This document shows positions 1-64,000 of a stretch of DNA of 64,000 bases, piece after piece. Under the pieces are notes generated by a model, which worked only from the letters and a program-made list of their open reading frames with translations, did no database searches and was not told the origin of the DNA. Location of the stretch: the NCBI GenBank assembly GCA_018433865.1, contig JAHDQJ010000003.1, positions 62,001 to 126,000 of the forward strand, written 5' to 3'. Position 1 is the first letter of the stretch, and each line of letters opens with the position of its first letter. Source of the DNA: Spirochaetales bacterium (GTDB lineage: Bacteria > Spirochaetota > Spirochaetia > Sphaerochaetales > Sphaerochaetaceae). Both the position numbers and the translations under genes were made by a program.

Positions 1-228
1 CCTGAGCAGCACGGTGACCGTCCCGTGCTTGATGCCTGTCAGGACGACGTTCCTGAAGAGTGCGACCACCTGTTGTGGCAAGGCGTCGGTGGCGAAATCA
101 TAATCGTTCGTCGACCTGCCGATCACCTGGTCGCGTACTGCCCCTCCGACGATGTAGAGGGAAAATCCAGCATCGTGGAAACGGGTGGCGAACTGTCTGA
201 TCCGGGATGGTACGGGGAATCGGTTCAT
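1..228 (-). CDS. cca: CCA-adding enzyme / tRNA nucleotidyltransferase, 5' part only
   Basis: The gene starts at an ATG on the minus strand and runs off the left edge, so only 76 N-terminal residues are visible. They contain the class II nucleotidyltransferase head: YIVGGAVRDQVIGR (about residues 25-38), then NDYDFATDALPQQVVALF, which carries the DxD-type metal-binding acidic pair, then GIKHGTVTVLL. These features fit the family that adds CCA to tRNA 3' ends or A tails to RNA. A second family member at 12052-13278 looks like PcnB, so this one is more likely the CCA enzyme. No Shine-Dalgarno precedes the ATG; a promoter -10 box ends 6 nt upstream of it. Confidence 0.85.
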   Translation of the reverse strand, partial: MNRFPVPSRIRQFATRFHDAGFSLYIVGGAVRDQVIGRSTNDYDFATDALPQQVVALFRNVVLTGIKHGTVTVLLR

Positions 229-234
229 GCGGCA

Positions 235-264
235 ATGCTACCGGTCGGCCGACTCTATTGTCAA
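235..264 (-). promoter_or_regulatory. Promoter for cca, possibly giving a leaderless mRNA
   Basis: On the minus strand a perfect -35 TTGACA (259-264) is followed by an 18-nt spacer and a -10 TAGCAT (235-240). Six bases separate the -10 from the ATG, so the predicted transcription start falls on the start codon. Confidence 0.45.
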
Positions 265-270
265 TACAGA

Positions 271-299
271 TTGAATATGACGGGCAAAATGACTATAGT
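271..299 (+). promoter_or_regulatory. Promoter for ileS
   Basis: A -35 TTGAAT (271-276), 17-nt spacer and -10 TATAGT (294-299) precede ileS. The predicted start near 306 leaves a leader of about 60 nt before the ATG at 365. Confidence 0.6.
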
Positions 300-364
300 T
301 GACCCTATGGTTGTCTTGAGTGTCAGCTCCGACCACCCGTATCCATAGCACAGGAGTTCCAGCA

Positions 365-3300
365 ATGTTCAATCCGGTAGACCCGAAAGCAGATTTCCCC
401 AGGATGGAAGAGCACATACAGAAGTATTGGGAGGACCACGACATCTATCGCAAGTCGGTGGAGCAGAGAAGCGCCGACAACGAATATGTGTTCTACGACG
501 GGCCTCCGTTCGCCACCGGATTGCCCCACTTCGGTCACCTGGTCCCGGGTACCATCAAGGACCTGTATCCACGGTATCAGACCATGAAGGGAAAGCGTGT
601 GAACCGCCGGTTCGGTTGGGACTGCCATGGGCTTCCGGTCGAGTACGAAATCGAAAAAAGTCTCAAGATCAGCGGACACAAGGCGATCGTGGATTATGGG
701 GTGGCTGAATTCAATGAACAGTGCCGCTCCATCGTCTTGCGCTATACGGCTGAATGGAAGTCGACGATCAACCGGATGGGACGATGGGTCGATTTTGAGA
801 ACGGGTACCGGACCATGGATACCTCCTACATGGAGACTATCTGGTGGGTGTTCAAGACACTGTACGAGAAGGGCCTGATCTATGAAGGCTACAATATCCT
901 GCCTTACAGTCCGGCGCTGGCCACTCCGCTCTCGAATTTCGAGGTCAATCTCGGAGGTTACCAGGATGTCGTGGACCAAGCGGTCACCGTACGGTTCAAG
1001 GTCGACGGGACGGAAGACACCTACTTCCTCGCATGGACCACCACACCGTGGACGCTTCCTTCGAACCTCGCGCTCGCCCTCGGCCCGCAGATCGATTACG
1101 TGAAGGTGCGGGACTTGCAGGAAAACCTCTGTTACATCCTCGGCAAGGACCGGCTCTCCTCGTACTACAAGGATCCGGCATCCTATGAGATCGTGGGCAC
1201 CTACAAGGGTTCCGAACTCGCCGGGATGCGGTATGAACCGCTGTTCCCGTTTTTCGCACATCTGAAGGACTCGGGAGCTTTCCTTACGGTGCTCGGCGAC
1301 TACGTGACCGTTGAGGACGGTTGCGGAATCGTCCACACAGCCCCCGGCTTCGGTGAGGATGACTATCAGGTGCTCAAGGGAACCGGGATTCCGGTAGTCT
1401 GTCCGATCGACGAGGATTGTCGGTTCACCTCGGAGGTCCCGCTTTGGGAGGGGATCTTCGTCAAGGATGCTGACAACGGCATCATCAAGTGGCTCAAGGA
1501 GAATGGAAAGCTGGTGAAGCGGGAGAATTACCTGCACAGCTATCCCTTCTGCTACCGTACCCACAAGCCGCTCATCTACCGGGCGATGGCCTGTTGGTAT
1601 GTGGATGTCACCAAGCTCAAGAGTTCGATGCTCGCGGCGAATGACAGGATCACCTGGATGCCCGCACACCTGAAGACCGGCCGGTTCGGCAAATGGCTCG
1701 AGGGTGCTCGGGATTGGGCAATCAGCCGGAACCGATTCTGGGGCAATCCCATTCCCGTGTGGAAGTGCGATGGTTCCGATCATCTCGAGGTGATCGGATC
1801 GATCGATGAGCTCGAGCGGAAGAGCGGCGTGCGGGTCTCCGACCTGCACAAGCACTTCGTCGACGACATAACCTGGCCCAGTCCCGATGCGAAGGGGACC
1901 ATGCGACGTATCCCCGATGTGCTCGACTGCTGGTTCGAATCGGGGTCGATGCCCTATGCGCAGAACCATTATCCGTTCGAGAACAAGGAGTTCGTCGAGG
2001 AACACTTCCCCGCAGACTTCATCTGCGAGGGTTTGGACCAGACCCGCGGATGGTTCTATACCCTCGTCATCATGGGAGCCGCGCTCTTCGACAAACCTGC
2101 TTTCTACAACTGTGTCACGAACGGTATCGTGCTGACCGCGGACGGGAAGAAGATGAGCAAGTCGCTGAAGAACTATTCCGATCCGATGGACATCGTCAAC
2201 CAATATGGCGCCGATGCGCTCCGATTCGCGCTGATGAACAGTGCCGTCACCCGTGCCGAGGATCTCAAGTTCTCCGAAGATTCGGTGAAGGATGTCTTGA
2301 AAACCCTGATCATCCCGTTGTGGAATGCCTATTCCTTCTTCGTCACCTATGCGAATATCGACGGGTATGAACCGTCGGTGACGCCATTCGGGGAACTTGA
2401 CAATCCGATGGACCGTTGGATCGTCAGCTCAGCCGAGGCTCTCGTACAGGAGGTCGGGGAGGCTTGGGATCATTATGAGACGCAACGGGGTTGCTCAGCT
2501 ATCGTCTCGTTCCTCGATTCGTTGAACAACTGGTATATCCGGCGCAGCAGACGCCGGTTCTGGCGCTCAGAGAACGATACCGACAAGAAGAAGGCCTATG
2601 ATACGCTCTATCGCGTGCTCATGACCGTCATCAAGGTAGCCGCACCGGTCATTCCCTTTACCACAGATGAGATTTTTCTCAACCTGAAGACGAGTGGCAT
2701 GAACGAATCGATCCACCTCGAGATGTTTCCCGCATACGATCCGCACCAGCGTGATTTCGAGCTGGAGCACCAGATGGCCCTGACGCGCCAGGCGATCACG
2801 ATGGGCCGTTCGCTGAGGAGCGTGCATAACCTGAAGATCCGGCAACCCCTGAACCGACTCTTCCTCGTGACCCGTGATGAGCATGAGCGGGAAATCCTTG
2901 CTTCGATGCGATCGATCATCGAGGAAGAGCTGAATGTGAAGGAAATCTCCATCCAGGAGGATGAGAGCGGCCTGGTCTCCTACCAGGCCAAAGCCAATTT
3001 CAAAGTGCTCGGAAGTGTCTTGGGCAAACACATGAAGGAAGTCGCCGCGAAGATACAGCTGCTCAGCAGCAAGACCATCGCCTCGCTCCTCGACGGAAGG
3101 CGAGAGACCATCGCCTACGCGGAGGGGGAAATCTCCGTAGGCATCGACGAGGTGATCGTACAGCGGAACGAGGTCGAGGACTTGAAGGTCCTCAACGAGG
3201 GGCAACTGACCGTCGGCTTCGACACGAAGATCACCCGAGAGCTGCTGCTCGAGGGAATCGCCCGTGATATCGTACGTGCGGTGCAGAACCTGAGAAAGGA

Positions 3301-3496
3301 ACAGGGCTTTGACGTGGCCGACAGGATTGCGCTGTCCCTGTTCGGCGATGCACTGGTTCGCGAGGCTTTCGATGCCTTCGGCTCCTATATCGCACGCGAG
3401 ACGTTGGCATACAGCTCAGAATTCTCAGACAGCGAGGATGCGATCGAAATCCCGTGTGGTGATGCGACGGCACGCATCAAGGCGACAAAGGAGTGA
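365..3496 (+). CDS. ileS: Isoleucyl-tRNA synthetase, type 2 (eukaryote-like)
   Basis: This 1043-residue class I synthetase charges tRNA-Ile in the cytoplasm. The HIGH motif appears as HFGH (residues 55-58) inside GPPFATGLPHFGHLVPGTIKD, followed by GWDCHGLPVEYEIEK; the KMSKS loop is KKMSKSLKNY near residue 597. These forms, and the C-terminal extension rich in charged helices, match the eukaryote-like type 2 enzymes, a class known for low sensitivity to mupirocin. The editing (CP1) domain lies between the two motifs. The ATG at 365 follows an AGGAG about 9 nt upstream and gives the family N-terminus; an in-frame upstream extension to 320 lacks a ribosome site. The next gene begins 7 nt after the stop. 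Confidence 0.95.
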   Translation: MFNPVDPKADFPRMEEHIQKYWEDHDIYRKSVEQRSADNEYVFYDGPPFATGLPHFGHLVPGTIKDLYPRYQTMKGKRVNRRFGWDCHGLPVEYEIEKSLKISGHKAIVDYGVAEFNEQCRSIVLRYTAEWKSTINRMGRWVDFENGYRTMDTSYMETIWWVFKTLYEKGLIYEGYNILPYSPALATPLSNFEVNLGGYQDVVDQAVTVRFKVDGTEDTYFLAWTTTPWTLPSNLALALGPQIDYVKVRDLQENLCYILGKDRLSSYYKDPASYEIVGTYKGSELAGMRYEPLFPFFAHLKDSGAFLTVLGDYVTVEDGCGIVHTAPGFGEDDYQVLKGTGIPVVCPIDEDCRFTSEVPLWEGIFVKDADNGIIKWLKENGKLVKRENYLHSYPFCYRTHKPLIYRAMACWYVDVTKLKSSMLAANDRITWMPAHLKTGRFGKWLEGARDWAISRNRFWGNPIPVWKCDGSDHLEVIGSIDELERKSGVRVSDLHKHFVDDITWPSPDAKGTMRRIPDVLDCWFESGSMPYAQNHYPFENKEFVEEHFPADFICEGLDQTRGWFYTLVIMGAALFDKPAFYNCVTNGIVLTADGKKMSKSLKNYSDPMDIVNQYGADALRFALMNSAVTRAEDLKFSEDSVKDVLKTLIIPLWNAYSFFVTYANIDGYEPSVTPFGELDNPMDRWIVSSAEALVQEVGEAWDHYETQRGCSAIVSFLDSLNNWYIRRSRRRFWRSENDTDKKKAYDTLYRVLMTVIKVAAPVIPFTTDEIFLNLKTSGMNESIHLEMFPAYDPHQRDFELEHQMALTRQAITMGRSLRSVHNLKIRQPLNRLFLVTRDEHEREILASMRSIIEEELNVKEISIQEDESGLVSYQAKANFKVLGSVLGKHMKEVAAKIQLLSSKTIASLLDGRRETIAYAEGEISVGIDEVIVQRNEVEDLKVLNEGQLTVGFDTKITRELLLEGIARDIVRAVQNLRKEQGFDVADRIALSLFGDALVREAFDAFGSYIARETLAYSSEFSDSEDAIEIPCGDATARIKATKE

Positions 3497-3503
3497 GCGG
3501 GTC

Positions 3504-4448
3504 ATGAGGGCAGGCAGGCACATCGCAAGCCTCCGCGGTTTTCTCGCAGTCGGCTTGTGTGTGCTTGCGTTCAGTTCTTGCGTGCATCGCTCACCGTTCA
3601 AGGATGAGCATTACTTCCAGGCACTGGGAGATCCCGGGCAGATCGTAATCACCGCAGATTCCCGGACTGTCTCGAAACTTCCGATTACCTTCGAGGCGAT
3701 CGATCCGACATTCGCCTCGCTGCTTGCACGGGTCGACCGGCTCTCTGTGGAACTGTATGATCCCGATCACACCGAACGGGATGACCAAGTGCTGGATGCC
3801 CAAGTTCTCTCTTCGTACCGCTTCCGTGGTGCGCTCGAGGGCAATATCCCTGCGTTCCTGACAAACAGCATGTTGCTCTGGGACGATGGGTGGGACCAGG
3901 TTTCCGTCGGTTCCGGTATGCGATACTACCGCAACGAGTGGCTCGGACTTGAAGTCTATGCACCGAAGAACGGGATACTGCTCTTTGCCAATGAAGATTA
4001 TCTGGACCATTATCGGAAAAGCTACAAGGAACGGGTGACCCGGATTCCCCGTGCGCTTGCCGATCGCATGGCGAATTCGCTGTTCGGATTCTATGTCGGC
4101 AGCCCGCAGGCCATGATCGATGTGGGCCTTGCCATCCCCAAGTCGGTATTGCTCCAGAGCGAATCGATCGTCCTGGTCATCGAGGAGACGTCCGAGCGGC
4201 CCGTTTTGGGCGGAATCATCACGATGAAAAGCGATCGGCTGGCGAACTCCCTTTCCATTTTGTTGAAAAGTTCGTATATTTCCGACAAACGGCGAAAGAA
4301 AGAACCGCTTGGGGATCTGACGAATCTGTTCGTGCTCGAAGGCGATGCTGTGTACATCAATGGCATGACCTTGACGGATGAGCAGCTCGCATCGTTCTCG
4401 GCGATGTTCGGATCGCTAGCATCAATTTCCACAGGAGAGAACCGGTAA
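3504..4448 (+). CDS. Putative lipoprotein of unknown function
   Basis: The 314-residue product begins with a basic N-terminus, a hydrophobic stretch (FLAVGLCVLAF) and a loose lipobox FSSC at about residue 29, of the kind accepted in Spirochaetes, so it is probably lipidated at that Cys. No catalytic motif is recognised. The body is mixed alpha/beta with pairs of related sentences such as SVELYDPDHTE and SLSILLKSSYISDK. The ATG at 3504 uses an AAAGGAG that overlaps the ileS stop, so it is translated from the same message; its stop overlaps the next start as TAATG. Longer in-frame extensions run back through ileS and are not real. Confidence 0.7.
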   Translation: MRAGRHIASLRGFLAVGLCVLAFSSCVHRSPFKDEHYFQALGDPGQIVITADSRTVSKLPITFEAIDPTFASLLARVDRLSVELYDPDHTERDDQVLDAQVLSSYRFRGALEGNIPAFLTNSMLLWDDGWDQVSVGSGMRYYRNEWLGLEVYAPKNGILLFANEDYLDHYRKSYKERVTRIPRALADRMANSLFGFYVGSPQAMIDVGLAIPKSVLLQSESIVLVIEETSERPVLGGIITMKSDRLANSLSILLKSSYISDKRRKKEPLGDLTNLFVLEGDAVYINGMTLTDEQLASFSAMFGSLASISTGENR

Positions 4449-4687
4449 TGCCTATCTATGAATATGCTTGTGATTCCTGCGACCATAACTTCGAGGTACA
4501 GCAGGGCATGCGCGACGAGCCGTTGCACACCTGCCCCCGCTGCAACGGAACGGTGAGACGCGTGTTCGGCCTCAGCTCCGTGATCTTCAAAGGAAGCGGA
4601 TTCTACTGCAACGATTCCAAGAGATCGGACAGTCCGAAGGAAGGTGCGTGCGCCACATGCCCGGCGAACGCGGGAGCTACCTCATAA
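4448..4687 (+). CDS. FmdB-family zinc-ribbon protein
   Basis: The 79-residue protein opens MPIYEYACDSCDHNFEV and continues with CPRCNG, the two CxxC pairs of the FmdB/zinc-ribbon-8 family, then GLSSVIFKGSGFYCND, the conserved FKGxGFY element. Family members are small and of uncertain role; the name FmdB comes from a formamidase regulator. The C-terminus adds CATCPANAG, a further possible metal pair. The start overlaps the lipoprotein stop (TAATG) and the 3' end overlaps the oppositely oriented thiI by 6 nt. Confidence 0.85.
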   Translation: MPIYEYACDSCDHNFEVQQGMRDEPLHTCPRCNGTVRRVFGLSSVIFKGSGFYCNDSKRSDSPKEGACATCPANAGATS

Positions 4688-5848
4688 CGCATGCATCTCC
4701 GAGTCCTCGATCGCTTGCGACAACAGTGGCTCGATGTGCATCCTTGCATAGGATTCGGTGAGTTTTTGCATGTCGGGCCTGACGAGCGGATGCTTGGGGC
4801 TGAAGATCGTGCAACAATCCTCATAGGGCAGGATGGAAGTCTCATAGGTACCGATCATGCGGCTGGTCTGCACGATCTCCTGCTTGTCCATGCCGATCAG
4901 CGGCCTGAAGACAGGCAAGTCGGACATGCTGTTGGTGAACGCGAGACTTTCCAAGGTCTGTGATGCGACCTGGCTGAGTGACTCTCCGGTCACGATCGCA
5001 AGACAGTCGCGTCTTCTTGCCAGTTCGTTCGCGATTTTCATCATGCATGCCCGCATGAGCAGGGTGTTCTCCTCCTCCATGCTGTGTGTCTTGATGTGCA
5101 ACTGTACATCGGTGAAGGGAACGACATGCACGGTGATGCCGCTGCAATAGGGGCTGAGGATCTTCGCGAGGGCAAGGACCTTCTCCTTTGCCTCATCCGA
5201 CGTATAGGGGTAGGCGTGGAAGTAGACTGCTTCCTGCCTGAGGCCACGCTTTGCCATCCGGTACGCGGCGACAGGACTGTCTATGCCTCCCGAAAGCATC
5301 AGCATTCCCCGTCCCGCCGTCCCCACGGGAAGTCCGCCGGGTCCGCTCTCCGGAGAGGCGTACAGGTATGCGTGGTCCCTGATCTCGACATGGAGGATGC
5401 GATCGGGCTGATGGACATCGACACGTAACTGCTCATGCGCAGTGAGGATCTCATGACCGAGCTGTCCCGAGATATCATAGGACTTCAACGGGAAGGACTT
5501 GTCCGCACGAACCGTCTCGACCTTGAATGTGCGGGTTCCGGACAAGAACGACGGACGGCTCGTCAGACGCGCGGCGGCCTCGCTGATGGCATCCATGTCC
5601 TTCGCACATTGTATCGCCTGGGAAAATCCGACGACTCCGAAGGAGGTGGAGATGGCCCGTCGCACCAGATCCTCCGGAGCATCGCGGTCGACCTCGATGA
5701 AGAGGCGGCCTTTCTGCTTGGTGAAGCGATTGCGGTAGGGCCGCAACTTGTATTTGATGTTGTCCTTCAACTTCCGTTCGAAGAAATCGCGATTCAAACC
5801 CTTCAGGGAAATCTCCCCGAGGCGTACCAGATAAAGCGTCATGTCCAT
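4682..5848 (-). CDS. thiI: tRNA 4-thiouridine synthetase ThiI (no rhodanese domain)
   Basis: At 388 residues this is the short ThiI form: an N-terminal ferredoxin-like/THUMP region (residues about 1-165, with FTKQKGRLFIEVD) and a PP-loop adenylation domain with MLSGGIDSPVAAYRMAKRG near residue 180. It uses ATP and a persulfide sulfur to make s4U8 in tRNA; without the rhodanese domain a partner Cys must deliver sulfur. The cysteine desulfurase gene lies immediately upstream, with TGA then one base then ATG, which supports a sulfur relay. ATG 5848 was preferred to ATG 5842 because AAGGA sits 9 nt before it. Confidence 0.92.
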   Translation of the reverse strand: MDMTLYLVRLGEISLKGLNRDFFERKLKDNIKYKLRPYRNRFTKQKGRLFIEVDRDAPEDLVRRAISTSFGVVGFSQAIQCAKDMDAISEAAARLTSRPSFLSGTRTFKVETVRADKSFPLKSYDISGQLGHEILTAHEQLRVDVHQPDRILHVEIRDHAYLYASPESGPGGLPVGTAGRGMLMLSGGIDSPVAAYRMAKRGLRQEAVYFHAYPYTSDEAKEKVLALAKILSPYCSGITVHVVPFTDVQLHIKTHSMEEENTLLMRACMMKIANELARRRDCLAIVTGESLSQVASQTLESLAFTNSMSDLPVFRPLIGMDKQEIVQTSRMIGTYETSILPYEDCCTIFSPKHPLVRPDMQKLTESYARMHIEPLLSQAIEDSEMHAL

Positions 5849-5849
5849 G

Positions 5850-7022
5850 TCAACGTTTCCTTGTGATCTTCTTGAGTTTTCCCGCTTCCGTCCCGATCGC
5901 GTCGGCGAGGCCGATGATCTCGTCCTCGGCGGTGTCCGGACCGAATGAGACCCGGATGGCACTGGATGCGAGCGAGGGTGAGAATCCGGCTGAGACCAAC
6001 AGCCCGTGCTTCTTCCCCGGTGCGTTGTTCGAGCAAGCAGAACCGCTTGAGACGCAATAGCCCATGTCATACAGTATCCGCGTAAGTACCTCGGATGGCA
6101 CTCCTTGCGCGGCGACGGAACAGATGTAGGGAGTCGCCGCAAGACCCGAATCGACCGAAGGGCTGAGCAGCATGAGGCCTGCATGATCCTCCAATCTCCG
6201 TTCGAACGCCCGGCGGATCCTGCGTGCCCGCAGAAGATGTTCCTGTTCCTGTGCGAGAGCATCCTCGAGGGCGACGTTCATCGCGGCGATCGCGGCGACA
6301 TGTTCCGTTCCCGGGCGGATGCCCTGTTCCTGGGCACCTCCTCTGCTGAGCGCCTCCACGGTGGATGTACCCAGATACAGCATTCCGGTTCCCCGGGGAC
6401 CTTGGAACTTATGGGCACTGAACGAGGCACTGTCCACTCCGAGCTTGTCGAGATCGAACGTGATCTTTCCGATCGCTTGCACCGCGTCACAATGGAGGTG
6501 AACCCGTCTGCCCGTCTCTTGCCGGTGTCTTGCCAGCAGTGAGGAAACCGAGGCGATATCCTGTACCGTGCCGAGGACATTGCTTACCAGCAGAAGGCAG
6601 ATCATCTGTGTCCGCTCATCAAGATTCGCGGCGATCTCCTTTGGATCGACATATCCTTTCGGGGCACCGACGATGACAACCTCGAACCCATACGTCTCGA
6701 GCAACCTGCGGTACTGGAGTATGGAGTCATGCTCGAGGGAACTGAGGATGACTTTTCCCGGTTGCCGCCTCCACAATAGCGATTGCATGATGATCGCATT
6801 GGCTTCGGTGGCTCCCGAGGTGTAACAGATCTGTTGTGGCTGTACCCCGAGCAGTCGTGCCGATGCCTGCCGTTGCATGGTGAGGAACCTGGCTGCGGCT
6901 CGGCCCTCCTCGTGCAATGACGAGGGATTGCCCCGGTAGGTCCTTGCACTCTCCGTGTAGGCCGAAAGCGCCCGTTCGCTGATCGGGGATGTCGCTGCCC
7001 AATCGAAATACTGCACTGTCAT
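5850..7022 (-). CDS. Cysteine desulfurase (NifS/IscS-like)
   Basis: The 390-residue PLP enzyme shows YFDWAATSPISERAL at the N-terminus, TSGATEANAI in the cofactor-binding loop, the Schiff-base lysine in SFSAHKFQGPRGTGML, and the persulfide Cys in SSGSACSNNAPGKKHG. It removes sulfur from cysteine and hands it on; the adjoining thiI suggests tRNA thiolation as one use. It is the first gene of the pair. The ATG at 7022 has no Shine-Dalgarno, and a -10-like box ends 6 nt before it, so the message may be leaderless. The gene is divergent from aroB, with only 78 bases between the two starts. Confidence 0.93.
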   Translation of the reverse strand: MTVQYFDWAATSPISERALSAYTESARTYRGNPSSLHEEGRAAARFLTMQRQASARLLGVQPQQICYTSGATEANAIIMQSLLWRRQPGKVILSSLEHDSILQYRRLLETYGFEVVIVGAPKGYVDPKEIAANLDERTQMICLLLVSNVLGTVQDIASVSSLLARHRQETGRRVHLHCDAVQAIGKITFDLDKLGVDSASFSAHKFQGPRGTGMLYLGTSTVEALSRGGAQEQGIRPGTEHVAAIAAMNVALEDALAQEQEHLLRARRIRRAFERRLEDHAGLMLLSPSVDSGLAATPYICSVAAQGVPSEVLTRILYDMGYCVSSGSACSNNAPGKKHGLLVSAGFSPSLASSAIRVSFGPDTAEDEIIGLADAIGTEAGKLKKITRKR

Positions 7023-7028
7023 GGGTGC

Positions 7029-7057
7029 ATCATGGGATAAAAGGCAAGCTTTTGCAA
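7029..7057 (-). promoter_or_regulatory. Promoter for csd-thiI
   Basis: On the minus strand TTGCAA (7052-7057), a 17-nt spacer and CATGAT (7029-7034) precede the desulfurase ATG by 6 nt. The -10 is only a moderate match. Confidence 0.35.
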
Positions 7058-7066
7058 GAACCCGCC

Positions 7067-7095
7067 TTGTCGACCGGGATGTTACGCGGTATAAC
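7067..7095 (+). promoter_or_regulatory. Promoter for aroB
   Basis: TTGTCG (7067-7072), a 17-nt spacer and TATAAC (7090-7095) end 5 nt before the aroB ATG. The -35 boxes of this promoter and the divergent csd promoter lie only 9 nt apart. Confidence 0.45.
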
Positions 7096-7100
7096 AGGGT

Positions 7101-8153
7101 ATGAAACACCTGTTCTCGTGTGCCCTCGGTTCCCGCCTGTCCCGCGTCATCTCCGTAGCATCCGTCAACGAGATCCTGGAAGACCAGGGTTCCTGGATGG
7201 GCAAGATCCTGTGGGTCTGCGATGAGCACACCCGGATGTATGTGCCTGAGGGAACCGACTGTGTGGTGCTTCCTTCCGGTGAGGGTGCGAAGAGGTGGGA
7301 CTCGATCGAGACTATCCTTGGCAAGGCCGCTGCATCGGGCCTTGGCCGGGACGGGAAGATCATCGCGGTCGGGGGAGGCGTCGTATGCGACCTGGGAGCG
7401 TTCGCAGCCTCGATTTTCATGCGCGGTTGTGCTGTGAGCCTGGTTCCTACCACCCTGTTGGCGATGGTAGATGCCTCCTTGGGAGGAAAGACCGGATTCG
7501 ACCTGTTCGGGATGAAGAATCTTGTCGGGACCTTCCATCCTGCCCATGAGGTATACATCCTGGCCCAGAGTCTTCGGACCCTCGATGATGCCGAGTACCG
7601 CAACGGGTTGGGGGAGGTGCTCAAGCATGCCATCCTCAGCGAGGATGATCGTTTGGCAACGTATCTCGAGGAGAACCGTGGAAAGTTGCTTTCACGTGAC
7701 ATCGTTTCGATGGAGCGGATGATTGTCGATTCTTTGAAAGTCAAGCAATCCTATGTGGAATCCGATCCGACCGAGACCAAGGGAATACGTGATGCATTGA
7801 ATCTTGGACACACATTCGCCCACGCGCTGGAATCGGTGGGCAACCTCACCCGGTTCAGCCATGGCGAAGCGGTCGCGTGGGGAGTGGTGAAGGCTTTGCA
7901 CGCAGGAGTGTCTTCCCACGTCACCCCGGTGCCATTCGCCACGCGTCATGAAGAGCTGATCAGATCGTATGGTTTCGATGTGGACGTGACCGTCAGCGAT
8001 CGCGGAAGGTTCTTCGAGGCGCTGCGACATGACAAGAAGAAACGCGCATCACAGGTCCGTTTCGTCCTGATGGAGGGGCAGGGCAGACACCTGTTGCAGC
8101 CGTTGACGCAGCAACAGGTGATGGCTGTGCTCGGTTTCTCAGGTGTCGAATGA
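7101..8153 (+). CDS. aroB: 3-dehydroquinate synthase
   Basis: AroB closes DAHP to 3-dehydroquinate, the second step of the shikimate pathway, using NAD+ and a divalent metal. The 350-residue product has VGGGVVCDLGAFAASIFMRG (NAD-binding, residues about 92-111), PTTLLAMVDASLGGKTGFD, and metal-ligand regions NGLGEVLKHA, LNLGHTFAHALE and FSHGEAVAWG. Length and motif order are normal. It stands alone: the only other aromatic gene in the window is aroH, 30 kb away. Its 3' end overlaps the opposing hrpA gene by 15 nt. No Shine-Dalgarno precedes the ATG. Confidence 0.95.
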   Translation: MKHLFSCALGSRLSRVISVASVNEILEDQGSWMGKILWVCDEHTRMYVPEGTDCVVLPSGEGAKRWDSIETILGKAAASGLGRDGKIIAVGGGVVCDLGAFAASIFMRGCAVSLVPTTLLAMVDASLGGKTGFDLFGMKNLVGTFHPAHEVYILAQSLRTLDDAEYRNGLGEVLKHAILSEDDRLATYLEENRGKLLSRDIVSMERMIVDSLKVKQSYVESDPTETKGIRDALNLGHTFAHALESVGNLTRFSHGEAVAWGVVKALHAGVSSHVTPVPFATRHEELIRSYGFDVDVTVSDRGRFFEALRHDKKKRASQVRFVLMEGQGRHLLQPLTQQQVMAVLGFSGVE

Positions 8154-10634
8154 CTTGAGCAGCTGTTCGAATTTCTTTTTCGTGGCACGAGACAGGAGCG
8201 GTTGGCGTTGCGCGTCGATCTCATCGACAAGCTGTCCGAGCGCATAGAGGGAATTGTCCAGTGCTTCGAATGCGCTCCCATTCGCGCTGAAGCGGTACTG
8301 ACCGTTCCCGTGGGATTCGAGCTGACAGAATCCGAGCATTTCCCGTCGTTTCTTCAGGCGGCAGAACGCACCGATCCATTCCAGATTCTCGACAAGCGTG
8401 GCCGGTTCGGCTGAGCTGAAGGTTCCTGAGGGCGGGGAATCGAGTATTCCCTTCTGTGGCGCAAGCTTTCCGTGCAACTCGAACAGGGTATGAAGTTTGT
8501 CTCCGAAATGGATGTAGTGTCCTTGGAATTCCAAGGCCGCCGCGGTACTCTTCGGTTGCCTTCGCGCACGTTGGTTCGCTGCGGCAAGATAGGCGAGGTC
8601 CTGCAGCGGCACCACCACGATCTTCCGTTTCCCCTTGGGTGCATCGACAAGCGGGTACTGCCTGTCGAAGATCGTGAGCTTCTCTGTCTCTCCCTCTTCC
8701 TGGCGTTTCTCCCTGCGGGTGACCCGTTCCTCACGCTCACGCTTCGGATCGGCTTGGTGCAACCCCCCGAGTCTCTTGCGCAGATCCACGGAGATGCTGT
8801 CGAGCCACTCACGCTTCAGCGGCGAGACGGTACGCGCGTACATGCGGCTGGTCTGGACGATCTCACCGGCAAGGATGTACTGCGGCATTTCCCTGAACCA
8901 AGCGGAACCGGGATGGATGTATATCTGGTCGGCGGTAAGGCTCTTGTATACGTGCCGTTTCTCCTTGATGCAGACGTATTGGAGCAGTCCCGCGGCAAGA
9001 CAGCAGAGATAATCCTTGGTGGTGCCGCCGTTTGAAATGGGGAACCCCATCTCGCTGATGATCTGGGACAATTGCTCCGCGACGTGATGGATCTCTGCCA
9101 TCGATGGATAATCCAGGTACTTCTTCTTGCAGTAGGCCTCGCGCGCCTCGTTCGAGGGAAGCGATCGTACATGACGGTAGATATCGAGGTAGCTGATGAA
9201 ATCGCCCTGTTCCGAGCTGAAGCTCTGATGGGCTTTCCTGGCCTCGTCTTCCTGGCCGGGGGGAAGGATGAACGGAGTCTTCGAGGAGAGGAACGCGACT
9301 GCGATGATCACCTCCTCGATGACCGAAGGATACCGCAGCATCGCTTCGACGAGTACCCTGGCATGCCGGGGAAGGAGGGGGAACCGGACCATGTGCTCCC
9401 CGATGGTGGTCAGGCCGCGATCCGCATCGATCGCATCGATGAACTTGAGTGTCTGTTCGGCGCTCGAGATCGCCCCCGATTTCGGTCGGGTGATGAAGGG
9501 GAACCGCTCATAGTCATAGATGCCGAGTTCGCTCATGCGGAGCACGACCTCCGACAGGTCTGTCCTGAGTATCTCCTCGAGGCCGAATTGCTGGCGTGAT
9601 GCGTAGTCCTCCTTCGCATACAACCGGTAGCAGGTACCCGGAGCGGTTCTTCCTGCGCGACCTGCGCGCTGTTCGCAGGAACTGCGGCTGATGGGGAGGC
9701 TGATCAGGCTGCTGGTGAAATTTTTCTGGTTGTAATAATTGATCTTCGCGACACCGGAGTCGATCACCGTGGTGATGCCGTCGATCGTGACGCTCGTCTC
9801 TGCGATGTTCGTAGCGACCACCACCTTCACTTTCCCCTTGGGTGTGGGAACGAACACCCGTTCCTGTTCTTCCTTGGAGAGACGGCCGAAGAGGGGAAGG
9901 ATCACCAATCGCTTTGCGATCGGGGCTTGCTGGAGCCGTTGCATGCAGAGCTTGATGTCAAACTCCCCGGGGAGGAACACCAAGGCGTCCCCGCTGTCCC
10001 TCTTCATCCGATCGGAGATGATCTGCACGATCGTATCGAAGATCTCGTCGGGTTCGTCGGGATGTTTCAACGGACGGTGGATGATATCCACGGGGTGGAC
10101 CCTCGCGTCGATGCTGATGATCGGAGCATTGTCGAAGAATGAGCTGAACACGGCGGTATTGATGGTGGCCGATGAGACGATGACCTTGAAGTCGGGCCTC
10201 TGTGCGAGCACATGCTTCAACAACCCCAACACGAAGTCGATGTTCAGGCTTCGTTCATGGGCCTCGTCGACGAGCATCACCGAATAGTGGCTGAGCAGAG
10301 GATCCGCCTTCAATTCCATCAAGAGGATGCCGTCGGTCATCACCTTGATCCGTGTGTTGTGTGCAGTGGTGTCGCTGAATCGCATCTTGTAGCCTACGAA
10401 GCCGGCCTCAGCCTCGAGTTGCCGGGTGATGAAGTCGCTCACCGAGAGGGTGGCGATCCTTCGCGGTTGGGTGATTCCTACGATTCCTTGCCGTGTGTAG
10501 TCCGCCTCATGGAGTATGAGGGGGATCTGCGTCGTCTTTCCCGATCCGGTCGGACTTTCCACGACGATGACCTGGTTGGTCTTCAGTGCTTCGAGAATCT
10601 CCTTCCGGTGTTGGTAGACCGGAAGGTGTGTCAT
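8139..10634 (-). CDS. hrpA: DEAH-box RNA helicase, HrpA-like
   Basis: The 831-residue protein has the full DEAH set: ESPTGSGKTTQIP (motif I, near residue 30), TQPRRIA (Ia), DEAHERSLN (II), SSATIN (III), NIAETSVTI and QRAGRAGRTAPG (V/VI), followed by HA2 and OB-fold regions. It unwinds RNA or RNA-protein complexes using ATP. It is much shorter than enterobacterial HrpA (about 1300) because the long C-terminal extension is missing, so function may be closer to HrpB or the DEAH/RHA group in general. It starts 2 nt after the hisS stop and is probably cotranscribed with it. Upstream in-frame extension lies inside hisS and was rejected. Confidence 0.88.
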   Translation of the reverse strand: MTHLPVYQHRKEILEALKTNQVIVVESPTGSGKTTQIPLILHEADYTRQGIVGITQPRRIATLSVSDFITRQLEAEAGFVGYKMRFSDTTAHNTRIKVMTDGILLMELKADPLLSHYSVMLVDEAHERSLNIDFVLGLLKHVLAQRPDFKVIVSSATINTAVFSSFFDNAPIISIDARVHPVDIIHRPLKHPDEPDEIFDTIVQIISDRMKRDSGDALVFLPGEFDIKLCMQRLQQAPIAKRLVILPLFGRLSKEEQERVFVPTPKGKVKVVVATNIAETSVTIDGITTVIDSGVAKINYYNQKNFTSSLISLPISRSSCEQRAGRAGRTAPGTCYRLYAKEDYASRQQFGLEEILRTDLSEVVLRMSELGIYDYERFPFITRPKSGAISSAEQTLKFIDAIDADRGLTTIGEHMVRFPLLPRHARVLVEAMLRYPSVIEEVIIAVAFLSSKTPFILPPGQEDEARKAHQSFSSEQGDFISYLDIYRHVRSLPSNEAREAYCKKKYLDYPSMAEIHHVAEQLSQIISEMGFPISNGGTTKDYLCCLAAGLLQYVCIKEKRHVYKSLTADQIYIHPGSAWFREMPQYILAGEIVQTSRMYARTVSPLKREWLDSISVDLRKRLGGLHQADPKREREERVTRREKRQEEGETEKLTIFDRQYPLVDAPKGKRKIVVVPLQDLAYLAAANQRARRQPKSTAAALEFQGHYIHFGDKLHTLFELHGKLAPQKGILDSPPSGTFSSAEPATLVENLEWIGAFCRLKKRREMLGFCQLESHGNGQYRFSANGSAFEALDNSLYALGQLVDEIDAQRQPLLSRATKKKFEQLLKSFDT

Positions 10635-10636
10635 GG

Positions 10637-11953
10637 TCAACAATCTGTTTTGTTCCTTTTCAAGTGGGAGAGAAGGGACTCGAACGTGAGGTTCCCGATA
10701 TCTTCCCGGGTGGCGAGGCGGCGCAACGTGCACGTGCCGGCTTGCAGGTCTTCCTCGCTCATGATGATGCCGAACGGGATGCCGTTCAGCTCGGCGTACT
10801 TGAATTGCGCTGGAAGTTTCTTCTGGGTGAGGTAGACATCGCACCTGATTCCTTCTCCCCTGAGCCGGTTGGCCAGAAGGTGGTAGCGGTCCTGTGATGC
10901 GACATCCTGGTTGAAAATGATGACATCGCTGCCTGATGCGTCGGTGAACAGCGGATTGCCCAGTTCCTCGAGCGCCGCAAGCAATCGGTCGAGGCCTATG
11001 GAGGAACCGACGCCCGGTAGGTGTTCCTTCGTATAGAGACTGGCGAGGTCGTTGTACCGTCCGCCCGAACAGATCGAACCGATCTGCGGCAAGTCGTCCA
11101 GGAATGTCTCGTAGACGATTCCCGTATAGTAGTCGAGACCGCGGGTGATCGAGGGATCGATCGTGAAGCGGCTCGCGATTCCCAGTTTCTCCAGGTATCC
11201 GAATATCTCGCGCATCCGAGAGGTGTGTTCCGACTCATCTCCTGCGAGCGCGCTGAGCAGGTCGAGCGTATGCGCAGCGCCCTTCGAGGTGTCCGCCTGG
11301 ATGTACTCGAGTATGGATGCCGCGGCATGCTCCGATCCCGTGGTCTCCCGCAAGAGCGAAAAGACTTCGTCCGATCCGATCTTGCGAAGCTTGTCGACGG
11401 TCCTGAGTATCTCGACGGAGTGCTGTTGTTGCCCGATATGTCCGAGGAAAGCATTGAAGAGGCCGCGATGTGCGACACGGATGGAGAACCGATCCAGCCC
11501 GAGCGACTTGAGCGAGGCCTCCATCATCGAGAGAATCTCGAGGTCCGCGGAGGCGGAGTCGACCCCGACGATGTCGAAGTCGCACTGGAAGAATTCCCGG
11601 TAGCGGCCTCTCTGCGGGTTCTCTCCTCTCCACACCTTGGCGATGTGGAACCGCTTGAAGGGGATGGAGACCTCCTGGAGGTGTGCTGCCATGAAACGGG
11701 CGAACGGAACGGTCAGGTCGAACCGGAGCGCGACATCACGTCCCCCATTGTCGGCGAAGTGGAATATCTGCTTGTCGGTCTCACCTCCGCCCTTGCCGAG
11801 CAGCACCTCGGTGTATTCCAACACCGGTGTATCGATCGGTACGAACCCATGCAATGTGAACACGTGCTCCAGGCGGGCCATCACCTGCTTGCGGATGATT
11901 TCCTGGGAGGGGACCGAGTCCCTGAAGCCTTTCAATATCTTGGGTTGGATCAT
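10637..11953 (-). CDS. hisS: Histidyl-tRNA synthetase
   Basis: This class II synthetase (438 residues) charges tRNA-His. Motif 1 region follows KGFRDSVPSQEIIRKQV; motif 2 is FHIAKVWRGENPQRGRYREFFQCDFDIVG, with LRFDLTVPFARF before it; the histidine-specific loop is GLDYYTGIVYET, and motif 3 is GVGSSIGLDRL. The anticodon-binding domain closes the protein. The ATG at 11953 has AGGAG 9 nt upstream and gives MIQPKILKGFRD, the family start. A clear promoter lies at 12002-12030. Confidence 0.95.
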   Translation of the reverse strand: MIQPKILKGFRDSVPSQEIIRKQVMARLEHVFTLHGFVPIDTPVLEYTEVLLGKGGGETDKQIFHFADNGGRDVALRFDLTVPFARFMAAHLQEVSIPFKRFHIAKVWRGENPQRGRYREFFQCDFDIVGVDSASADLEILSMMEASLKSLGLDRFSIRVAHRGLFNAFLGHIGQQQHSVEILRTVDKLRKIGSDEVFSLLRETTGSEHAAASILEYIQADTSKGAAHTLDLLSALAGDESEHTSRMREIFGYLEKLGIASRFTIDPSITRGLDYYTGIVYETFLDDLPQIGSICSGGRYNDLASLYTKEHLPGVGSSIGLDRLLAALEELGNPLFTDASGSDVIIFNQDVASQDRYHLLANRLRGEGIRCDVYLTQKKLPAQFKYAELNGIPFGIIMSEEDLQAGTCTLRRLATREDIGNLTFESLLSHLKRNKTDC

Positions 11954-12001
11954 GCGAAACCGCTCCTGTTGCATTTTTGGATGAGATGGTATACACAATG
12001 T

Positions 12002-12030
12002 AGTGTAAACAAATCCCCGGGAAACTGCAA
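12002..12030 (-). promoter_or_regulatory. Promoter for hisS-hrpA
   Basis: On the minus strand TTGCAG (12025-12030), a 17-nt spacer and TACACT (12002-12007) give a predicted start near 11995 and a leader of about 40 nt. It overlaps the upstream region of the divergent pcnB. Confidence 0.5.
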
Positions 12031-12051
12031 TAAGCCGGACGGTACGCACTG

Positions 12052-13278
12052 ATGCTGACACGCTACAAGAAAGAACAAGATGGGTCGAATGTCCCGGTCG
12101 CGCAGATCTATTCGGCGAAGGAACATGCCATCGACTCCCGCTCCATCGATCTCGACGCCATCTGGGCTATCCGGAAATTGAAACAGTCCGGAGCCGAGGC
12201 ATACGTCGTCGGAGGCGCGGTACGTGATCTCCTGCTCGGCAGGAAACCGAAGGATTTCGACATCAGCACTTCCGCCACGCCACGACAGGTGCAGAAGCTC
12301 TTCTGGAACGCCCGTATCATCGGAAAGCGGTTCAAGCTGGTGCATCTCGTGTTCAAGGACAAGATTCTCGAGGTCTCGACCTTCCGTTCGGGAGACGACG
12401 GAGAGGCCGAAGGGAGTTCCATTTACGGAACGATCGAGCAGGATGCGAAACGGCGCGACTTCTCGGTCAATTCGCTCTATTATGATCCGACCGACGGGCA
12501 GTTGATCGATTTCAACCATGCGATGCAGGACATCAAGAGAAAAAGGATCCGCTCGATCTTGCCGTTGCCCGGTTCGTTCAGCGAGGATCCCGTGCGCATG
12601 ATCCGGGCGATCAAGTACTCGGTGACCACCTCCTTCGCCTTGCAGTTCGACATCAGGCGTGCCATACGCAAGAGCGCCGGGGAACTTGCACGGGTCTCGA
12701 GCTCACGGTTGACCGAGGAGGTTTCCAAGATTCTTTCCTCAGGGGACTCGGCGAAGATTTTCCGTGAGCTGCAGCGGTACAAGCTCATGGTCTTCCTGCT
12801 CCCGTGCGTCAGCGTGTGCACCAGGATGCAGGATGTGTACGATTCGCTCGAGGAACTCGATGCGAAGGTCAGGGAGGCCAAGCAGTCGGCCGACACGGTT
12901 GACGAGACGCTGAAGGGCGAGATGATCGCGGCACTTGTCCGTGCGATCATCGTGTGGCCAGAGCACGATTTGTCACCGGAAGATGCGTTCAAGGAGGTCT
13001 ACGGGCAGGTGAAGACCCTGATCAGCCCGATGACGCCTCCGAACTACGATGTGGAGCACGCTGCGGTGATCCTCCTGGACTCGCGTGACGTGAGCGTGCC
13101 GAAGCACTGTCTCCGGGCACGCCGTCCGATGCGACAGCCGGGGACCATGGGGTTCAAGACGAAACCGCAGAAAGGGGCGGATCAGGGGCGAAAGGTCCGC
13201 AAGGGACAGACGGCCTCCATCGCGACGAAACGGAGACGGCGGAGAAATCCTGTGGCACAGCCGAAAGAGGGCGCCTGA
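12052..13278 (+). CDS. pcnB: Poly(A) polymerase, PcnB-like
   Basis: The 408-residue protein has the class II nucleotidyltransferase head VVGGAVRDLLLGRKPKDFDISTSATPRQVQKLF, then SIYGTIEQDAKRRDFSVNSLYY and EDPVRMIRAIKY, the form typical of PcnB rather than CCA enzymes. It would add 3' A tails that promote RNA decay. The C-terminus (about 370-408) is very basic (KRRRRRN), a likely RNA-binding tail as in other PcnB proteins. No strong Shine-Dalgarno is seen before ATG 12052, so the start is less certain than the domain call. It converges on the P-loop gene, with 6 nt between stops. Confidence 0.87.
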   Translation: MLTRYKKEQDGSNVPVAQIYSAKEHAIDSRSIDLDAIWAIRKLKQSGAEAYVVGGAVRDLLLGRKPKDFDISTSATPRQVQKLFWNARIIGKRFKLVHLVFKDKILEVSTFRSGDDGEAEGSSIYGTIEQDAKRRDFSVNSLYYDPTDGQLIDFNHAMQDIKRKRIRSILPLPGSFSEDPVRMIRAIKYSVTTSFALQFDIRRAIRKSAGELARVSSSRLTEEVSKILSSGDSAKIFRELQRYKLMVFLLPCVSVCTRMQDVYDSLEELDAKVREAKQSADTVDETLKGEMIAALVRAIIVWPEHDLSPEDAFKEVYGQVKTLISPMTPPNYDVEHAAVILLDSRDVSVPKHCLRARRPMRQPGTMGFKTKPQKGADQGRKVRKGQTASIATKRRRRRNPVAQPKEGA

Positions 13279-13290
13279 ACAGAATCAGGC
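13273..13290. terminator. Small hairpin containing both convergent stop codons
   Basis: A perfect 6-bp stem (GCCTGA / TCAGGC) with a 6-nt loop sits at the pcnB/P-loop junction; each arm contains the stop codon of one gene. There is no T-run on either side, so termination function is uncertain. Confidence 0.25.
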
Positions 13291-14103
13291 CCACTCTTCG
13301 ATCTCGATGTTCACTCCGCTGACGAATATGCTCCCGTATTTTTCCAATGAATCGGCAATGTATTCCTGCAACTCGGCCAAGGTGGTGGATATCTGGTGCT
13401 TGAATGGCACGCGCAGCTTCACCGTGAGATTGTAACCTTCCGGCTCGACCTTCATCGTGACTTTCCGCACCTTGATCATGTTATCGAACTCATCCAGACA
13501 ATGGATCACCATCTGGGTGAGCGCGGCTTCGCTCATCGTGATTTTCCCATACTTGCTGAACTCGGGACGGACGATCGTCTTCTCGAACGCACGTTGCTTT
13601 TTCCAGGGGAATCCCGCCTTGTTCTTGAAGAATACCCGCATGGAATCATAGACGATCTGCGGGTAGTTGCGCGTGATCTCGATCGAAGGAACGGGAATGA
13701 CATGCTTGCCTTCGGAGAACCGGATCCGCATCGCGGTCTCGATCTCCTCCTTGGACGCGATGTCCTCGATGCGGAAGATCCTCTCGGGTTCGGGAAGCTT
13801 GAGACGGGCGGCAATCCTGTGTACCATCTTCTCCGAGGTCCCGATGATCAGCAGCCGGTGATACTTTTCATTCTGGAGCGCACTCATCGTTTCTCGCTGG
13901 TGATCGTCCTCGTCGAAGAGGGCGGTACGAACCGCAGTGAGGAAATTCTGCTCTCGCTTCGCCGAACGGCCGGCGATGATCCTGTCGCCCTTGATGAGCA
14001 GTCCGTCGTCGATGATGAGATCGATGTTATGCTTCTGGGCGACCAGTTTCGAGCGAAAACTCTTGCCCGTGCCGCTCTTGCCGACAAGCGCGTAGACTTT
14101 CAC
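13285..14103 (-). CDS. P-loop ATP-binding protein with Asp23/Gls24-like C-terminus
   Basis: From the chosen GTG the product (272 residues) begins with a beta strand and P-loop, KVYALVGKSGTGKSF, then LIIDDGLLIKGDRIIAG. Its last 85 residues (SEAALTQMVIHCLDEFDNMIKVRKVTMKVEPEGYN onward) resemble the Asp23/Gls24 (YloU) fold. Function is unknown. GTG 14103 is preferred over ATG 14145: it has GGAAG 9 nt upstream, it places the P-loop at the N-terminus, and the intervening 14 codons (ATA, TTT, TTA, AAA) look unlike the genome's usage. A promoter-like pair lies upstream at 14153-14181, overlapping the rnf promoter on the other strand. Confidence 0.7.
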   Translation of the reverse strand: MKVYALVGKSGTGKSFRSKLVAQKHNIDLIIDDGLLIKGDRIIAGRSAKREQNFLTAVRTALFDEDDHQRETMSALQNEKYHRLLIIGTSEKMVHRIAARLKLPEPERIFRIEDIASKEEIETAMRIRFSEGKHVIPVPSIEITRNYPQIVYDSMRVFFKNKAGFPWKKQRAFEKTIVRPEFSKYGKITMSEAALTQMVIHCLDEFDNMIKVRKVTMKVEPEGYNLTVKLRVPFKHQISTTLAELQEYIADSLEKYGSIFVSGVNIEIEEWA

Positions 14104-14146
14104 CCCTTTTAACTTCCAAAAAGCATAACGGAATATGCGGTTCATA

Positions 14147-14174
14147 TTTACTGTTATACCGTTTTTCCTATAAT
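14147..14174 (+). promoter_or_regulatory. Promoter for the rnf operon
   Basis: TTTACT (14147-14152), a 16-nt spacer and a perfect -10 TATAAT (14169-14174). The predicted start near 14181 leaves about 80 nt of leader before the rnfC ATG at 14263. Confidence 0.55.
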
Positions 14175-14181
14175 ATATGAA
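14153..14181 (-). promoter_or_regulatory. Candidate promoter for the P-loop gene
   Basis: On the minus strand TTCATA (14176-14181), a 17-nt spacer and TATAAC (14153-14158). It occupies the same DNA as the rnf promoter on the plus strand. Confidence 0.35.
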
Positions 14182-14262
14182 GACGTTTGAACGATGATGA
14201 TGACAAATCCCTTTTCGAGGGAGAGCTTTCATCGTGTCTTGACCACAAAGGAGTACCACGGA

Positions 14263-15573
14263 ATGGAGAGATTACCGACATTCAGCAAGGGAGGAGTCCA
14301 TCCCGATGACAAGAAGGCATTGAGCAACAACCAAGCGATCCAGCGGTTGCCGGTTCCCTCCGAACTGGTGTTGCCGCTCTCGCAGCATCTCGGGGCTCCC
14401 GCTTCTCCGTTGAAACAGAAAGGTGACATGGTGGTTGCAGGAGAAAAGATCGGGAAGGCTTCCTCGTTCATCTCTGCCGATGTCCATTGTCCGGTGAACG
14501 GAACGATCACGGACCTGCGCAAGGTCGTCCTGGCCAACAGTGTGGTCACCGACGCGTTCGTGATCACTCCCGATGCTTCGAATCCTCTTGGCGAGTGGCC
14601 GGAACAACCGTATGACGCGCTCTCGCCGGAAGAACTGCTCGCCATCGTCAAGGACATGGGAGTGGTGGGAACCGGAGGGGCGACCTTCCCGACCCATGTG
14701 AAGCTCTCGGTTCCCAAGGGAAGGACGGTCGACGCGCTCGTGGTGAACGGAGTCGAGTGCGAACCGTACCTGACTGCCGATCACCGGCTGATGCTCGAGG
14801 AAACCGAGAGGGTCCTGCGCGGCATCATGATCGTAGCGAAGATCACCGGTCCGAAGCGGATCATCATCGGAGTGGAGAACAACAAGAAGGATGCAATCGC
14901 CATGCTGCGGCAGGAGATCGCCAGGCTGGGTTTCCCGATCACCGTGATGGCCCTGCGGGTGAAGTACCCGCAAGGGGATGAGAAGCAGTTGCTCAAGGCG
15001 ACGATCAAGCGCGAGATTCCCTCGGGGAAACTTCCGCTCGATGTCGGTGCGGTGGTGCTCAATGTCGGGACCTCGTTCGCCATCTACGAAGCGGTCGCGA
15101 TGCGCAAGCCCCTGATCGACCGGGTGGTCACCATCAGCGGCGAAGCGATGAAAGAGAAGAAGAACCTGCGGGTGCTTCTCGGCAGCAAGGTCGCAGACCT
15201 GATCGCATTCGCCGGCGGGCTCGATCATGAACCCGACAAATTCATCAGCGGAGGCCCGATGATGGGCTTCGCATTCCATGACGACCAGATTCCAGTGATC
15301 AAAGGCACCAGCGGTATCCTCGCACTGGACAAGGAACCGTCTGCGAAGGCTCCGACGACCCCGTGCATCTCCTGCGGGAGGTGCGTGGCCGCGTGTCCGA
15401 TGGGTCTTCAGCCGACAAAGCTCTACAGACTTATCGAACACCGCGACTATGAGCGGGCCATGGCGATGAACCTCATGGACTGCAAGGAGTGCGGTTGCTG
15501 CTCCTATTCCTGCCCAGCCCATTTGCCGCTGGTGCATGGCATGAAGCTTGGAAAACGACTGGGGAGGAAGTAA
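14263..15573 (+). CDS. rnfC: Rnf complex subunit C (NADH/Fe-S subunit)
   Basis: RnfC is the peripheral subunit that binds NAD(H) and FMN and passes electrons through two 4Fe-4S clusters. The product (436 residues) starts MERLPTFSKGGVHPDDKK, the family N-terminus; VGTGGATFPTHVKLS and VVNGVECEPYLTADHRLM form the Complex I 51-kDa-like fold. Cluster motifs are CISCGRCVAACP (from residue 368) and CKECGCCSYSCP (from residue 407). ATG 14263 has AAAGGAG 9 nt upstream; the longer frame to 14194 adds an unconserved tail. The stop abuts the rnfD start. Confidence 0.95.
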   Translation: MERLPTFSKGGVHPDDKKALSNNQAIQRLPVPSELVLPLSQHLGAPASPLKQKGDMVVAGEKIGKASSFISADVHCPVNGTITDLRKVVLANSVVTDAFVITPDASNPLGEWPEQPYDALSPEELLAIVKDMGVVGTGGATFPTHVKLSVPKGRTVDALVVNGVECEPYLTADHRLMLEETERVLRGIMIVAKITGPKRIIIGVENNKKDAIAMLRQEIARLGFPITVMALRVKYPQGDEKQLLKATIKREIPSGKLPLDVGAVVLNVGTSFAIYEAVAMRKPLIDRVVTISGEAMKEKKNLRVLLGSKVADLIAFAGGLDHEPDKFISGGPMMGFAFHDDQIPVIKGTSGILALDKEPSAKAPTTPCISCGRCVAACPMGLQPTKLYRLIEHRDYERAMAMNLMDCKECGCCSYSCPAHLPLVHGMKLGKRLGRK

Positions 15574-16680
15574 ATGGACGTACCGAAGACAATCGTCTCG
15601 TCATCACCGCACCTGCATGCCCGTTCGAGCACCGCATCGATCATGTGGGACGTCTCGATCGCGTTGGCTCCCGCCGCATTGTGGGGAGTCTACGTGTTCG
15701 GCTTGCGCGCGCTCGCCGTACTGCTTGTCTCGATCGCCTCATCGGTTCTGGTCGAGTATCTGCTGAACAGATTCAGCAAGGAATCTACCCTTGCCGACGG
15801 TTCCGCATTCCTCACCGGACTGCTCATCGGCATGAACATGCCTCCTGATGCAGCGTTCGCCGTTCCGGTGATCGCCTCCGCATTCGCCATGTTCGTCGTC
15901 AAGTGGACCTTCGGCGGCTTGGGTGCCAACTGGATCAACCCTGCGCTCGCCGGGAGGGTGTTCGTGTTCTTCTCCTTCACCGGTTTGATGAACACCTATC
16001 GGCTTCCACGCACCCTCGGATCGGTCGATGCCCTCGGCTCCGCGTCCATGCTCACCGAAATGAAGCTTGCGATCGGGGAGGGGACCGTCGAACAGCTCTC
16101 ATCCGCCGGGATACTGGCAAGTCTCGATTACCCGTTCACCAGCTTTGCCGGTTCGGTGAGCTCCTGGTTCCAAGAGGTGCTCGGCATCACCTTGTCCCCC
16201 TATACGGTCGATGCATTCTTCGGGAACATCTCCGGATGCATCGGCGAGGTCTCCGCATTCCTGCTACTCGCCGGCGCGGCCTACCTGTTCATCAGGAAAG
16301 TGATCACCTGGCAGATTCCCGTCACCTTCCTCGCCACGTTCAGCCTGCTTGCGTGGATCTTCGGGGGGGTACGCAACGGACTCGGCCTGTTCCAGGGCGA
16401 TTTCGTCTTGCAGCTGTTCAGCGGCGGCATGATCCTCGGTGCCTTCTTCATGGCCACCGACATGGTCACCAGTCCGACCACCTCGAAGGGGATGCTCATC
16501 TTCGGCGCGGGGATCGGATTCTTTGCATTCCTGCTGCGATACTTCGGCTCATTGCCTGAATCGGTATCGCTCGCGATCATCGTGATGAACATTTTCGTAC
16601 CGACCATCGACCGGTACATCCTGCCGAAACGCTTCGGCGAAGTGATCGTCGAACCGAAGAAGAAGGAGGCGAAGGCATGA
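15574..16680 (+). CDS. rnfD: Rnf complex subunit D (membrane flavoprotein)
   Basis: RnfD is an integral membrane subunit related to NqrB. The 368-residue product has about nine hydrophobic segments and the FMATDMVTSPTTSKG signature. The family carries covalent FMN on the last residue of a DxxSxAT-type motif; here the best match is D152-ALGSAS158, so the acceptor position is Ser instead of Thr. ATG follows the rnfC TAA directly, and the 3' end overlaps rnfG as ATGA. Confidence 0.93.
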   Translation: MDVPKTIVSSSPHLHARSSTASIMWDVSIALAPAALWGVYVFGLRALAVLLVSIASSVLVEYLLNRFSKESTLADGSAFLTGLLIGMNMPPDAAFAVPVIASAFAMFVVKWTFGGLGANWINPALAGRVFVFFSFTGLMNTYRLPRTLGSVDALGSASMLTEMKLAIGEGTVEQLSSAGILASLDYPFTSFAGSVSSWFQEVLGITLSPYTVDAFFGNISGCIGEVSAFLLLAGAAYLFIRKVITWQIPVTFLATFSLLAWIFGGVRNGLGLFQGDFVLQLFSGGMILGAFFMATDMVTSPTTSKGMLIFGAGIGFFAFLLRYFGSLPESVSLAIIVMNIFVPTIDRYILPKRFGEVIVEPKKKEAKA

Positions 16681-17234
16681 GACAGATGGCACGCGTGGGA
16701 ATCACCCTCGCACTGATCGCATCCATCGCTGCCACTTCGTTGGCTGTGGTGAATGCGGTGACTGCTCCCAAGATCGCAGCGTACGAGCAGCAGGTCATAG
16801 AGAATGCCCTGAAACAAGTCTCGGGTGGTTTCGAGCTCGGCGAGAGCACGACCGACACCGGTGACGAGGCGATCGGCATCATCCATCGGCTCACCGGTGA
16901 CGACCAGAAGACCACCGGCTACATCCTGCAGATGACGGGCACCGGCTATGGCGGAAGCATGACCGTGATGGCGAGCTACAAGACCGACGGGTCGGTCATC
17001 GATGCGCGCCTTCTTGCCAATGCAGAGACCCCGGGACTGGGAAAGAAGGCCGAGGTTCCCGCATACATGGACAAATTCAAGGATACCGGTGCGGATTCTC
17101 CTGTCCCGGTGAAGAAGAACATGCTGCAAAAGGATGATGCAGACAGCATCGGCGGAGCGACGGTAACCTTCAGTGGGGTCGCACGTGCCATCGCACATGG
17201 GTCCGACTACGTGAAGACACTGGGAGGCAAGTAA
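16677..17234 (+). CDS. rnfG: Rnf complex subunit G (covalent FMN subunit)
   Basis: RnfG has one N-terminal membrane helix (residues about 5-27, GITLALIASIAATSLAVVNAV) and a periplasmic FMN-binding domain. The flavinylation motif is DSIGGAT, with acceptor Thr162, near the C-terminus of the 185-residue protein. GTGYGGSMTVMASY and NAETPGLGKKAE are conserved FMN-bind elements. It overlaps rnfD at ATGA and rnfE at TAATG. Confidence 0.94.
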   Translation: MRQMARVGITLALIASIAATSLAVVNAVTAPKIAAYEQQVIENALKQVSGGFELGESTTDTGDEAIGIIHRLTGDDQKTTGYILQMTGTGYGGSMTVMASYKTDGSVIDARLLANAETPGLGKKAEVPAYMDKFKDTGADSPVPVKKNMLQKDDADSIGGATVTFSGVARAIAHGSDYVKTLGGK

Positions 17235-17863
17235 TGGCAACGGAACGAATGCAAGTCCTGACCAAGGGTTTCTTCAAGGAAAACCCGGTATTCATCATCA
17301 TGCTCGGCCTCTGTCCGACCCTCGGCGTCACCACACAGGTCGTCAACGGCATCGGCATGGGGCTGAGCGTCATCTTCGTCTTGGTGTTCTCCAACATCTT
17401 CATCGCGATGCTGAAGAACATCATCCCAAACAGCGTCCGCATCCCCGCGTACATCGTCATCATCGCGGCGTTCGTCACGATCGTGGAGATGGTCATGCAT
17501 GCGTACGCCCCATCGATCTACCAGGCCCTGGGAATCTTCCTCCCGCTGATCGTCGTCAACTGCATCATCCTGGGACGTGCCGAGGCCTTTGCAAACAAGA
17601 ACACGGTACTCGATTCGTTCCTTGACGGCGTGGGCATGGGCATCGGATTCACCTTGTCGCTGACCCTCATCGCATTCATACGGGAAGTCTTCGGCGCGGG
17701 AACCATCACATTGGTCCCGATCGGAGGATTCGACGGAGTCATCGAGATACCGTTGCTCTACACCTATCCGGTGCGCGTGCTCACGCTTGCCGCCGGTGCT
17801 CTGCTGTTGATGGGATATCTGAAGGCGTTCTTCGAGTGGAATGCCGCACGGAAAAGGGGGTAA
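17234..17863 (+). CDS. rnfE: Rnf complex subunit E
   Basis: This 209-residue polytopic membrane subunit, with RnfA, builds the ion-translocating core and carries part of an Fe-S site in the membrane. FFKENPVFIIMLGLCPTLGVTTQ near the start and the segment around IFLPLIVVNCIILGRAEAFA are the paired family signatures, including the conserved Cys residues. Six hydrophobic helices are apparent. It is paralogous to RnfA. Confidence 0.94.
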   Translation: MATERMQVLTKGFFKENPVFIIMLGLCPTLGVTTQVVNGIGMGLSVIFVLVFSNIFIAMLKNIIPNSVRIPAYIVIIAAFVTIVEMVMHAYAPSIYQALGIFLPLIVVNCIILGRAEAFANKNTVLDSFLDGVGMGIGFTLSLTLIAFIREVFGAGTITLVPIGGFDGVIEIPLLYTYPVRVLTLAAGALLLMGYLKAFFEWNAARKRG

Positions 17864-17869
17864 GGCACC

Positions 17870-18460
17870 ATGGCATACATAGCGATATTCATCACCTATA
17901 TCTTCATCAACAACTTCATCCTCTCCCAGTTCCTCGGACTGTGTCCCTTCATCGGGGTATCGAAGAACAGCGAGTCTGCGATCGGCATGGGCATGGCCGT
18001 GACGTTCGTCATGGGCATCGCCTCGATCATCACCTGGGTGGTCTACAACCTGGTGTTGCTCCCGCTCGGACTGGCATACCTGCAGACACTTTCCTTCATC
18101 CTGGTCATCGCCGGTTTGGTTCAGTTCGTCGAGATGATCATCCAGAAGAACTCTCCTGCCTTGTATCAGGCGCTCGGCATCTTCCTTCCGCTGATCACCA
18201 CGAACTGTGCAGTGCTCGGCATCGCGATCATGAATATCACCGAAGGCTACAACATCATGGAGAGTTTCAGTGCAGGAATCGCTGCAGGCATCGGATTCAC
18301 GTTGGCATTGGTCCTGATGAGCAACATACGCGAGCGGCTTGACCTGCATCCGGTCCGCAAGGCGTTCCGTGGCGTTCCCATCGCCTTCATCAGCGGCGGA
18401 TTGATGGCCTTGGCCTTCATGGCATTCGACAAGTCGCTTCTGACTAATCTTCTGGGGTAA
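17870..18460 (+). CDS. rnfA: Rnf complex subunit A
   Basis: RnfA (196 residues, six predicted helices) is the partner of RnfE in the membrane core. The conserved features are INNFILSQFLGLCPFIGVSKN at the N-terminus and IFLPLITTNCAVLGIAI in mid-protein, mirrored in RnfE. AAGG before the ATG serves as ribosome site. The C-terminal residues run into the rnfB leader with an 7-nt gap. Confidence 0.95.
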   Translation: MAYIAIFITYIFINNFILSQFLGLCPFIGVSKNSESAIGMGMAVTFVMGIASIITWVVYNLVLLPLGLAYLQTLSFILVIAGLVQFVEMIIQKNSPALYQALGIFLPLITTNCAVLGIAIMNITEGYNIMESFSAGIAAGIGFTLALVLMSNIRERLDLHPVRKAFRGVPIAFISGGLMALAFMAFDKSLLTNLLG

Positions 18461-18467
18461 TTGACAT

Positions 18468-19268
18468 ATGAATATTCTGTTTGCATTTCTCATCATCGCC
18501 GTGCTCGGTCTCGCGCTCGGTCTGGGCCTTGCCTTCGCTGCGAAGAAGTTCGCCGTGGAGAAAGATGAACGGGCGGAGCAGATCCTCGCGATCTTGCCAG
18601 GAGCGAACTGCGGTGCGTGCGGCTATCCCGGATGTTCCGGTTACGCGGGGGCCCTCTCCGGCGGAAAGGCTCAGAACGGGCTCTGTTCTCCCGGAGGCGC
18701 GAAGACAAGCGCGCTTGTCGCCAAGATCCTCGGTATTGCGGACGAGGGTGCCGGAGAACGGATGGTCGCGTTCGTCCACTGCCGTGGGAACCATGAGCTC
18801 ACCAAGCGCGATTTCCAGTATGAAGGGATTGAGGAGTGTTCGGCCGCCCACATGCTGTTCCAGGGGGAGAGCTCCTGCAAGTACGGATGCCTTCATCTTG
18901 GGTCGTGCATGCGTGTCTGTCCGACCAACGCGATCCATCGTGATGAGAAGGGGAACGTGACGGTGGATCCCGAGGCATGCATCGGATGCAAGAAATGCAC
19001 GCTTGTGTGTCCGACGAAGGTCATCAGGATGCTTCCTGCCCGTGGTTCGCACGCAATCGCCTGCAACAGCCGCGATCCGGGGCCGGTGGTGCGGAAGATC
19101 TGTCAGGTCGGATGCATCGCCTGCAAGATTTGTGAGAAGAAATTCCCCGATTCGGGGTGTACCGTCATCAATTTCCTTTCGGAGATCGACTACGCGAAAC
19201 CCATGACACAGATTGCCGACGCTGCTGCTGCTTGTCCTACGAAGTGCATCGTGGAAGCGAAACAATAA
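18468..19268 (+). CDS. rnfB: Rnf complex subunit B (ferredoxin-type Fe-S subunit)
   Basis: RnfB takes electrons from reduced ferredoxin. The 266-residue protein has an N-terminal membrane helix (residues 2-26), a 4Fe-4S domain CGACGYPGCSGYA near residue 48, two ferredoxin motifs (GSCMRVCPTNAI and CIGCKKCTLVCP), and further Cys groups CQVGCIACKICEKKFP and CPTKCI at the C-terminus. It completes an operon in the order CDGEAB, as in clostridia and spirochaetes. The stop is 18 nt before the GH57-like gene, which may share the transcript. Confidence 0.95.
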   Translation: MNILFAFLIIAVLGLALGLGLAFAAKKFAVEKDERAEQILAILPGANCGACGYPGCSGYAGALSGGKAQNGLCSPGGAKTSALVAKILGIADEGAGERMVAFVHCRGNHELTKRDFQYEGIEECSAAHMLFQGESSCKYGCLHLGSCMRVCPTNAIHRDEKGNVTVDPEACIGCKKCTLVCPTKVIRMLPARGSHAIACNSRDPGPVVRKICQVGCIACKICEKKFPDSGCTVINFLSEIDYAKPMTQIADAAAACPTKCIVEAKQ

Positions 19269-19286
19269 AGGTACGCAAGGTATTAC

Positions 19287-21239
19287 ATGCCCTTGATCAT
19301 GGGAGCATACAGCCAATTGCCGCCGGGGACCCCGCTCATACTGCTTGAGCGGGCCTTGTCGGATGCATACAAGCCGGTGCTCACCTACCTGTACAAGCAT
19401 CCGGAGATGCGGATGCACCTCTATCTTCCTTGCGCGATCCTTGAGTGGTTCGAACAGAACCATCCGGAGATGAACATGCTGATTGCCGATCTGGTGAAGA
19501 AGGACCAGCTGGAACTGATCAGCGGTCCTTACCACCAGCCGATCCTCCAGGTCCTCCCCGGAAAGGATCGCTCGGGACAGCTGGAGACCACCACCACGTT
19601 CCTTCGCAAGCGGTTCGGCAAACGGGCGAGGACCGTCTGGTTCTACAACCAGGTGTGGAGTCCCTCGTTCGTATCCTCCATGTGCATGGGCATGCTCGAC
19701 CGGGTCCTCATCTCGCCATACGACCGGTTGCACGACACGATCGTCGCCTCGGATCCGTTCGTGATGCAGGACATGGGCAAGACCATCGAGGTCTTTCCCA
19801 CGGACGAGAGGATCGAACGGCTCGTCGCCTCCCTCGGGCGGGCGATGATCGGATACAAGGAATTCTCCGAATCGCTGGCCCGCGTGCAATTCGACCCCGC
19901 CGACCGCTACCGTGTGGTAATGCTGAACCTCGATCTGTTGCTCCAAGGTTGCGCCCTGAATCCGTCGCTTCCCCCGGTTGCCGAATTGTTGGCACAGGTC
20001 GTCAGCCGCGTGGGCGGGATGGAGAGCACGCTGCTCTCCTCCATCCCTGTCGGACAGCTGTCGACCCGGGGCTATCTCGGTGCCGGCTGGTATGGGAGGG
20101 ATTCCTCCGTACGTGACATCGGAACCTACAATGACATGTTCCTCAAATATGCCGAACTGAACCATCTGTATGGGAAGCTCCTGTATGTCACGGACCTGAT
20201 ACGGATCTACCGCAAGAACAAGGATACGAAGAAACGCGTCGAATCGCTGCTCTCCAAGGCAACCTGCGGAGGGGCATTCGTCCTCGACAGCTCGGGCGGT
20301 TGCTATCGGAACAATTACCGGAAACAAGCCCACCGCTATCTGAACGAGGCCCAGCGGCTGCTCAGCCTGAGCGAGGACATCCCGTATCCTCAGGAGGCCG
20401 ACTTGGATTTCGATGGCCACAAAGAACTGATCTTCCTCGGGAAGAACCTCGGTGTGGTCATGGACCCGAAGGGAGGTTCGCTCTCCGAGATCAACTACTT
20501 GCCCACCGGATGGAACTACGGCGACACCTTCGCAGGCTATGCGGCGGAGGTGGACAGGGTATCGCTGCACGCGCTCGCCGACGGATCCTTGCCATGCTCG
20601 TTCAACGATGTGTTCCTTCCCGCCGAGGCGAAGATCGAACAGTATGGAAAACAGGGCCGGCAGGTGTATGACACCGGAAGCGACCTCTATGTCTTGCGCA
20701 CCATGGACAAGAGCCAGAACGAGATAGTCGCGAGCTGTGTGTTCGAAAATCTCCCGTTCGGACTCGGTTCGTTGGAACTCACGAAACGGTATCGGTTCAG
20801 GACCCATACGATCGTGGTCGACTTTTCCCTGCGAAACAAAGGCAAGCACAAGGTGAAAGGTCTGTTCGGTTCGGAACTGAATCTCTCGCTGGGATTGAAG
20901 GAACAGGACGAACCGACTATCTATACCGTGGAGAAAAGCAGGAACCGGAACCTTCCGGCAGGACGGACGATCACCCCGAACCTCAAGAATTTCAGGATTC
21001 CCGATGATGTGAACAGGACTTTGCTCTCATTCGCATCGGACAGCCGTTTCACCCTGCACCGGGAAGACCACTCGGTAAAGCTTGCCACGGTGATGGGAAT
21101 GGAAGTATTGTATCAGTATACGCAGGTAGTCCCGCTATGGGACGTGCAGTTGCAGCCCGACGAGGTGCTCGAGTGGACGATCGGATTCCGCATAGAACGC
21201 CGCGTCAGGGTCTCGGAAACGAAGAAGGAGCAGGAATGA
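19287..21239 (+). CDS. GH57-like protein with degenerate active site (DUF1926-type C-terminus)
   Basis: The 650-residue protein follows the layout of GH57 4-alpha-glucanotransferases: N-terminal barrel (DQLELISGPYHQPIL near residue 73 matches the family's GQLEIV-type region) and a C-terminal beta domain (DLDFDGHKELIFLG, GGSLSEINY, LFGSELNLSL). The catalytic positions have changed. The HNHQP region is YSQLP (residues 8-12), the nucleophile motif ERVW is NQVW (N121-W124), and the acid/base region HDDGEKFG is LNLDLLLQG (213-221). It is probably a sugar-binding or regulatory pseudoenzyme. ATG 19287 has AAGG 7 nt upstream; its stop overlaps the prfB start (ATGA). Confidence 0.72.
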   Translation: MPLIMGAYSQLPPGTPLILLERALSDAYKPVLTYLYKHPEMRMHLYLPCAILEWFEQNHPEMNMLIADLVKKDQLELISGPYHQPILQVLPGKDRSGQLETTTTFLRKRFGKRARTVWFYNQVWSPSFVSSMCMGMLDRVLISPYDRLHDTIVASDPFVMQDMGKTIEVFPTDERIERLVASLGRAMIGYKEFSESLARVQFDPADRYRVVMLNLDLLLQGCALNPSLPPVAELLAQVVSRVGGMESTLLSSIPVGQLSTRGYLGAGWYGRDSSVRDIGTYNDMFLKYAELNHLYGKLLYVTDLIRIYRKNKDTKKRVESLLSKATCGGAFVLDSSGGCYRNNYRKQAHRYLNEAQRLLSLSEDIPYPQEADLDFDGHKELIFLGKNLGVVMDPKGGSLSEINYLPTGWNYGDTFAGYAAEVDRVSLHALADGSLPCSFNDVFLPAEAKIEQYGKQGRQVYDTGSDLYVLRTMDKSQNEIVASCVFENLPFGLGSLELTKRYRFRTHTIVVDFSLRNKGKHKVKGLFGSELNLSLGLKEQDEPTIYTVEKSRNRNLPAGRTITPNLKNFRIPDDVNRTLLSFASDSRFTLHREDHSVKLATVMGMEVLYQYTQVVPLWDVQLQPDEVLEWTIGFRIERRVRVSETKKEQE

Positions 21240-22334
21240 CCATCCAGAACCGACAATTGTTCGACACGATCAAGGAAGAAGCTTACGATGTCTGGAGGCG
21301 TCTTTGACGCCGATGGGCTGCGCAGGAAGATAACGGCGCTGGAACAGGAATCGCTCGCGCCCGATTTTTGGAATGACAAGGGGAGGGCGGAAGAGCTCTT
21401 CTCCGAGATGAACGGACTCAAGGAAGACCTGTTGCCGTGGCAGGACCTGATCGGCTCCATCGACGATATCGCCGAACTGATTGAGCTCTACGAGGATGAG
21501 GATGATCCGGAGATCTCCGCAGAGGTCGATCAGCAGATACTCGATCTGGAGCAGGTCTATCACCCGCTCAGGCTGAAGAAACTCCTCTCGGGAAAATATG
21601 ACAAGAACGACTGCTTCCTCTCCGTCCATGCCGGTGCCGGCGGCACCGAGGCTTGCGACTGGGCACAGATGCTCATGCGGATGTATCTCCGCTGGTGCGA
21701 GAGAAATGGGTTCAAGGTGGAGATCGTGGATCTTCTCGAGGCCGAGGGAGGAGTGAAATCGGTGACCATGCAGGTGAAAGGAGCCTACGCCTACGGGTAC
21801 CTGCAAGGTGAGGCAGGCGTACACCGCCTTGTCCGCATCTCGCCGTTCGACGCGAACAAACGGCGCCACACTTCATTCACCAGCGTCTACGCATCTCCGG
21901 TGATCGAGGACGACGTGGAAGTGAACATCGATCCTTCCGAACTCCGTGTCGACACCTACCGTTCGGGAGGAGCTGGGGGACAACACGTGAACAAGACCGA
22001 TTCCGCGGTGCGGATCACGCACCTGAAAACTGGAATCGTGGTCGCGTGCCAGAACGAGCGTTCCCAGCACATGAACCGGGCACTCGCCATGAAAATCCTC
22101 ACCAGCCGTCTCTATGAGTACTACAGGCAGGAGGCGCAGAAGGAACATGCCCAATATGCGATGGAGAAGAAGGAGATCAGCTGGGGAAACCAGATCAGGT
22201 CTTACGTATTCCAACCCTACACCATGGTGAAGGATCACCGTACGAACGAGCAGATGGGCAACATCCAGGCGGTGATGGATGGGGAGATATCCCCGTTCAT
22301 CGAAGCATTCCTGAAGTGGCAATCGGAGGATTGA
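21236..22334 (+). CDS. prfB: Peptide chain release factor 2, with programmed +1 frameshift
   Basis: RF2 releases peptides at UGA and UAA. Translation starts at ATG 21236 (AGGAG upstream) and reaches an in-frame TGA at codon 24 (21305-21307); a +1 shift at CTT-TGA-C joins the main frame, giving 365 residues. The SPF stop-recognition tripeptide is in RLVRISPFDANKRRHTSF and the catalytic GGQ in RSGGAGGQHVNKTDSAVR. A Shine-Dalgarno-like GGAGG lies 3 nt before the CTT, as in the classic prfB site, so RF2 level controls its own synthesis. The start overlaps the preceding stop. Confidence 0.95.
21294..21308 (+). promoter_or_regulatory. prfB +1 frameshift site
   Basis: GGAGG (21294-21298), CGT, slippery CTT (21302-21304), TGA (21305-21307) and C form the standard autoregulatory element: internal Shine-Dalgarno, 3-nt gap, CTTTGAC. 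Confidence 0.95.
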
Positions 22335-22337
22335 TGC

Positions 22338-23618
22338 ATGCATAGGGGAATCACCGTTTCCCGAATCCTCGCATGCATCGCAATCCTTCTGTTCGGCATG
22401 CCTCTGTACGCTGGAATATTGCGGATCGGTTTCGCCTGTCATGATGAGGCGGGTACCCACCGGGTATTCGCTGAATCGCTCTTTTCCTATGTTGCCGATG
22501 CGGTGAAGGCGACCGGGCTCGACAGCTCGTTCGCCTTGGCGACCGTAAGGCGGACAAAGGAAGCACTGCGCGGGAAGCTGCTCGCCGAGCGCCATGCATC
22601 ACTTGCCGCGAAAGAGGGCTTCGTCGATGCATTTCCGCTTGGCGATCCGGTTGTCGATCCGCCCGGGACGGTCGAGCCGGCATGGATAGACCTCGGGCTC
22701 TCCGATCCGCTCGCGAAGGCTGTCCGTTCGGATGACCGGATTGTGCTCGAGTATCTTTTCTCCGTGCATGCACTCGACATGCTGGCAAGCTGTTCCATCG
22801 AGCCGTTCGACGCATTCGTGCGGGTGAGGTTGTTCCTGAGAAGCGGACCGACCGACGAGGCGGAACTCCTGTTCGACAGGATCGCGTTGCCATCCGTTGT
22901 TTCCGGCTTGCTCGATGAAGCGCGCCTCGCGCTGGTGACCCATCTGGCGAAAACCGCTTACGGGATGGTCGTCATCGATACCGACGCACCGAATCTCACC
23001 GTTTCCGTGGATGGGAAAGCAGTCGCTCCCATCCAGGGGACCCTCCTGCTGGAACCGGGAACGCATGTGCTGCAACTCGATGCCTACGGCCATGACCCGT
23101 CCACCGTCTCCGTAGTGGTGGAAAGCCATGCCGTCCAACGGATCTCCCCTGACTTGGTGCGTTCGGGACAAAGGCCGCTGCTGGTGACCAGCACCTCACG
23201 CAATGCGGTGATCTCGATTCCCGGTGAACAGGAACGGCCGTTGCCGTTCCTGTGGGAATCGGTGCAGGTTCCGTTCGCAATCCATGCCAGAAGCAATGGG
23301 ATGAAGGAGATGACCGTACAATCCTCCGAGGAGGCGCAACACCTCGAGCTCTCCTTCGAAGTCCCGTGGATGCACCAAGGATCGCAGGTACTCCGCTCGC
23401 AAGAGGCGATGTATCGTTCCCTGGGAAGGACACTGCTTTTCGGTGCGCTTACGATCACGATCGATACCTTGGCGGCATCGATTTCCACCAATGACGAAGG
23501 GATGATCGCTTGGCAACCGCTTCTGCTGGGAGCTGCCGGAGCGATGGGAGTCTCTCTGGTGGATACGGCGTTGCGTTTGTTTGCATATTACCAAAAAACA
23601 AAGTATAGTTTTCCATGA
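22338..23618 (+). CDS. Secreted/membrane PEGA-domain protein of unknown function
   Basis: The 426-residue product has a signal peptide (residues 1-25, ILACIAILLFGMPLYA), a middle region with no clear match, a PEGA-like surface domain at about 210-275 (VVIDTDAPNLTVSVDGKAVAPIQGTLLLEPGTHVLQLDAYG) and two hydrophobic segments near the C-terminus (about 372-395 and 400-420). PEGA domains are common in spirochaete envelope proteins. GGAGG sits 9 nt before the ATG. It follows prfB by 3 nt and ends inside the ftsY promoter. Confidence 0.72.
   Translation: MHRGITVSRILACIAILLFGMPLYAGILRIGFACHDEAGTHRVFAESLFSYVADAVKATGLDSSFALATVRRTKEALRGKLLAERHASLAAKEGFVDAFPLGDPVVDPPGTVEPAWIDLGLSDPLAKAVRSDDRIVLEYLFSVHALDMLASCSIEPFDAFVRVRLFLRSGPTDEAELLFDRIALPSVVSGLLDEARLALVTHLAKTAYGMVVIDTDAPNLTVSVDGKAVAPIQGTLLLEPGTHVLQLDAYGHDPSTVSVVVESHAVQRISPDLVRSGQRPLLVTSTSRNAVISIPGEQERPLPFLWESVQVPFAIHARSNGMKEMTVQSSEEAQHLELSFEVPWMHQGSQVLRSQEAMYRSLGRTLLFGALTITIDTLAASISTNDEGMIAWQPLLLGAAGAMGVSLVDTALRLFAYYQKTKYSFP
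23581..23609 (+). promoter_or_regulatory. Promoter for ftsY
   Basis: TTGCAT (23581-23586), a 17-nt spacer and TATAGT (23604-23609) lie within the end of the PEGA gene. The predicted start near 23616 gives a 22-nt leader carrying the GAGG ribosome site of ftsY. Confidence 0.55.
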
Positions 23619-23637
23619 CACCACATGAGGATTTGCC

Positions 23638-24510
23638 ATGAAGAAGAGTTTTGGCGCTCGGTTGAAAGCGCTGTTCGGCATACGGACGTTCGATGAACAA
23701 TTTTTCGAAGACCTTGAGGACATGCTCATCGAGGGGGATCTCGGGGCGAAGTGTGCGATGGATATCTCGGATGCGGTGAGGAAGCTCGCAAAATCGGAGA
23801 AAAGCACCTCCCCGCAGGACTTGCAACGGTTGATGAAGCGGTTGCTTTCCGAGAAGATCAACGGTTATGCACCGGCATTGGTCCCCGATGAGACGAACAT
23901 CTTCCTGATCCTGGGCGTGAACGGCGTGGGCAAGACGACCAGCATCGCCAAGCTTGCCACGTACTACAAGGAACGCGGGGAGTCGGTCCTGTTCGCTGCC
24001 GCGGATACGTTCAGGGCTGCGGCGATCGACCAGCTCGACCTGCACGCACAGAGGACCGGCTGCCGCATCATCAAGCAATCCCACGGCAGCGATCCCGGAG
24101 CGGTGATTTTCGACGCCATGCAAAGCGCCAAGGCGAAAGGGGAGCGTCTGGTCCTCGCAGACACCGCAGGAAGGATGCACAACAAGGAGAACCTGTTGCG
24201 CGAGCTGCAGAAGATCGACAAGGTGATCCGATCGAAGATCACATCCCCCGACTGTTACAAGAAGTTCTTGGTCATCGATGCCACCACAGGACAGAACGGA
24301 CTCAGCCAAGCGCAGCTCTTTGACCAGGCGATCGGCATCGATGCCCTGATCCTGACCAAGTACGACTCCGCGTCAAAGGGGGGGTCCCTCATCCAGATCG
24401 GCGAGAGTCTCGGCATTCCCGTGGCATTCGTCGGGGTGGGGGAACGGTATGGGGATATCCATCCGTTCGACAAGGAAGAATTCCTCGATGCGTTGGTGGG
24501 CATGGCGTGA
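23638..24510 (+). CDS. ftsY: Signal recognition particle receptor FtsY
   Basis: FtsY is the SRP receptor GTPase that docks ribosome-SRP complexes at the membrane. The 290-residue protein is the short form without the acidic A domain. NG domain motifs are clear: GVNGVGKTTSIAKLA (G1), DTFRAAAIDQL, DTAGRMHNKENL (G3), TKYDSASKGG (G4) and GVGERYGDIHPFD at the end. It is followed by a secreted protein and the lol genes in overlapping order, linking membrane targeting with lipoprotein export. Confidence 0.95.
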   Translation: MKKSFGARLKALFGIRTFDEQFFEDLEDMLIEGDLGAKCAMDISDAVRKLAKSEKSTSPQDLQRLMKRLLSEKINGYAPALVPDETNIFLILGVNGVGKTTSIAKLATYYKERGESVLFAAADTFRAAAIDQLDLHAQRTGCRIIKQSHGSDPGAVIFDAMQSAKAKGERLVLADTAGRMHNKENLLRELQKIDKVIRSKITSPDCYKKFLVIDATTGQNGLSQAQLFDQAIGIDALILTKYDSASKGGSLIQIGESLGIPVAFVGVGERYGDIHPFDKEEFLDALVGMA

Positions 24511-25574
24511 TGACGCGCGGGAGGTTGTTCTTCGGTGCCCTGGTGGGGTTGTTGCTCTCGACCCTACCGATCAGCGGAGCACTCTACCGCTCGAACAGCC
24601 TAGGCCAAAGCCTCGGGGAGATCGAGGCGGCTGACCGTGATGCATATCGTTATGTGCTCCAGGTGGACAAGACCGACGATGCTACCGAACGGAAACTGTT
24701 GTACGACCGCGGCCATCTTGCCATGCAGGTGGAGACGGTGTTCGATGCTTCCGACAGGCAATCGAAGGTCGTGACGGAACAGTACTTTGATGAGCTTGGG
24801 GAACCCGAGGCGATCGTGCGCACCACATTCGACAATTCATTGCCGATCCAGATTACCCGCAATGCATACGGGACGGTATCGATGACACTCCACGGATACG
24901 CCGACGGAAGATTGGTGGAGACCAAGGAGCTCGTCGATGGCGAGCTGGTCGCGCTGGTCACCTACTATCGCGGATCGGAAGGGAACCTCGCGGGTCTCAG
25001 GATCATCGGCACGCAGGAAGGGACCGTGCAACGCCTCTATTCCTCATCGGATGGCATCTCGGTATTCGGCGAGGCTTCGGGCAACTCATTCGCCAAACTC
25101 AGTTTCCATCCCGGGAACCTGGTCGTCCAAGACGTGTGGGCCGGAGAGGAACCGAAGGTCGTCACCACCGTGTCCCATGATGAGGCTGGACAGCTGGCGG
25201 TCGAGGAGGTCTCCGACGGACTGAAGGTGAAAAAGACTTATGGCCCCGACGGCATGTTGGTGAAACTTGAGCGCACGGAATCTGATGGGACCCGGACGAC
25301 CATCAGGTATCAGTACGACCCAAGTGGAGTGCTCGACCAATCGGTCGAGGTCATCGAAGGACAACAGGTGCGCAGGATCGAACGATGGTACGCAGGCGGA
25401 AATTTGCAGACCCAGACGGAGTGGTCTGACGATATCCCCGTGCGGGCTACGCGTCACAGGACCGATGGGACGAGTGTAGTCACCCTCTTCGAGAACGGGC
25501 GTCCTTATGTCGATGTCACCTATGCACCCGACGGAAAACGCGTGCTGAGCCTCGAGTACCGCAAGGAGCGATGA
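24510..25574 (+). CDS. Secreted protein with YD/MORN-like repeats, unknown function
   Basis: The 354-residue product has an N-terminal signal sequence (LFFGALVGLLLSTLPISGALY) and then repeated strand pairs of about 20-25 residues, such as YGPDGMLVKLERTESDGTRTTIRYQYDPSGVLDQS and YAGGNLQTQTEW, resembling YD-repeat or YwqK-like modules. ATG 24510 overlaps the ftsY stop (TGATG); a GTG one codon earlier is possible. Its stop overlaps lolC. The place between ftsY and lolCDE suggests a periplasmic or envelope role; this is inference from context. Confidence 0.68.
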   Translation: MTRGRLFFGALVGLLLSTLPISGALYRSNSLGQSLGEIEAADRDAYRYVLQVDKTDDATERKLLYDRGHLAMQVETVFDASDRQSKVVTEQYFDELGEPEAIVRTTFDNSLPIQITRNAYGTVSMTLHGYADGRLVETKELVDGELVALVTYYRGSEGNLAGLRIIGTQEGTVQRLYSSSDGISVFGEASGNSFAKLSFHPGNLVVQDVWAGEEPKVVTTVSHDEAGQLAVEEVSDGLKVKKTYGPDGMLVKLERTESDGTRTTIRYQYDPSGVLDQSVEVIEGQQVRRIERWYAGGNLQTQTEWSDDIPVRATRHRTDGTSVVTLFENGRPYVDVTYAPDGKRVLSLEYRKER

Positions 25575-26809
25575 TGTTCACCCTGCATCTTGCATGGCGC
25601 TATGCATTTTCAAAAAGCAATCGTCACAGGAATGCCGCCCTCGTGATCATGACCGGCATCGCCGTGGGCATGCTGGCGATCATCATCATGCTCTCGTTGA
25701 TGAACAGCCTGCAGGAGGAGCTGCTCGAACAGGTGAAGTCGATCGAGTCCTTTCATCTCCAAGTAAGTTTCCCCGCTGCGGATGCGACGTCGTTGAAGGT
25801 TGCCGATGTGGCCGGCAAGCTGGAGGGTGCAGCCCATGTGGTGCAGGTGCATCCGTATGTGAATACCCAGGTGCTGGTGCAGGATGTGGAATCGAACCGT
25901 TACCTGACGGCACGTCTCAGGCTGGTCGATGACGCCATATGGCATTCCGACAATCCGTTCTCCCGGCAGACGAGGATCGTGGGAGGAACGGTCGGGGGCG
26001 AGGGGAATGTCTCTCTCGGTTCGGTCCTCGCCCTGAAGCTCGCCTGGCAACCGGGCGATACGATGAGGATGACGATCCTCGCATCGGGTCGCGCGGTGGT
26101 ATTGGCTCCCATGACCGTCGAACTGAAGGGGACCGGTGCGTTCGTATCGGGTCTGCCCGAGTTCGACGAGTCGACGATGATCGGCGAACTCTCTCCCTTG
26201 GAAGCAGCGATCGGACCGAAACGGATCCTGTACGGACTGTATCTCGATGAACAGACGATCGATCGTCAGGCGTCGGTAGTGCGCGACATCAAGGCGATGT
26301 ATCCGACCGCGACGGTGAGGACCTGGCAACAGGTGAACAGTGCCTTCCACTCGGCGTTGATGTTGGAGAAAGTCCTCATGTATCTCTTCCTCTTCTTCAT
26401 GTTCGTGATCCTCGGGGTGAACATGAGGAACGCCTCTTCCAGGCTCCTGCATGCAAAGCAGCGGGAGCTCGCGATCCTTCGCGCAGTAGGTTCCGGACAT
26501 TCCGACGCGACGCGGATACTGCTCGGACAGGCGGCGATCGTCACGCTGATCGGCGAAGTGATCGGGGTTGCTGGCGGGGTGTTGCTGGGCAAGCATATCG
26601 GTCGGGTCTTCGGGTGGATGAACTCGCTCCAGTACCTGTTCACCCGGCAAAACAACCTGTTGCTGTCCTATCCGTTCACCACGACCATCCGGGCTTCCGA
26701 GGTGGTGGTGATATTCCTGTCCGTACTTGCGCTCTCGCTGGGGTTCACCTATCTCGGATGCAGGCGGACGCTTCACAAAGAACCCATGGAGATGTTGTAT
26801 CATGACTGA
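25574..26809 (+). CDS. lolC: Lipoprotein-releasing ABC transporter permease (LolC/E-like)
   Basis: The 411-residue protein has the FtsX/MacB-type layout: one helix near the N-terminus (NAALVIMTGIAVGMLAIIIMLSLMN), a large periplasmic domain (about 45-265), and three C-terminal helices (MYLFLFFMFVILGVNM, ILLGQAAIVTLIGEVIGVAGG, VVVIFLSVLALSLGFTYL). With LolD and a second permease it would release lipoproteins from the inner membrane. The second of two tandem ATGs is chosen because AAGGAG is only 2 nt from the first and 5 nt from the second. Confidence 0.85.
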   Translation: MFTLHLAWRYAFSKSNRHRNAALVIMTGIAVGMLAIIIMLSLMNSLQEELLEQVKSIESFHLQVSFPAADATSLKVADVAGKLEGAAHVVQVHPYVNTQVLVQDVESNRYLTARLRLVDDAIWHSDNPFSRQTRIVGGTVGGEGNVSLGSVLALKLAWQPGDTMRMTILASGRAVVLAPMTVELKGTGAFVSGLPEFDESTMIGELSPLEAAIGPKRILYGLYLDEQTIDRQASVVRDIKAMYPTATVRTWQQVNSAFHSALMLEKVLMYLFLFFMFVILGVNMRNASSRLLHAKQRELAILRAVGSGHSDATRILLGQAAIVTLIGEVIGVAGGVLLGKHIGRVFGWMNSLQYLFTRQNNLLLSYPFTTTIRASEVVVIFLSVLALSLGFTYLGCRRTLHKEPMEMLYHD

Positions 26810-27485
26810 CACGTTGCTGCAGTTCCGTACCGTGACCAAGCGTTTCATTTCAGGAGATTCCTCGCTCATCATCCTCGAAGGCATAGACTTCGGGTTGGAG
26901 GAGGGTTCTTCCGTGGCGATCACCGGAAAGAGCGGATGCGGAAAGAGTACCTTCCTCAACATCGCGGGGGCTTTGGACCGGCCGTCCGAAGGATCCGTCT
27001 TGTTCAAGGGAAAGGATCTGGGCGGCATGGGTGATCGTGAGCTCTCCCGCTTCAGGAACCGGCACGTGGGCTTCGTGTTCCAGTCACACATCCTTCTCGA
27101 GGATTTCTCAGCACTTGAGAACGTGTGCGTTCCCGCGATGATCCGCGGCGCCATGCGCAAGGAGGTGACGGCCCGTGCGACCGAACTGCTCGACAGGGTC
27201 GGGCTTGCACAGCGGTTGCATCACAAACCGGGAAAGCTCAGCGGGGGGGAGCGGCAGCGGGTCGCCATCTGCCGCGCGCTGATGAACAGCCCCGACCTGA
27301 TCATCGCCGACGAACCGACCGGATCGCTCGACGAGGACTCCTCCGATGCCATCGAGAACTTATTGTTCGACCTGGTGAAGGAAGAGGGCAGGACGTTGCT
27401 GATGGTGACGCACGACATGGAGCTCGCGTCCCGGTGTTCCACCGTATACCTGTTGCACAACAGGTCGCTCCAGGGCATTTCATGA
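26802..27485 (+). CDS. lolD: Lipoprotein-releasing ABC transporter ATPase LolD
   Basis: The 227-residue ATPase has Walker A GKSGCGKST (near residue 40), the Q-loop in FVFQSHILLEDFSALENV, signature LSGGERQRVAICRAL, Walker B LIIADEPTGSLD and the H-loop THDME. It belongs to the LolD/MacB/FtsE class and lies between two FtsX-type permeases, giving a complete LolCDE set. The ATG lies within the end of lolC with GGAG 10 nt upstream; longer in-frame extension into lolC was rejected. The stop overlaps the next start (ATGA). Confidence 0.92.
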   Translation: MTDTLLQFRTVTKRFISGDSSLIILEGIDFGLEEGSSVAITGKSGCGKSTFLNIAGALDRPSEGSVLFKGKDLGGMGDRELSRFRNRHVGFVFQSHILLEDFSALENVCVPAMIRGAMRKEVTARATELLDRVGLAQRLHHKPGKLSGGERQRVAICRALMNSPDLIIADEPTGSLDEDSSDAIENLLFDLVKEEGRTLLMVTHDMELASRCSTVYLLHNRSLQGIS

Positions 27486-28696
27486 AGATCCCGTTCTCCC
27501 TGTTCTTGGTGGGAAGACTCCTTTCGGTCCGCTTCCAGTCGCGCTATGATCGCATGCGGCTGTTGCGTTCCGCATTGCTCATCTCGCTCGTCATGATCCC
27601 GCTGGTCCTCGCGCTGATCTTCATGGACGGCATGATGGATGGCATCACCGAGAAATATATCACATTGCAGGATGGCCACATACAGATCGAGTTTCCCGAA
27701 CGGCTGGACGAACGCATCCACTTTTCCGACAGCTCGATCCTCAGCGCAGACTATGTGGTCTCGGGCTTCGGTATCGTCTACTCGCGGGAGGCGACCGCCG
27801 AGGTGAGGATAAAGGGAATAGGGGAAGATTACTTCAACGAGCGTCGCAGCAGCCAGCTTTCCTTCCAAGGCTCCGCATTGCAAAAAGAGGGTGCGGTTGC
27901 CTCAGTAATGCTCAGCACGACGGTGGCTTCACAGCTCGGGGTGCAGATCGGTGATCGGGTGGCATTCATGATCGTTCCCGATTCCTCCAGTGCCGTGGTC
28001 AGGCCGGTGCTCGCCAACGTCAAGGCCTTGTACGATTCGGGATACCACGAGCTTGATTCCTCGCTGGTCTTCATGGATATCGAGAGTGCGCTGCGGTATT
28101 TCCCGAAGGAGAAGAACGCCCGGACCGAGATACTGGTGCACGAAGGAGCCCTTTCCGACCTTGCCTCTGTGGTCACGCAGATCGAAAGCTTCAATGGGAG
28201 CGGAACGCTCTCCTATGCGACCTGGGATGAATTCAATGGGACGGTATATCGGAATTTCGTCACCAGCAGGCAAGTGATCCTCCTCGTCTTCCTGATGATC
28301 TTGCTTGTCGCGGGGGTCTATGTTGCCTCCATCGCTCAGGAACTGATCCAGGATTCGATACAGTCGATCGCACTGTACAAGACCATGGGTGCGACTACAA
28401 TTTCGCTCTTCCTGGCATTCTTCACTGCAGTGATGACGGTCACGCTGTTGGGCATGACCGTGGGCGTGGGCATCGGCCTCGGTATCGGAAGCCAGCTGGC
28501 GGTGGTGCTCAGCTGGCTCGCGAAGACCGGACTTCCCGGACTGCAATACTATCTTCTGGACTTTCCCGTGGTCATCTCATGGAGGCCGATCCTGACCATC
28601 TGCGCCACGATGCTGGTGATCTGCAGCGTCACGGTGCAGTTCTCCCTGCACAGGATTCGCAAGATTTCCCCGCTCGAGCTGTTGCAACAAGATTGA
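27482..28696 (+). CDS. lolE: Lipoprotein-releasing ABC transporter permease (LolE/C-like)
   Basis: The second FtsX-type permease (404 residues) has an N-terminal helix (LLISLVMIPLVLALIFMDGMM), a periplasmic domain of about 200 residues and three C-terminal helices, with QSIALYKTMGATTISLFLAFF matching the conserved FtsX loop. It differs enough from the first permease to suggest a heterodimer, as in LolCE. An in-frame extension upstream through lolD is not coding. Confidence 0.85.
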   Translation: MKIPFSLFLVGRLLSVRFQSRYDRMRLLRSALLISLVMIPLVLALIFMDGMMDGITEKYITLQDGHIQIEFPERLDERIHFSDSSILSADYVVSGFGIVYSREATAEVRIKGIGEDYFNERRSSQLSFQGSALQKEGAVASVMLSTTVASQLGVQIGDRVAFMIVPDSSSAVVRPVLANVKALYDSGYHELDSSLVFMDIESALRYFPKEKNARTEILVHEGALSDLASVVTQIESFNGSGTLSYATWDEFNGTVYRNFVTSRQVILLVFLMILLVAGVYVASIAQELIQDSIQSIALYKTMGATTISLFLAFFTAVMTVTLLGMTVGVGIGLGIGSQLAVVLSWLAKTGLPGLQYYLLDFPVVISWRPILTICATMLVICSVTVQFSLHRIRKISPLELLQQD

Positions 28697-28710
28697 TTCG
28701 AAGGTAGTCT
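28682..28710 (+). promoter_or_regulatory. Promoter for rnz
   Basis: TTGCAA (28682-28687), a 17-nt spacer and TAGTCT (28705-28710) overlap the end of lolE. The -10 ends 6 nt before the rnz ATG. Confidence 0.4.
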
Positions 28711-28716
28711 GAAAGC

Positions 28717-29640
28717 ATGAATTTTGAAGTCTTTGTACTTGGCACCAGCGGCATGATGCCGCTTCCCGGACGATTCCTCACCTCTGCGATCGTACGGAGG
28801 GAGGGAGATCTCTTCCTCTTCGACTGCGGGGAAGGGACCCAGATATCCCTGAAGATGCTGAACATCAAATGGAAGAAAATCTCCGCGATCTTCATCTCGC
28901 ACATGCATGCCGATCATGTCACCGGCTTGCCGGGCATGCTGATGCTCAGTTCGCAGGTGGATCGTGAGGAGCCGCTGTACATCTACGGTCCGGAGCGGTT
29001 GCACGATTACATCTCCCAGACCCGCAAGTTGCTCGACATGTACATAAATTATGAGATCATCGTGAAGACTATCAAGCCCGGGCTCATCGTGGATAACGAC
29101 GAATACTCGGTGGAGGCGTTCCGCCTCGACCATACCAAGCCGTGTTACGGATATACCATGCGCGAAAAGGACAGGCCGGGGCTCTTCCATCCCGAGAAGG
29201 CGATGGAATTGCAGGTACCACGCGGTCCGATGTGGAACCGGCTCCAGCATGGCGAACCCGTCGTGCTCGATGACGGCCGTACCATCGAGCCCCGGGACAT
29301 CATGGGAAAAGCGCGTCCGGGAAGGACTTTCTCCTATGTCACCGACACGCTCTACAAGAGCAGCATCGCACGGCATGTGCATGACGCCGACCTGTTGCTG
29401 TGCGAGGGCATGTTCGATGAATCCTTGAAAGAGAGCGCGATGGAGAAGAAACACATGACCGCCAGCCAGGCGGCCATGATTGCCAGGGATGCGAAGGTCG
29501 CCTCGATGGGCTTGATCCACTACAGCCCCCGCTATACCGATCGCGAGTTGCGCATCCTTCTGGACGAGGCACGCGAGATCTTCCCCCCGACATTCTTGGC
29601 ACGGGACCGCATGGCGTTCGACATACCCCTGAAAGATTGA
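28717..29640 (+). CDS. rnz: Ribonuclease Z
   Basis: RNase Z trims tRNA 3' trailers. This 307-residue metallo-beta-lactamase has the zinc motif SHMHADHVTGLPG (residues about 61-73), N-terminal LGTSGMMPLPGRFLTSAIV, the substrate-contact segment AFRLDHTKPCYGYTMREK, and GMFDESLKESAMEKKHMTASQAA with the conserved downstream His. Length matches bacterial Rnz. The gene converges on the degenerate GGDEF gene with 8 nt between stops. Confidence 0.93.
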   Translation: MNFEVFVLGTSGMMPLPGRFLTSAIVRREGDLFLFDCGEGTQISLKMLNIKWKKISAIFISHMHADHVTGLPGMLMLSSQVDREEPLYIYGPERLHDYISQTRKLLDMYINYEIIVKTIKPGLIVDNDEYSVEAFRLDHTKPCYGYTMREKDRPGLFHPEKAMELQVPRGPMWNRLQHGEPVVLDDGRTIEPRDIMGKARPGRTFSYVTDTLYKSSIARHVHDADLLLCEGMFDESLKESAMEKKHMTASQAAMIARDAKVASMGLIHYSPRYTDRELRILLDEAREIFPPTFLARDRMAFDIPLKD

Positions 29641-29648
29641 ATTGATAC

Positions 29649-30854
29649 TCAGGTTTGCAAGGAACCCGATTCTTCCTCGAGGGCATCATCATATCCGATC
29701 AGGCTGAAGCCTCCCTGCTGGGTGGCAATCTCCGCGGCGAGAGAAACTTCCCTGAGCAGTCCGCCGGTATCGAGGTCACGTCCCGACAGGCAGGCAAAAC
29801 CGATCTGCACGGCACTCTTGGCGTGCTGCTTACGCAGACTTTCCAACAGAGAAGCGAAATAGCGACGAGCCTGTGAGAATCCATAGAACGGCAATATCGC
29901 ACCAACGCTTGTCTCATCGGTAAGGTAGAAGAACGAGGTGATGCCGAGCTTGTTGAAGAGGCTCTGTACCACCGTTGCATCCACGGAGTGCGGATCAGAT
30001 CCTTGGGAGGGAAAGGTGATCGAGGCGACCGTGATATCGTATCCGAGGTTCTTCGCCTCGCCGAGCTCTTCTTCCAGTCTCGATTCGAAGGTATCCTCGA
30101 GCAACTCATGATAACTCTCAGGAAGCTCGGCAGTTGCCGTTTCCCCGATCGGTTCGAGCAATTTCCCGATATCGCTGTCGGGATCCACCTGGTAGGGGTA
30201 CTCACCGAAGAGGACTGCACGGGAAAGTCTCTCGTGGATGTCGGCGACTTCACGGTCGACCTCAGGTTCGATGACGGGAACCTCGGCTTCTTCGACGAAC
30301 GGTACGGCGGCTTCCGGTTCATTCGCCTCGTCCAGGACAGGTGACGGAAGCTCGACTTCGACGGGGGATTCCTCTTCGAACCGCAGCTCGGGGGGAATTT
30401 CCATCCGTTCCATGTCCCGGACGTCTCGCAGCTTGCTCTCGAATTTCCTGATCGCAGGGGCCATCGGCTCCTCGAACCGCTGGGGAACCGGTGGGGGAGG
30501 AACTTCCTTGGCCGATGTGGCACGTTCAAGCGACAAGGGGACCCCGATGGGTTCCTCTTCGGAAGGCAGTGTATACAGGGGAGCGGTATACTCATCCTTG
30601 GGAATCATGTCGTCCTCATCGGTATCCTTGGGAATCCTCGGAGGAGCGATGGCCATGGCAATCAGCACGAGCACGATCCCGATGCTGATCGGGAGCAACC
30701 GGACAAGAATCGAGTAGATGGTCTCGATCGAAAGGTCATACATCGGCATCAGGTGCCTGACGAACAGGTAGGAGAGAAGCACAAGGACGGCGATGGTGAT
30801 GATCGCGGAAACTGCGATGATGCCAACGGGGCTCGATTCTCGATGTTTTTGCAT
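29649..30854 (-). CDS. Membrane protein with degenerate GGDEF-like domain
   Basis: The 401-residue protein has two N-terminal helices (residues 10-32 and 48-67), a long acidic, proline-rich linker (about 70-215) and a C-terminal domain of 170 residues. That domain follows the order of a GGDEF fold (DITVASITF, a helix, ITSFFYLTDETSVGAILP, then VQIGFACLSGRDLDTGGLLREVSLAAEIATQQGGFSLIGYD). The catalytic GGDEF turn is replaced by TDETS, so no cyclase activity is expected; a binding or scaffolding role is inferred. A strong promoter lies at 30931-30959. Confidence 0.6.
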   Translation of the reverse strand: MQKHRESSPVGIIAVSAIITIAVLVLLSYLFVRHLMPMYDLSIETIYSILVRLLPISIGIVLVLIAMAIAPPRIPKDTDEDDMIPKDEYTAPLYTLPSEEEPIGVPLSLERATSAKEVPPPPVPQRFEEPMAPAIRKFESKLRDVRDMERMEIPPELRFEEESPVEVELPSPVLDEANEPEAAVPFVEEAEVPVIEPEVDREVADIHERLSRAVLFGEYPYQVDPDSDIGKLLEPIGETATAELPESYHELLEDTFESRLEEELGEAKNLGYDITVASITFPSQGSDPHSVDATVVQSLFNKLGITSFFYLTDETSVGAILPFYGFSQARRYFASLLESLRKQHAKSAVQIGFACLSGRDLDTGGLLREVSLAAEIATQQGGFSLIGYDDALEEESGSLQT

Positions 30855-30892
30855 GGGTTCTTGAGCTCTCCCTTCGGCAGAAGAGGCATCGC

Positions 30893-30921
30893 TTTACAAC
30901 GCCCACCACTGTCAGTATGAT
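30893..30921 (+). promoter_or_regulatory. Promoter for the ftsB-like/yrdC pair
   Basis: TTTACA (30893-30898), a 17-nt spacer and TATGAT (30916-30921); start predicted near 30928, giving a 25-nt leader. Confidence 0.55.
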
Positions 30922-30930
30922 ATGTAATGC

Positions 30931-30959
30931 ATTATAGCGTTTCGGTAAGCAGATGACAA
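30931..30959 (-). promoter_or_regulatory. Promoter for the degenerate GGDEF gene
   Basis: On the minus strand TTGTCA (30954-30959), a 17-nt spacer and a perfect TATAAT (30931-30936). It faces the ftsB-like promoter, so each RNA passes through the other promoter. Confidence 0.6.
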
Positions 30960-31420
30960 GGAATTATGTAGCTTTATTTATCAGTACTATCCTCGTTTTC
31001 TCCGCATTGGCCGAAGGTATGTTCGGAACGAAGGGATTCATCGTGAATTCGCATCTCCGACAGACCGTGGAAAGTCGCCAGAGGGAGCATGACGAACTGG
31101 TGTTGCGACTGCGAGACCTCGAGCATCGTCTGCAAACCGTTTGGGATGAGAACGAGTTGCTTGACGATGCTCGCATCCTGGGATACGTGCAACGGGGCGA
31201 ATCGGTGTATTTCTTTGAAGATGACGAAGGAAACCTCAGCGTGAACATCCCCGATGCTCCACAGACGGGAGAATCTGCCGTTGCCGGCAGCAAGGGAGCC
31301 TTTCCCGGATTCTCCCGATGGGTGAACCTTGGCATCGGTTGTGCAGGCACGCTGATCTGCTCCTTGCTCTTGCATCTGTTGCGAAAAAGGAAACGTATCA
31401 TCGTCACGATGAGAAGATAG
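30953..31420 (+). CDS. FtsB/DivIC-like septum formation protein
   Basis: The 155-residue protein has an N-terminal helix (YVALFISTILVFSALAEGMFG), a coiled coil (residues about 30-68, HLRQTVESRQREHDELVLRLRDLEHRLQTVWDEN) and the DivIC-type ending ARILGYVQRGESVYFF. That order fits the FtsB/DivIC cell-division family. Unlike most members it adds a linker and a second membrane helix (LGIGCAGTLICSLLLHLL, about 125-143) with a basic tail. GGTAAG precedes the ATG. YrdC follows 15 nt downstream. Confidence 0.78.
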   Translation: MTRNYVALFISTILVFSALAEGMFGTKGFIVNSHLRQTVESRQREHDELVLRLRDLEHRLQTVWDENELLDDARILGYVQRGESVYFFEDDEGNLSVNIPDAPQTGESAVAGSKGAFPGFSRWVNLGIGCAGTLICSLLLHLLRKRKRIIVTMRR

Positions 31421-31435
31421 GGAGGAGGCACTCGC

Positions 31436-31993
31436 ATGATCGTAGAGAGAAAAGTCCCCGGAAGCGCGCATATCCTTGCGGAACACTTGCGGAACGGAGA
31501 AATCGCCATCATTCCCTGTGACACGATCTATGGCATCGTGGGCGCAGATCCCGAATCGGAACCCCTCTTGCGGATGGTGAAGGGACGGGCCGAAACAAAA
31601 CCTTTCATCCGGCTCGTGAACGAGGCGATGGCGTTGAGAATCGCTGCGGATCCGTTGCCTCCTGAAGTGCTTGCATTGTGGCCAGGCCCATTGACGGCGA
31701 TCGTAAGGACTGCGACAGAAAACACTTGTGCGATACGGATCCCCGCCGATGAGTTCTTGCAGGAGGTGCTTTCGCTATTGGGAAGGCCGATCTTCAGTAC
31801 CAGCGTGAATGTCTCGGGAGAACCATCCCTCGAGGACTTCGAAGCGATGGTGATGCGGTTCGGACAGGCGGTCCCCCTGTTCATCCGTGGGGATGCACAC
31901 CAGGGAACCGTTCCTTCCACGATCGTCGACATCACGAAGAGACCGTTTTCGCTGGTCAGGCAGGGGGCGGCAGATGTCTCCTCGCTGCTCTGA
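31436..31993 (+). CDS. YrdC/Sua5-family protein (threonylcarbamoyl-AMP synthase-like)
   Basis: The 185-residue single-domain protein shows IIPCDTIYGIVGAD, KGRAETKPF (substrate Lys/Arg), LWPGPLTAIV, IRIPADEFLQ and STSVNVSGEPS, the YrdC signatures. The family makes threonylcarbamoyl-AMP for t6A37 in tRNA. Its length fits TsaC or YciO, and YciO-type proteins may lack that role, so the symbol is withheld. GGAGG sits upstream of the ATG; it follows the ftsB-like gene. Confidence 0.85.
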   Translation: MIVERKVPGSAHILAEHLRNGEIAIIPCDTIYGIVGADPESEPLLRMVKGRAETKPFIRLVNEAMALRIAADPLPPEVLALWPGPLTAIVRTATENTCAIRIPADEFLQEVLSLLGRPIFSTSVNVSGEPSLEDFEAMVMRFGQAVPLFIRGDAHQGTVPSTIVDITKRPFSLVRQGAADVSSLL

Positions 31994-32030
31994 CACCCGT
32001 TACGGGGGGAGACTCATCGACGAAGGTCAA

Positions 32031-32060
32031 TTTTTGATATGGATTTCCATTTTTTGACAT
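32031..32060 (+). repeat. Paired TTTTTGAYAT repeats flanking a small palindrome
   Basis: TTTTTGATAT (32031-32040) and TTTTTGACAT (32051-32060) are direct repeats exactly 20 bp apart, and ATGGATTTCCAT (32039-32050) between them is an inverted repeat. They lie about 35 bp upstream of the sugar-transport promoter and may bind a regulator. Confidence 0.3.
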
Positions 32061-32092
32061 TCTATGCAGGGAAGGGAGGGGTTACGATGAGG

Positions 32093-32121
32093 TTGAAGGT
32101 TACGAAAACGGTTTTTATATC
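32093..32121 (+). promoter_or_regulatory. Promoter for the sugar transporter operon
   Basis: TTGAAG (32093-32098), a 17-nt spacer and TATATC (32116-32121); start near 32128 gives a leader of about 57 nt ending in a strong GAAAGGAG. Confidence 0.5.
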
Positions 32122-32184
32122 TGGTTTTGTCATCTTCGCGACCGATCGTATGACGGTTGATGCTCGAACGGAAAGGAGTGGAAC

Positions 32185-33282
32185 ATGAAAAAGATTGCTG
32201 TACTGTGTCTTATCCTGTTGCTCGCGGGATCGATGCTCTTTGCACAAGGTGCTGCAGAACAGGGCAAGAAGTTCATCGGGCTCGCGATGCCCGAGACCCA
32301 CGTTGAACGATGGCAGATGGACGGAGCAGCCCTGAAGGCCGCGGCCATCGAGATGGGCTATGATGCGGAAGTTGCGTTCGGCGATGCCGACCAGACCAAG
32401 CAGAATGCGCAGATCTCCGACTTCATCACCAAGGGTGCAGACCTGCTGGTCATCGGATCGGTAAACGAAGGCGTACTCTCGGCGGTGGCCGACGCTCGTC
32501 GCGACGGTGTCGAGGTGATCGCATATGACCGCCTGATCACCGGCTCCGACCAATATGACTACTACATCACGTTCGACAATTTCAAGGTCGGACAATTCCA
32601 GGGCAGCGCGATCGTCAAGGCTCTCGAGCTTGACAAGGCCACCACTGCGAATCCGAAGTACATCACGCTGTTCGCCGGTTCCGCTACCGACAACAACGCA
32701 TTCTTCTTCTTCGACGGTGCGATGAGCGAATTGCGCCCCTTCGTGGACAAGGGTGTTTTGAAGATCGTGGGACCCGCTCCGCTCACTTCGAAGGACACTG
32801 CCAACTTCACCAGGATCTCCACGGAGAACTGGAGGGCAGACCTTGCCAAGCAGAGGATGGAGAACCTCCTCAACGGCGATGCGAAGAACTACAAGCTCGA
32901 CGCGGTCCTCGCTCCGAACGATACGTTGGCCCGTGCCATCATCGAGGCTCTGCTCACCGATGCCAAGTACCGGACCAGCCTCCCCGTGGTCACCGGCCAG
33001 GACGGAGAGATCGCTTCCATCCAGTACATCAAGGACGGCAAGCAGACCATGACCGTGTTCAAGGACACACGTGACCTCGCAAAGGCTGCGATCATCCTCG
33101 CCGATGCGATTCTCAAGGGCCAGACCCCCAACGTCCCGGGTGCTCGTCTCGACACGACGACCTACGACACGGGAAAGAAAGTGGTCAAGTCCTACCTGCT
33201 CGAGCCTGTCAACGTGACCAAGGAAAACTACCAGAAGGTCATGATCGACAGTGGGTATTACAAGGCAGAACAGATCCGCTAG
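32185..33282 (+). CDS. chvE: Monosaccharide ABC transporter substrate-binding protein (ChvE-like)
   Basis: The 365-residue periplasmic protein has a signal peptide (KKIAVLCLILLLAGSMLFAQ) without a lipobox Cys, then the peripheral-binding-protein fold: GLAMPETHVERWQMDG, ITKGADLLVIGSVNEGVLSA, EVIAYDRLI, LFAGSATDNNAFFFFDGAM and AVLAPNDTLARAIIEAL, ending TVFKDTRDLAKAA. These match ChvE/XylF-type pentose/hexose binders, and the permease downstream is MmsB-like, so ChvE is favoured over XylF. The sugar itself cannot be named. GAAAGGAG precedes the ATG. Confidence 0.88.
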   Translation: MKKIAVLCLILLLAGSMLFAQGAAEQGKKFIGLAMPETHVERWQMDGAALKAAAIEMGYDAEVAFGDADQTKQNAQISDFITKGADLLVIGSVNEGVLSAVADARRDGVEVIAYDRLITGSDQYDYYITFDNFKVGQFQGSAIVKALELDKATTANPKYITLFAGSATDNNAFFFFDGAMSELRPFVDKGVLKIVGPAPLTSKDTANFTRISTENWRADLAKQRMENLLNGDAKNYKLDAVLAPNDTLARAIIEALLTDAKYRTSLPVVTGQDGEIASIQYIKDGKQTMTVFKDTRDLAKAAIILADAILKGQTPNVPGARLDTTTYDTGKKVVKSYLLEPVNVTKENYQKVMIDSGYYKAEQIR

Positions 33283-33307
33283 ACGGCATCTGACTGATCG
33301 GAGATTC

Positions 33308-33353
33308 GCGACCACCTCCGGCAATGGGCTTCGGTCCATTGCCGGTCGGTCGC
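33308..33353 (+). repeat. Strong intercistronic hairpin between chvE and mmsA
   Basis: A 10-bp perfect stem (CCGGCAATGG 33318-33327 with CCATTGCCGG 33336-33345), closed by an 8-nt loop, is extended after a small internal loop by GCGACC (33308-33313) with GGTCGC (33348-33353). No T-run follows, so it is more likely an mRNA-stabilising or partial-attenuation element, which would favour the binding protein over the ATPase and permease. Confidence 0.7.
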
Positions 33354-33370
33354 ATGTTGGGGTAGGTGGC

Positions 33371-34897
33371 ATGAGCGATCAATTCATTCTCGAAGTGAAG
33401 AACCTTACCAAGGACTTTCCGGGAGTCCGGGCTTTGGACAATGTCGATTTCAAGGTGAGAAAAGGTGAGATCCACTGCCTGGTCGGTGAGAACGGTGCGG
33501 GGAAATCGACTCTGATGAACGTCATCAGCGGTGTCTACCCGAAGGGAAGCTATGAGGGGGTGGTCCGTTTCAAGGGGCAGGAGACGAACTACAAGAGCAC
33601 GAAGGACAGTGAGCACGACGGATTGGCGATCATTCACCAGGAACTTACGCTCAGTCCCTACCTTTCCATTTATGAGAATCTTTTTCTCGGCCACATGAAA
33701 ACCCGGTTCGGCCTCATCGATTGGGACGCATGCCTGAAGGACAGTTTTCCATTGCTCAGGAAGGTCGGGCTGCATGAGAGACCGCAGACCATCGTGAGCA
33801 AGATGAGTGTGGGGAAACAACAGCTCGTCGAGATTGCCCGGGCCATCAGCCAGGATGCAGAATTGCTCATTTTCGACGAACCCACCGCATCGCTGAATGA
33901 CGAGGAGAGCCAGAAGCTGCTGAGCCTGATACGCGAGTTCAAGAAAGAGGGCATCACCTGCATCATGATCTCGCACAAGCTCGACGAAGTCCTGTCCATC
34001 GCCGATTCGATCACCATCCTCCGCGACGGACAATCGATCGTTTCTTTTGATCTTGCCGAAAAGAAGGTGTCGGAACAGGAGATCATCAAGGGGATGGTCG
34101 GGCGTGAGCTCAAGAACCTGTTCCCGCAGAAGGAGCCGGATGTCGGCGATGTCGTCTTCGAAGTGAAAGACTGGAATGTATACCACCCCGACTACCATCA
34201 GATGAAGATCGTCGACAATGCTTCCTTCTTCGTGAGAAAAGGAGAGATCGTCAGTTTCTGCGGCCCCATGGGTGCGGGAAGGACGGAGATGATGATGAGC
34301 ATCTTCGGAAACTCCTATGGCTACGGAGCAAGCGGTGAGATTTACCTGAAAGGCAAGCGGGTGAGCTTCAAGAACCCGAAGGATGCGATCGAGCAGGGAC
34401 TGGGATACGTCTCCGAGGATCGCAAGACACTCGGTCTCATCATGATACAGGATGTAAAGACCAACATCACGAACTCCAGCTTGCCGAAACTGTCGAGACG
34501 AGGAGTCCTGGACAAGGACCTCGAGCTGCGCAAGGCGACCGAATACAAGGAAGCACTGCAGATCAAGACACCCTCGCTTGAACAACTGGTGAGGAACCTC
34601 TCGGGTGGAAACCAACAGAAGGTGGTGCTCAGCCGTTGCCTGTTGGCCGATCCCGACATATTCATCGTCGATGAGCCGACCAGAGGCATCGACGTCGGTG
34701 CGAAATTCGAGATATACAGCATCCTCAACGACATGGTGAAGCAAGGCAAGAGCGTCATCGTCGTCTCGAGCGAACTCGCGGAGGCGATCAGCATGTCGGA
34801 CAGGATCTACGTGATGAACGAGGGGAAGATCAAAGGGGTCCTGGACCGCTCTGAAGCGACCCAGGAACGCATCATGCACATGGCTTTGATCGATTAG
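33371..34897 (+). CDS. mmsA: Monosaccharide ABC transporter ATPase, two domains (MmsA-like)
   Basis: The 508-residue protein has two ATPase halves. The first has GENGAGKST, signature VGKQQLVEIARA and LIFDEPTASL; the second has GPMGAGRTEMM, a degenerate Walker A typical of sugar importers of this class, LSGGNQQKVVLSRCL and FIVDEPTRGIDVGAK. It powers uptake of the sugar held by ChvE. ATG 33371 has GGTAGG just upstream and gives MSDQFILEVKNLTKDFPG; the frame extends upstream without support. Confidence 0.93.
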   Translation: MSDQFILEVKNLTKDFPGVRALDNVDFKVRKGEIHCLVGENGAGKSTLMNVISGVYPKGSYEGVVRFKGQETNYKSTKDSEHDGLAIIHQELTLSPYLSIYENLFLGHMKTRFGLIDWDACLKDSFPLLRKVGLHERPQTIVSKMSVGKQQLVEIARAISQDAELLIFDEPTASLNDEESQKLLSLIREFKKEGITCIMISHKLDEVLSIADSITILRDGQSIVSFDLAEKKVSEQEIIKGMVGRELKNLFPQKEPDVGDVVFEVKDWNVYHPDYHQMKIVDNASFFVRKGEIVSFCGPMGAGRTEMMMSIFGNSYGYGASGEIYLKGKRVSFKNPKDAIEQGLGYVSEDRKTLGLIMIQDVKTNITNSSLPKLSRRGVLDKDLELRKATEYKEALQIKTPSLEQLVRNLSGGNQQKVVLSRCLLADPDIFIVDEPTRGIDVGAKFEIYSILNDMVKQGKSVIVVSSELAEAISMSDRIYVMNEGKIKGVLDRSEATQERIMHMALID

Positions 34898-34906
34898 GAG
34901 GAACAC

Positions 34907-36100
34907 ATGTCCAACGGAGCACATATCGAACAGATTTCTTTCCTGGGTTTGGCCAAGCAGAACATGCGGAAACTCTCCATGTTCATCATGCTCGGTCTTA
35001 TCCTGATCGTATTTGCGATCCTTACCAACGGAGTGAACCTGACCCCGCGGAACATCACGAACATCTTCATCCAGAACAGTTACATACTGATTTTGGCCGT
35101 AGGCATGCTGCTGGTCATCATCATCGGCAACATCGATCTCTCTGTCGGGTCGGTCATCGCCTTCTCCGGTGCAATCAGCGCGATGCTCTACAACACCGGC
35201 ATGGGCATGATACCGATGTTGCTGCTCTCGCTTCTCATCGGCGGCATCATCGGGTGCTTCCAAGCTTTCTGGATTGCCTACATGCGAATCCCCGCGTTCA
35301 TCGTCACCCTCTCGGGCATGTTGCTCTTCAGGGGATTGACCTACATCATCACGAACGTGACCCCGGTCGCACTCATCGACGACGGTTTCAAGCAGATAGC
35401 CTCCGGATCGCTTGAGATCAAGGGATTCAGGATCGCCGGACTTGACGGACTGTCGCTGCTAGTCATGATCCTGGCCATCTTGCTGCTGAGCTTCATGACA
35501 TTCAGGCAGCGGAACCGGAAGATACGCAACGGATTCTCGGTACTTCCGTTCCGGTATTCCGTGTACAAGATCGTGAGCCTCTCGGCGCTGATCATCTTCG
35601 TGTTCAGCAGGTTCGCCGCCTATCGCGGAATCCCGACGGTCAGCCTCGTACTGTTCGTGGTCACCGTCCTCTTCGTGTTCATCACCAACAATACGGTGAT
35701 CGGCCGTTACATCTATGCGGTCGGTGGCAACATGAAATCTGCCAAGCTCTCGGGAATCAACGCAGAGAAGGTCATGTTCATCACCCATGTGATCATGGGA
35801 GTCCTCTGCGGATTGTCGGGTGTGGTGTTCACCGCATACATGAATTCCGCGCTCCCGCAGGCTGGAGACAAGTTCGAGCTCGATGCGATCGCCTCGTGCT
35901 ATATCGGAGGTGCTGCGGCATCGGGAGGAATCGGAACGATCATCGGGGCGATCACCGGAGGCCTGGTGATGGGAGTCATCAACAACGGCATGTCCCTGAT
36001 GAACATCGGTGCCGATTGGCAGTATGTGGTGAAAGCCGCGATCCTCCTCTTCGCCGTTTTCTATGACATATGGAGCAGGAAGAAGTCCGGTCTCGGTTGA
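34907..36100 (+). CDS. mmsB: Monosaccharide ABC transporter permease (MmsB/GguB-like)
   Basis: The 397-residue polytopic protein has around ten helices and the family core IFIQNSYILILAVGMLLVIIIGNIDLSVGSVIAFSG, then RIPAFIVTLSGMLLFRGLTYI and AVGGNMKSAKLSGINAEKVM, the cytoplasmic coupling loop. Length and the extra insert between helices fit MmsB/XylH rather than the shorter RbsC. GGAGG precedes the ATG, 9 nt after mmsA. A perfect palindromic terminator follows. Confidence 0.9.
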   Translation: MSNGAHIEQISFLGLAKQNMRKLSMFIMLGLILIVFAILTNGVNLTPRNITNIFIQNSYILILAVGMLLVIIIGNIDLSVGSVIAFSGAISAMLYNTGMGMIPMLLLSLLIGGIIGCFQAFWIAYMRIPAFIVTLSGMLLFRGLTYIITNVTPVALIDDGFKQIASGSLEIKGFRIAGLDGLSLLVMILAILLLSFMTFRQRNRKIRNGFSVLPFRYSVYKIVSLSALIIFVFSRFAAYRGIPTVSLVLFVVTVLFVFITNNTVIGRYIYAVGGNMKSAKLSGINAEKVMFITHVIMGVLCGLSGVVFTAYMNSALPQAGDKFELDAIASCYIGGAAASGGIGTIIGAITGGLVMGVINNGMSLMNIGADWQYVVKAAILLFAVFYDIWSRKKSGLG

Positions 36101-36108
36101 GACATGCA

Positions 36109-36134
36109 GAAGGCGGACCGTACGGTCCGCCTTC
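36109..36134. terminator. Perfect palindromic terminator between convergent genes
   Basis: A 26-nt perfect inverted repeat with arms reading GAAGGCGGACCGT lies 8 nt after the mmsB stop and 20 nt beyond the stop of the opposing DUF1015 gene. The short T-rich tail (CTTCTTGG) and position fit a bidirectional terminator. Confidence 0.7.
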
Positions 36135-36154
36135 TTGGCAAGGAGGAACGACCT

Positions 36155-37465
36155 TCAGGTGATTTTCCTGGCCTCCATGTAGAAACGTTTCTCGTGCGCC
36201 TCTCCCATGGAGAAGGTCTTGCGGGGCAGCGCACCGTCTTTCACGATGGTATCGAAGAATGCATGCTTGTCGATCGCCGGAAGGAAAAGTCCGATGTTCC
36301 CTGGGCGGGAACCGAGCTTCGCGGTGATGTCGGTACCGTGCGTATAATCGACCTGGTTTCCCAATCTCAGCAAGGAATCGATCACCCCTTGCAACGTCCC
36401 CGCGGGAATCGAGGCGTCAGGCTCGGTGAGCAAGACGACCTTGTATCCTTCTTCATCCACATAGCCGAATCGCTGCAAGCCTTCCGTCCTTCCGATCTCA
36501 CCGAGCATCGCTTCGAGCGATCCTGCTGTTTCCAGTTGGTAGGAAGTGCAATGCCTGCCCAGTTCCTCGAGGAATTGCTCCCGTCTGGTGTTGAACAGCA
36601 CGCGGTGGATCGGTTCGAATACCAGTCCTGGATCGAAGATGTTCTCGAGTTCCACCAGAGCGTAGCGGGCAGGATGAATTTCCCGATCCTCCGGGCCGAG
36701 CTTTTCCTTGATATCCTCCCAGCATGATTTGGCGGTTGCGAGGGAATGGTTCCCATCGCCCATCGCGAAAAGCAGGGGATTCGACTGATCCAAAGCGGTG
36801 TGAAGCGCTTCGAACGCGCCGGCAAGAGAGGACAGCATCTTCTCGCCGCTTATCCTGTATGCGCAGACATGACCGCCGCCTTCCATGAGATCGGTATCGT
36901 AGACCTGCTCAAGCGCATCGGTCTGGGCGGCAAAAGGTTCGATCACGGTTTTGGCCGGATCATTGATGAGCACCAGGATATGGGGAAGCTCGAGCGGTGC
37001 ATCCTTCCGGATCAGCTTTCGGGGAGGGATCCTGCTGAGGATGGTTCCTTCAGTCGCACGGATGATCGTCCGTGATTGCTTGCCATAATCATAGCGTTCA
37101 AGATCGAGGGCGACGATGAGTCCCCAGCGTCCGTTATCTCCGTCGGTCGTACGGTGTACGAGAAAGAAGTTTTGTGCATGGGTTTCGAACAATCCCTGTT
37201 CGAGGTATTTCCTCATCGTCAGGTTGATCCTGTCGATCCTTTTCTGCGGCTCTTTCTCCTCGAGGTACGCCTCGGGATAAATCAGGTGCAGTGTGGAGGG
37301 AAATTCCGCGACATACTGCTCCACGCGCTCCCAGTAGTCCATCTCCGATGTATATTGGTCACACGCGACCACTGCCCAACGTTGCAAGTCGGTCCCCCTC
37401 CGTGGAATGAGGATGTCGGGAGTGCCGATTCCGATCTTCTTCAACCGCTCGATTGCATTATCCAT
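36155..37465 (-). CDS. DUF1015-family protein
   Basis: The 436-residue protein matches the DUF1015 layout: ILIPRRGTDLQRWAVVACDQYTSEMDYW at the N-terminus, INDPAKTVIEPF, LLFAMGDGNHSLATAKSCWE in the middle (the family's most conserved GDGHH-like element) and VDYTHGTDI near the end. The family is widespread and its reaction is not established here. ATG 37465 follows AAAGGAAA at 8 nt; an earlier in-frame ATG has the ribosome site inside its own coding region and was rejected. Confidence 0.85.
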   Translation of the reverse strand: MDNAIERLKKIGIGTPDILIPRRGTDLQRWAVVACDQYTSEMDYWERVEQYVAEFPSTLHLIYPEAYLEEKEPQKRIDRINLTMRKYLEQGLFETHAQNFFLVHRTTDGDNGRWGLIVALDLERYDYGKQSRTIIRATEGTILSRIPPRKLIRKDAPLELPHILVLINDPAKTVIEPFAAQTDALEQVYDTDLMEGGGHVCAYRISGEKMLSSLAGAFEALHTALDQSNPLLFAMGDGNHSLATAKSCWEDIKEKLGPEDREIHPARYALVELENIFDPGLVFEPIHRVLFNTRREQFLEELGRHCTSYQLETAGSLEAMLGEIGRTEGLQRFGYVDEEGYKVVLLTEPDASIPAGTLQGVIDSLLRLGNQVDYTHGTDITAKLGSRPGNIGLFLPAIDKHAFFDTIVKDGALPRKTFSMGEAHEKRFYMEARKIT

Positions 37466-37501
37466 GAATATTTCCTTTCCGATCATGTGGGATGTGTAAT
37501 T

Positions 37502-37530
37502 ATTCTACGTGAAGAATGCCTATGACGCAA
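37502..37530 (-). promoter_or_regulatory. Promoter for the DUF1015 gene
   Basis: On the minus strand TTGCGT (37525-37530), a 17-nt spacer and TAGAAT (37502-37507); leader of about 30 nt. Confidence 0.4.
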
Positions 37531-37565
37531 TTGAAAAAGCTTTCCTCCTTGGCATGCCTTTCTGT

Positions 37566-37593
37566 TTTGCATCCTTGGGCTGTATGCTATACT
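37566..37593 (+). promoter_or_regulatory. Promoter for the membrane protein/aroH pair
   Basis: TTTGCA (37566-37571), a 16-nt spacer and TATACT (37588-37593), which ends 6 nt before ATG 37600, so the transcript may begin at the start codon. Confidence 0.45.
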
Positions 37594-37599
37594 CTCTTC

Positions 37600-37953
37600 A
37601 TGCTGAGGATGCGAAGGACACTTGCGTTCAGTGCGCGGATACACAATTACTTGCTCTTGCTCTACCTCTTTTCCTTTGCACTCTATGTTTCCCAGCTCTG
37701 GTGGGAAACCACCGGGCGATTCGGCACATTGGTAGGCACCATGCATACGATGCTCGCTGCAGTCTCCCTTGGCCATGCGGCGGTCTTGCTCGTGATGAGC
37801 CTGTTCATCTGGATCGTGGACCGGGTTTTTCCTGCGTGGGATTTCTTCGGGACGATCCTGCGTTCGTTCGTCATCGGTACGTGTCAGGTCTTGGTGGCGC
37901 TTCATGCGACAGTCTCCGATGAGGGACTTGCATTGCGATTGTTCGGAGGATAG
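37600..37953 (+). CDS. Small membrane protein of unknown function
   Basis: From ATG 37600 the product (117 residues) has three probable helices: NYLLLLYLFSFALYVSQLWW, the stretch around LVGTMHTMLAAVSLGHAAVLLVMSLFIWIV, and TILRSFVIGTCQVLVALHA. No family is recognised. The frame is open back to 37516, but that part lies upstream of and across the promoter; the chosen ATG sits 6 nt after a TATACT box with no Shine-Dalgarno. aroH follows directly, so the two are one unit. Confidence 0.55.
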   Translation: MLRMRRTLAFSARIHNYLLLLYLFSFALYVSQLWWETTGRFGTLVGTMHTMLAAVSLGHAAVLLVMSLFIWIVDRVFPAWDFFGTILRSFVIGTCQVLVALHATVSDEGLALRLFGG

Positions 37954-38337
37954 GTGAAGGTGGAACGGCGGATGTTCGCGGCACGCGGTGCCATACAGGT
38001 GGAATCGGATTCTCGTGAGCGGATGGTCGAAGCGGTGCTCACTCTGTTTGACCGGATAGTTTCGGACAATGCGATCGAACAGCAGGATATGGTCTGCATC
38101 CAGTTCACGGTGACGCCCGACCTCAGGTCGATGAACCCGGCCACTGCATTGAGAAGCCGCGATAATTCCTTTCCGGTACCGCTTTTTTGCATGCAGGAAC
38201 CGGTTGTGGACGGCATGCTCGAGAGGACAATTCGATTGATGGTGATGTTCTATGCGGATGCTGACCACAAGGTAGCACACGCCTATATCGGCGGTGCTGC
38301 GCGATTGCGATCCGACATCGCCGGAGAAAACCGATGA
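37954..38337 (+). CDS. aroH: Chorismate mutase, AroH class
   Basis: The 127-residue protein matches the monofunctional trimeric AroH family: ARGAIQVESDSRERMVEAVLTLFDRI at the start, DMVCIQFTVTPDLRSMNPATALR in the middle and VPLFCMQEPVVDGMLERTIRLMVMFYAD plus AHAYIGGAARLRSDI at the end. The active-site Arg (RGA), Cys and Glu (CMQE), Arg (RTIR) and Tyr (AYIGGA) are present. It converts chorismate to prephenate. Start is uncertain: GTG 37954 abuts the previous TAG; GTG 37960 and ATG 37972 are alternatives, with GGAGG best placed for GTG 37960. Confidence 0.87.
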   Translation: MKVERRMFAARGAIQVESDSRERMVEAVLTLFDRIVSDNAIEQQDMVCIQFTVTPDLRSMNPATALRSRDNSFPVPLFCMQEPVVDGMLERTIRLMVMFYADADHKVAHAYIGGAARLRSDIAGENR

Positions 38338-38351
38338 CCGCTCATCTTTTC

Positions 38352-38379
38352 TTGACATGGAAAGCCTTTTGTGTAAGAT
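38352..38379 (+). promoter_or_regulatory. Promoter for the secreted helical-repeat gene
   Basis: A perfect TTGACA (38352-38357), a 16-nt spacer and TAAGAT (38374-38379), with GGGAGG and ATG 38404 following. Confidence 0.55.
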
Positions 38380-38403
38380 TTGTATAGATCGGGAGGGGTC
38401 GTG

Positions 38404-39327
38404 ATGTTGAAGAAACGAATGTTCGTTCTGGTGCTCTGTACACTGGTGCTTGTGTCTGCCGCGCTGTTTGCCGATGAGGCGACCATCAAGGAGGCCGACT
38501 CGCTCTATTGGAATGACCGTCTCGAAGAAGCGAAAGCGCTTCTGGAGAAGACCATCCCGAACACCGCCGACGCGAAGATGAAGGGTGAGTTGCTGTGGCG
38601 GCTTTCCCGTGTCACCCTCGCCATCGGGGATGAATTGCGTGAGGATGGAGCGACCGATGACGTACTGTTCGCCACCTACGAGGAAGCGGAATCGTACGCG
38701 AACCAGGCGATCGCCGCTGCACCGATCGCAGGAGCCTATGTCTACCGCGCTTCGAGTATCGGCAGGTGGGGAGAGACCAAAGGGCCGTTGAACGCACTGT
38801 CCAAGGCGAAGCCGATGCGTGATGACTTCACCTATGTCATCGATACCATGGGCATCACCGACAATTCCATCTCCTGGTATGTATTGGGACAGCTGTACTA
38901 CAAGCTCCCCGGATGGCCCATCTCGTTCGGTGACCTCAATACTGCCATTTCCTACACCAGGAAAGCGATCGATACGATACCGAAAGAAAATCTTTACCAT
39001 GGTCATTTCAAGGCCCTCGCCGAAATGCTTTGGAAGCGGGACCTGAGTGCTTCGAAGCGGAACTCTTCGTTCAACTCGATGCAGAAGGACTGGAACAAAG
39101 CCAAGGGAAGCACGCTCGACCGCCATGCATATTACGAGGGATCTGAAGGTCCGGGTGCCACGCCGTTCTACTCACCGGTCGCCCTGAACAAGATGAGCGA
39201 CAGGCAGGAGGCGGGAATGATCCTCAAATACGCCATGCACAAGTTCGAATCATGGCCGTTCCACAGCCGTGCCGACAAGCGTACCTACGAGGACATCAAA
39301 GCGATGCTCTCGGAGTGGGGATTCTGA
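38404..39327 (+). CDS. Secreted TPR-like protein
   Basis: The 307-residue product has a signal peptide (MFVLVLCTLVLVSAALFADE) and helical repeats: EADSLYWNDRLEEAKALLEKTIPN, the pair around GELLWRLSRVTLAIGDELRE, YEEAESYANQAIAAAP and WYVLGQLYYKLPGWPISFGDLNTAISYTRKAIDTIP. The pattern fits TPR-type proteins of spirochaete periplasm, including those tied to solute uptake, but no partner is nearby. A strong promoter precedes it and the tRNA-Thr promoter begins 2 nt after its stop. Confidence 0.7.
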   Translation: MLKKRMFVLVLCTLVLVSAALFADEATIKEADSLYWNDRLEEAKALLEKTIPNTADAKMKGELLWRLSRVTLAIGDELREDGATDDVLFATYEEAESYANQAIAAAPIAGAYVYRASSIGRWGETKGPLNALSKAKPMRDDFTYVIDTMGITDNSISWYVLGQLYYKLPGWPISFGDLNTAISYTRKAIDTIPKENLYHGHFKALAEMLWKRDLSASKRNSSFNSMQKDWNKAKGSTLDRHAYYEGSEGPGATPFYSPVALNKMSDRQEAGMILKYAMHKFESWPFHSRADKRTYEDIKAMLSEWGF

Positions 39328-39328
39328 C

Positions 39329-39358
39329 TTGACACGTGCCGGCAATTTTCCGTATGCT
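39329..39358 (+). promoter_or_regulatory. Promoter for tRNA-Thr, overlapped by a hairpin
   Basis: TTGACA (39329-39334), an 18-nt spacer and TATGCT (39353-39358). An almost perfect inverted repeat (CGTGCCGGCA 39335-39344 and TGCTGGCACG 39355-39364, one G-T pair) covers the spacer and -10 and could be an upstream terminator or an operator. Confidence 0.55.
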
Positions 39359-39369
39359 GGCACGGAAAC

Positions 39370-39443
39370 GCCACCTTAGCTCAGTTGGCCAGAGCACGTG
39401 ACTTGTAATCTCGGGGTCGTCAGTTCGAATCTGACAGGTGGCT
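39370..39443 (+). tRNA. tRNA-Thr (anticodon UGU)
   Basis: The 74-nt sequence folds with a 7-bp acceptor stem (GCCACCT/AGGTGGC), D stem GCTC/GAGC, anticodon loop CTTGTAA with TGT at 39404-39406, and T arm GTCAG-TTCGAAT-CTGAC. The anticodon stem has one T-T mismatch. CCA is not encoded, so the CCA enzyme is required. Confidence 0.95.
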
Positions 39444-39506
39444 TCCCTGGTTTTTCCACAAGCGCATGACATCACGGATCCTCGAGAGGAAAGTTTTGTC
39501 TCGGCC

Positions 39507-39535
39507 TTGACAGAATTGCAGGATTTCGGTATTGT
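39507..39535 (+). promoter_or_regulatory. Promoter for tRNA-Tyr
   Basis: TTGACA (39507-39512), a 17-nt spacer and TATTGT (39530-39535), start near 39542. Confidence 0.55.
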
Positions 39536-39553
39536 GAGCGAGTCATTTGACAG

Positions 39554-39635
39554 GGGGAGGTTCCCGAGCGGTCAAAGGGGGCAGACTGTAAATCTGTTGG
39601 CTCAGCCTTCGAAGGTTCAAATCCTTCTCTCCCCA
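39554..39635 (+). tRNA. tRNA-Tyr (anticodon GUA)
   Basis: The 82-nt class II tRNA has acceptor stem GGGGAGG/TCTCCCC, anticodon loop CTGTAAA with GTA at 39588-39590, a long variable arm (TGGCTCAGCCTTC region) and T arm GAAGG-TTCAAAT-CCTTC. CCA is not encoded. A hairpin terminator follows. Confidence 0.95.
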
Positions 39636-39638
39636 TTC

Positions 39639-39679
39639 AACAGGTCTACTCCTTCGGGAAAGACCTGTTTTTTGTTTTT
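39639..39679 (+). terminator. Rho-independent terminator after tRNA-Tyr
   Basis: A 9-bp stem (AACAGGTCT 39639-39647 with AGACCTGTT 39661-39669) is followed by a T-rich tail. It lies only 12 nt before the ykgJ start codon, so it could also limit read-through into dnaG-rpoD. Confidence 0.8.
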
Positions 39680-39690
39680 AGGGGGTACCA

Positions 39691-40143
39691 TTGGGCAGTT
39701 TCCTCGATCAGGGGCTTCGCTTCACCTGCCAAAGCGGTTGCCGCTACTGCTGTGGTGTGGAACCCGGTTATGTGTTCTTGACGCGCGACGACATCACCAG
39801 GTTGTGCGACCATCTGCACCTCCGGCAGCAAGAATTCCTCAGAACCTATTGCCGGAAGGTGTCGATGGGCAGTATCTCTTATGTAAGCCTCCGTGAACGT
39901 GAGAACAACGATTGTGAGTTTCTCATCGAAACGGGATGCTCGGTGTATCCGGCACGGCCGGTGCAGTGTGCGACCTATCCTTTCTGGTCCACCATCCTGA
40001 CCGACGCAGCGACGTGGGAAGAGGAGAAATCATGGTGTCCCGGAATCGGCAAGGGTGCGCTCCACACCAAAGATGAGATTGAGAGCCTCCTGGCAATGCG
40101 CCGGGGAGTCGAGCCAGCGGTCTGGGAAGAGATGGTATTCTGA
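39691..40143 (+). CDS. YkgJ-family Cys-cluster protein
   Basis: The 150-residue protein contains the YkgJ pattern: FTCQSGCRYCCGVEPGYVFLTRDDI at the N-terminus, NDCEFLIETGCSVYPARPVQCATYPFW in the middle and a later WCPGIG. The conserved Cys residues probably bind zinc or an Fe-S cluster; function is unknown. The start codon is TTG, since no ATG or GTG fits, with AGGGGG 6 nt upstream. dnaG begins 24 nt after the stop. Confidence 0.83.
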   Translation: MGSFLDQGLRFTCQSGCRYCCGVEPGYVFLTRDDITRLCDHLHLRQQEFLRTYCRKVSMGSISYVSLRERENNDCEFLIETGCSVYPARPVQCATYPFWSTILTDAATWEEEKSWCPGIGKGALHTKDEIESLLAMRRGVEPAVWEEMVF

Positions 40144-40166
40144 GAGCGGACGCGCGATGGGAGTGT

Positions 40167-41969
40167 ATGGCAAAATATTCTGAGACGGTCATAGAGCAGA
40201 TCAAGGCGCGCATCTCCATCGTGGAGATGGTTTCTCGCTATCTGACACTTTCCCGCAAGGGAGATCGTTATTGGGGCTTGTGTCCGTTCCATGATGAGAA
40301 GACTCCCTCGTTCTCCGTGTTGCCAGACAAGGGATTCTTCCACTGTTTCGGATGTGGCAAGAGCGGCTCGATGTTCGACTTCGTCATGGAGATGGAACAT
40401 CTCACATTCCCCGAAGCGATCAGGAATCTGGCCGAGCAGGCCGGCATTCTCCTCGAGGAGGAGAGCGAAGCCGAAAGGAAGCAACGTACCGAGACCGATA
40501 CGTTGCGGGATCTCTATGAGAAAATGGCCAACGCCTTCCATTACATCCTGATGCATTCGGCTTCGGCGGCAAATGCGCAGGAGTACCTGAAGGGGAGGGC
40601 ACTGAGTGAACCCTCATGGGAAAAATTCCAGCTTGGCTACGCTCCCGACGATCCGTCGTGGCTCTACGGATTCCTCCAATCGAAGCAGTACAGCCCCCAG
40701 ATTCTTGCGAAATCGGGATTGTTCGCGAGAAACAATCCCGAGTATCCACTGTTTCGCAACCGCCTGATGTTCCCGATACGCGATTGGCAGGGACGTGTGG
40801 TTGCGTTCGGGGGCAGGGACCTCTCCGGAACATCCCAGGCGAAATACATCAACACTCCGGAAACGATGCTCTACCGCAAACGGGAAGTCGTCTACGGATT
40901 GTATGAGAGCCTGAAGGAGATGAAGGACCAGAACTCATGCATCCTCTGCGAAGGCTACTTCGACGTGATCTCCCTGCACCAGGCGGGTTTGGGGACGGCC
41001 ATGGCTCCCTTGGGGACCGCATTCACGGCGGAACAGGGAAAGTTGGTGAGACGATACGCCGAGAAAGCCTTCACGCTCTTCGATAGCGACAAGGCAGGAC
41101 AGGCTGCGACGAAGAAAGCCCTGATCGTCTGCGAATCACTCGGGCTTGAGACCAGGGTGATCAAGCTCGAAGGTGCCAAGGATCCCGCGGAGCTGTTGCA
41201 GGAGTCTGGACCGCAAGCGCTCGCAAAGGCATGCCAGAACAGCAAAAGCGGCTTCGATCATCTTGTACATTCAGCTATAGTCATGTATGATGGCAAGAAG
41301 GCTACTGGCAAGCTTCAGATTTTCGACGAGGTGAAACCCTTTCTCGATGCCGTCGGATCGGAAATTGTCAGACGCAGTTACCTGCAGGATCTTGCCGGCT
41401 ACCTGCAGTTGGATGAAGCGACGCTCATGCGAGACTACGTGCAACGTTCGCCCGGCAAAAGCGTGCGAAGAGGGGAGGAACAGCAAGGAAGTGGTTCGCG
41501 ATACAATTCCTCCGAGAGAGGATGGAAACGATCCACCGACCTGTATGCCATGTTGACGCTGATGAACAACCGATCCCTCTTCCCGAGCATACGCAACAGG
41601 TTGCGCATCGATGATCTCGTGGATGAACAGGCCATCGAACTCTACACCGTGCTCGAGGATTCCTGTCGAGAGGGCAATGTGGCCTCCGATGAGGTCATCC
41701 TGGGCATGATCGCGGATGACAGATTGCGGACCATGGTAGCGATGAGTTTCCAGACGGAGGAATTCACCACCCAAGCTCCGCAAATCCTTGAGGAATCGAT
41801 CGTAAGGATCACGCTCAGGCAGCTGGAGAAGACCAGACGCAATGTCGAGAACCTGATCAGGCTGGCCGAGAAGGATGGGTCGGTCTCGGTCGAGCTTTCG
41901 CATTTGCTCATGGAGAAGAAGTCGTTGGATGAGAAGATCGCGGGGATGAGGAAGCCGAAACATGTCTGA
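40167..41969 (+). CDS. dnaG: DNA primase
   Basis: DnaG makes RNA primers for replication. The 600-residue protein has the N-terminal zinc ribbon ([11 protein letters not shown] and [10 protein letters not shown], residues about 39-66), the RNA-polymerase core with [36 protein letters not shown], and the Toprim segment [29 protein letters not shown] with FDSDKAGQ. The C-terminal helicase-binding region follows. GGAG lies close to the ATG. Its last bases overlap the rpoD start, giving the dnaG-rpoD pair of the macromolecular synthesis operon. Confidence 0.95.
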
Positions 41970-44082
41970 GATGGAAAACCAGGATTATTTCATCGCACTG
42001 GTTGCGAAGGGCAAGAAGCTCGGGCATCTTTCGCTCGAGCAAGTGTATGCGGTGCTCCCGAACGAGCTCCGTGATGAGGAACATTTCGTGGAGGAGATAC
42101 TCATGTTGCTGGAGAGCCATCACGGCATTCTGGTGAGTGAGGACGATATGGAGAAGGACTTGTTGGAAAATATCGAAGAAGAGCAGTCACCCAAGGCGAA
42201 GGATGCACTCGATCATCCCGATGGACTCGATATCGAGGAGACTTTGATCGATCATGATCTGGAAGAGGATGAGGAGATAGAGGAAGAGATCGATGAGGAG
42301 ATCATCGACAACGACCTCGCCGATTTCTCGGGAATATCCACGCCACGCAGGGGAATCGACGATCTCGACGACGAGAAAATCATCGAAGACCATGACGAAG
42401 AGATCGACGAAGACCTGGACGAGGAACTTGACGAGGAAGATGAGCCTGAGATGGATGCACCGTATGCCAAGAGCGACATGGGCTCCTTTGACGACGTGAG
42501 CGGATACGAAGGCCGCAACTCCCTGATGGACATCGAAGACGACGGGGAAGCCGATGGCAACCGTGAGGGGTCTTCCCGCCGCTCGGGCATACTCGGCAGC
42601 GACAAGGGCGATTCCTCTGTTGACGATCCGATCCGTCTGTACCTGCGTGAGATCGGACGAGAGAACCTGCTCAATGCGGAGCAGGAAGTGGAATTGTCCA
42701 AACGGATGGAGGAGGGTGCAGAGATCATCAAGACTGTCATCCTCAAGTCCGGCATCCTCATTTCGAGCTTCAATGACATCATGGATGTGGTGAACATGCG
42801 GTTCGACGAGGAAGAGCTTGAGTTCTCCCCGAAAGAGCTCAAGGAGAAGATGAATGACCAGAAGCGGTATGTGCAGTTCTATCGGGAAACCCTGAAGGAC
42901 ATCGCCTCGCCGTTGAAGAATTATATAGAGCTGAAGAAGAAGACCATTGCTTCCGGAGGCGACATCCTTGAGGATGATGGATTCGACAAGAAACGTATTA
43001 CCCTGCTGAAAAAGCTCTCGAAGATCGAGCTGCAGCCTGAGGAGATCAGCGGTTTCACCGACCGCTATCTCGCTGCGGAACGTGACATCTTTGAATTGCA
43101 GCGGAAAAAGTCCTCGATCGAGAACCAACTCGGGGTCGGAAGCATCCGTGAGTTGCGGACGATGGGGAGAAACCTTGCGGTTCCGTCCCAACGCGTCGAA
43201 CTGGAAAGACGGCTCAACATGAGCGCCGACCGCATCAAGGAACTGATCAGGGATGTGCAGCTCACTGAAAAGCAACTGAGGAACATCGAATACGAATTCG
43301 AAGAACCCTGCCCGAACATCATTGCGAACGCGAAGGAGATCATGCGTGGTCGTGAGATGATGAAGAGTGCGAAGGATCGCCTGATCCAAGCGAACCTCCG
43401 ACTGGTGGTCAGCATCGCGAAGAAGTACACCAATCGTGGATTGCACTTCTTCGATCTCGTGCAGGAAGGAAACATCGGTCTGATCAAGGCAGTGGAGAAG
43501 TTCGAATATCGCAAGGGGTACAAGTTCTCGACCTATGCGACATGGTGGATTCGGCAGGCGATCACCCGTTCCATCAGCGACCAGGCACGGACGATCCGCG
43601 TTCCGGTACACATGATCGAGCAGATCAACAAGGTGGTGCGCGAATCCCGCATGCTGATGCAGACCTACGGGAGGGAACCGACCGACGAGGAAATCGCGGA
43701 GAAGCTCGGGTGGACCGCCCAGAAGGTGAAATCCGTGAAGAATGTCGCACGCGAGCCGATTTCCCTGGAGACTCCAGTCGGAGAGGAAGAGGATTCGTTG
43801 CTCAGCGATTTCATAGAAGACAAGGATGTGGAGAACCCGGCGACCCAGACGGCGTTCACGCTCCTGCAGGAACAATTGCAGGAGGTGTTGGAGACGTTGC
43901 CGAAAAGGGAGCAGGAAGTTCTCAAGATGAGATTCGGACTCGAGGACGGATACTCATTGACACTGGAAGAGGTAGGATTGTATTTTGAAGTGACGCGTGA
44001 ACGTATCAGGCAGATCGAGGCCAAGGCGTTGCGCAGGCTCCGCCACCCGAAGCGAAGCCGCAGACTCAAGGATTTCATTTAG
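41962..44082 (+). CDS. rpoD: Primary sigma factor RpoD
   Basis: The 706-residue sigma-70 has region 1.2 ([25 protein letters not shown]), a non-conserved region, region 2 ([41 protein letters not shown]), region 3 and region 4 ([30 protein letters not shown]). The stretch at residues 88-165, between region 1.1 and 1.2, is extremely acidic (over half Asp/Glu), a longer linker than in well-studied sigma factors. The ATG overlaps the dnaG stop by 8 nt, implying coupled translation. Confidence 0.95.
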
Positions 44083-44106
44083 TACCGATAAGGCAGGAGA
44101 AGGCAT

Positions 44107-44913
44107 ATGCAGGATGTGTTTGACAAGCTTCGCGATCTTCAAGGCGTGCTCGCTGAGAAATTCGCCGTGCTTGAGGAGATCAAGGAGATTCCGAGGACGT
44201 TGGAGACCAAGCAGGAGTTGCTCAATAGGGGAAAGAAAACCTATATCGAAAAGCATGAGCGGCTTGAGAAGACGACCGAGGAGCTCAAGGCGCTCAGGGT
44301 TTCCCTGGATGAGGCCGAGCTGGCTCGGGAGAACTCGGAGAAGCAGATGGAACAGATCTCCACCCAGCGCGAATACGAGGCACTGGAGAAAGAGATCAAG
44401 GATGCCGCCGCACGGGAACAGTCCCTGCGCAAAAGCCTGCTTGCGAAGGAAAAGTATCTCTCGGAGATCCAGGAGCAGCTTGAGGAACATGAGCAGCTGA
44501 TGGAAATCCAGGAAGAGGAAGTCAAGACGGAAACCGAGAAGAAGGACATGCTGCTCGCCGAGAAGCATGCGTTGATTGCCTCGCTCGAGAAGAAAGAGTC
44601 GGACCTGACTCCCGGAATCGAGGAGTCGATCCTCTTTAAGTTCGAACGGATCATCAAGAACAAGGCCGGTGTCGGTATCGTGCCGATCCACGGACACGTC
44701 TGCCAGGGTTGCCATATCACGTTGCCGGTGCAGTTCGTGAACGAGGTACGCAAGGGAGAGGACTTCATGTTCTGCCCCTACTGTAGCCGTGTCCTCTTCT
44801 GGGAGGAAGCCGAAGGCTACGACCAGGTCGTACAGCACATCGAGGAGTCGGAGATCGAAGAGGCCGGATTGGCTGATTTTGTCGACTCCGATGAATTCGA
44901 CGATCTGATCTGA
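44107..44913 (+). CDS. Coiled-coil protein with C4 zinc ribbon (zf-RING_7/CT398-like)
   Basis: The 268-residue product is a long charged coiled coil (residues about 10-175) followed by IPIHGHVCQGCHITLP and FCPYCSRVLFW, the two CxxC pairs of the C4-type zinc ribbon family. Members are bound to diverse roles and are often located near rpoD or RNase P genes; this one lies between rpoD and rnpB. An acidic tail closes the protein. Function is not established from sequence. Confidence 0.8.
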   Translation: MQDVFDKLRDLQGVLAEKFAVLEEIKEIPRTLETKQELLNRGKKTYIEKHERLEKTTEELKALRVSLDEAELARENSEKQMEQISTQREYEALEKEIKDAAAREQSLRKSLLAKEKYLSEIQEQLEEHEQLMEIQEEEVKTETEKKDMLLAEKHALIASLEKKESDLTPGIEESILFKFERIIKNKAGVGIVPIHGHVCQGCHITLPVQFVNEVRKGEDFMFCPYCSRVLFWEEAEGYDQVVQHIEESEIEEAGLADFVDSDEFDDLI

Positions 44914-44931
44914 TCACATTTGGTTTGATTT

Positions 44932-45265
44932 TTGGCAGTCCATGCGGTCGCCGGTGACGCTTGCGTCACGGGAGGAAAGTCCGGGCTCCACAGAACATGA
45001 CGCCGGGTAACACCCGGGAGCCGCAAGGCTACAGAGAGTGCCGCAGAAAAGATACCGCCCGAAAGGGTAAGGGTGAAATGGTGGGGTAAGAGCCCACCGC
45101 GTTCCTGGCAACAGGAACGGCACGGAAAACCTCGTCAGGAGCAAGACCAAGCAGCAGGTGGGCTGTTCGTCCTCAAGCCTGCGGGTAGGTCGCTGGAGCA
45201 CTTCGGCAACGGAGTGCCTGGATAGATGGCCGCACCAGACAGAACCCGGCTTATGGGCAGCCAAT
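44932..45265 (+). ncRNA. rnpB: RNase P RNA (type A)
   Basis: Conserved parts are GAGGAAAGTCCGGGCTCC near the 5' end, ACAGAGAGTGCCGCAGAAAA, AGGGTGAAATGGTGGGGTAAGAG, GCACCGCG-type core elements and the closing AGAACCCGGCTTATGGGC. TTGGC near 44932 pairs with GCCAA near 45264 as P1. Exact ends are estimated from that pairing. It is the catalytic RNA that cuts tRNA 5' leaders. A hairpin lies just downstream. Confidence 0.93.
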
Positions 45266-45277
45266 TTTCTTTTTTTC

Positions 45278-45305
45278 GGAGAGCGCTCTGTGACGGGCGC
45301 TCTCT
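45278..45305 (+). terminator. Hairpin after rnpB
   Basis: A stem GAGAGCGC (45279-45286) with GCGCTCTC (45297-45304) follows a T-rich stretch after the RNase P RNA. The T-run comes before rather than after the stem, so termination is uncertain. Confidence 0.3.
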
Positions 45306-45322
45306 CGTTTACGGAGAGACAC

Positions 45323-47794
45323 ATGGAACGTATAGATATCGTGAAACGGTTCGGCAACAGATTGTTGACCTTGGAGAATCCCGCACGCTACATCGGCGGC
45401 GAATATGCATTCGGACCGGTACATGACGTACAGGATACCGATATCAGCGTCGGCATCTGCTTTCCCGATCTCTATGAGATCGGCATGTCGAACAATGCGG
45501 TACGCATCCTCTGCGACCTGGTCAATTCCATCGAACCGGCTGTCGCATGTGATCGCGTGTTTGCCGTCGCAGGAGACTACGAACAGTTCCTTCGCGAGCA
45601 GGATGTCCCCTTGCATACCATCGGACAAGGCATTCCGTTGCATCAGTTGGATCTGTTGGGCATTTCCATCGGTTATGAATTGGCTGCAACGAACATCCTG
45701 CAGGTGCTCGAGCTCGGAAGGATTCCCCTCCATGCCGTCGAGAGGACCGATGCACACCCGATCGTGATCGCAGGAGGTCCGGCGATCACAAATCCCCTTC
45801 CATTCTCCCCATTCTTCGATTTCGTGTTCATCGGTGAGGCGGAGGCCGGCTTGGCCGAAATAGTGCAGGTGATCAGGAACGGAAAGCATGCCCGATCGTC
45901 AAGGAAAGAGACCATCGACCGGCTCAAGGAATTCCCGTTCCTCTGGTATCCTGGAAAACCTCTGGCCATCCGTGCAATCGATGACGGTTTCGCCTCCGAT
46001 GCGAAACCGACCTTCGGTTCGTATACCGTGCCGCACTTCAAGGTGGCACAGGACAACGGTGTGGTGGAGATCATGCGCGGGTGTCCGAACGGCTGTCGTT
46101 TCTGTCATGCAGGGCAATACTACAAGCCGTACCGCCAGAAGGCACTCGAAGATGTAAGCCGACAGGTTGAGCAGCATGTACATCAATTCGGTTACCGCGA
46201 GATCACCCTGAGCTCACTCTCCTCAGGCGACCATCCCCAGATACGTTCGATGATCGAACATCTGAATTCCCGGTTCTCCGCCGACCATATATCCTTCTCG
46301 CTTCCATCGCTGAAAGTCAGTTCGTTCTCCCTCGGAATTCTCGAGCAACTCTCAGAGGTACGCAAGAGCGGACTTACCTTTGCTATAGAGACTCCGTTGC
46401 CTCGATGGCAACGCGCGGTGAACAAGGAAGTTCCCGTGCAACAGGTGATCGATATCATCAGGGAGGCGAAGAGCCGCGGATGGAGACTTGCCAAGTTCTA
46501 TTTCATGGTCGGCCTGCCCTTCATCGATCCCGAAGAGGAAAAGGATGCGATCACCGCATTCTTGCGTGAAGTATGGGAAGCGACGAGGATCGGCATGAAC
46601 ATCAACATCGGGACGTTCATACCGAAGCCCCATACGCCGTTCCAGTGGGCACCGCAGATGCATCCGGACAAGTCCAGGGAACATCTGATGGCGATCAAGC
46701 GTTCCATCCAGCAGGAGGTCAAGGGAGCGAAGGTTTCGTACCACGAACCGTGGGTCTCCTACATCGAGGGAATCATCAGCAGGGGGGATCGTCATGTCGC
46801 CCGCCTGATCGAGCTGGCATACCGGAACGGGTGCAGGCTCGATGCATGGGACGAACATCTCGACAAGGAAGCATGGAAGCGTGCGATCGCAGACATGGAG
46901 GTTCCCGTCGATCGGTGGATGTTTGCCGAACATGATCCCAAGGAGACGCTACCGTGGGATTCCGTGTCGATGGGTGTTTCGAAAGCATACCTGAGACATG
47001 AATGGGAGTTGGCGAGGGAAGCGGTGCTGACCGACCGTTGTGCCTCCGAATGTTCCATCCCGTGCGGAGTCTGTGGGAGAACACACCGTGTCTTCGATGT
47101 TCCGCAGCTCGATGAAGAACCATCCCTGCCGAACTTCCGGCCGGTCGCCGAATCCAAGGAGCCTTCACGCCCTGTTCTGTTCTTCTATAAAAAGGAGGGC
47201 AGGGCCACCTTCATCTCCCATATCAGCGTGATGCGCATCTTTGAACAGACTTTCCAACGATCGCGGATACCGGTCACCTTCACACAAGGCTACAACCCAA
47301 AACCGAAGATGGAATTCGTGAACCCGCTCTCCACCGGGATCAGCGGGTCGGAGGAGGTCCTCCTCGTCGACATCCATGGCGGTACCGCGTTGGATGCGCA
47401 AGAGACAGTAAAACAGCTCAATTCAATGGTTTCCGCAGGATTCGTGTTCACCCGCATGATAGCGTTCGATACCGATCGTAGGATGACGCTGAGCAAACAT
47501 ATGGGCGGAAGTGTCTATACCATCAGCGATGTGCGCGACGATGCCTACGTGCAGGTACTTGATGAATGGACAAAACGATGTGGTGTGGGAGTCTCTGTCG
47601 CAAAGCTCTCCATCGCGGGGAAGCCTACCTACACGGTGATCATGGAAGGAGAAAAGAATCCGGTGAAGACGCTCTTCGGAAACGTTCCGGACAAATTCGC
47701 GGTGCTCTCCTTTATGAAGATACACCGCGAATCGATATTCATCGGCCGCTATGGTGACGGACCGGTAGGCTATGCATCGGTAGGATCGATGTGA
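45323..47794 (+). CDS. Fused radical SAM (TIGR03960-type) and DUF2344 (TIGR03936-type) protein
   Basis: The 823-residue protein has an N-terminal B12-binding-like region (residues 40-180, IGMSNNAVRILCDLV and GGPAITNPLPFSPFFDFVFIGEAE), a radical SAM core with the Cys triad CPNGCRFC (Cys254, 258, 261), and a C-terminal DUF2344 domain (from about 610, PVLFFYKKEGRATFISHISVMRIFEQTFQRS). No DxHxxG cobalamin His is seen. These two families often lie side by side; here they are one chain. The reaction is unknown, though the families are linked to RNA modification. ATG 45323 has GGAGAG upstream; earlier frame lies in rnpB. Confidence 0.85.
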   Translation: MERIDIVKRFGNRLLTLENPARYIGGEYAFGPVHDVQDTDISVGICFPDLYEIGMSNNAVRILCDLVNSIEPAVACDRVFAVAGDYEQFLREQDVPLHTIGQGIPLHQLDLLGISIGYELAATNILQVLELGRIPLHAVERTDAHPIVIAGGPAITNPLPFSPFFDFVFIGEAEAGLAEIVQVIRNGKHARSSRKETIDRLKEFPFLWYPGKPLAIRAIDDGFASDAKPTFGSYTVPHFKVAQDNGVVEIMRGCPNGCRFCHAGQYYKPYRQKALEDVSRQVEQHVHQFGYREITLSSLSSGDHPQIRSMIEHLNSRFSADHISFSLPSLKVSSFSLGILEQLSEVRKSGLTFAIETPLPRWQRAVNKEVPVQQVIDIIREAKSRGWRLAKFYFMVGLPFIDPEEEKDAITAFLREVWEATRIGMNINIGTFIPKPHTPFQWAPQMHPDKSREHLMAIKRSIQQEVKGAKVSYHEPWVSYIEGIISRGDRHVARLIELAYRNGCRLDAWDEHLDKEAWKRAIADMEVPVDRWMFAEHDPKETLPWDSVSMGVSKAYLRHEWELAREAVLTDRCASECSIPCGVCGRTHRVFDVPQLDEEPSLPNFRPVAESKEPSRPVLFFYKKEGRATFISHISVMRIFEQTFQRSRIPVTFTQGYNPKPKMEFVNPLSTGISGSEEVLLVDIHGGTALDAQETVKQLNSMVSAGFVFTRMIAFDTDRRMTLSKHMGGSVYTISDVRDDAYVQVLDEWTKRCGVGVSVAKLSIAGKPTYTVIMEGEKNPVKTLFGNVPDKFAVLSFMKIHRESIFIGRYGDGPVGYASVGSM

Positions 47795-49764
47795 CAGTGG
47801 TAGTAATGGGTATCCGAGATCCTAACCATCGGAGGGTACTCTCGTGCACATATCTCACCGACCTGACGGTGGCAACGACCGGCGAAGGGACATCCCTTGG
47901 GTTTCTTCGTCGGATCGGGCAGTTGGCCTCCCAGCGCTATCGCCGTGCGCTGTTTCGTCGGATCCACCTCGGGCACCGCTGAAAGCAATGCCTCGGTATA
48001 GGGGTGGAACGGAGGGGCCATCACCTCATCCCTCTTGCCGTACTCGCAAATCTTCCCTGCATACATCACCATGATATGGTCGCTCAGGTAATTGATCACA
48101 TTCAGGTCGTGTGAGATGAACATGTAGGCCACTTGGGTCTCCACCTGCAGATCGTTGAGCAGGTTCAGTACCGAAGCCTGTACCGAGACATCTAGCGCGC
48201 TTGTCGGTTCATCGCACACGATCAGTTCGGGTGAAATGGACAAGGCCCTGGCGATCGCCACACGCTGCTGTTCTCCTCCGCTCAACTGTCGGGGCTTCTT
48301 GGACAGGTATTCCTTTCCGAGATCGACTTTCTTCAGCATGTCGATGATCATGGTCCGCCTCTTGCCCCTGTCGTCTATGTGGGCGAGACGTTTCATCGGG
48401 CGGGCGATGATCTGTTCTACCGTGTGGGAAGGATTGAGACTCCTGCCAGGGTTCTGGAAGATGAGCTGGATGTTTTTCAGGGTCTCCTTGGATCGTTTCC
48501 TCCATCCGACAGTGATGTCGGTACCATCGAAAAGAATCCTCCCTTCGGTCGGCACATGCAATCCGCTCACCATGTGTCCGGTGGTACTCTTCCCACATCC
48601 CGACTCACCCACTATGCCGATCACCGAACCCGATTGCACCGAGAAATCGATGCCATTCACGGCATGGACCTTCCTCCGGTTTCCGTAGATCTTTTGCAGG
48701 CCGTCAATCTTCAGCAACTCCTTCGGCTGGAGTGGACCGTGCACGTCTTCCCGTTTTTTCGGAATGAGCTTCACTGCGGTACTGTCCGGGATGTCGGTCG
48801 CGTAGGCCCTGTCGCATGCGGCCCAATGACGATCGGAAACTTCCCTGATCCCATAGGAAAGCTCGCAAGTATCTGTCCGCTTGTCGCAACGGTCAGCGAA
48901 CGGACATCCTGTTTCCTCCGCCCCTCGCATCTTCACATAGCCATCGATCGTATTCAGCTTTGTCTTTTCCTTGACGACAGAACCACGCGGCATGCAATTG
49001 ATCAAGGCTCGGGTGTAGGGGTGCAGGGGATGTTCGAATATCTGCTGTTTCGGACCGCGTTCCACGATCTCACCGTTATACATCACTACCACATGCTCGG
49101 CGACCTTGTTGATGACACCCATATCGTGAGAGATATACATCAGGGACATCTTCAGTTTCTCCCGGAGATCCTTGATGGAATCGAGTATCACTGCCTCGGT
49201 CGTCACGTCGAGCGCGGTGGTGGGTTCGTCCAGGATCATGAGATCAGGCTTGCAGAGGATAGCCATCGCAATGCAGATGCGTTGCTGGATTCCTCCACTT
49301 ACTTGGTGGGGATACCGACGTGCGATACTCTTCGGATCACCGAGGTTCATGAGCCGGAGTGCTGCGATGGTTGCCTCCCGCGCCTCCTTCTTATTCAGCT
49401 TCTGATGGTGCATCCCCACCTCGTCCAGCTGGAATCCGATGGTGAGCGCAGGATTCAAGGAAGAGTAGGGATTCTGGAAAACCATTGCGATCCTGTCTCC
49501 TCGATACTTCTCCATCTCACGCTCCGACTTTAGCAGAAGATCTTCCCCCTTGAACCTGATCGAACCTTCTACCGATGCATTCTGTGCAAGATAGTGCATG
49601 ATGGAGAAAGAGAGCGTGCTCTTTCCGCACCCGGATTCCCCGATGATGCCGATCGACTCATCGTATCCTATCGAAAGCGAGACATTGCGCACTGCGGAGA
49701 ACAGACCATCGAAGGTCTTGAACTTCACGTGCAGGTTTTCTATGTCGAGAATATTATCGTTCAT
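47770..49764 (-). CDS. Peptide-type ABC transporter, fused double ATPase (DppD-DppF type)
   Basis: The 664-residue protein joins two oligopeptide-family ATPases: GIIGESGCGKST near residue 43, VSGGIQQRICIAMAI and LMILDEPTTALD in the first half, and GIVGESGCGKST near 390, LSGGEQQRVAIARAL and LIVCDEPTSALD in the second. Each half ends with the CPFADRC/CPFAGRC Cys segment of the DppD/OppF family. The fusion resembles GsiA. It overlaps the radical SAM gene by 25 nt at the 3' ends and starts within the permease gene. Confidence 0.92.
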   Translation of the reverse strand: MNDNILDIENLHVKFKTFDGLFSAVRNVSLSIGYDESIGIIGESGCGKSTLSFSIMHYLAQNASVEGSIRFKGEDLLLKSEREMEKYRGDRIAMVFQNPYSSLNPALTIGFQLDEVGMHHQKLNKKEAREATIAALRLMNLGDPKSIARRYPHQVSGGIQQRICIAMAILCKPDLMILDEPTTALDVTTEAVILDSIKDLREKLKMSLMYISHDMGVINKVAEHVVVMYNGEIVERGPKQQIFEHPLHPYTRALINCMPRGSVVKEKTKLNTIDGYVKMRGAEETGCPFADRCDKRTDTCELSYGIREVSDRHWAACDRAYATDIPDSTAVKLIPKKREDVHGPLQPKELLKIDGLQKIYGNRRKVHAVNGIDFSVQSGSVIGIVGESGCGKSTTGHMVSGLHVPTEGRILFDGTDITVGWRKRSKETLKNIQLIFQNPGRSLNPSHTVEQIIARPMKRLAHIDDRGKRRTMIIDMLKKVDLGKEYLSKKPRQLSGGEQQRVAIARALSISPELIVCDEPTSALDVSVQASVLNLLNDLQVETQVAYMFISHDLNVINYLSDHIMVMYAGKICEYGKRDEVMAPPFHPYTEALLSAVPEVDPTKQRTAIALGGQLPDPTKKPKGCPFAGRCHRQVGEICAREYPPMVRISDTHYYHCHIDPTDA

Positions 49765-50584
49765 GTATGAGTACCTTGCTGACGAAGTCAGAGAATATGG
49801 AGATTGCTATCACCAGGGAAGCGATGGCAAGTGCAGGGAACAGGACCGCCCACGGGGCATTGCTGATGATCGGTTTGTTCTCGATGACCATCATTCCCCA
49901 GTCGGGTGTAGGCGGTTGCATGCCCACACCAAGGAAACCGAGGGATGCGACCATCATGATCGAATAGGCGAACCGTGCGGTCGCCTCGACGATGATCGGC
50001 CCTGTCGTGTTCGGGAGAATCTCGACAAACATGATGTAGAGGTGGCTTTCTCCCCGTATCCTGGCCGCGGAGACATACTCCTGGCTCTTCTCGGTCAACA
50101 ATACACCACGAGCTACTCGTGCGGTCGCAGGAACGAATGCGATGGAAACGATGATCGTCAGGCTTCCGATGTTCGAATCTCCGAGAATGCCAAGGATGAC
50201 CATGGAAAGCACCAGCGGAGGAATGGCCATCAGGATATCCATCGCACGCAGGAATGCCGTATCAGCCTTTCCGCCGAAGTAACCGGCAGAGAAACCGATG
50301 ATCACTCCTATCACCGTGGAGAACAGGGAAGTCATCAACGCGACCGTGAGGATCGAGCGGCTTCCGTAGACGACTCGGGCCAGGATATCACGGCCGAGGC
50401 TGTCTGTTCCCAACAGGTGTCCATTCACTCCCGGAGCAACCATCTGGTGATCCGAGTCCATCTGCGTGTGCGTGAACGGAACCAAATTCGGCCCGAAGAA
50501 CGCGAGGAACAGCCAAACGAGCATGACTGCGATTCCCGCGATTGCCAGCGGATGTTTTTTCAGTTGATAGAGCAGATACTTCAT
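49754..50584 (-). CDS. Peptide-type ABC transporter permease (DppC-like)
   Basis: The 276-residue membrane protein starts MKYLLYQLKKHPLAIAGIAVMLVWLFLAF and has the cytoplasmic coupling loop VSAARIRGESHLYIMFVEILPNTTGPIIVEA (EAA motif). GLLGTDSLGRDILARVVYGSR is the family N-terminal signature. About six helices. Start ATG 50584 overlaps the upstream permease stop (ATGA); the longer frame extends into that gene. With the partner permease it forms the import channel. Confidence 0.9.
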   Translation of the reverse strand: MKYLLYQLKKHPLAIAGIAVMLVWLFLAFFGPNLVPFTHTQMDSDHQMVAPGVNGHLLGTDSLGRDILARVVYGSRSILTVALMTSLFSTVIGVIIGFSAGYFGGKADTAFLRAMDILMAIPPLVLSMVILGILGDSNIGSLTIIVSIAFVPATARVARGVLLTEKSQEYVSAARIRGESHLYIMFVEILPNTTGPIIVEATARFAYSIMMVASLGFLGVGMQPPTPDWGMMVIENKPIISNAPWAVLFPALAIASLVIAISIFSDFVSKVLIHER

Positions 50585-51549
50585 CGCTGGCCTCCTTGGT
50601 ACCGTATGCGCGGATTCAGATAACTGTACATGATATCGGTGACCATCGTGGAGAGCGAGTAGATCACCGTGATCAGCAAGACGCACGCTTCGATCAACGG
50701 AACATCGCGTGTCTTGATCGCGGTCATCAACAACGAACCCATCCCGGGAAATCCGAACAAAGTCTCCACGACGACCAGTCCCCCGAACAGCCAACCCATG
50801 TTCATGCCGATGATCGTGATCGTCGGCAACAGTGCGTTCTTCAAGGCATGCCGGAAAATCACATAGCGTCTGGGCATTCCCTTGAGGATCGCAGCCCTCA
50901 CATAATCGGAATTCATCACAGAAATCATGGAAGATCTCTGCATGCGTGATACGTAGCCGAACATCACGAACGTTATGGAGAGGGCAGGGAGGACGAGGAT
51001 ATCGAGATTCCCGAAGAGCGTTTCCCCGATGGGAATGACACTTACGATGGGAAACCAGTCAAGTGTTACTGCGAACACGGTGATCAGGATGACCCCCGAT
51101 ACGAATTCAGGGAGTGCCATCGTGGCGAGACCGAAGAAAGAGATGACAGAATCGGTCGGTTTCTTCTCCTTCACTCCCGCGAGTACTCCGAGGAAGATGG
51201 AGAGTGGGACGAAGAGGATGAATGCCGCCAAGGCAAGGACCAACGAATGTCCGACCCGTCTCCACAAGATGCTGTTGATCGCGACACCTTGCATGTAGAT
51301 CGACTCTCCGAGATCTCCGGTGGCCAATGCACCCACCCACCGCACGTAACGCTGCAGTACAGGATCGTTCAGCCCCCGAGCTTCTCGCAACGCAGCTACG
51401 GCTTCCTCGGTTGCACTCTGTCCGAGAATCATCTGTGCGACATCTCCAGGCATGATCTCGACAAGCATGAAGATGATGAATGACATGATGACCAGGGTCG
51501 CAAGAAGCGACCCCAGTCTCTGAAGAACCAATCGTGTGATCCTGTTCAT
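50581..51549 (-). CDS. Peptide-type ABC transporter permease (DppB-like)
   Basis: The 322-residue protein begins RITRLVLQRLGSLLATLVIMSFIIFMLVEIMPGD, the DppB/OppB signature, and has the EAA loop VRAAILKGMPRRYVIFRHALKNALLPTITIIG. Six helices are likely. It starts at ATG 51549, overlapping the substrate-binding protein stop, and is the first permease of the set. Confidence 0.92.
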   Translation of the reverse strand: MNRITRLVLQRLGSLLATLVIMSFIIFMLVEIMPGDVAQMILGQSATEEAVAALREARGLNDPVLQRYVRWVGALATGDLGESIYMQGVAINSILWRRVGHSLVLALAAFILFVPLSIFLGVLAGVKEKKPTDSVISFFGLATMALPEFVSGVILITVFAVTLDWFPIVSVIPIGETLFGNLDILVLPALSITFVMFGYVSRMQRSSMISVMNSDYVRAAILKGMPRRYVIFRHALKNALLPTITIIGMNMGWLFGGLVVVETLFGFPGMGSLLMTAIKTRDVPLIEACVLLITVIYSLSTMVTDIMYSYLNPRIRYQGGQR

Positions 51550-53054
51550 CGGATATCCATGTACTTGTACTGCGGAATCATCGTGAGCGGCTGCCTATAG
51601 CCGATGACCCGGTCGTTGATCGCCACAAGATACGGTACCTGTACATTGATGAGCGAACCTTCCTCGAAGAACAGCTGTTGCAGCTCATGATAGTAGCCGG
51701 TACGCTTCTCGACATCGACCTCAGCTGATATCTTGTCGATCAACGCGTCGACACGCGAATCGCTCAAGTGCGACTCATTCCATGATCCTCCGGTCTTGAA
51801 AGCCAGGGCTAGCAGCATCGAAGGATCGATCCTTCCACCCCAGCCGGTAATGGAAAACGGAACGTTGAGCCAGTACTGCGAGAGATAGATGTCACGAGTG
51901 AATCCCTTGAGCTCGATGTCGAACCCCGCGGGTGCCGCCAGCTCCTGGATCGTCTGGGAAAGTTCCTTGCCGAAAGGGTGATCCGATGCATAATACAGTT
52001 CGACCGATACACCGTGAGGATACCCGGCCTCAGCGAGCAATTGCTTGGATTTCTCGATGTCCCTTCCACGCAGTGGCAGGTCCTTGTACTCGGCGAGCAT
52101 GTTCATGATAGGGGTCTCGTTGTAGTAGATCCCATCATTGAGATCCATCTGTGCTACGCTTCTCGCGATGACTTGGGGATCCATCGCATACTTCAGGGCG
52201 AGACGCACCCGGTTGTCATCGAACGGCTTCTGGTCGACCGCCATCGAGATGAACCGTTGTTCCTGATACGGACTGATGACCGAAATGCCATCGACCGAAT
52301 CCAACCTGTTCTTGATGACGGGAGTGACGAAGGGGACGACATCGACACGATCCGACTCGAGCATCGAGATGCTGGCGTCGATATCGGCGACGAAATAGAT
52401 CGACAACCTGTCTACCTTCGGAAGGTCAGTTGCCCAGTAGGCGGTGTTGCGGACAAGCGCAGCAGATTCCTTCGGGATGAGTTGTTGCATGACGAACGGT
52501 CCGGTTCCCATAGGCTTGGACTCACCGAGCTTCGCATAGTCATACGAGCTTGAGAGCATCGGCATGTTGTAGTCGGTCAACTGATAGATGAACGTGGGCC
52601 TACTTTCATGCAGTCGGATCACCACCGTGTGGGGATCGGGAGTCTCGATGGAGGAGACGACCTCGAAATCCTGCTTTTTCAGGTGTCCGATCGCCGGGTC
52701 CTGGGTCCTCTCGATCGTATACTTCACATCCTCTGCATCGAAAGCGGTACCGTCATGGAATTTTACTTCCTTCCGAAGATTGAATGTCCAAACGGAACCG
52801 TCATCGGTACTCCACGAAGTGGCAAGTACCGGGTCGATCGCACCGGTCTCGGTATTTATCTCCACAAGATATTCATAGATGGATGAGTTCATCGAGAACG
52901 CCTGGCCGTCCCAGACTCCCGGTGTGATCAAGCCCGGTACCTGTTCCGCAATCCTGATCGTCTTGGGTTCCGGACCCGTTTCCTTGCCACCACCGGCAAA
53001 TACCATGGCAGATGCCACCACAAAGACAAGCACAAGTAACATTACGCGTTTCAT
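51546..53054 (-). CDS. Peptide/nickel-type ABC substrate-binding protein
   Basis: The 502-residue protein (SBP family 5) has a signal peptide (VMLLVLVFVVASAMVFAGGGKE) with no lipobox Cys, then WTFNLRKEVKFHDGTAFDAEDVKYTIERTQ, the family's main signature, MGTGPFVMQQL and DNRVRLALKYAMDPQVIA. It would bind peptides or another solute; the sequence does not settle which. AGGAGG lies 4 nt before the ATG. Its promoter at 53201-53230 follows the BusR-like gene, so it can be expressed alone. Confidence 0.88.
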   Translation of the reverse strand: MKRVMLLVLVFVVASAMVFAGGGKETGPEPKTIRIAEQVPGLITPGVWDGQAFSMNSSIYEYLVEINTETGAIDPVLATSWSTDDGSVWTFNLRKEVKFHDGTAFDAEDVKYTIERTQDPAIGHLKKQDFEVVSSIETPDPHTVVIRLHESRPTFIYQLTDYNMPMLSSSYDYAKLGESKPMGTGPFVMQQLIPKESAALVRNTAYWATDLPKVDRLSIYFVADIDASISMLESDRVDVVPFVTPVIKNRLDSVDGISVISPYQEQRFISMAVDQKPFDDNRVRLALKYAMDPQVIARSVAQMDLNDGIYYNETPIMNMLAEYKDLPLRGRDIEKSKQLLAEAGYPHGVSVELYYASDHPFGKELSQTIQELAAPAGFDIELKGFTRDIYLSQYWLNVPFSITGWGGRIDPSMLLALAFKTGGSWNESHLSDSRVDALIDKISAEVDVEKRTGYYHELQQLFFEEGSLINVQVPYLVAINDRVIGYRQPLTMIPQYKYMDIR

Positions 53055-53200
53055 AATTCCTCCTGAACGTATGATTTTCGGTTCCGGACACGAAAAGGGG
53101 TGTATCGTAAGTGGAAGAACGTGCACCGCCTGCAATCATTTCCGCATCGGGAAACGTTCCGGGTACATACCGGATCAGGCTGTCCATAACCGACAACCTT

Positions 53201-53230
53201 ATTAAACTATAGAGATTGGCAGTTTGTCAA
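53201..53230 (-). promoter_or_regulatory. Promoter of the peptide transporter operon
   Basis: On the minus strand a perfect TTGACA (53225-53230), an 18-nt spacer and TTTAAT (53201-53206). It leaves a leader of about 140 nt; no known riboswitch or clear terminator fold was seen in that leader. Confidence 0.55.
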
Positions 53231-53336
53231 GCGGCACTTCATGCGTAGGTTATACGGATACAATGCAAAGACATATGTGATATATCCGATCAGGTCGGAA
53301 GCAGATGGGGATGCTCAGTATCGAGTGTACAGTAGG

Positions 53337-53978
53337 TCAGGAAAGCAATTCTTCGACCAGCGGACGCAAGTGTTGGTCCCCGACAAGGACCAAGGAATCC
53401 GATGGTTCCAAGTACATATCCGGACCGGGGGAGAGGATGATGGAACCGTTTCTCCTGACCGCGATGACCGTGGCATGCGTACGTTGCCAGAAATCGAGCT
53501 CCTTGAGCGTTTTCCCGATGGCACCGGAATCCTCACGAACCGCACACTCGAACGTGAAGAATGGATTGCTCGCCGTGAAGCGTTCGGTAGAATCGATCAG
53601 CGTACGGGTAATTTCGAACAGTTCCCGTTCGATCTTCTCATGCGACTCGATCAGTTCACGCATCCGCGCGAGAAGCGTCCCCGTATGCTCGCGATTGTCA
53701 TGGTTTGCGATGTACTTGTGGGCATTTTCCGTGGAGCGGACCCTCACACCGCTGTTCTGGAACACCTCGACGACCTGCATCTCCTCGAGGAGGGAGAATG
53801 CACGACGGATCGTCTCAGGGGAGACTCCGTACTCGCTGCTCATGAGGGATCTTCCCGAAAGCTTCTTTCCTTCAGGAATCTCACCGTTCACGATACGATG
53901 AGCGATATCGAGTGCGATCTTCGCATAGATTGCGATGGATTCCCGTTTTTTCCTGGCCGGTTTCTCGATCTGTTCCAT
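53337..53978 (-). CDS. GntR-type regulator with RCK_C domain (BusR-like)
   Basis: The 213-residue protein has a GntR winged helix (residues about 13-83, IYAKIALDIAHRIVNGEIPEGKKLSGRSLMSSEYGVSPETIRRAF), a helical linker and an RCK_C/TrkA_C domain (about 135-213, FECAVREDSGAIGKTLKELDFWQRTHATVIAVRR and LEPSDSLVLVGDQ). This order is that of BusR, a c-di-AMP-responsive repressor of osmolyte uptake in Lactococcus and streptococci. Here no osmolyte transporter is adjacent; the nearest target is the peptide transporter downstream. Start ATG 53978 has AGGA 8 nt upstream. Confidence 0.78.
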   Translation of the reverse strand: MEQIEKPARKKRESIAIYAKIALDIAHRIVNGEIPEGKKLSGRSLMSSEYGVSPETIRRAFSLLEEMQVVEVFQNSGVRVRSTENAHKYIANHDNREHTGTLLARMRELIESHEKIERELFEITRTLIDSTERFTASNPFFTFECAVREDSGAIGKTLKELDFWQRTHATVIAVRRNGSIILSPGPDMYLEPSDSLVLVGDQHLRPLVEELLS

Positions 53979-53985
53979 TGCTACC

Positions 53986-54014
53986 ATCCTAGCATTGTCC
54001 ATCATTGCGGGCAA
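53986..54014 (-). promoter_or_regulatory. Candidate promoter for the BusR-like gene
   Basis: On the minus strand TTGCCC (54009-54014), a 17-nt spacer and TAGGAT (53986-53991), ending 7 nt before the chosen ATG. Its weak match and overlap with a Shine-Dalgarno-like AGGA make it tentative. Confidence 0.25.
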
Positions 54015-54035
54015 CCTCGGTACATGGCTCCCGGA

Positions 54036-54860
54036 TCATCCGCGTTCCTCATCCTTGATCTCCTCCCACAATGCGTTCAATGCATCCACATGTTCCCAGG
54101 AGAGGGGAATGCCTCGCTCATTACCGAGTCGTGCAAGTTTGTTGAAACGGGAACGAACCTTGCGGTTGCTCCGATGCAATGCGACGGACGGATGTATCTT
54201 CAGGTACCTGGCGAGATTGACGACCGCAAAGAGCAGATCGCCCAATTCCTCCTCGACATGATCCGGATGCTCATCGCGATGGGCAATCGCATCAAGCAGT
54301 TCCCTTCGTTCCTCATCGACCTTGTCGATGACTCCCTGGATATCGGGCCAATCGAAACCGACCTTGCGCATCTGTTTCTGTATTTCCCAGGCTTCCTCAA
54401 GCTTCGGCAATGATCTTGGCACTCGGCTGAAGAAATCCTCATCTTGAGATTTCTTGCCCTCGACATTCACCTTGATGGAGTTCCACAGGTCGAGGACCTC
54501 CGAACTGTTGTTCGCAACCGCCTCGGAGAATACGTGCGGATGCCTGCGTATGAGTTTTGCACAGACATCATTGAGTGCCTCGACGATGTTGACATCCTGG
54601 TGTTCCTCGTGCATCTCCAGGAGCATCATCGCGTTGAGCAGCACATCGCCGATCTCCTCACGCATGTGATCGGAATCTTCGCTCATCACCGCATCGATAT
54701 ATTCATAGGTTTCGTCGATAAGATTGGTCGCGACGTTCTTGTAATTCTGCTCACGGTCCCACGGACATCCTTCGGGGCTGCGGAGCATCGTGACGATGGC
54801 GAACAGCTGCATGAGCGCGTCATCCAAGGTTTTCTTGGCTTCATAGGTATAGGAAATCAT
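54036..54860 (-). CDS. mazG: MazG nucleotide pyrophosphohydrolase
   Basis: MazG hydrolyses nucleoside triphosphates to monophosphates. The 274-residue protein has two MazG domains: CPWDREQNYKNVATNLIDETYEYIDAV with EEIGDVLLNAMML (about 30-80) and EERRELLDAI with HVEEELGDLLFAVVNLARYL (about 200-235). The EExxE and EExD metal-binding groups are present in both halves. The ATG at 54860 follows a TATACT box by 6 nt without a Shine-Dalgarno. The longer frame runs into the divergent regulator and was rejected. Confidence 0.92.
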   Translation of the reverse strand: MISYTYEAKKTLDDALMQLFAIVTMLRSPEGCPWDREQNYKNVATNLIDETYEYIDAVMSEDSDHMREEIGDVLLNAMMLLEMHEEHQDVNIVEALNDVCAKLIRRHPHVFSEAVANNSSEVLDLWNSIKVNVEGKKSQDEDFFSRVPRSLPKLEEAWEIQKQMRKVGFDWPDIQGVIDKVDEERRELLDAIAHRDEHPDHVEEELGDLLFAVVNLARYLKIHPSVALHRSNRKVRSRFNKLARLGNERGIPLSWEHVDALNALWEEIKDEERG

Positions 54861-54866
54861 GAATCG

Positions 54867-54894
54867 AGTATACCTGAATCGTCCCCAGTGGAAA
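54867..54894 (-). promoter_or_regulatory. Promoter for mazG
   Basis: On the minus strand TTTCCA (54889-54894), a 16-nt spacer and TATACT (54867-54872); six bases then separate the -10 from the ATG. Confidence 0.45.
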
Positions 54895-54930
54895 AGGGTA
54901 CACGATCTTGCGGATCGTGCAGATATGCTG

Positions 54931-54958
54931 TTGACAATCAGTATATTCTGTATATACT
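54931..54958 (+). promoter_or_regulatory. Promoter of the GntR/ABC operon
   Basis: A perfect TTGACA (54931-54936), a 16-nt spacer and TATACT (54953-54958). Confidence 0.7.
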
Positions 54959-54970
54959 GTACATATACAG
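54939..54970 (+). promoter_or_regulatory. Interlocked operator for the YtrA-type regulator
   Basis: Two perfect inverted repeats overlap: CAGTATAT-5 nt-ATATACTG (54939-54959) and CTGTATAT-7 nt-ATATACAG (54948-54970). They cover the spacer, -10 and start region, which suggests autorepression. Confidence 0.65.
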
Positions 54971-54986
54971 TAAGGAGGGTAAAGCC

Positions 54987-55364
54987 CTGGATATCATTCT
55001 GAGCAATACCATCGATCAACCGATCTACGAACAGATCGCGAACCAGATCAAGGCACAGATCATCAGCGGTACCTTGGAGGAGGGGTCCCTGCTTCCTTCG
55101 ATCCGCAACCTGGCGAAGGACCTGCGCATCAGCGTGATCACGACGAAGCGATCCTATGATGAGCTGGAACGGGAAGGCTACCTCCTGACAATTCCTGGAA
55201 AAGGAACCTACGTAGCACTGAAGAATACCGAGATCATACGAGAGGAGTATCTGAGGAGGATCGAGGAGCACCTCAAGCACATCATCCGCCTCTCGGTGTA
55301 CTGCAATCTCGATGAAGAGGAGATATGTATGATGTATCGACTGTTGCAAGAAGGAGACAACTGA
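54987..55364 (+). CDS. YtrA-type GntR regulator, apparent CTG start
   Basis: The 125-residue protein has the GntR winged helix (DQPIYEQIANQIKAQIISGTLEEGSLLPSIRNLAKDLRISVITTKRSYDELEREGYL) and a short helical tail of the YtrA subfamily, which commonly regulates its own ABC operon. The reading frame has no ATG, GTG or TTG near the N-terminus; CTG 54987 lies 8 nt after GGAGG and gives the usual length and MDIILSN-type start. The ATPase gene begins 2 nt after the stop. Upstream frame is not coding. Confidence 0.8.
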   Translation: MDIILSNTIDQPIYEQIANQIKAQIISGTLEEGSLLPSIRNLAKDLRISVITTKRSYDELEREGYLLTIPGKGTYVALKNTEIIREEYLRRIEEHLKHIIRLSVYCNLDEEEICMMYRLLQEGDN

Positions 55365-55366
55365 TC

Positions 55367-56215
55367 ATGGATGCGATCAGATGTACTGACTTGAAAAAGA
55401 GTTATGGGGGTTTTTCGTTGCATCTTGAGTCATTCGTGGTTCCTGAGGGAAGCATCGTGGGACTGATAGGAGAGAATGGGGCAGGGAAGTCGACCACCAT
55501 CAGGTTGCTGATGGGTCTGGCATCTGCGGATGGAGGTTCCATCGAATTGTTCGGGAAGCAGGTCCCTCATGCAAACGTGCAACAGAAGGAAGACATAGGA
55601 TTCGTCATGGAAGATGCATGGCCACCTGCGTTGCTGGATCCGGTCAAGACAGGAAAAGTCATGGCCCGCATCTACAGCAATTGGGACTCTGCCACCTACG
55701 ATGCACTGTTGGAATCCTTGGCTATCCCGAAGGCGAAACCCTTCAAGGATTTCTCCCACGGCATGAAGATGAAACTGGTGCTCGCCATAGCGCTCAGCCA
55801 TCGGGCCAAGTTGCTGATCCTCGATGAACCGACGTCCTCGCTCGATCCGGTGACCAGGGATGAGATACTCTCCATCCTCATGGATTTCACTCGGGAGGAG
55901 AACCATACGATCCTGTTTTCGAGCCACATCCTCAGTGACATCGAAAAAGTATGCGACTACGTCACGTACCTGCACCAAGGAAAGATCCTGATCAGTGGAG
56001 AAAAGGATGAACTTGAAGATCGTTATGCAATCGCCAGTTGCACGCCAGGCCAGTCTTCCGCTCTCGACAGCGAAAGGATACTGGGAAGGAAAGACTCTCC
56101 GTACGAGGTGAAGGTATTGATGAGACGCGAGGATGTTCCCGCCTTCATGCACATCCTTCGTTTCGATCTGGAAACGATGATGATTCTGTTCGCCCAAGGA
56201 GGAAACGGAAGATGA
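55367..56215 (+). CDS. ABC transporter ATPase (YtrB/CcmA-like)
   Basis: The 282-residue ATPase has GLIGENGAGKSTTIRLLMGL, signature FSHGMKMKLVLAIAL (the degenerate form common in this class), Walker B LLILDEPTSSLD and the H-loop FSSHILSDIEK. The C-terminal 80 residues are the DrrA/YtrB-type tail. With the permease it forms an exporter controlled by the adjoining regulator; the substrate is unknown. AAGGAG precedes the ATG. Confidence 0.9.
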   Translation: MDAIRCTDLKKSYGGFSLHLESFVVPEGSIVGLIGENGAGKSTTIRLLMGLASADGGSIELFGKQVPHANVQQKEDIGFVMEDAWPPALLDPVKTGKVMARIYSNWDSATYDALLESLAIPKAKPFKDFSHGMKMKLVLAIALSHRAKLLILDEPTSSLDPVTRDEILSILMDFTREENHTILFSSHILSDIEKVCDYVTYLHQGKILISGEKDELEDRYAIASCTPGQSSALDSERILGRKDSPYEVKVLMRREDVPAFMHILRFDLETMMILFAQGGNGR

Positions 56216-56829
56216 GTGCCCTGTTGCTCAAGGACTGGTATCAGCTGTCACGACAGTCGAAACTTACGATCATCATGGCAGCCGTGATGATTTTCATAGG
56301 CGTTGCTAGCTCCTCGGTATTCTACGCAGCGATCGGGGCGCTTCTCTGTGTGATGCTGCCGATGACCAGCTTGGCGTACGACCAGATGCATCACTGGGAT
56401 CGCTATGTCATGGGATTGCCGGTAACACGCAAGGATGTGGTATTGAGCAAGTACGTGCTCGCCATCCTCGGGATCCTGGCATCGACCGTGGTGCTGATGG
56501 TGTTCGGATTGATCATGCAGATTCGTGGAAGCATCGCATTCGATACGATCCTGTCTGCCTTGTGGACTCAACTTGCCGTGGGTCTGTTCTTTCTTTCCGT
56601 GAATTATCCCATCGTCATCAAGATCGGATTCGAGCGTGGCAGGATATGGTACATCATCATCACGATGCCGATCATGGCATTCGCCGGACTGCTTGGCAAC
56701 ACGATCGTCCCTGATCGGGCGGCCCTTGCCGTATCTTCCGGTTCTTTCTTTGTGCTGCCGATACTCATGTTCTTGGTGTTATTGTCGTACAGATTGTCGG
56801 TACGTTTCATGGAACGCAAGGAATATTGA
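56212..56829 (+). CDS. ABC-2 type transporter permease
   Basis: The 205-residue protein has six probable helices and opens MSALLLKDWYQLSRQSK, a start common in ABC-2 permeases, with YDQMHHWDRYVMGLPVTRKDVVLSKYVL as the conserved cytoplasmic loop. It is the membrane half of the exporter. The start overlaps the ATPase stop (ATGA) and has GGAGG upstream. The gene ends 19 nt before an orphan promoter-like element. Confidence 0.85.
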   Translation: MSALLLKDWYQLSRQSKLTIIMAAVMIFIGVASSSVFYAAIGALLCVMLPMTSLAYDQMHHWDRYVMGLPVTRKDVVLSKYVLAILGILASTVVLMVFGLIMQIRGSIAFDTILSALWTQLAVGLFFLSVNYPIVIKIGFERGRIWYIIITMPIMAFAGLLGNTIVPDRAALAVSSGSFFVLPILMFLVLLSYRLSVRFMERKEY

Positions 56830-56847
56830 GTGGCGAAGGGTTTCTAG

Positions 56848-56873
56848 TTGACAGAATATACATTATATACATT
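56848..56873 (+). promoter_or_regulatory. Orphan TTGACA box with tandem ATATACATT repeats
   Basis: A perfect TTGACA (56848-56853) is followed by two exact 9-nt repeats, ATATACATT (56856-56864 and 56865-56873). The repeats resemble the ATATAC half-site of the operator at 54939-54970. No plus-strand gene follows; the element points into the 3' end of the opposing lipoprotein gene. Confidence 0.4.
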
Positions 56874-56884
56874 ATTGGAAAAGT

Positions 56885-57823
56885 TCAGAAGAGTCGGATG
56901 GTACCCAATCTTTTCAAGTCCGACCAGTAGATATTCGTGAACGATCCATCACCTGCATAGACTGCAGCCCAGATATGCAGGTACAGCGTAGAACTGTAGC
57001 CCGTGACAATCTCATCATATATGGGTCGATGGAAATATCTGTCCTCCAGAAGGTAATTCGTCATCCCGGACGATGAGCCATCCATCGGGAACATATTGCG
57101 CCTGAAGCTGGTCAGGTAGAGCTTGTCTACACTTCCGTCATCAAGGACGATCACCTGCCCCGCCCCGATCTCATCACGCTTGAGGGAAAAATTGTAGGTG
57201 GCGGTCGCCGGCAACAACAGGTCCATCGCAGGTGCCATACCGAATTCATGGTCATCCGGAATCAACCCCGGATTCGCTCCTTCATGGTGCGCGAACGTTC
57301 CGACGAGAATTCCGCTCGCATCCGCGGCGCGATCGATGATCTGGGAGCTTCTCCGTGCAAAATTGCGATGGCTGGTTCCATCGGACTTCGAGTAGAGATA
57401 GAAACCGGGAGCTGAGGGTTCCGCAGAACCTGTAGGAGACTCGGGTGACCACGGTACGCCATTGTTCTTGGTCCCCTTGAAATTGGCATTGAATTGCGAG
57501 GTGACGTAATTCATGTAATAGTACCCGGAATTCACACTGTTCTCACTGGAGATGGGAGCGCTTGAGGATGGGTTGGGACTTATCACATAGAAGAATTTCA
57601 ACGAAGGTCCGTTCGTAATTCCGTATTCGCTGAACTTGGCGATACCTTCCGGGGATATGGAGACCGAGACCTGGATTTCGGATCCGTCGGTTGCAGTCGT
57701 TCCCGATACCGATATCTCGCGGTCCAGATTGAGGAATACGGGTATTCCACATCCGCTGGACATGAAAAAGGATGTCAGGAGGATCGCAGTGAGCAGTGCA
57801 CCCGATTTCCGACATCCTTTCAT
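56885..57823 (-). CDS. Putative lipoprotein of unknown function
   Basis: The 312-residue product has a signal peptide with lipobox MSSGC (Cys25) and is likely lipidated. The rest is a soluble, Ser/Gly-rich beta-type region with no recognised motif (for example DGSEIQVSVSISPEGIAKFSEYGI and LDDGSVDKLYLTSFRRNMF). GGAGG lies 4 nt before ATG 57823. It starts 16 nt after the TPR gene, so it may be the last gene of the scpA operon. Confidence 0.65.
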   Translation of the reverse strand: MKGCRKSGALLTAILLTSFFMSSGCGIPVFLNLDREISVSGTTATDGSEIQVSVSISPEGIAKFSEYGITNGPSLKFFYVISPNPSSSAPISSENSVNSGYYYMNYVTSQFNANFKGTKNNGVPWSPESPTGSAEPSAPGFYLYSKSDGTSHRNFARRSSQIIDRAADASGILVGTFAHHEGANPGLIPDDHEFGMAPAMDLLLPATATYNFSLKRDEIGAGQVIVLDDGSVDKLYLTSFRRNMFPMDGSSSGMTNYLLEDRYFHRPIYDEIVTGYSSTLYLHIWAAVYAGDGSFTNIYWSDLKRLGTIRLF

Positions 57824-57839
57824 GTATCCTCCAAGACCG

Positions 57840-58526
57840 TTACTGGAGAGCGATCAGCCTGGACCTCGCGAGTTTCGCGTATTCTGAGGCAGCGAACTCG
57901 TCTGCCAGCTGTTGGAACACAGCTTTCGCGAGATCGCCGTTTCCGTTCGCCTCATGCAGGCGACCCACGCTGAACAGAGCTTTCGGAGACTCCGCGGCAT
58001 CGGCACCGTATCGGTCGTACACTGCCTGGTACTGCTCGAGAGCCTTCGCCATATCACCGAGCTGTTCGCTCGTGACACCTGCGTTGTACAGGGCAAGTGA
58101 GCCGAGATAGGAATCCTTGCCGCGGTCACCCACCACCATGAAGTGTGCGAGGGCATCGGCATAGGCTCCTTCCTCATAGGCGACCAAGCCAAGCAGGTAG
58201 GTTGCCTTCAGGACAGGATACGAGACCCCACCCTTTCCGGACAGCTCTTGCAAGCCTGCCATCAGGTCCGACTTCGCCTGGGTTGCATCCGGCGAAGTCT
58301 TGTCCTCGGCGGTGATCCATGTCATGTAGGTCTTCTGCAGGTTGTCGATTCTCAACTGTGCCGCATCGGCATTCTTGTCAGCCACCGAGAGACCGATCCA
58401 CAACGCCACCACCGCGACCACGATGACCGCGGCGATGATGACCAAAAGCTTCTTGTGTGCCCCCAGGAAAGCGTTGAATTTGGATTCAAGTTTCCCTGCG
58501 GATTTGGGTTCGTTCGTATTCGCCAT
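57840..58526 (-). CDS. Membrane-anchored TPR protein (YfgM-like)
   Basis: The 228-residue protein has a short cytoplasmic N-terminus, one helix (about 27-50, LLVIIAAVIVVAVVALWIGLSVA) and three to four TPR-like helix pairs (for example ATYLLGLVAYEEGAYADALAHFMVVGD, SLALYNAGVTSEQLGDMAKALEQYQAVYDRYG). This layout resembles YfgM-type inner-membrane proteins with a periplasmic TPR domain. ATG 58526 has GGGGA 6 nt upstream; a GTG one codon earlier is possible. It follows cmk-rpsA in the same transcript. Confidence 0.78.
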   Translation of the reverse strand: MANTNEPKSAGKLESKFNAFLGAHKKLLVIIAAVIVVAVVALWIGLSVADKNADAAQLRIDNLQKTYMTWITAEDKTSPDATQAKSDLMAGLQELSGKGGVSYPVLKATYLLGLVAYEEGAYADALAHFMVVGDRGKDSYLGSLALYNAGVTSEQLGDMAKALEQYQAVYDRYGADAAESPKALFSVGRLHEANGNGDLAKAVFQQLADEFAASEYAKLARSRLIALQ

Positions 58527-58538
58527 CACGCTTCCCCG

Positions 58539-60965
58539 CTATTCCTGATTGTTTTCGCGGGATTTCATCAAGTCTCCGAAGGTGAAGGTGTCTCCATCGT
58601 CATCATGGATGTACTTGGAAATCTCTGACTGCTGGGATTTGCGGATCATCTCCTTGACCGAGAGGCTCAGCTTCTGGGTTGCCGGGTTGATCTCGACGAC
58701 CGCAGCATTGATCGGATCACCGACCTTGTACTTCGCCAACACGTTGTCGCTATACTCCTCATCGGGTCCGACGAGGTTGTACTTGGAGATCAGTCCCTCG
58801 ATATCCCCGAGAACCCTGACGAACACGCCGAAGTCCGTGACATTGCTCACTTCCCCGCTGATCACGCTTCCTTTCGGATAATCGTGACGGAGTGTCTGCC
58901 AAGGATTGCCCTCGAGCTGCTTGACGCCGAGACGGATGTGCCTTGTCTGGGGATCGACCCTGGTGACGACCACATCGATCACGTCCCCTTCCTTGCAGAA
59001 CTCGCTCATGTTCCTGATCTTCTTGGTCCAGGAAATGTCGTCGATATGCAGGAAGCCGTCGATGCCTTCCTCAAGGTTGACGAATGCACCGCTGTTGGTG
59101 ATCTTGACGACCGGCTTCGTCAGGGTCATGCCCTGCGGATACCGTTCGGAGATCGTGTCCCAAGGATTCTCCTCAAGTTGCTTGAGTCCGAGGCTGACAC
59201 GCTTCTTGTCCAAGTCATACCCGAGGACCTTCGCTTCGACGACATCACCGATCGAGAGGAGTTCCTTCGGGTTGTTGATCCGCTTGGTCCAGGAAAGCTC
59301 GGAAATGTGCGCGAGGCCTTCGATGCCGGGCTCGATCTCGATGAACACACCGAATGTGGTGAGCTTGGTCACCGGAGCCTTGACCACATCGTTGACCGCA
59401 TAGCGTTCCTCGAATGTGTTCCAGGGATCCTCCTGCATATGCTTCAGCGAAAGGTTGATCTTCTGGCTGACCGGATCGATGTTGATGAGACGCAGTTGGA
59501 TGACCTGCCCCTTCTTCACAAAATCCTTGGGCTTGGTCACGTGACCCCAACTCATGTCATTGATATGGAGCAGTCCGTCGAATCCACCGAGGTCGATGAA
59601 CGCACCGAAGCTGGTGAAACTCTTCACCGAACCTTCGACGACATCTCCGATCTTCACGGTGGAGAAGAACTTCTCCTTGTTTTCCTTGATTTTCTTCTCA
59701 AGGTATTCACGCCTGGATACGACGCTCTTGAGCTTCGCTCCGGTGTGGAACTTGTCGATGATGAAATAATCGGCGATGCCGACCATGGTCTCCGGATCTT
59801 CGACGCGGACGACATCCGCCTTCGAGAGGGGACAGAACCCCAGGAACTCTCCGCCGAGATCGACTTCGAATCCTCCCTTGATGACCTTGATGAACTTGCC
59901 CATGACGGGAGACCTGTTGTCAGCAGCCTCCTTCAGGACTTCCGTTCGTTCCTTGATGTCAGCGCGCTTCTTGGAAATGACGATCTGGCCGCCCTTTCCT
60001 TCCTTGTTGACAATCATTACCTTGACTTCGTCGCCGACGGCGGGAACAGTGGAGAACTCATCCAGGGCAATCCTGCCCTCTGACTTGTAGCCCACATCCA
60101 CAAACACATACTCGTTATTGACCTGAACAACAGTACCGGTAACGAGCTGACCGTCTTCAATTTCATCAAGAGATTTCAGGTAATGTTCCTGCAGCATCGT
60201 CTGCATATCAGCCTTCTGCCGAGGTACTTCTTGTGTTTCCAACACTTCCTTCACTTCTTCCACGTTTCTCTCCTGATCCTTATTTTCACTCCTGATGCGG
60301 GTGAATATAGCACGTAACACTGTGTCATAAACTTCATCTATGGTCAAGTATGAGGTGTCGATATACAATGCATCGGGGGCAACTTTCAATGCGCCTACCG
60401 GCTTGTTCCGGTCAATTTCATCCCTTTCTGCCACTGCCTTGACCAACTGTTCATACGACATTTCCGTCGGTTGCTGCTCATAGCGGCGTCGTGCCCTGAC
60501 CTCGACCGAAGCATCGAGGAAAAACTTGCATTGGGCTTCGGGAAACACCACGGTGGTGATGTCCCGGCCTTCGCACACGATGTCGAGACCTCGTCTCGCC
60601 AGATTCCGAAGGTATCCGTTCACGATATCTCGGAGCATGACGATCGCCGAGTGTTTCGCCACATAGGCATCGATGGCATCGGTGTGCAAAGAATCCTCCA
60701 CATCCACGCCATCGGCGAACAGCCTCTCATGCACTATCGAGAGCTTGATGTTCCTGGCGACATCGAGCACCTCATCAGGGTCATCGGCATTCCGGCCCTG
60801 CTCGAGCACCGCCTTCGTGATTGCCCGATAGAAATTTCCTGAATTCAGAAAATAGTATCCCAGATGCTTTGCAACCATGTTCGCAATACTGCTCTTTCCC
60901 ACACCCGCGGGTCCGTCCATCGCCACTACGAACCCTCTTCGCTCAATCTTGCCCTCAGTGCTCAT
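58539..60965 (-). CDS. Fused cytidylate kinase and ribosomal protein S1
   Basis: The 808-residue protein joins a CMP kinase (residues 1-235: FVVAMDGPAGVGKSSIANMVAKHLGYYFLNSGNFYRAI, CEGRDITTVVFPEAQCKFFLDASVEVRARRR) to an S1 protein with six S1 domains (from about 275 to 770; for example GDVVEGSVKSFTSFGAFIDLGGFDGLLHINDMSW). CMK makes CDP; S1 holds mRNA on the ribosome. The fusion is known in treponemes. A single reading frame covers both, with a linker of about 40 residues rich in Glu and Gln. ATG 60965 overlaps the rluB stop. Confidence 0.95.
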   Translation of the reverse strand: MSTEGKIERRGFVVAMDGPAGVGKSSIANMVAKHLGYYFLNSGNFYRAITKAVLEQGRNADDPDEVLDVARNIKLSIVHERLFADGVDVEDSLHTDAIDAYVAKHSAIVMLRDIVNGYLRNLARRGLDIVCEGRDITTVVFPEAQCKFFLDASVEVRARRRYEQQPTEMSYEQLVKAVAERDEIDRNKPVGALKVAPDALYIDTSYLTIDEVYDTVLRAIFTRIRSENKDQERNVEEVKEVLETQEVPRQKADMQTMLQEHYLKSLDEIEDGQLVTGTVVQVNNEYVFVDVGYKSEGRIALDEFSTVPAVGDEVKVMIVNKEGKGGQIVISKKRADIKERTEVLKEAADNRSPVMGKFIKVIKGGFEVDLGGEFLGFCPLSKADVVRVEDPETMVGIADYFIIDKFHTGAKLKSVVSRREYLEKKIKENKEKFFSTVKIGDVVEGSVKSFTSFGAFIDLGGFDGLLHINDMSWGHVTKPKDFVKKGQVIQLRLINIDPVSQKINLSLKHMQEDPWNTFEERYAVNDVVKAPVTKLTTFGVFIEIEPGIEGLAHISELSWTKRINNPKELLSIGDVVEAKVLGYDLDKKRVSLGLKQLEENPWDTISERYPQGMTLTKPVVKITNSGAFVNLEEGIDGFLHIDDISWTKKIRNMSEFCKEGDVIDVVVTRVDPQTRHIRLGVKQLEGNPWQTLRHDYPKGSVISGEVSNVTDFGVFVRVLGDIEGLISKYNLVGPDEEYSDNVLAKYKVGDPINAAVVEINPATQKLSLSVKEMIRKSQQSEISKYIHDDDGDTFTFGDLMKSRENNQE

Positions 60966-61687
60966 TCGTTCTTCCCCTCCAGCAGCGCGTTGATCTCGGA
61001 CTTCGAGACGGGACGATAGCGTCCTTCTGCAAGATCGCCAAGAAGTATCGGGCCGATCCTGATGCGAACGAGACGTTGGATGGTATACCCGAAATAGCTG
61101 AATATCTTCCTCAGTTCCCGGTTCTTGCCCTCGGTAAGGGTGATGAGCACCCACCGTTTTGATTTCAGCGCGAAACGCTTGATCACATAGGGTTTCTGGC
61201 TGTCGATGTAGAGCCCCCGCAACGCCTCCTCGAGGTGGTTGCGCTGGATCGGTTCGACGGTCATCACCGCATATTCCTTCTCGATCTGGCTTGAGGGATG
61301 CATGATCTTCTGCGCCGTATCCCCGTCATTCGTATACAGGATCAACCCTGCCGATTCCTTGTCCAATCTTCCGACATGGAACAGGAGATTGTTCTCGGGA
61401 ATCGTGATCAGATCCCTTGCGTACAGTTTTTCGTTCGGATCATAGTTGGTGCAGACATAGCCGCGCGGCTTGTGCAGTGCATAATAGAAGACCCTGTCGG
61501 CGGGTTCGGCAAGTACGTCGTCGACCATCACGACGTCGTCCGCATCGACCTTGATGCCCATTTCGACCACAATCTTCGTATTGATGGAGACGCGGCCCTC
61601 GGTGATCAGCTTCTCGCAAGAACGCCTGGACCCGAATCCGCTCTTCGCAAGATAGCTCTGCAGTCGGATGGGATATTCAATTCGCAT
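60962..61687 (-). CDS. rluB: 23S rRNA pseudouridine synthase, RluB/RsuA family
   Basis: The 241-residue protein has an N-terminal S4 domain (IRLQSYLAKSGFGSRRSCEKLITEGRVSIN), the catalytic Asp in VGRLDKESAGLILYTNDG (near residue 113), and EKEYAVMTV and GKNRELRKIFSYFGYTIQRLVRIRIGPI. It isomerises a uridine in rRNA; whether RluB or RsuA site is not resolved. ATG 61687 has AGGAG about 8 nt upstream and overlaps the scpB 3' end. Confidence 0.9.
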   Translation of the reverse strand: MRIEYPIRLQSYLAKSGFGSRRSCEKLITEGRVSINTKIVVEMGIKVDADDVVMVDDVLAEPADRVFYYALHKPRGYVCTNYDPNEKLYARDLITIPENNLLFHVGRLDKESAGLILYTNDGDTAQKIMHPSSQIEKEYAVMTVEPIQRNHLEEALRGLYIDSQKPYVIKRFALKSKRWVLITLTEGKNRELRKIFSYFGYTIQRLVRIRIGPILLGDLAEGRYRPVSKSEINALLEGKNE

Positions 61688-62249
61688 GATATTGCTCCTC
61701 ATCGGTAGTGAATCGCACCTGGTCTATCTCCGAAAGCTTCGGAAGTGCCGAGATGCTCGGTAAATTGAATTCAAACAGAAATTTTTTCGTGGTCCCGTAG
61801 AGACATGGATGTCCCGGGACATCCTTCCTGCCGACCACCTTGATATACTCACGTTCGCGCAAAAGGCGCACGATGTTGTCGGAGGCGACTCCCCGGATGT
61901 TCTCCACGTCGCGCCGGGTGACCGGTTGCGAGTACGCGATGATCGCGAGAGTCTCCAGGGCAGCTTTCGACAACCTGCGATCCACTTTCTTCCCATAGCA
62001 CTCACGAAGCCGTTCATGCAGGTCGGAGGCAGGCAAAAAGCTGAAAGTCCCGTTGGATTCGACCAGTTCCAGTCCGTGCATGTGTCCCAGCCAATAATCC
62101 GCCAGCTCGTCGAGCGCACTGCGCAACGGCTGCTCGGCCAGGCCGGAAAGCTTTCCCAGCCTATCAAGGGAAACAGGTTCGTTCTCGAGAAAGAGGATGA
62201 CCTCGATGATCCGAGCATCGGGGCTGAGGATAGTCGTCGGGTCGTTCAC
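61677..62249 (-). CDS. scpB: Segregation and condensation protein ScpB
   Basis: ScpB partners ScpA and SMC in chromosome condensation. The 190-residue protein has two winged-helix units: ARIIEVILFLENEPVSLDRLGKLSGL and SKAALETLAIIAYSQPVTRRDVENIRGVASDNIVRLLREREYIKVVGRKDVPGHPCLYGTT, the family's core. The start codon is GTG at 62249, overlapping the scpA stop (GTGA) with AGGAGG 8 nt upstream. Confidence 0.93.
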   Translation of the reverse strand: MNDPTTILSPDARIIEVILFLENEPVSLDRLGKLSGLAEQPLRSALDELADYWLGHMHGLELVESNGTFSFLPASDLHERLRECYGKKVDRRLSKAALETLAIIAYSQPVTRRDVENIRGVASDNIVRLLREREYIKVVGRKDVPGHPCLYGTTKKFLFEFNLPSISALPKLSEIDQVRFTTDEEQYHAN

Positions 62250-63178
62250 GCATCATCCTCCTCTTCGAGGTCGATCACCTCATCATACGTTTCCTCTTCT
62301 TCTGGAAAGAATTCATGCTCCATCCTCGGCTGCTCCTTCAGGATGTCCCGGGTCGACTCCAGGAAACTCTCATAGGGTTCCTCGTCCCCATAATCCTCCT
62401 CGTCGACCACGGAAATATCGAATCCGGAGTTCTTCCTGATGACGATATCGCCGAAGAGCGCATGCTGGCGGATGGTGACCATGCTGAACTTCACCGCTTC
62501 GAGGATAGCGAGAAAGGCACAGATGATATCCATCGCCGAATCGGGACGCACGACGATGTCGATGAAGGATATCTCCTCCTGCAGCTCGAACAGCTCTGCC
62601 ATCAGGGTAAGCTTTTGCTTGGTGGTGACCTCCTCATAGACATTGAAGACTTGCTCGGGAGTGATGGACCTGAGCAACGAGGTGAATGACTGCAACAGGT
62701 CCCAGACCGTGACACCGTTCCAGAGCTCCTGATCTTCGAACGGCAGCATGAATTGGCTCTTGCGCCGCTGGATGAAGAGTTCACCTCCTTGGCTGGAATC
62801 TGCCAACAAGGAGGTGTAGCGCTTGAACTTCTGGTAGTCGAGCAAGCGTTCCACGAGTTCCGAGCGCATCTCCAGAAACGAATCGTCTTCCGTTTCATCG
62901 TCAGAGGTCGGAATGAGCATCCTGCTCTTCATGTAGATGAGGTGCGCAGCCATCGCATAGAACTCGGTCAGGTCATCGAGATCCGTCGTCCCCGCACCAT
63001 CGAGGTACCTGATGAACTGATCGGTGATCTCCGCGATCGGGATGTCATAGATATTGATCTGAGCCTTCTGGATCAGGTGCAACAAAAGATCCAGCGGTCC
63101 TTCGAACTGACGTATCGAATAGGACAAGGCGGTGTGTCCGTTTTGAGCGGCTGCCGCCAGCCCCGCATCATGTACCAT
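62246..63178 (-). CDS. scpA: Segregation and condensation protein ScpA
   Basis: ScpA is the kleisin that closes the SMC ring. The 310-residue protein has RQFEGPLDLLLHLIQKAQINIYDIPIAEITDQFIRYL, then FYAMAAHLIYMKSRMLIP, and a C-terminal winged helix (FSMVTIRQHALFGDIVIRK) followed by an acidic tail (about 265-310). It is the first gene of the scpA-scpB-rluB-cmk/rpsA-TPR operon. The ATG at 63178 has no Shine-Dalgarno; a TATACT box ends 6 nt upstream. Confidence 0.93.
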   Translation of the reverse strand: MVHDAGLAAAAQNGHTALSYSIRQFEGPLDLLLHLIQKAQINIYDIPIAEITDQFIRYLDGAGTTDLDDLTEFYAMAAHLIYMKSRMLIPTSDDETEDDSFLEMRSELVERLLDYQKFKRYTSLLADSSQGGELFIQRRKSQFMLPFEDQELWNGVTVWDLLQSFTSLLRSITPEQVFNVYEEVTTKQKLTLMAELFELQEEISFIDIVVRPDSAMDIICAFLAILEAVKFSMVTIRQHALFGDIVIRKNSGFDISVVDEEDYGDEEPYESFLESTRDILKEQPRMEHEFFPEEEETYDEVIDLEEEDDA

Positions 63179-63184
63179 GCTGAG

Positions 63185-63213
63185 AGTATACTGTTTTCAC
63201 CTGCTCGCGTAAA
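63185..63213 (-). promoter_or_regulatory. Promoter for the scpA operon
   Basis: On the minus strand TTTACG (63208-63213), a 17-nt spacer and TATACT (63185-63190), six bases before the scpA ATG. It lies directly after the recA stop. Confidence 0.5.
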
Positions 63214-63219
63214 GGGATG

Positions 63220-64000
63220 TCAGGAGGTCGCCTTGGGTTCTTCCTTGACCGCGGGAGGGAACATCAACGCACGCAAAGCAACATCAAGATCCGATGTGAT
63301 ATCCGTATTCGTGCGAAGGAATTGGATCGCATTGTCCCTGCCCTGCCCAATTTTCTCCGCCTTGTAGGAATACCAGGAGCCGCTCTTCTCAAGCAACTCG
63401 TACTTGAGTGCGGCATCGAGGATGCTTCCGTGGTAGCTCAGGCCCTCTCCAAAGTACATGTCGAGCTCCACCTTCCTGAACGGCGGAGCAACCTTGTTCT
63501 TCACGATCTTGATCCGTACCCGGTTGCCGATGATATCGTCGGCACTCTTGCTGATCGCTTCGATCTTACGGACTTCGATCCTGATCGAAGCGTAGAACTT
63601 CAATGCATTTCCTCCGGTCGTGGTCTCGGGGTTTCCGAACATGATGCCTATCTTCATCCGGATCTGGTTGATGAAGATGATGGTGGTATTGCTCTTGGCC
63701 AGGATACCGGTGAGTTTCCGGAGCGCCTGGCTCATCAGTCTCGCCTGAAGGCCCATGTGGGAATCACCCATCTCTCCATCGATCTCAGCTTGCGGCGTCA
63801 ACGCGGCAACGGAGTCGACGACGATGATGTCCACCGCACCTGAACGGACCAGGGATTCGACGATCTCGAGGGCTTGCTCTCCATTGTCGGGTTGGCTGAT
63901 CCATAGCTCGTCGGTGTTGACTCCGAGCTTTCTCGCATAGGCAGGATCCAGCGCATGCTCAGCATCGATGAATGCGGCGATGCCGCCTGCCTTCTGGCTT
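63220..64000 (-). CDS. recA: Recombinase RecA, C-terminal part
   Basis: The gene enters from the right edge; about 259 C-terminal residues are visible. They include [75 protein letters not shown] (Walker B), [34 protein letters not shown] (loop L2) and [21 protein letters not shown]. RecA forms filaments on single-stranded DNA for strand exchange and SOS control. The C-terminal tail (KEEPKATS) is short. The 5' end, including Walker A, is outside the window. Confidence 0.95.

Follow-up and report, generated by a model that had tools for sequence, protein, structure and literature searches.

BusR is a bacterial repressor that turns off the uptake of osmolytes (salt protectants) at high c-di-AMP. 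In the window, the whole 64,000-nucleotide stretch of Spirochaetales DNA analysed here, a busR-like gene lies beside an ABC operon of the peptide type, raising the question of whether c-di-AMP may control peptide import in this organism. The neighbours named in the initial annotation were confirmed, in that mazG is located upstream of busR and genes for an SBP_bac_5 protein, two permeases and a fused OppD-OppF lie downstream (Table 1). Since SBP_bac_5 proteins bind many solutes, 'peptide' is uncertain as the substrate. Divergent from mazG, positions 54444-56829 (+) encode a small GntR regulator (YtrA-like by eye), then an ABC ATPase and a membrane protein; in neighbourhood clustering a small GntR-like ORF was seen again beside mazG in several relatives.

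Table 1. Features of the busR-opp locus, in window coordinates.
Feature	Position	Strand	Basis
mazG, 57 bp upstream of busR, conserved neighbour	54036..54860	-	ORF, Pfam, neighbourhood map
busR-like gene (GntR winged helix, long helix 98-137, RCK_C; 213 aa)	53337..53978	-	ORF, Pfam, PDB matches, model
Sigma-70-like opp promoter: TTGACA 53225-53230, 18-nt spacer, TTTAAT 53201-53206	53201..53230	-	By eye, with aligned promoters of relatives
Predicted BusR-type operator, inverted repeat AACTGCCA-N21-TGTCGGTT	53188..53224	-	Half-sites 53217-53224 and 53188-53195
SBP_bac_5 solute (peptide)-binding protein (502 aa; its ATG preceded by an AGGAGG ribosome site)	51546..53054	-	ORF, Pfam
OppB-type permease	50581..51549	-	ORF, Pfam
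OppC-type permease	49754..50584	-	ORF, Pfam
Fused OppD-OppF ATPase, two ABC and two oligo_HPY domains	47770..49764	-	ORF, Pfam

The BusR-family protein and the c-di-AMP signal

The busR-like ORF opens with an ATG at 53978, and its stop codon ends at 53337. The combination of GntR and RCK_C in the BusR domain order, as first read from the translation, was borne out by Pfam matches above the cut-off of 27 bits for GntR (residues 18-80, 44.3 bits) and TrkA_C, equivalent to RCK_C (residues 146-203, 53.2 bits), and by a full-length match to BusR. The top PDB sequence match, S. agalactiae BusR (7b5t, E 6.2e-32), is near end-to-end, query residues 16-204 aligning with chain residues 13-201 without gaps and with a coiled-coil linker of the same length; the second, 7wjg (E 8e-30), is also near end-to-end and is titled S. 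mutans BusR in the structure search. The AlphaFold single-chain model (mean pLDDT 82.8, pTM 0.41) comprises a winged helix, the long helix and an RCK_C fold, and the first 13 Foldseek PDB rows for this model were BusR chains. Whole-chain TM scores against these chains were low (0.35-0.43) because the domain arrangement differs in the single-chain model; the RCK_C part alone gave 0.84-0.86 to the c-di-AMP-bound domain 7b5u. The product is thus a BusR-family protein.

The c-di-AMP pocket and autoinhibitory switch residues of S. agalactiae BusR have been identified, and R38, R53 and G72 are DNA contacts (PMC8517857). In the numbering of that protein (query number = paper number + 5), Y13, R38, R53, G72, W159, A164, T165, P179, G180 and P181 are identical in the window protein, and the substitutions are K36S, K54R, G70N, I153L, G154K, N157D, V158F, H160Q, I166V and F182D. 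Within the pocket, A164, T165, G180 and P181 are the same, with I153L, I166V and V158F on the one hand and G154K, N157D and H160Q on the other; in the autoinhibitory patch, Y13, W159 and P181 are retained and position 182 (F182/Y182 in BusR) is Asp. We compared these positions in an alignment of 37 BusR-family rows, 13 from Sphaerochaetaceae and 24 from elsewhere. W159 is present in 13/13 and 22/24 of these, respectively. Position 182 is variable, with Tyr in 20/24 of the other rows and 1/13 of the Sphaerochaetaceae rows, and Phe in 0/13 of the latter. From this comparison, binding of c-di-AMP by the window protein is likely, and its autoinhibition may be differently tuned.

The substitutions might alternatively be taken to mean that the protein represses opp directly without responding to c-di-AMP, sensing ionic strength or another ligand through an altered RCK_C pocket. 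F182D, H160Q and N157D do fall in the polar rim and the autoinhibitory patch, and DNA binding by L. lactis BusR is reported to respond to ionic strength (PMC10243994). However, Gln occupies position 160 in 12/13 Sphaerochaetaceae rows and in 22/24 of the others, of which many adjoin betaine operons. H160Q is therefore a common change in the BusR family and does not single out a lineage that has lost the ligand. W159, A164, T165 and the PGP sequence are retained and the genome encodes a cyclase, and we regard loss of the c-di-AMP response as improbable.

Since c-di-AMP control presupposes the messenger, the genome was checked for a diadenylate cyclase, whose absence would have counted against the initial proposal, and one CdaA-like gene was found. 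The single DAC match (139.8 bits, Pfam cut-off 27) lies in a 271-aa protein with a hydrophobic membrane N-terminus as in CdaA. The following gene, which we take to be YbbR/CdaR-like, had no Pfam match. Further RCK_C proteins are encoded in the genome, one of them KtrA-like and adjoining a TrkH/KtrB-like permease (names given by reading rather than by family search), and another carrying two RCK_C domains. A search directed at OpuAC alone among betaine carriers found no OpuAC betaine-binding protein in the genome.

A predicted operator over the opp promoter

The initial annotation also assigned the operon its own promoter about 100 nt downstream of busR, in agreement with the TTGACA-N18-TTTAAT sequence that we located by eye, beginning 107 and ending 136 nt past the busR stop. 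A -35/-10 consensus scan did not return this promoter among its matches because the scan demands A at the second position of the -10 box. The published GAC-N22-GTC motif gave 19 matches in the window against 27 expected by chance, none of them near busR, and was dropped as a search motif in favour of the footprint from intergenic comparison. When the busR-SBP gaps were compared, TTGACAAaCTGMCA-N20-TTGTCRGTT appeared as a block common to the window and seven relatives, and the same repeat adjoins busR in many Clostridia. Within it, the predicted operator of the SBP5/oppB/oppC/oppDF operon follows the -35 box and takes in the spacer, the -10 box and the point where transcription is expected to begin, so that a bound protein would block polymerase. 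One half of the operator reads GCC in the window and in many relatives, and GAC in others. The DNA first proposed for a binding test, 53201-53336, leaves the right half-site of the operator (53188-53195) outside.

A de novo word search of 61 Bacillota busR loci yielded AACTGACA-N21-TGTCAGTT, together with inner words, far over shuffles; some other top words were ignored as probable coding sequence. The matrix was first seeded with the consensus known by then from spirochaetes, and the de novo search in Bacillota gave the same consensus. Sites with <=4/16 mismatches were present in 33/61 Bacillota loci compared with 12/305 shuffled copies, and the operator matrix was trained on those 33 sites only, most of the loci being beside betaine transporters. 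Applied to the 64-kb window, this matrix placed the opp promoter site first: it scored 24.6, the runner-up site reached 12.9, and no site in 30 shuffled windows exceeded 20.7. A strict operator pattern had one exact match (0 mismatches) in the 2.9-Mb genome, and the reversed control had 0. The half-site distance is 23 bp in the window and 22 bp in two relatives (G099 and G104); since it is 23 in 27/33 and 22 in 6/33 Bacillota sites, 22 bp is not family-defining. Two other searches were discarded: the loose motif GACAA-N19..21-TGKCAS was powerless, its 15 matches in the own genome equalling the 15 of the reversed control, and the strict pattern at two mismatches was uninformative (226 matches versus 140 for the control).

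Distribution of the operator at opp and betaine operons

The conservation of this arrangement was surveyed in 119 Sphaerochaetaceae genomes (busR orthologue E < 1e-20, a threshold set here; SBP orthologue E <= 1e-100). A busR orthologue occurs in 29 of these genomes, and 22 encode an orthologue of the SBP. busR is present in 20/22 SBP-positive genomes compared with 9/97 others, and the operator lies upstream of SBP in 21/22 (18.3-27.7 with the Bacillota matrix), counts that are not independent because several genomes of genus g3 are near-identical. The exception, G031, scores 15.0 upstream of SBP; busR was not found there and the left half-site has decayed, as expected after regulator loss. 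In G114, an assembly in 550 contigs, the operator is retained and busR was not detected. busR and SBP are about 190-205 kb apart or on separate contigs in eight genomes (G058, G062, G066, G070, G082, G088, G091 and G097), several of them closely related to one another and hence not eight independent events, and the operator is still at opp in all eight.

Gene order was followed in 80 loci kept of 543 encoding a relative, the nearest being from Sphaerochaetaceae and Spirochaetales (best identity 76%). The neighbourhood map, made by ORF clustering, covers 75 of the 80, since the five with a busR ORF missed by the ORF finder are absent from it. The order mazG-busR-SBP5-oppB-oppC-oppDF recurs, complete or to the contig edge, in L036-L041, L043 and L085, and as far as SBP only in L042; two extra ORFs separate mazG from busR in L036 and L037, and L038 starts at busR. 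In L045-L049 busR adjoins mazG and opp is not beside it. Several loci carry additional SBP_bac_5 genes. A second, more diverged copy lacking an operator of its own sits between mazG and busR in L041, L044 and L085, and neither SBP paralogues just upstream of busR (L241-L243) nor a broken SBP copy (L175) had an operator. In L173 (from G031) two SBP_bac_5 genes stand side by side, by eye, where relatives carry busR between them. L290 (G001:C156) has two more SBP_bac_5 genes with variant operators in which GGC stands in place of the usual GTC half-site (18.6 and 13.9), perhaps extra BusR targets.

In sister genomes that lack this opp, the same operator is found at betaine operons. A tight pattern gave one conserved site each in G054, G023, G002, G106, G110 and G037, before an OpuC-type ATPase gene whose operon ends in an OpuAC protein in G054 and G002, the two that were fetched; the first four genomes have busR, which was not detected in G110 and G037. 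With the Bacillota matrix, the OpuC-type operators of G054 and G002, and that of G097, which came from the matrix scan and is a near-copy of the same sequence, reach no more than 13.7-15.1, one half-site having a different flank. In G097 the operator precedes both opp and the OpuC-type operon. In G045 a divergent busR is the last gene of an OpuC-type operon, and sites scoring 27.7 (perfect) and 25.5 (near-perfect) are found in front of this operon and next to another OpuAC gene. G038 has a site scoring 22.1 that adjoins busR and an OpuAC fusion. Mutual exclusion of opp and OpuAC was considered and rejected: most opp-positive relatives carry some OpuAC, G097 has operators at both, and in G017, G033 and G066 the OpuAC operons, which are of the ProX type, gave no good site in the matrix scan (best 12.5, 9.6 and 11.8).

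These data bear on a further reading, in which the promoter block is the site of another regulator or reflects promoter constraint alone, and busR just happens to sit beside mazG. Part of the block's conservation does come from TTGACA and the -10 box, and G114 has an operator where no busR was detected. Against this, the motif was found de novo beside Bacillota busR with GAC/GTC half-sites as in solved BusR-DNA complexes, it tracks the presence of busR, being weakest in G031, and it also precedes opu operons, making a bystander role very improbable.

Bacillota busR usually precedes an ABC operon with a CBS-domain ATPase and an OpuAC protein, that is, betaine uptake. Among the 48 Bacillota rows of our tree, 32 are linked to betaine transporters, 3 to an amino-acid transporter and 13 to no recognisable target, the labels being drawn from neighbouring clusters and in some cases set by hand (14/74 rows overall are without a recognisable target); 8 near-duplicate loci and the 5 loci with a missed busR ORF were left out. 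The opp-linked BusR proteins fall together with those from mazG loci that lack opp in a single group (20 rows, support 100/100). Taken with this single BusR group, operators at opp, at opu or at both indicate that within one family the same lineage of regulator is matched with the import of peptides, of betaine or of the two together. Whether a c-di-AMP/BusR osmotic switch has been relocated within Sphaerochaetaceae from betaine to peptide uptake is, in our judgement, evenly balanced. Two other arrangements were seen among the relatives. In a Clostridiaceae locus (L057) busR is flanked on one side by an OpuAC betaine operon and on the other by an opp-type operon, whose SBP5, permease and ATPases were assigned by cluster. 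In L068, L075, L076, L082 and L093 (Erysipelotrichaceae and related) busR follows a GGDEF-EAL gene (Pfam on L068) rather than a solute transporter, and no good operator was found in L068.

The imported solute may, on the other hand, not serve as an osmolyte at all, in which case c-di-AMP would act as a nutrient signal, adjusting the cell's supply of nitrogen or amino acids by way of peptide import. busR precedes SBP_bac_3 amino-acid transporters in Treponema and some Clostridia, and the authors of PMC8316131 give amino-acid metabolism as an alternative reading of their opp suppressors. Where a target of Bacillota busR can be recognised, however, the gene mostly stands in front of betaine transporters, as do several busR genes of Sphaerochaetaceae, and we consider a nutrient role possible but rather doubtful. 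It differs from the osmotic reading in physiological role alone, and the likelihoods that we attach to the two overlap.

Proposed mechanism and comparison with known systems

The position of the operator on the opp promoter, its persistence at opp away from busR and its sharing with betaine operons make the link between BusR and opp much stronger than adjacency. With a cyclase in the genome and a BusR-type operator on the opp promoter, the initial proposal, that c-di-AMP may govern the import of solutes and that the peptide operon is the likely target, has gained support. We conclude that the window protein is probably a c-di-AMP-dependent, tetrameric repressor of the BusR family acting on opp, and hence on peptide uptake, instead of on betaine uptake. 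What the sequences establish is the protein family, the operator with its conservation between genera and phyla and its occurrence at opp and opu operons, and the cyclase gene. The ligand, the direction of control and the physiological role are taken by analogy from streptococcal and lactococcal BusR; the tetrameric state, the binding of c-di-AMP, repression of opp, an osmotic role and the identity of the substrate are inferred. In such a scheme the CdaA-type cyclase encoded elsewhere in the genome would supply cytoplasmic c-di-AMP, which would bind between two RCK_C domains and free the winged helices; the tetramer would then grip the two half-sites, about three helical turns apart, and block transcription of SBP5-oppB-oppC-oppDF by occupying its promoter from the -35/-10 spacer through the -10 box to the start. 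A fall in turgor or c-di-AMP would lift repression and allow the uptake of peptides as osmolytes or osmolyte precursors.

If this is correct, the messenger c-di-AMP would be tied directly to peptide import. As far as the available portions of PMC5919688 and PMC8316131 go, loss of diadenylate cyclase repeatedly selects opp mutations in Listeria, GBS and Borrelia turicatae, for a reason that the authors leave open. The suppressors described there are opp mutations, with no connecting transcription factor reported, whereas the window offers a candidate regulator. In the titles and abstracts of the open-licence literature we found neither a direct c-di-AMP-opp regulator nor a link between BusR or c-di-AMP and a peptide transporter in spirochaetes. 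A c-di-AMP-type repressor with a predicted operator on the opp promoter makes the connection between opp and c-di-AMP testable, and the short fragment 53188-53230 is suited to a direct binding test. The operator, predicted with the Bacillota matrix, would carry BusR-type control beyond Bacillota.

The window system belongs to the BusR family and, with its operator on opp and an OpuAC-free genome, falls outside the BusR-BusA betaine system. In comparison with BusR of S. agalactiae and L. lactis, which acts on betaine uptake (busA/OpuA), the window protein has the same domain order and length, retains W159 and the pocket residues A164, T165, G180 and P181, keeps an ungapped register with the S. 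agalactiae protein from the winged helix through the coiled coil to RCK_C, and likewise has a bipartite inverted operator over the promoter. It differs in its SBP5/Opp target, in a half-site distance of 23 rather than 22, in K36S, G70N, H160Q and F182D, and in the lack of OpuAC from the genome. Clostridia and sister Sphaerochaetaceae with busR beside OpuC-type operons share the operator, but there the target is a betaine transporter, unlike opp in the window. Finally, Treponema-like loci (L056, L077 and L090, the last with the motif) resemble the window in having a BusR-family gene directly upstream of a solute ABC operon; they differ in that the transporter is of the SBP_bac_3 amino-acid type (tested on L056) and the regulators occupy a separate branch of the tree.
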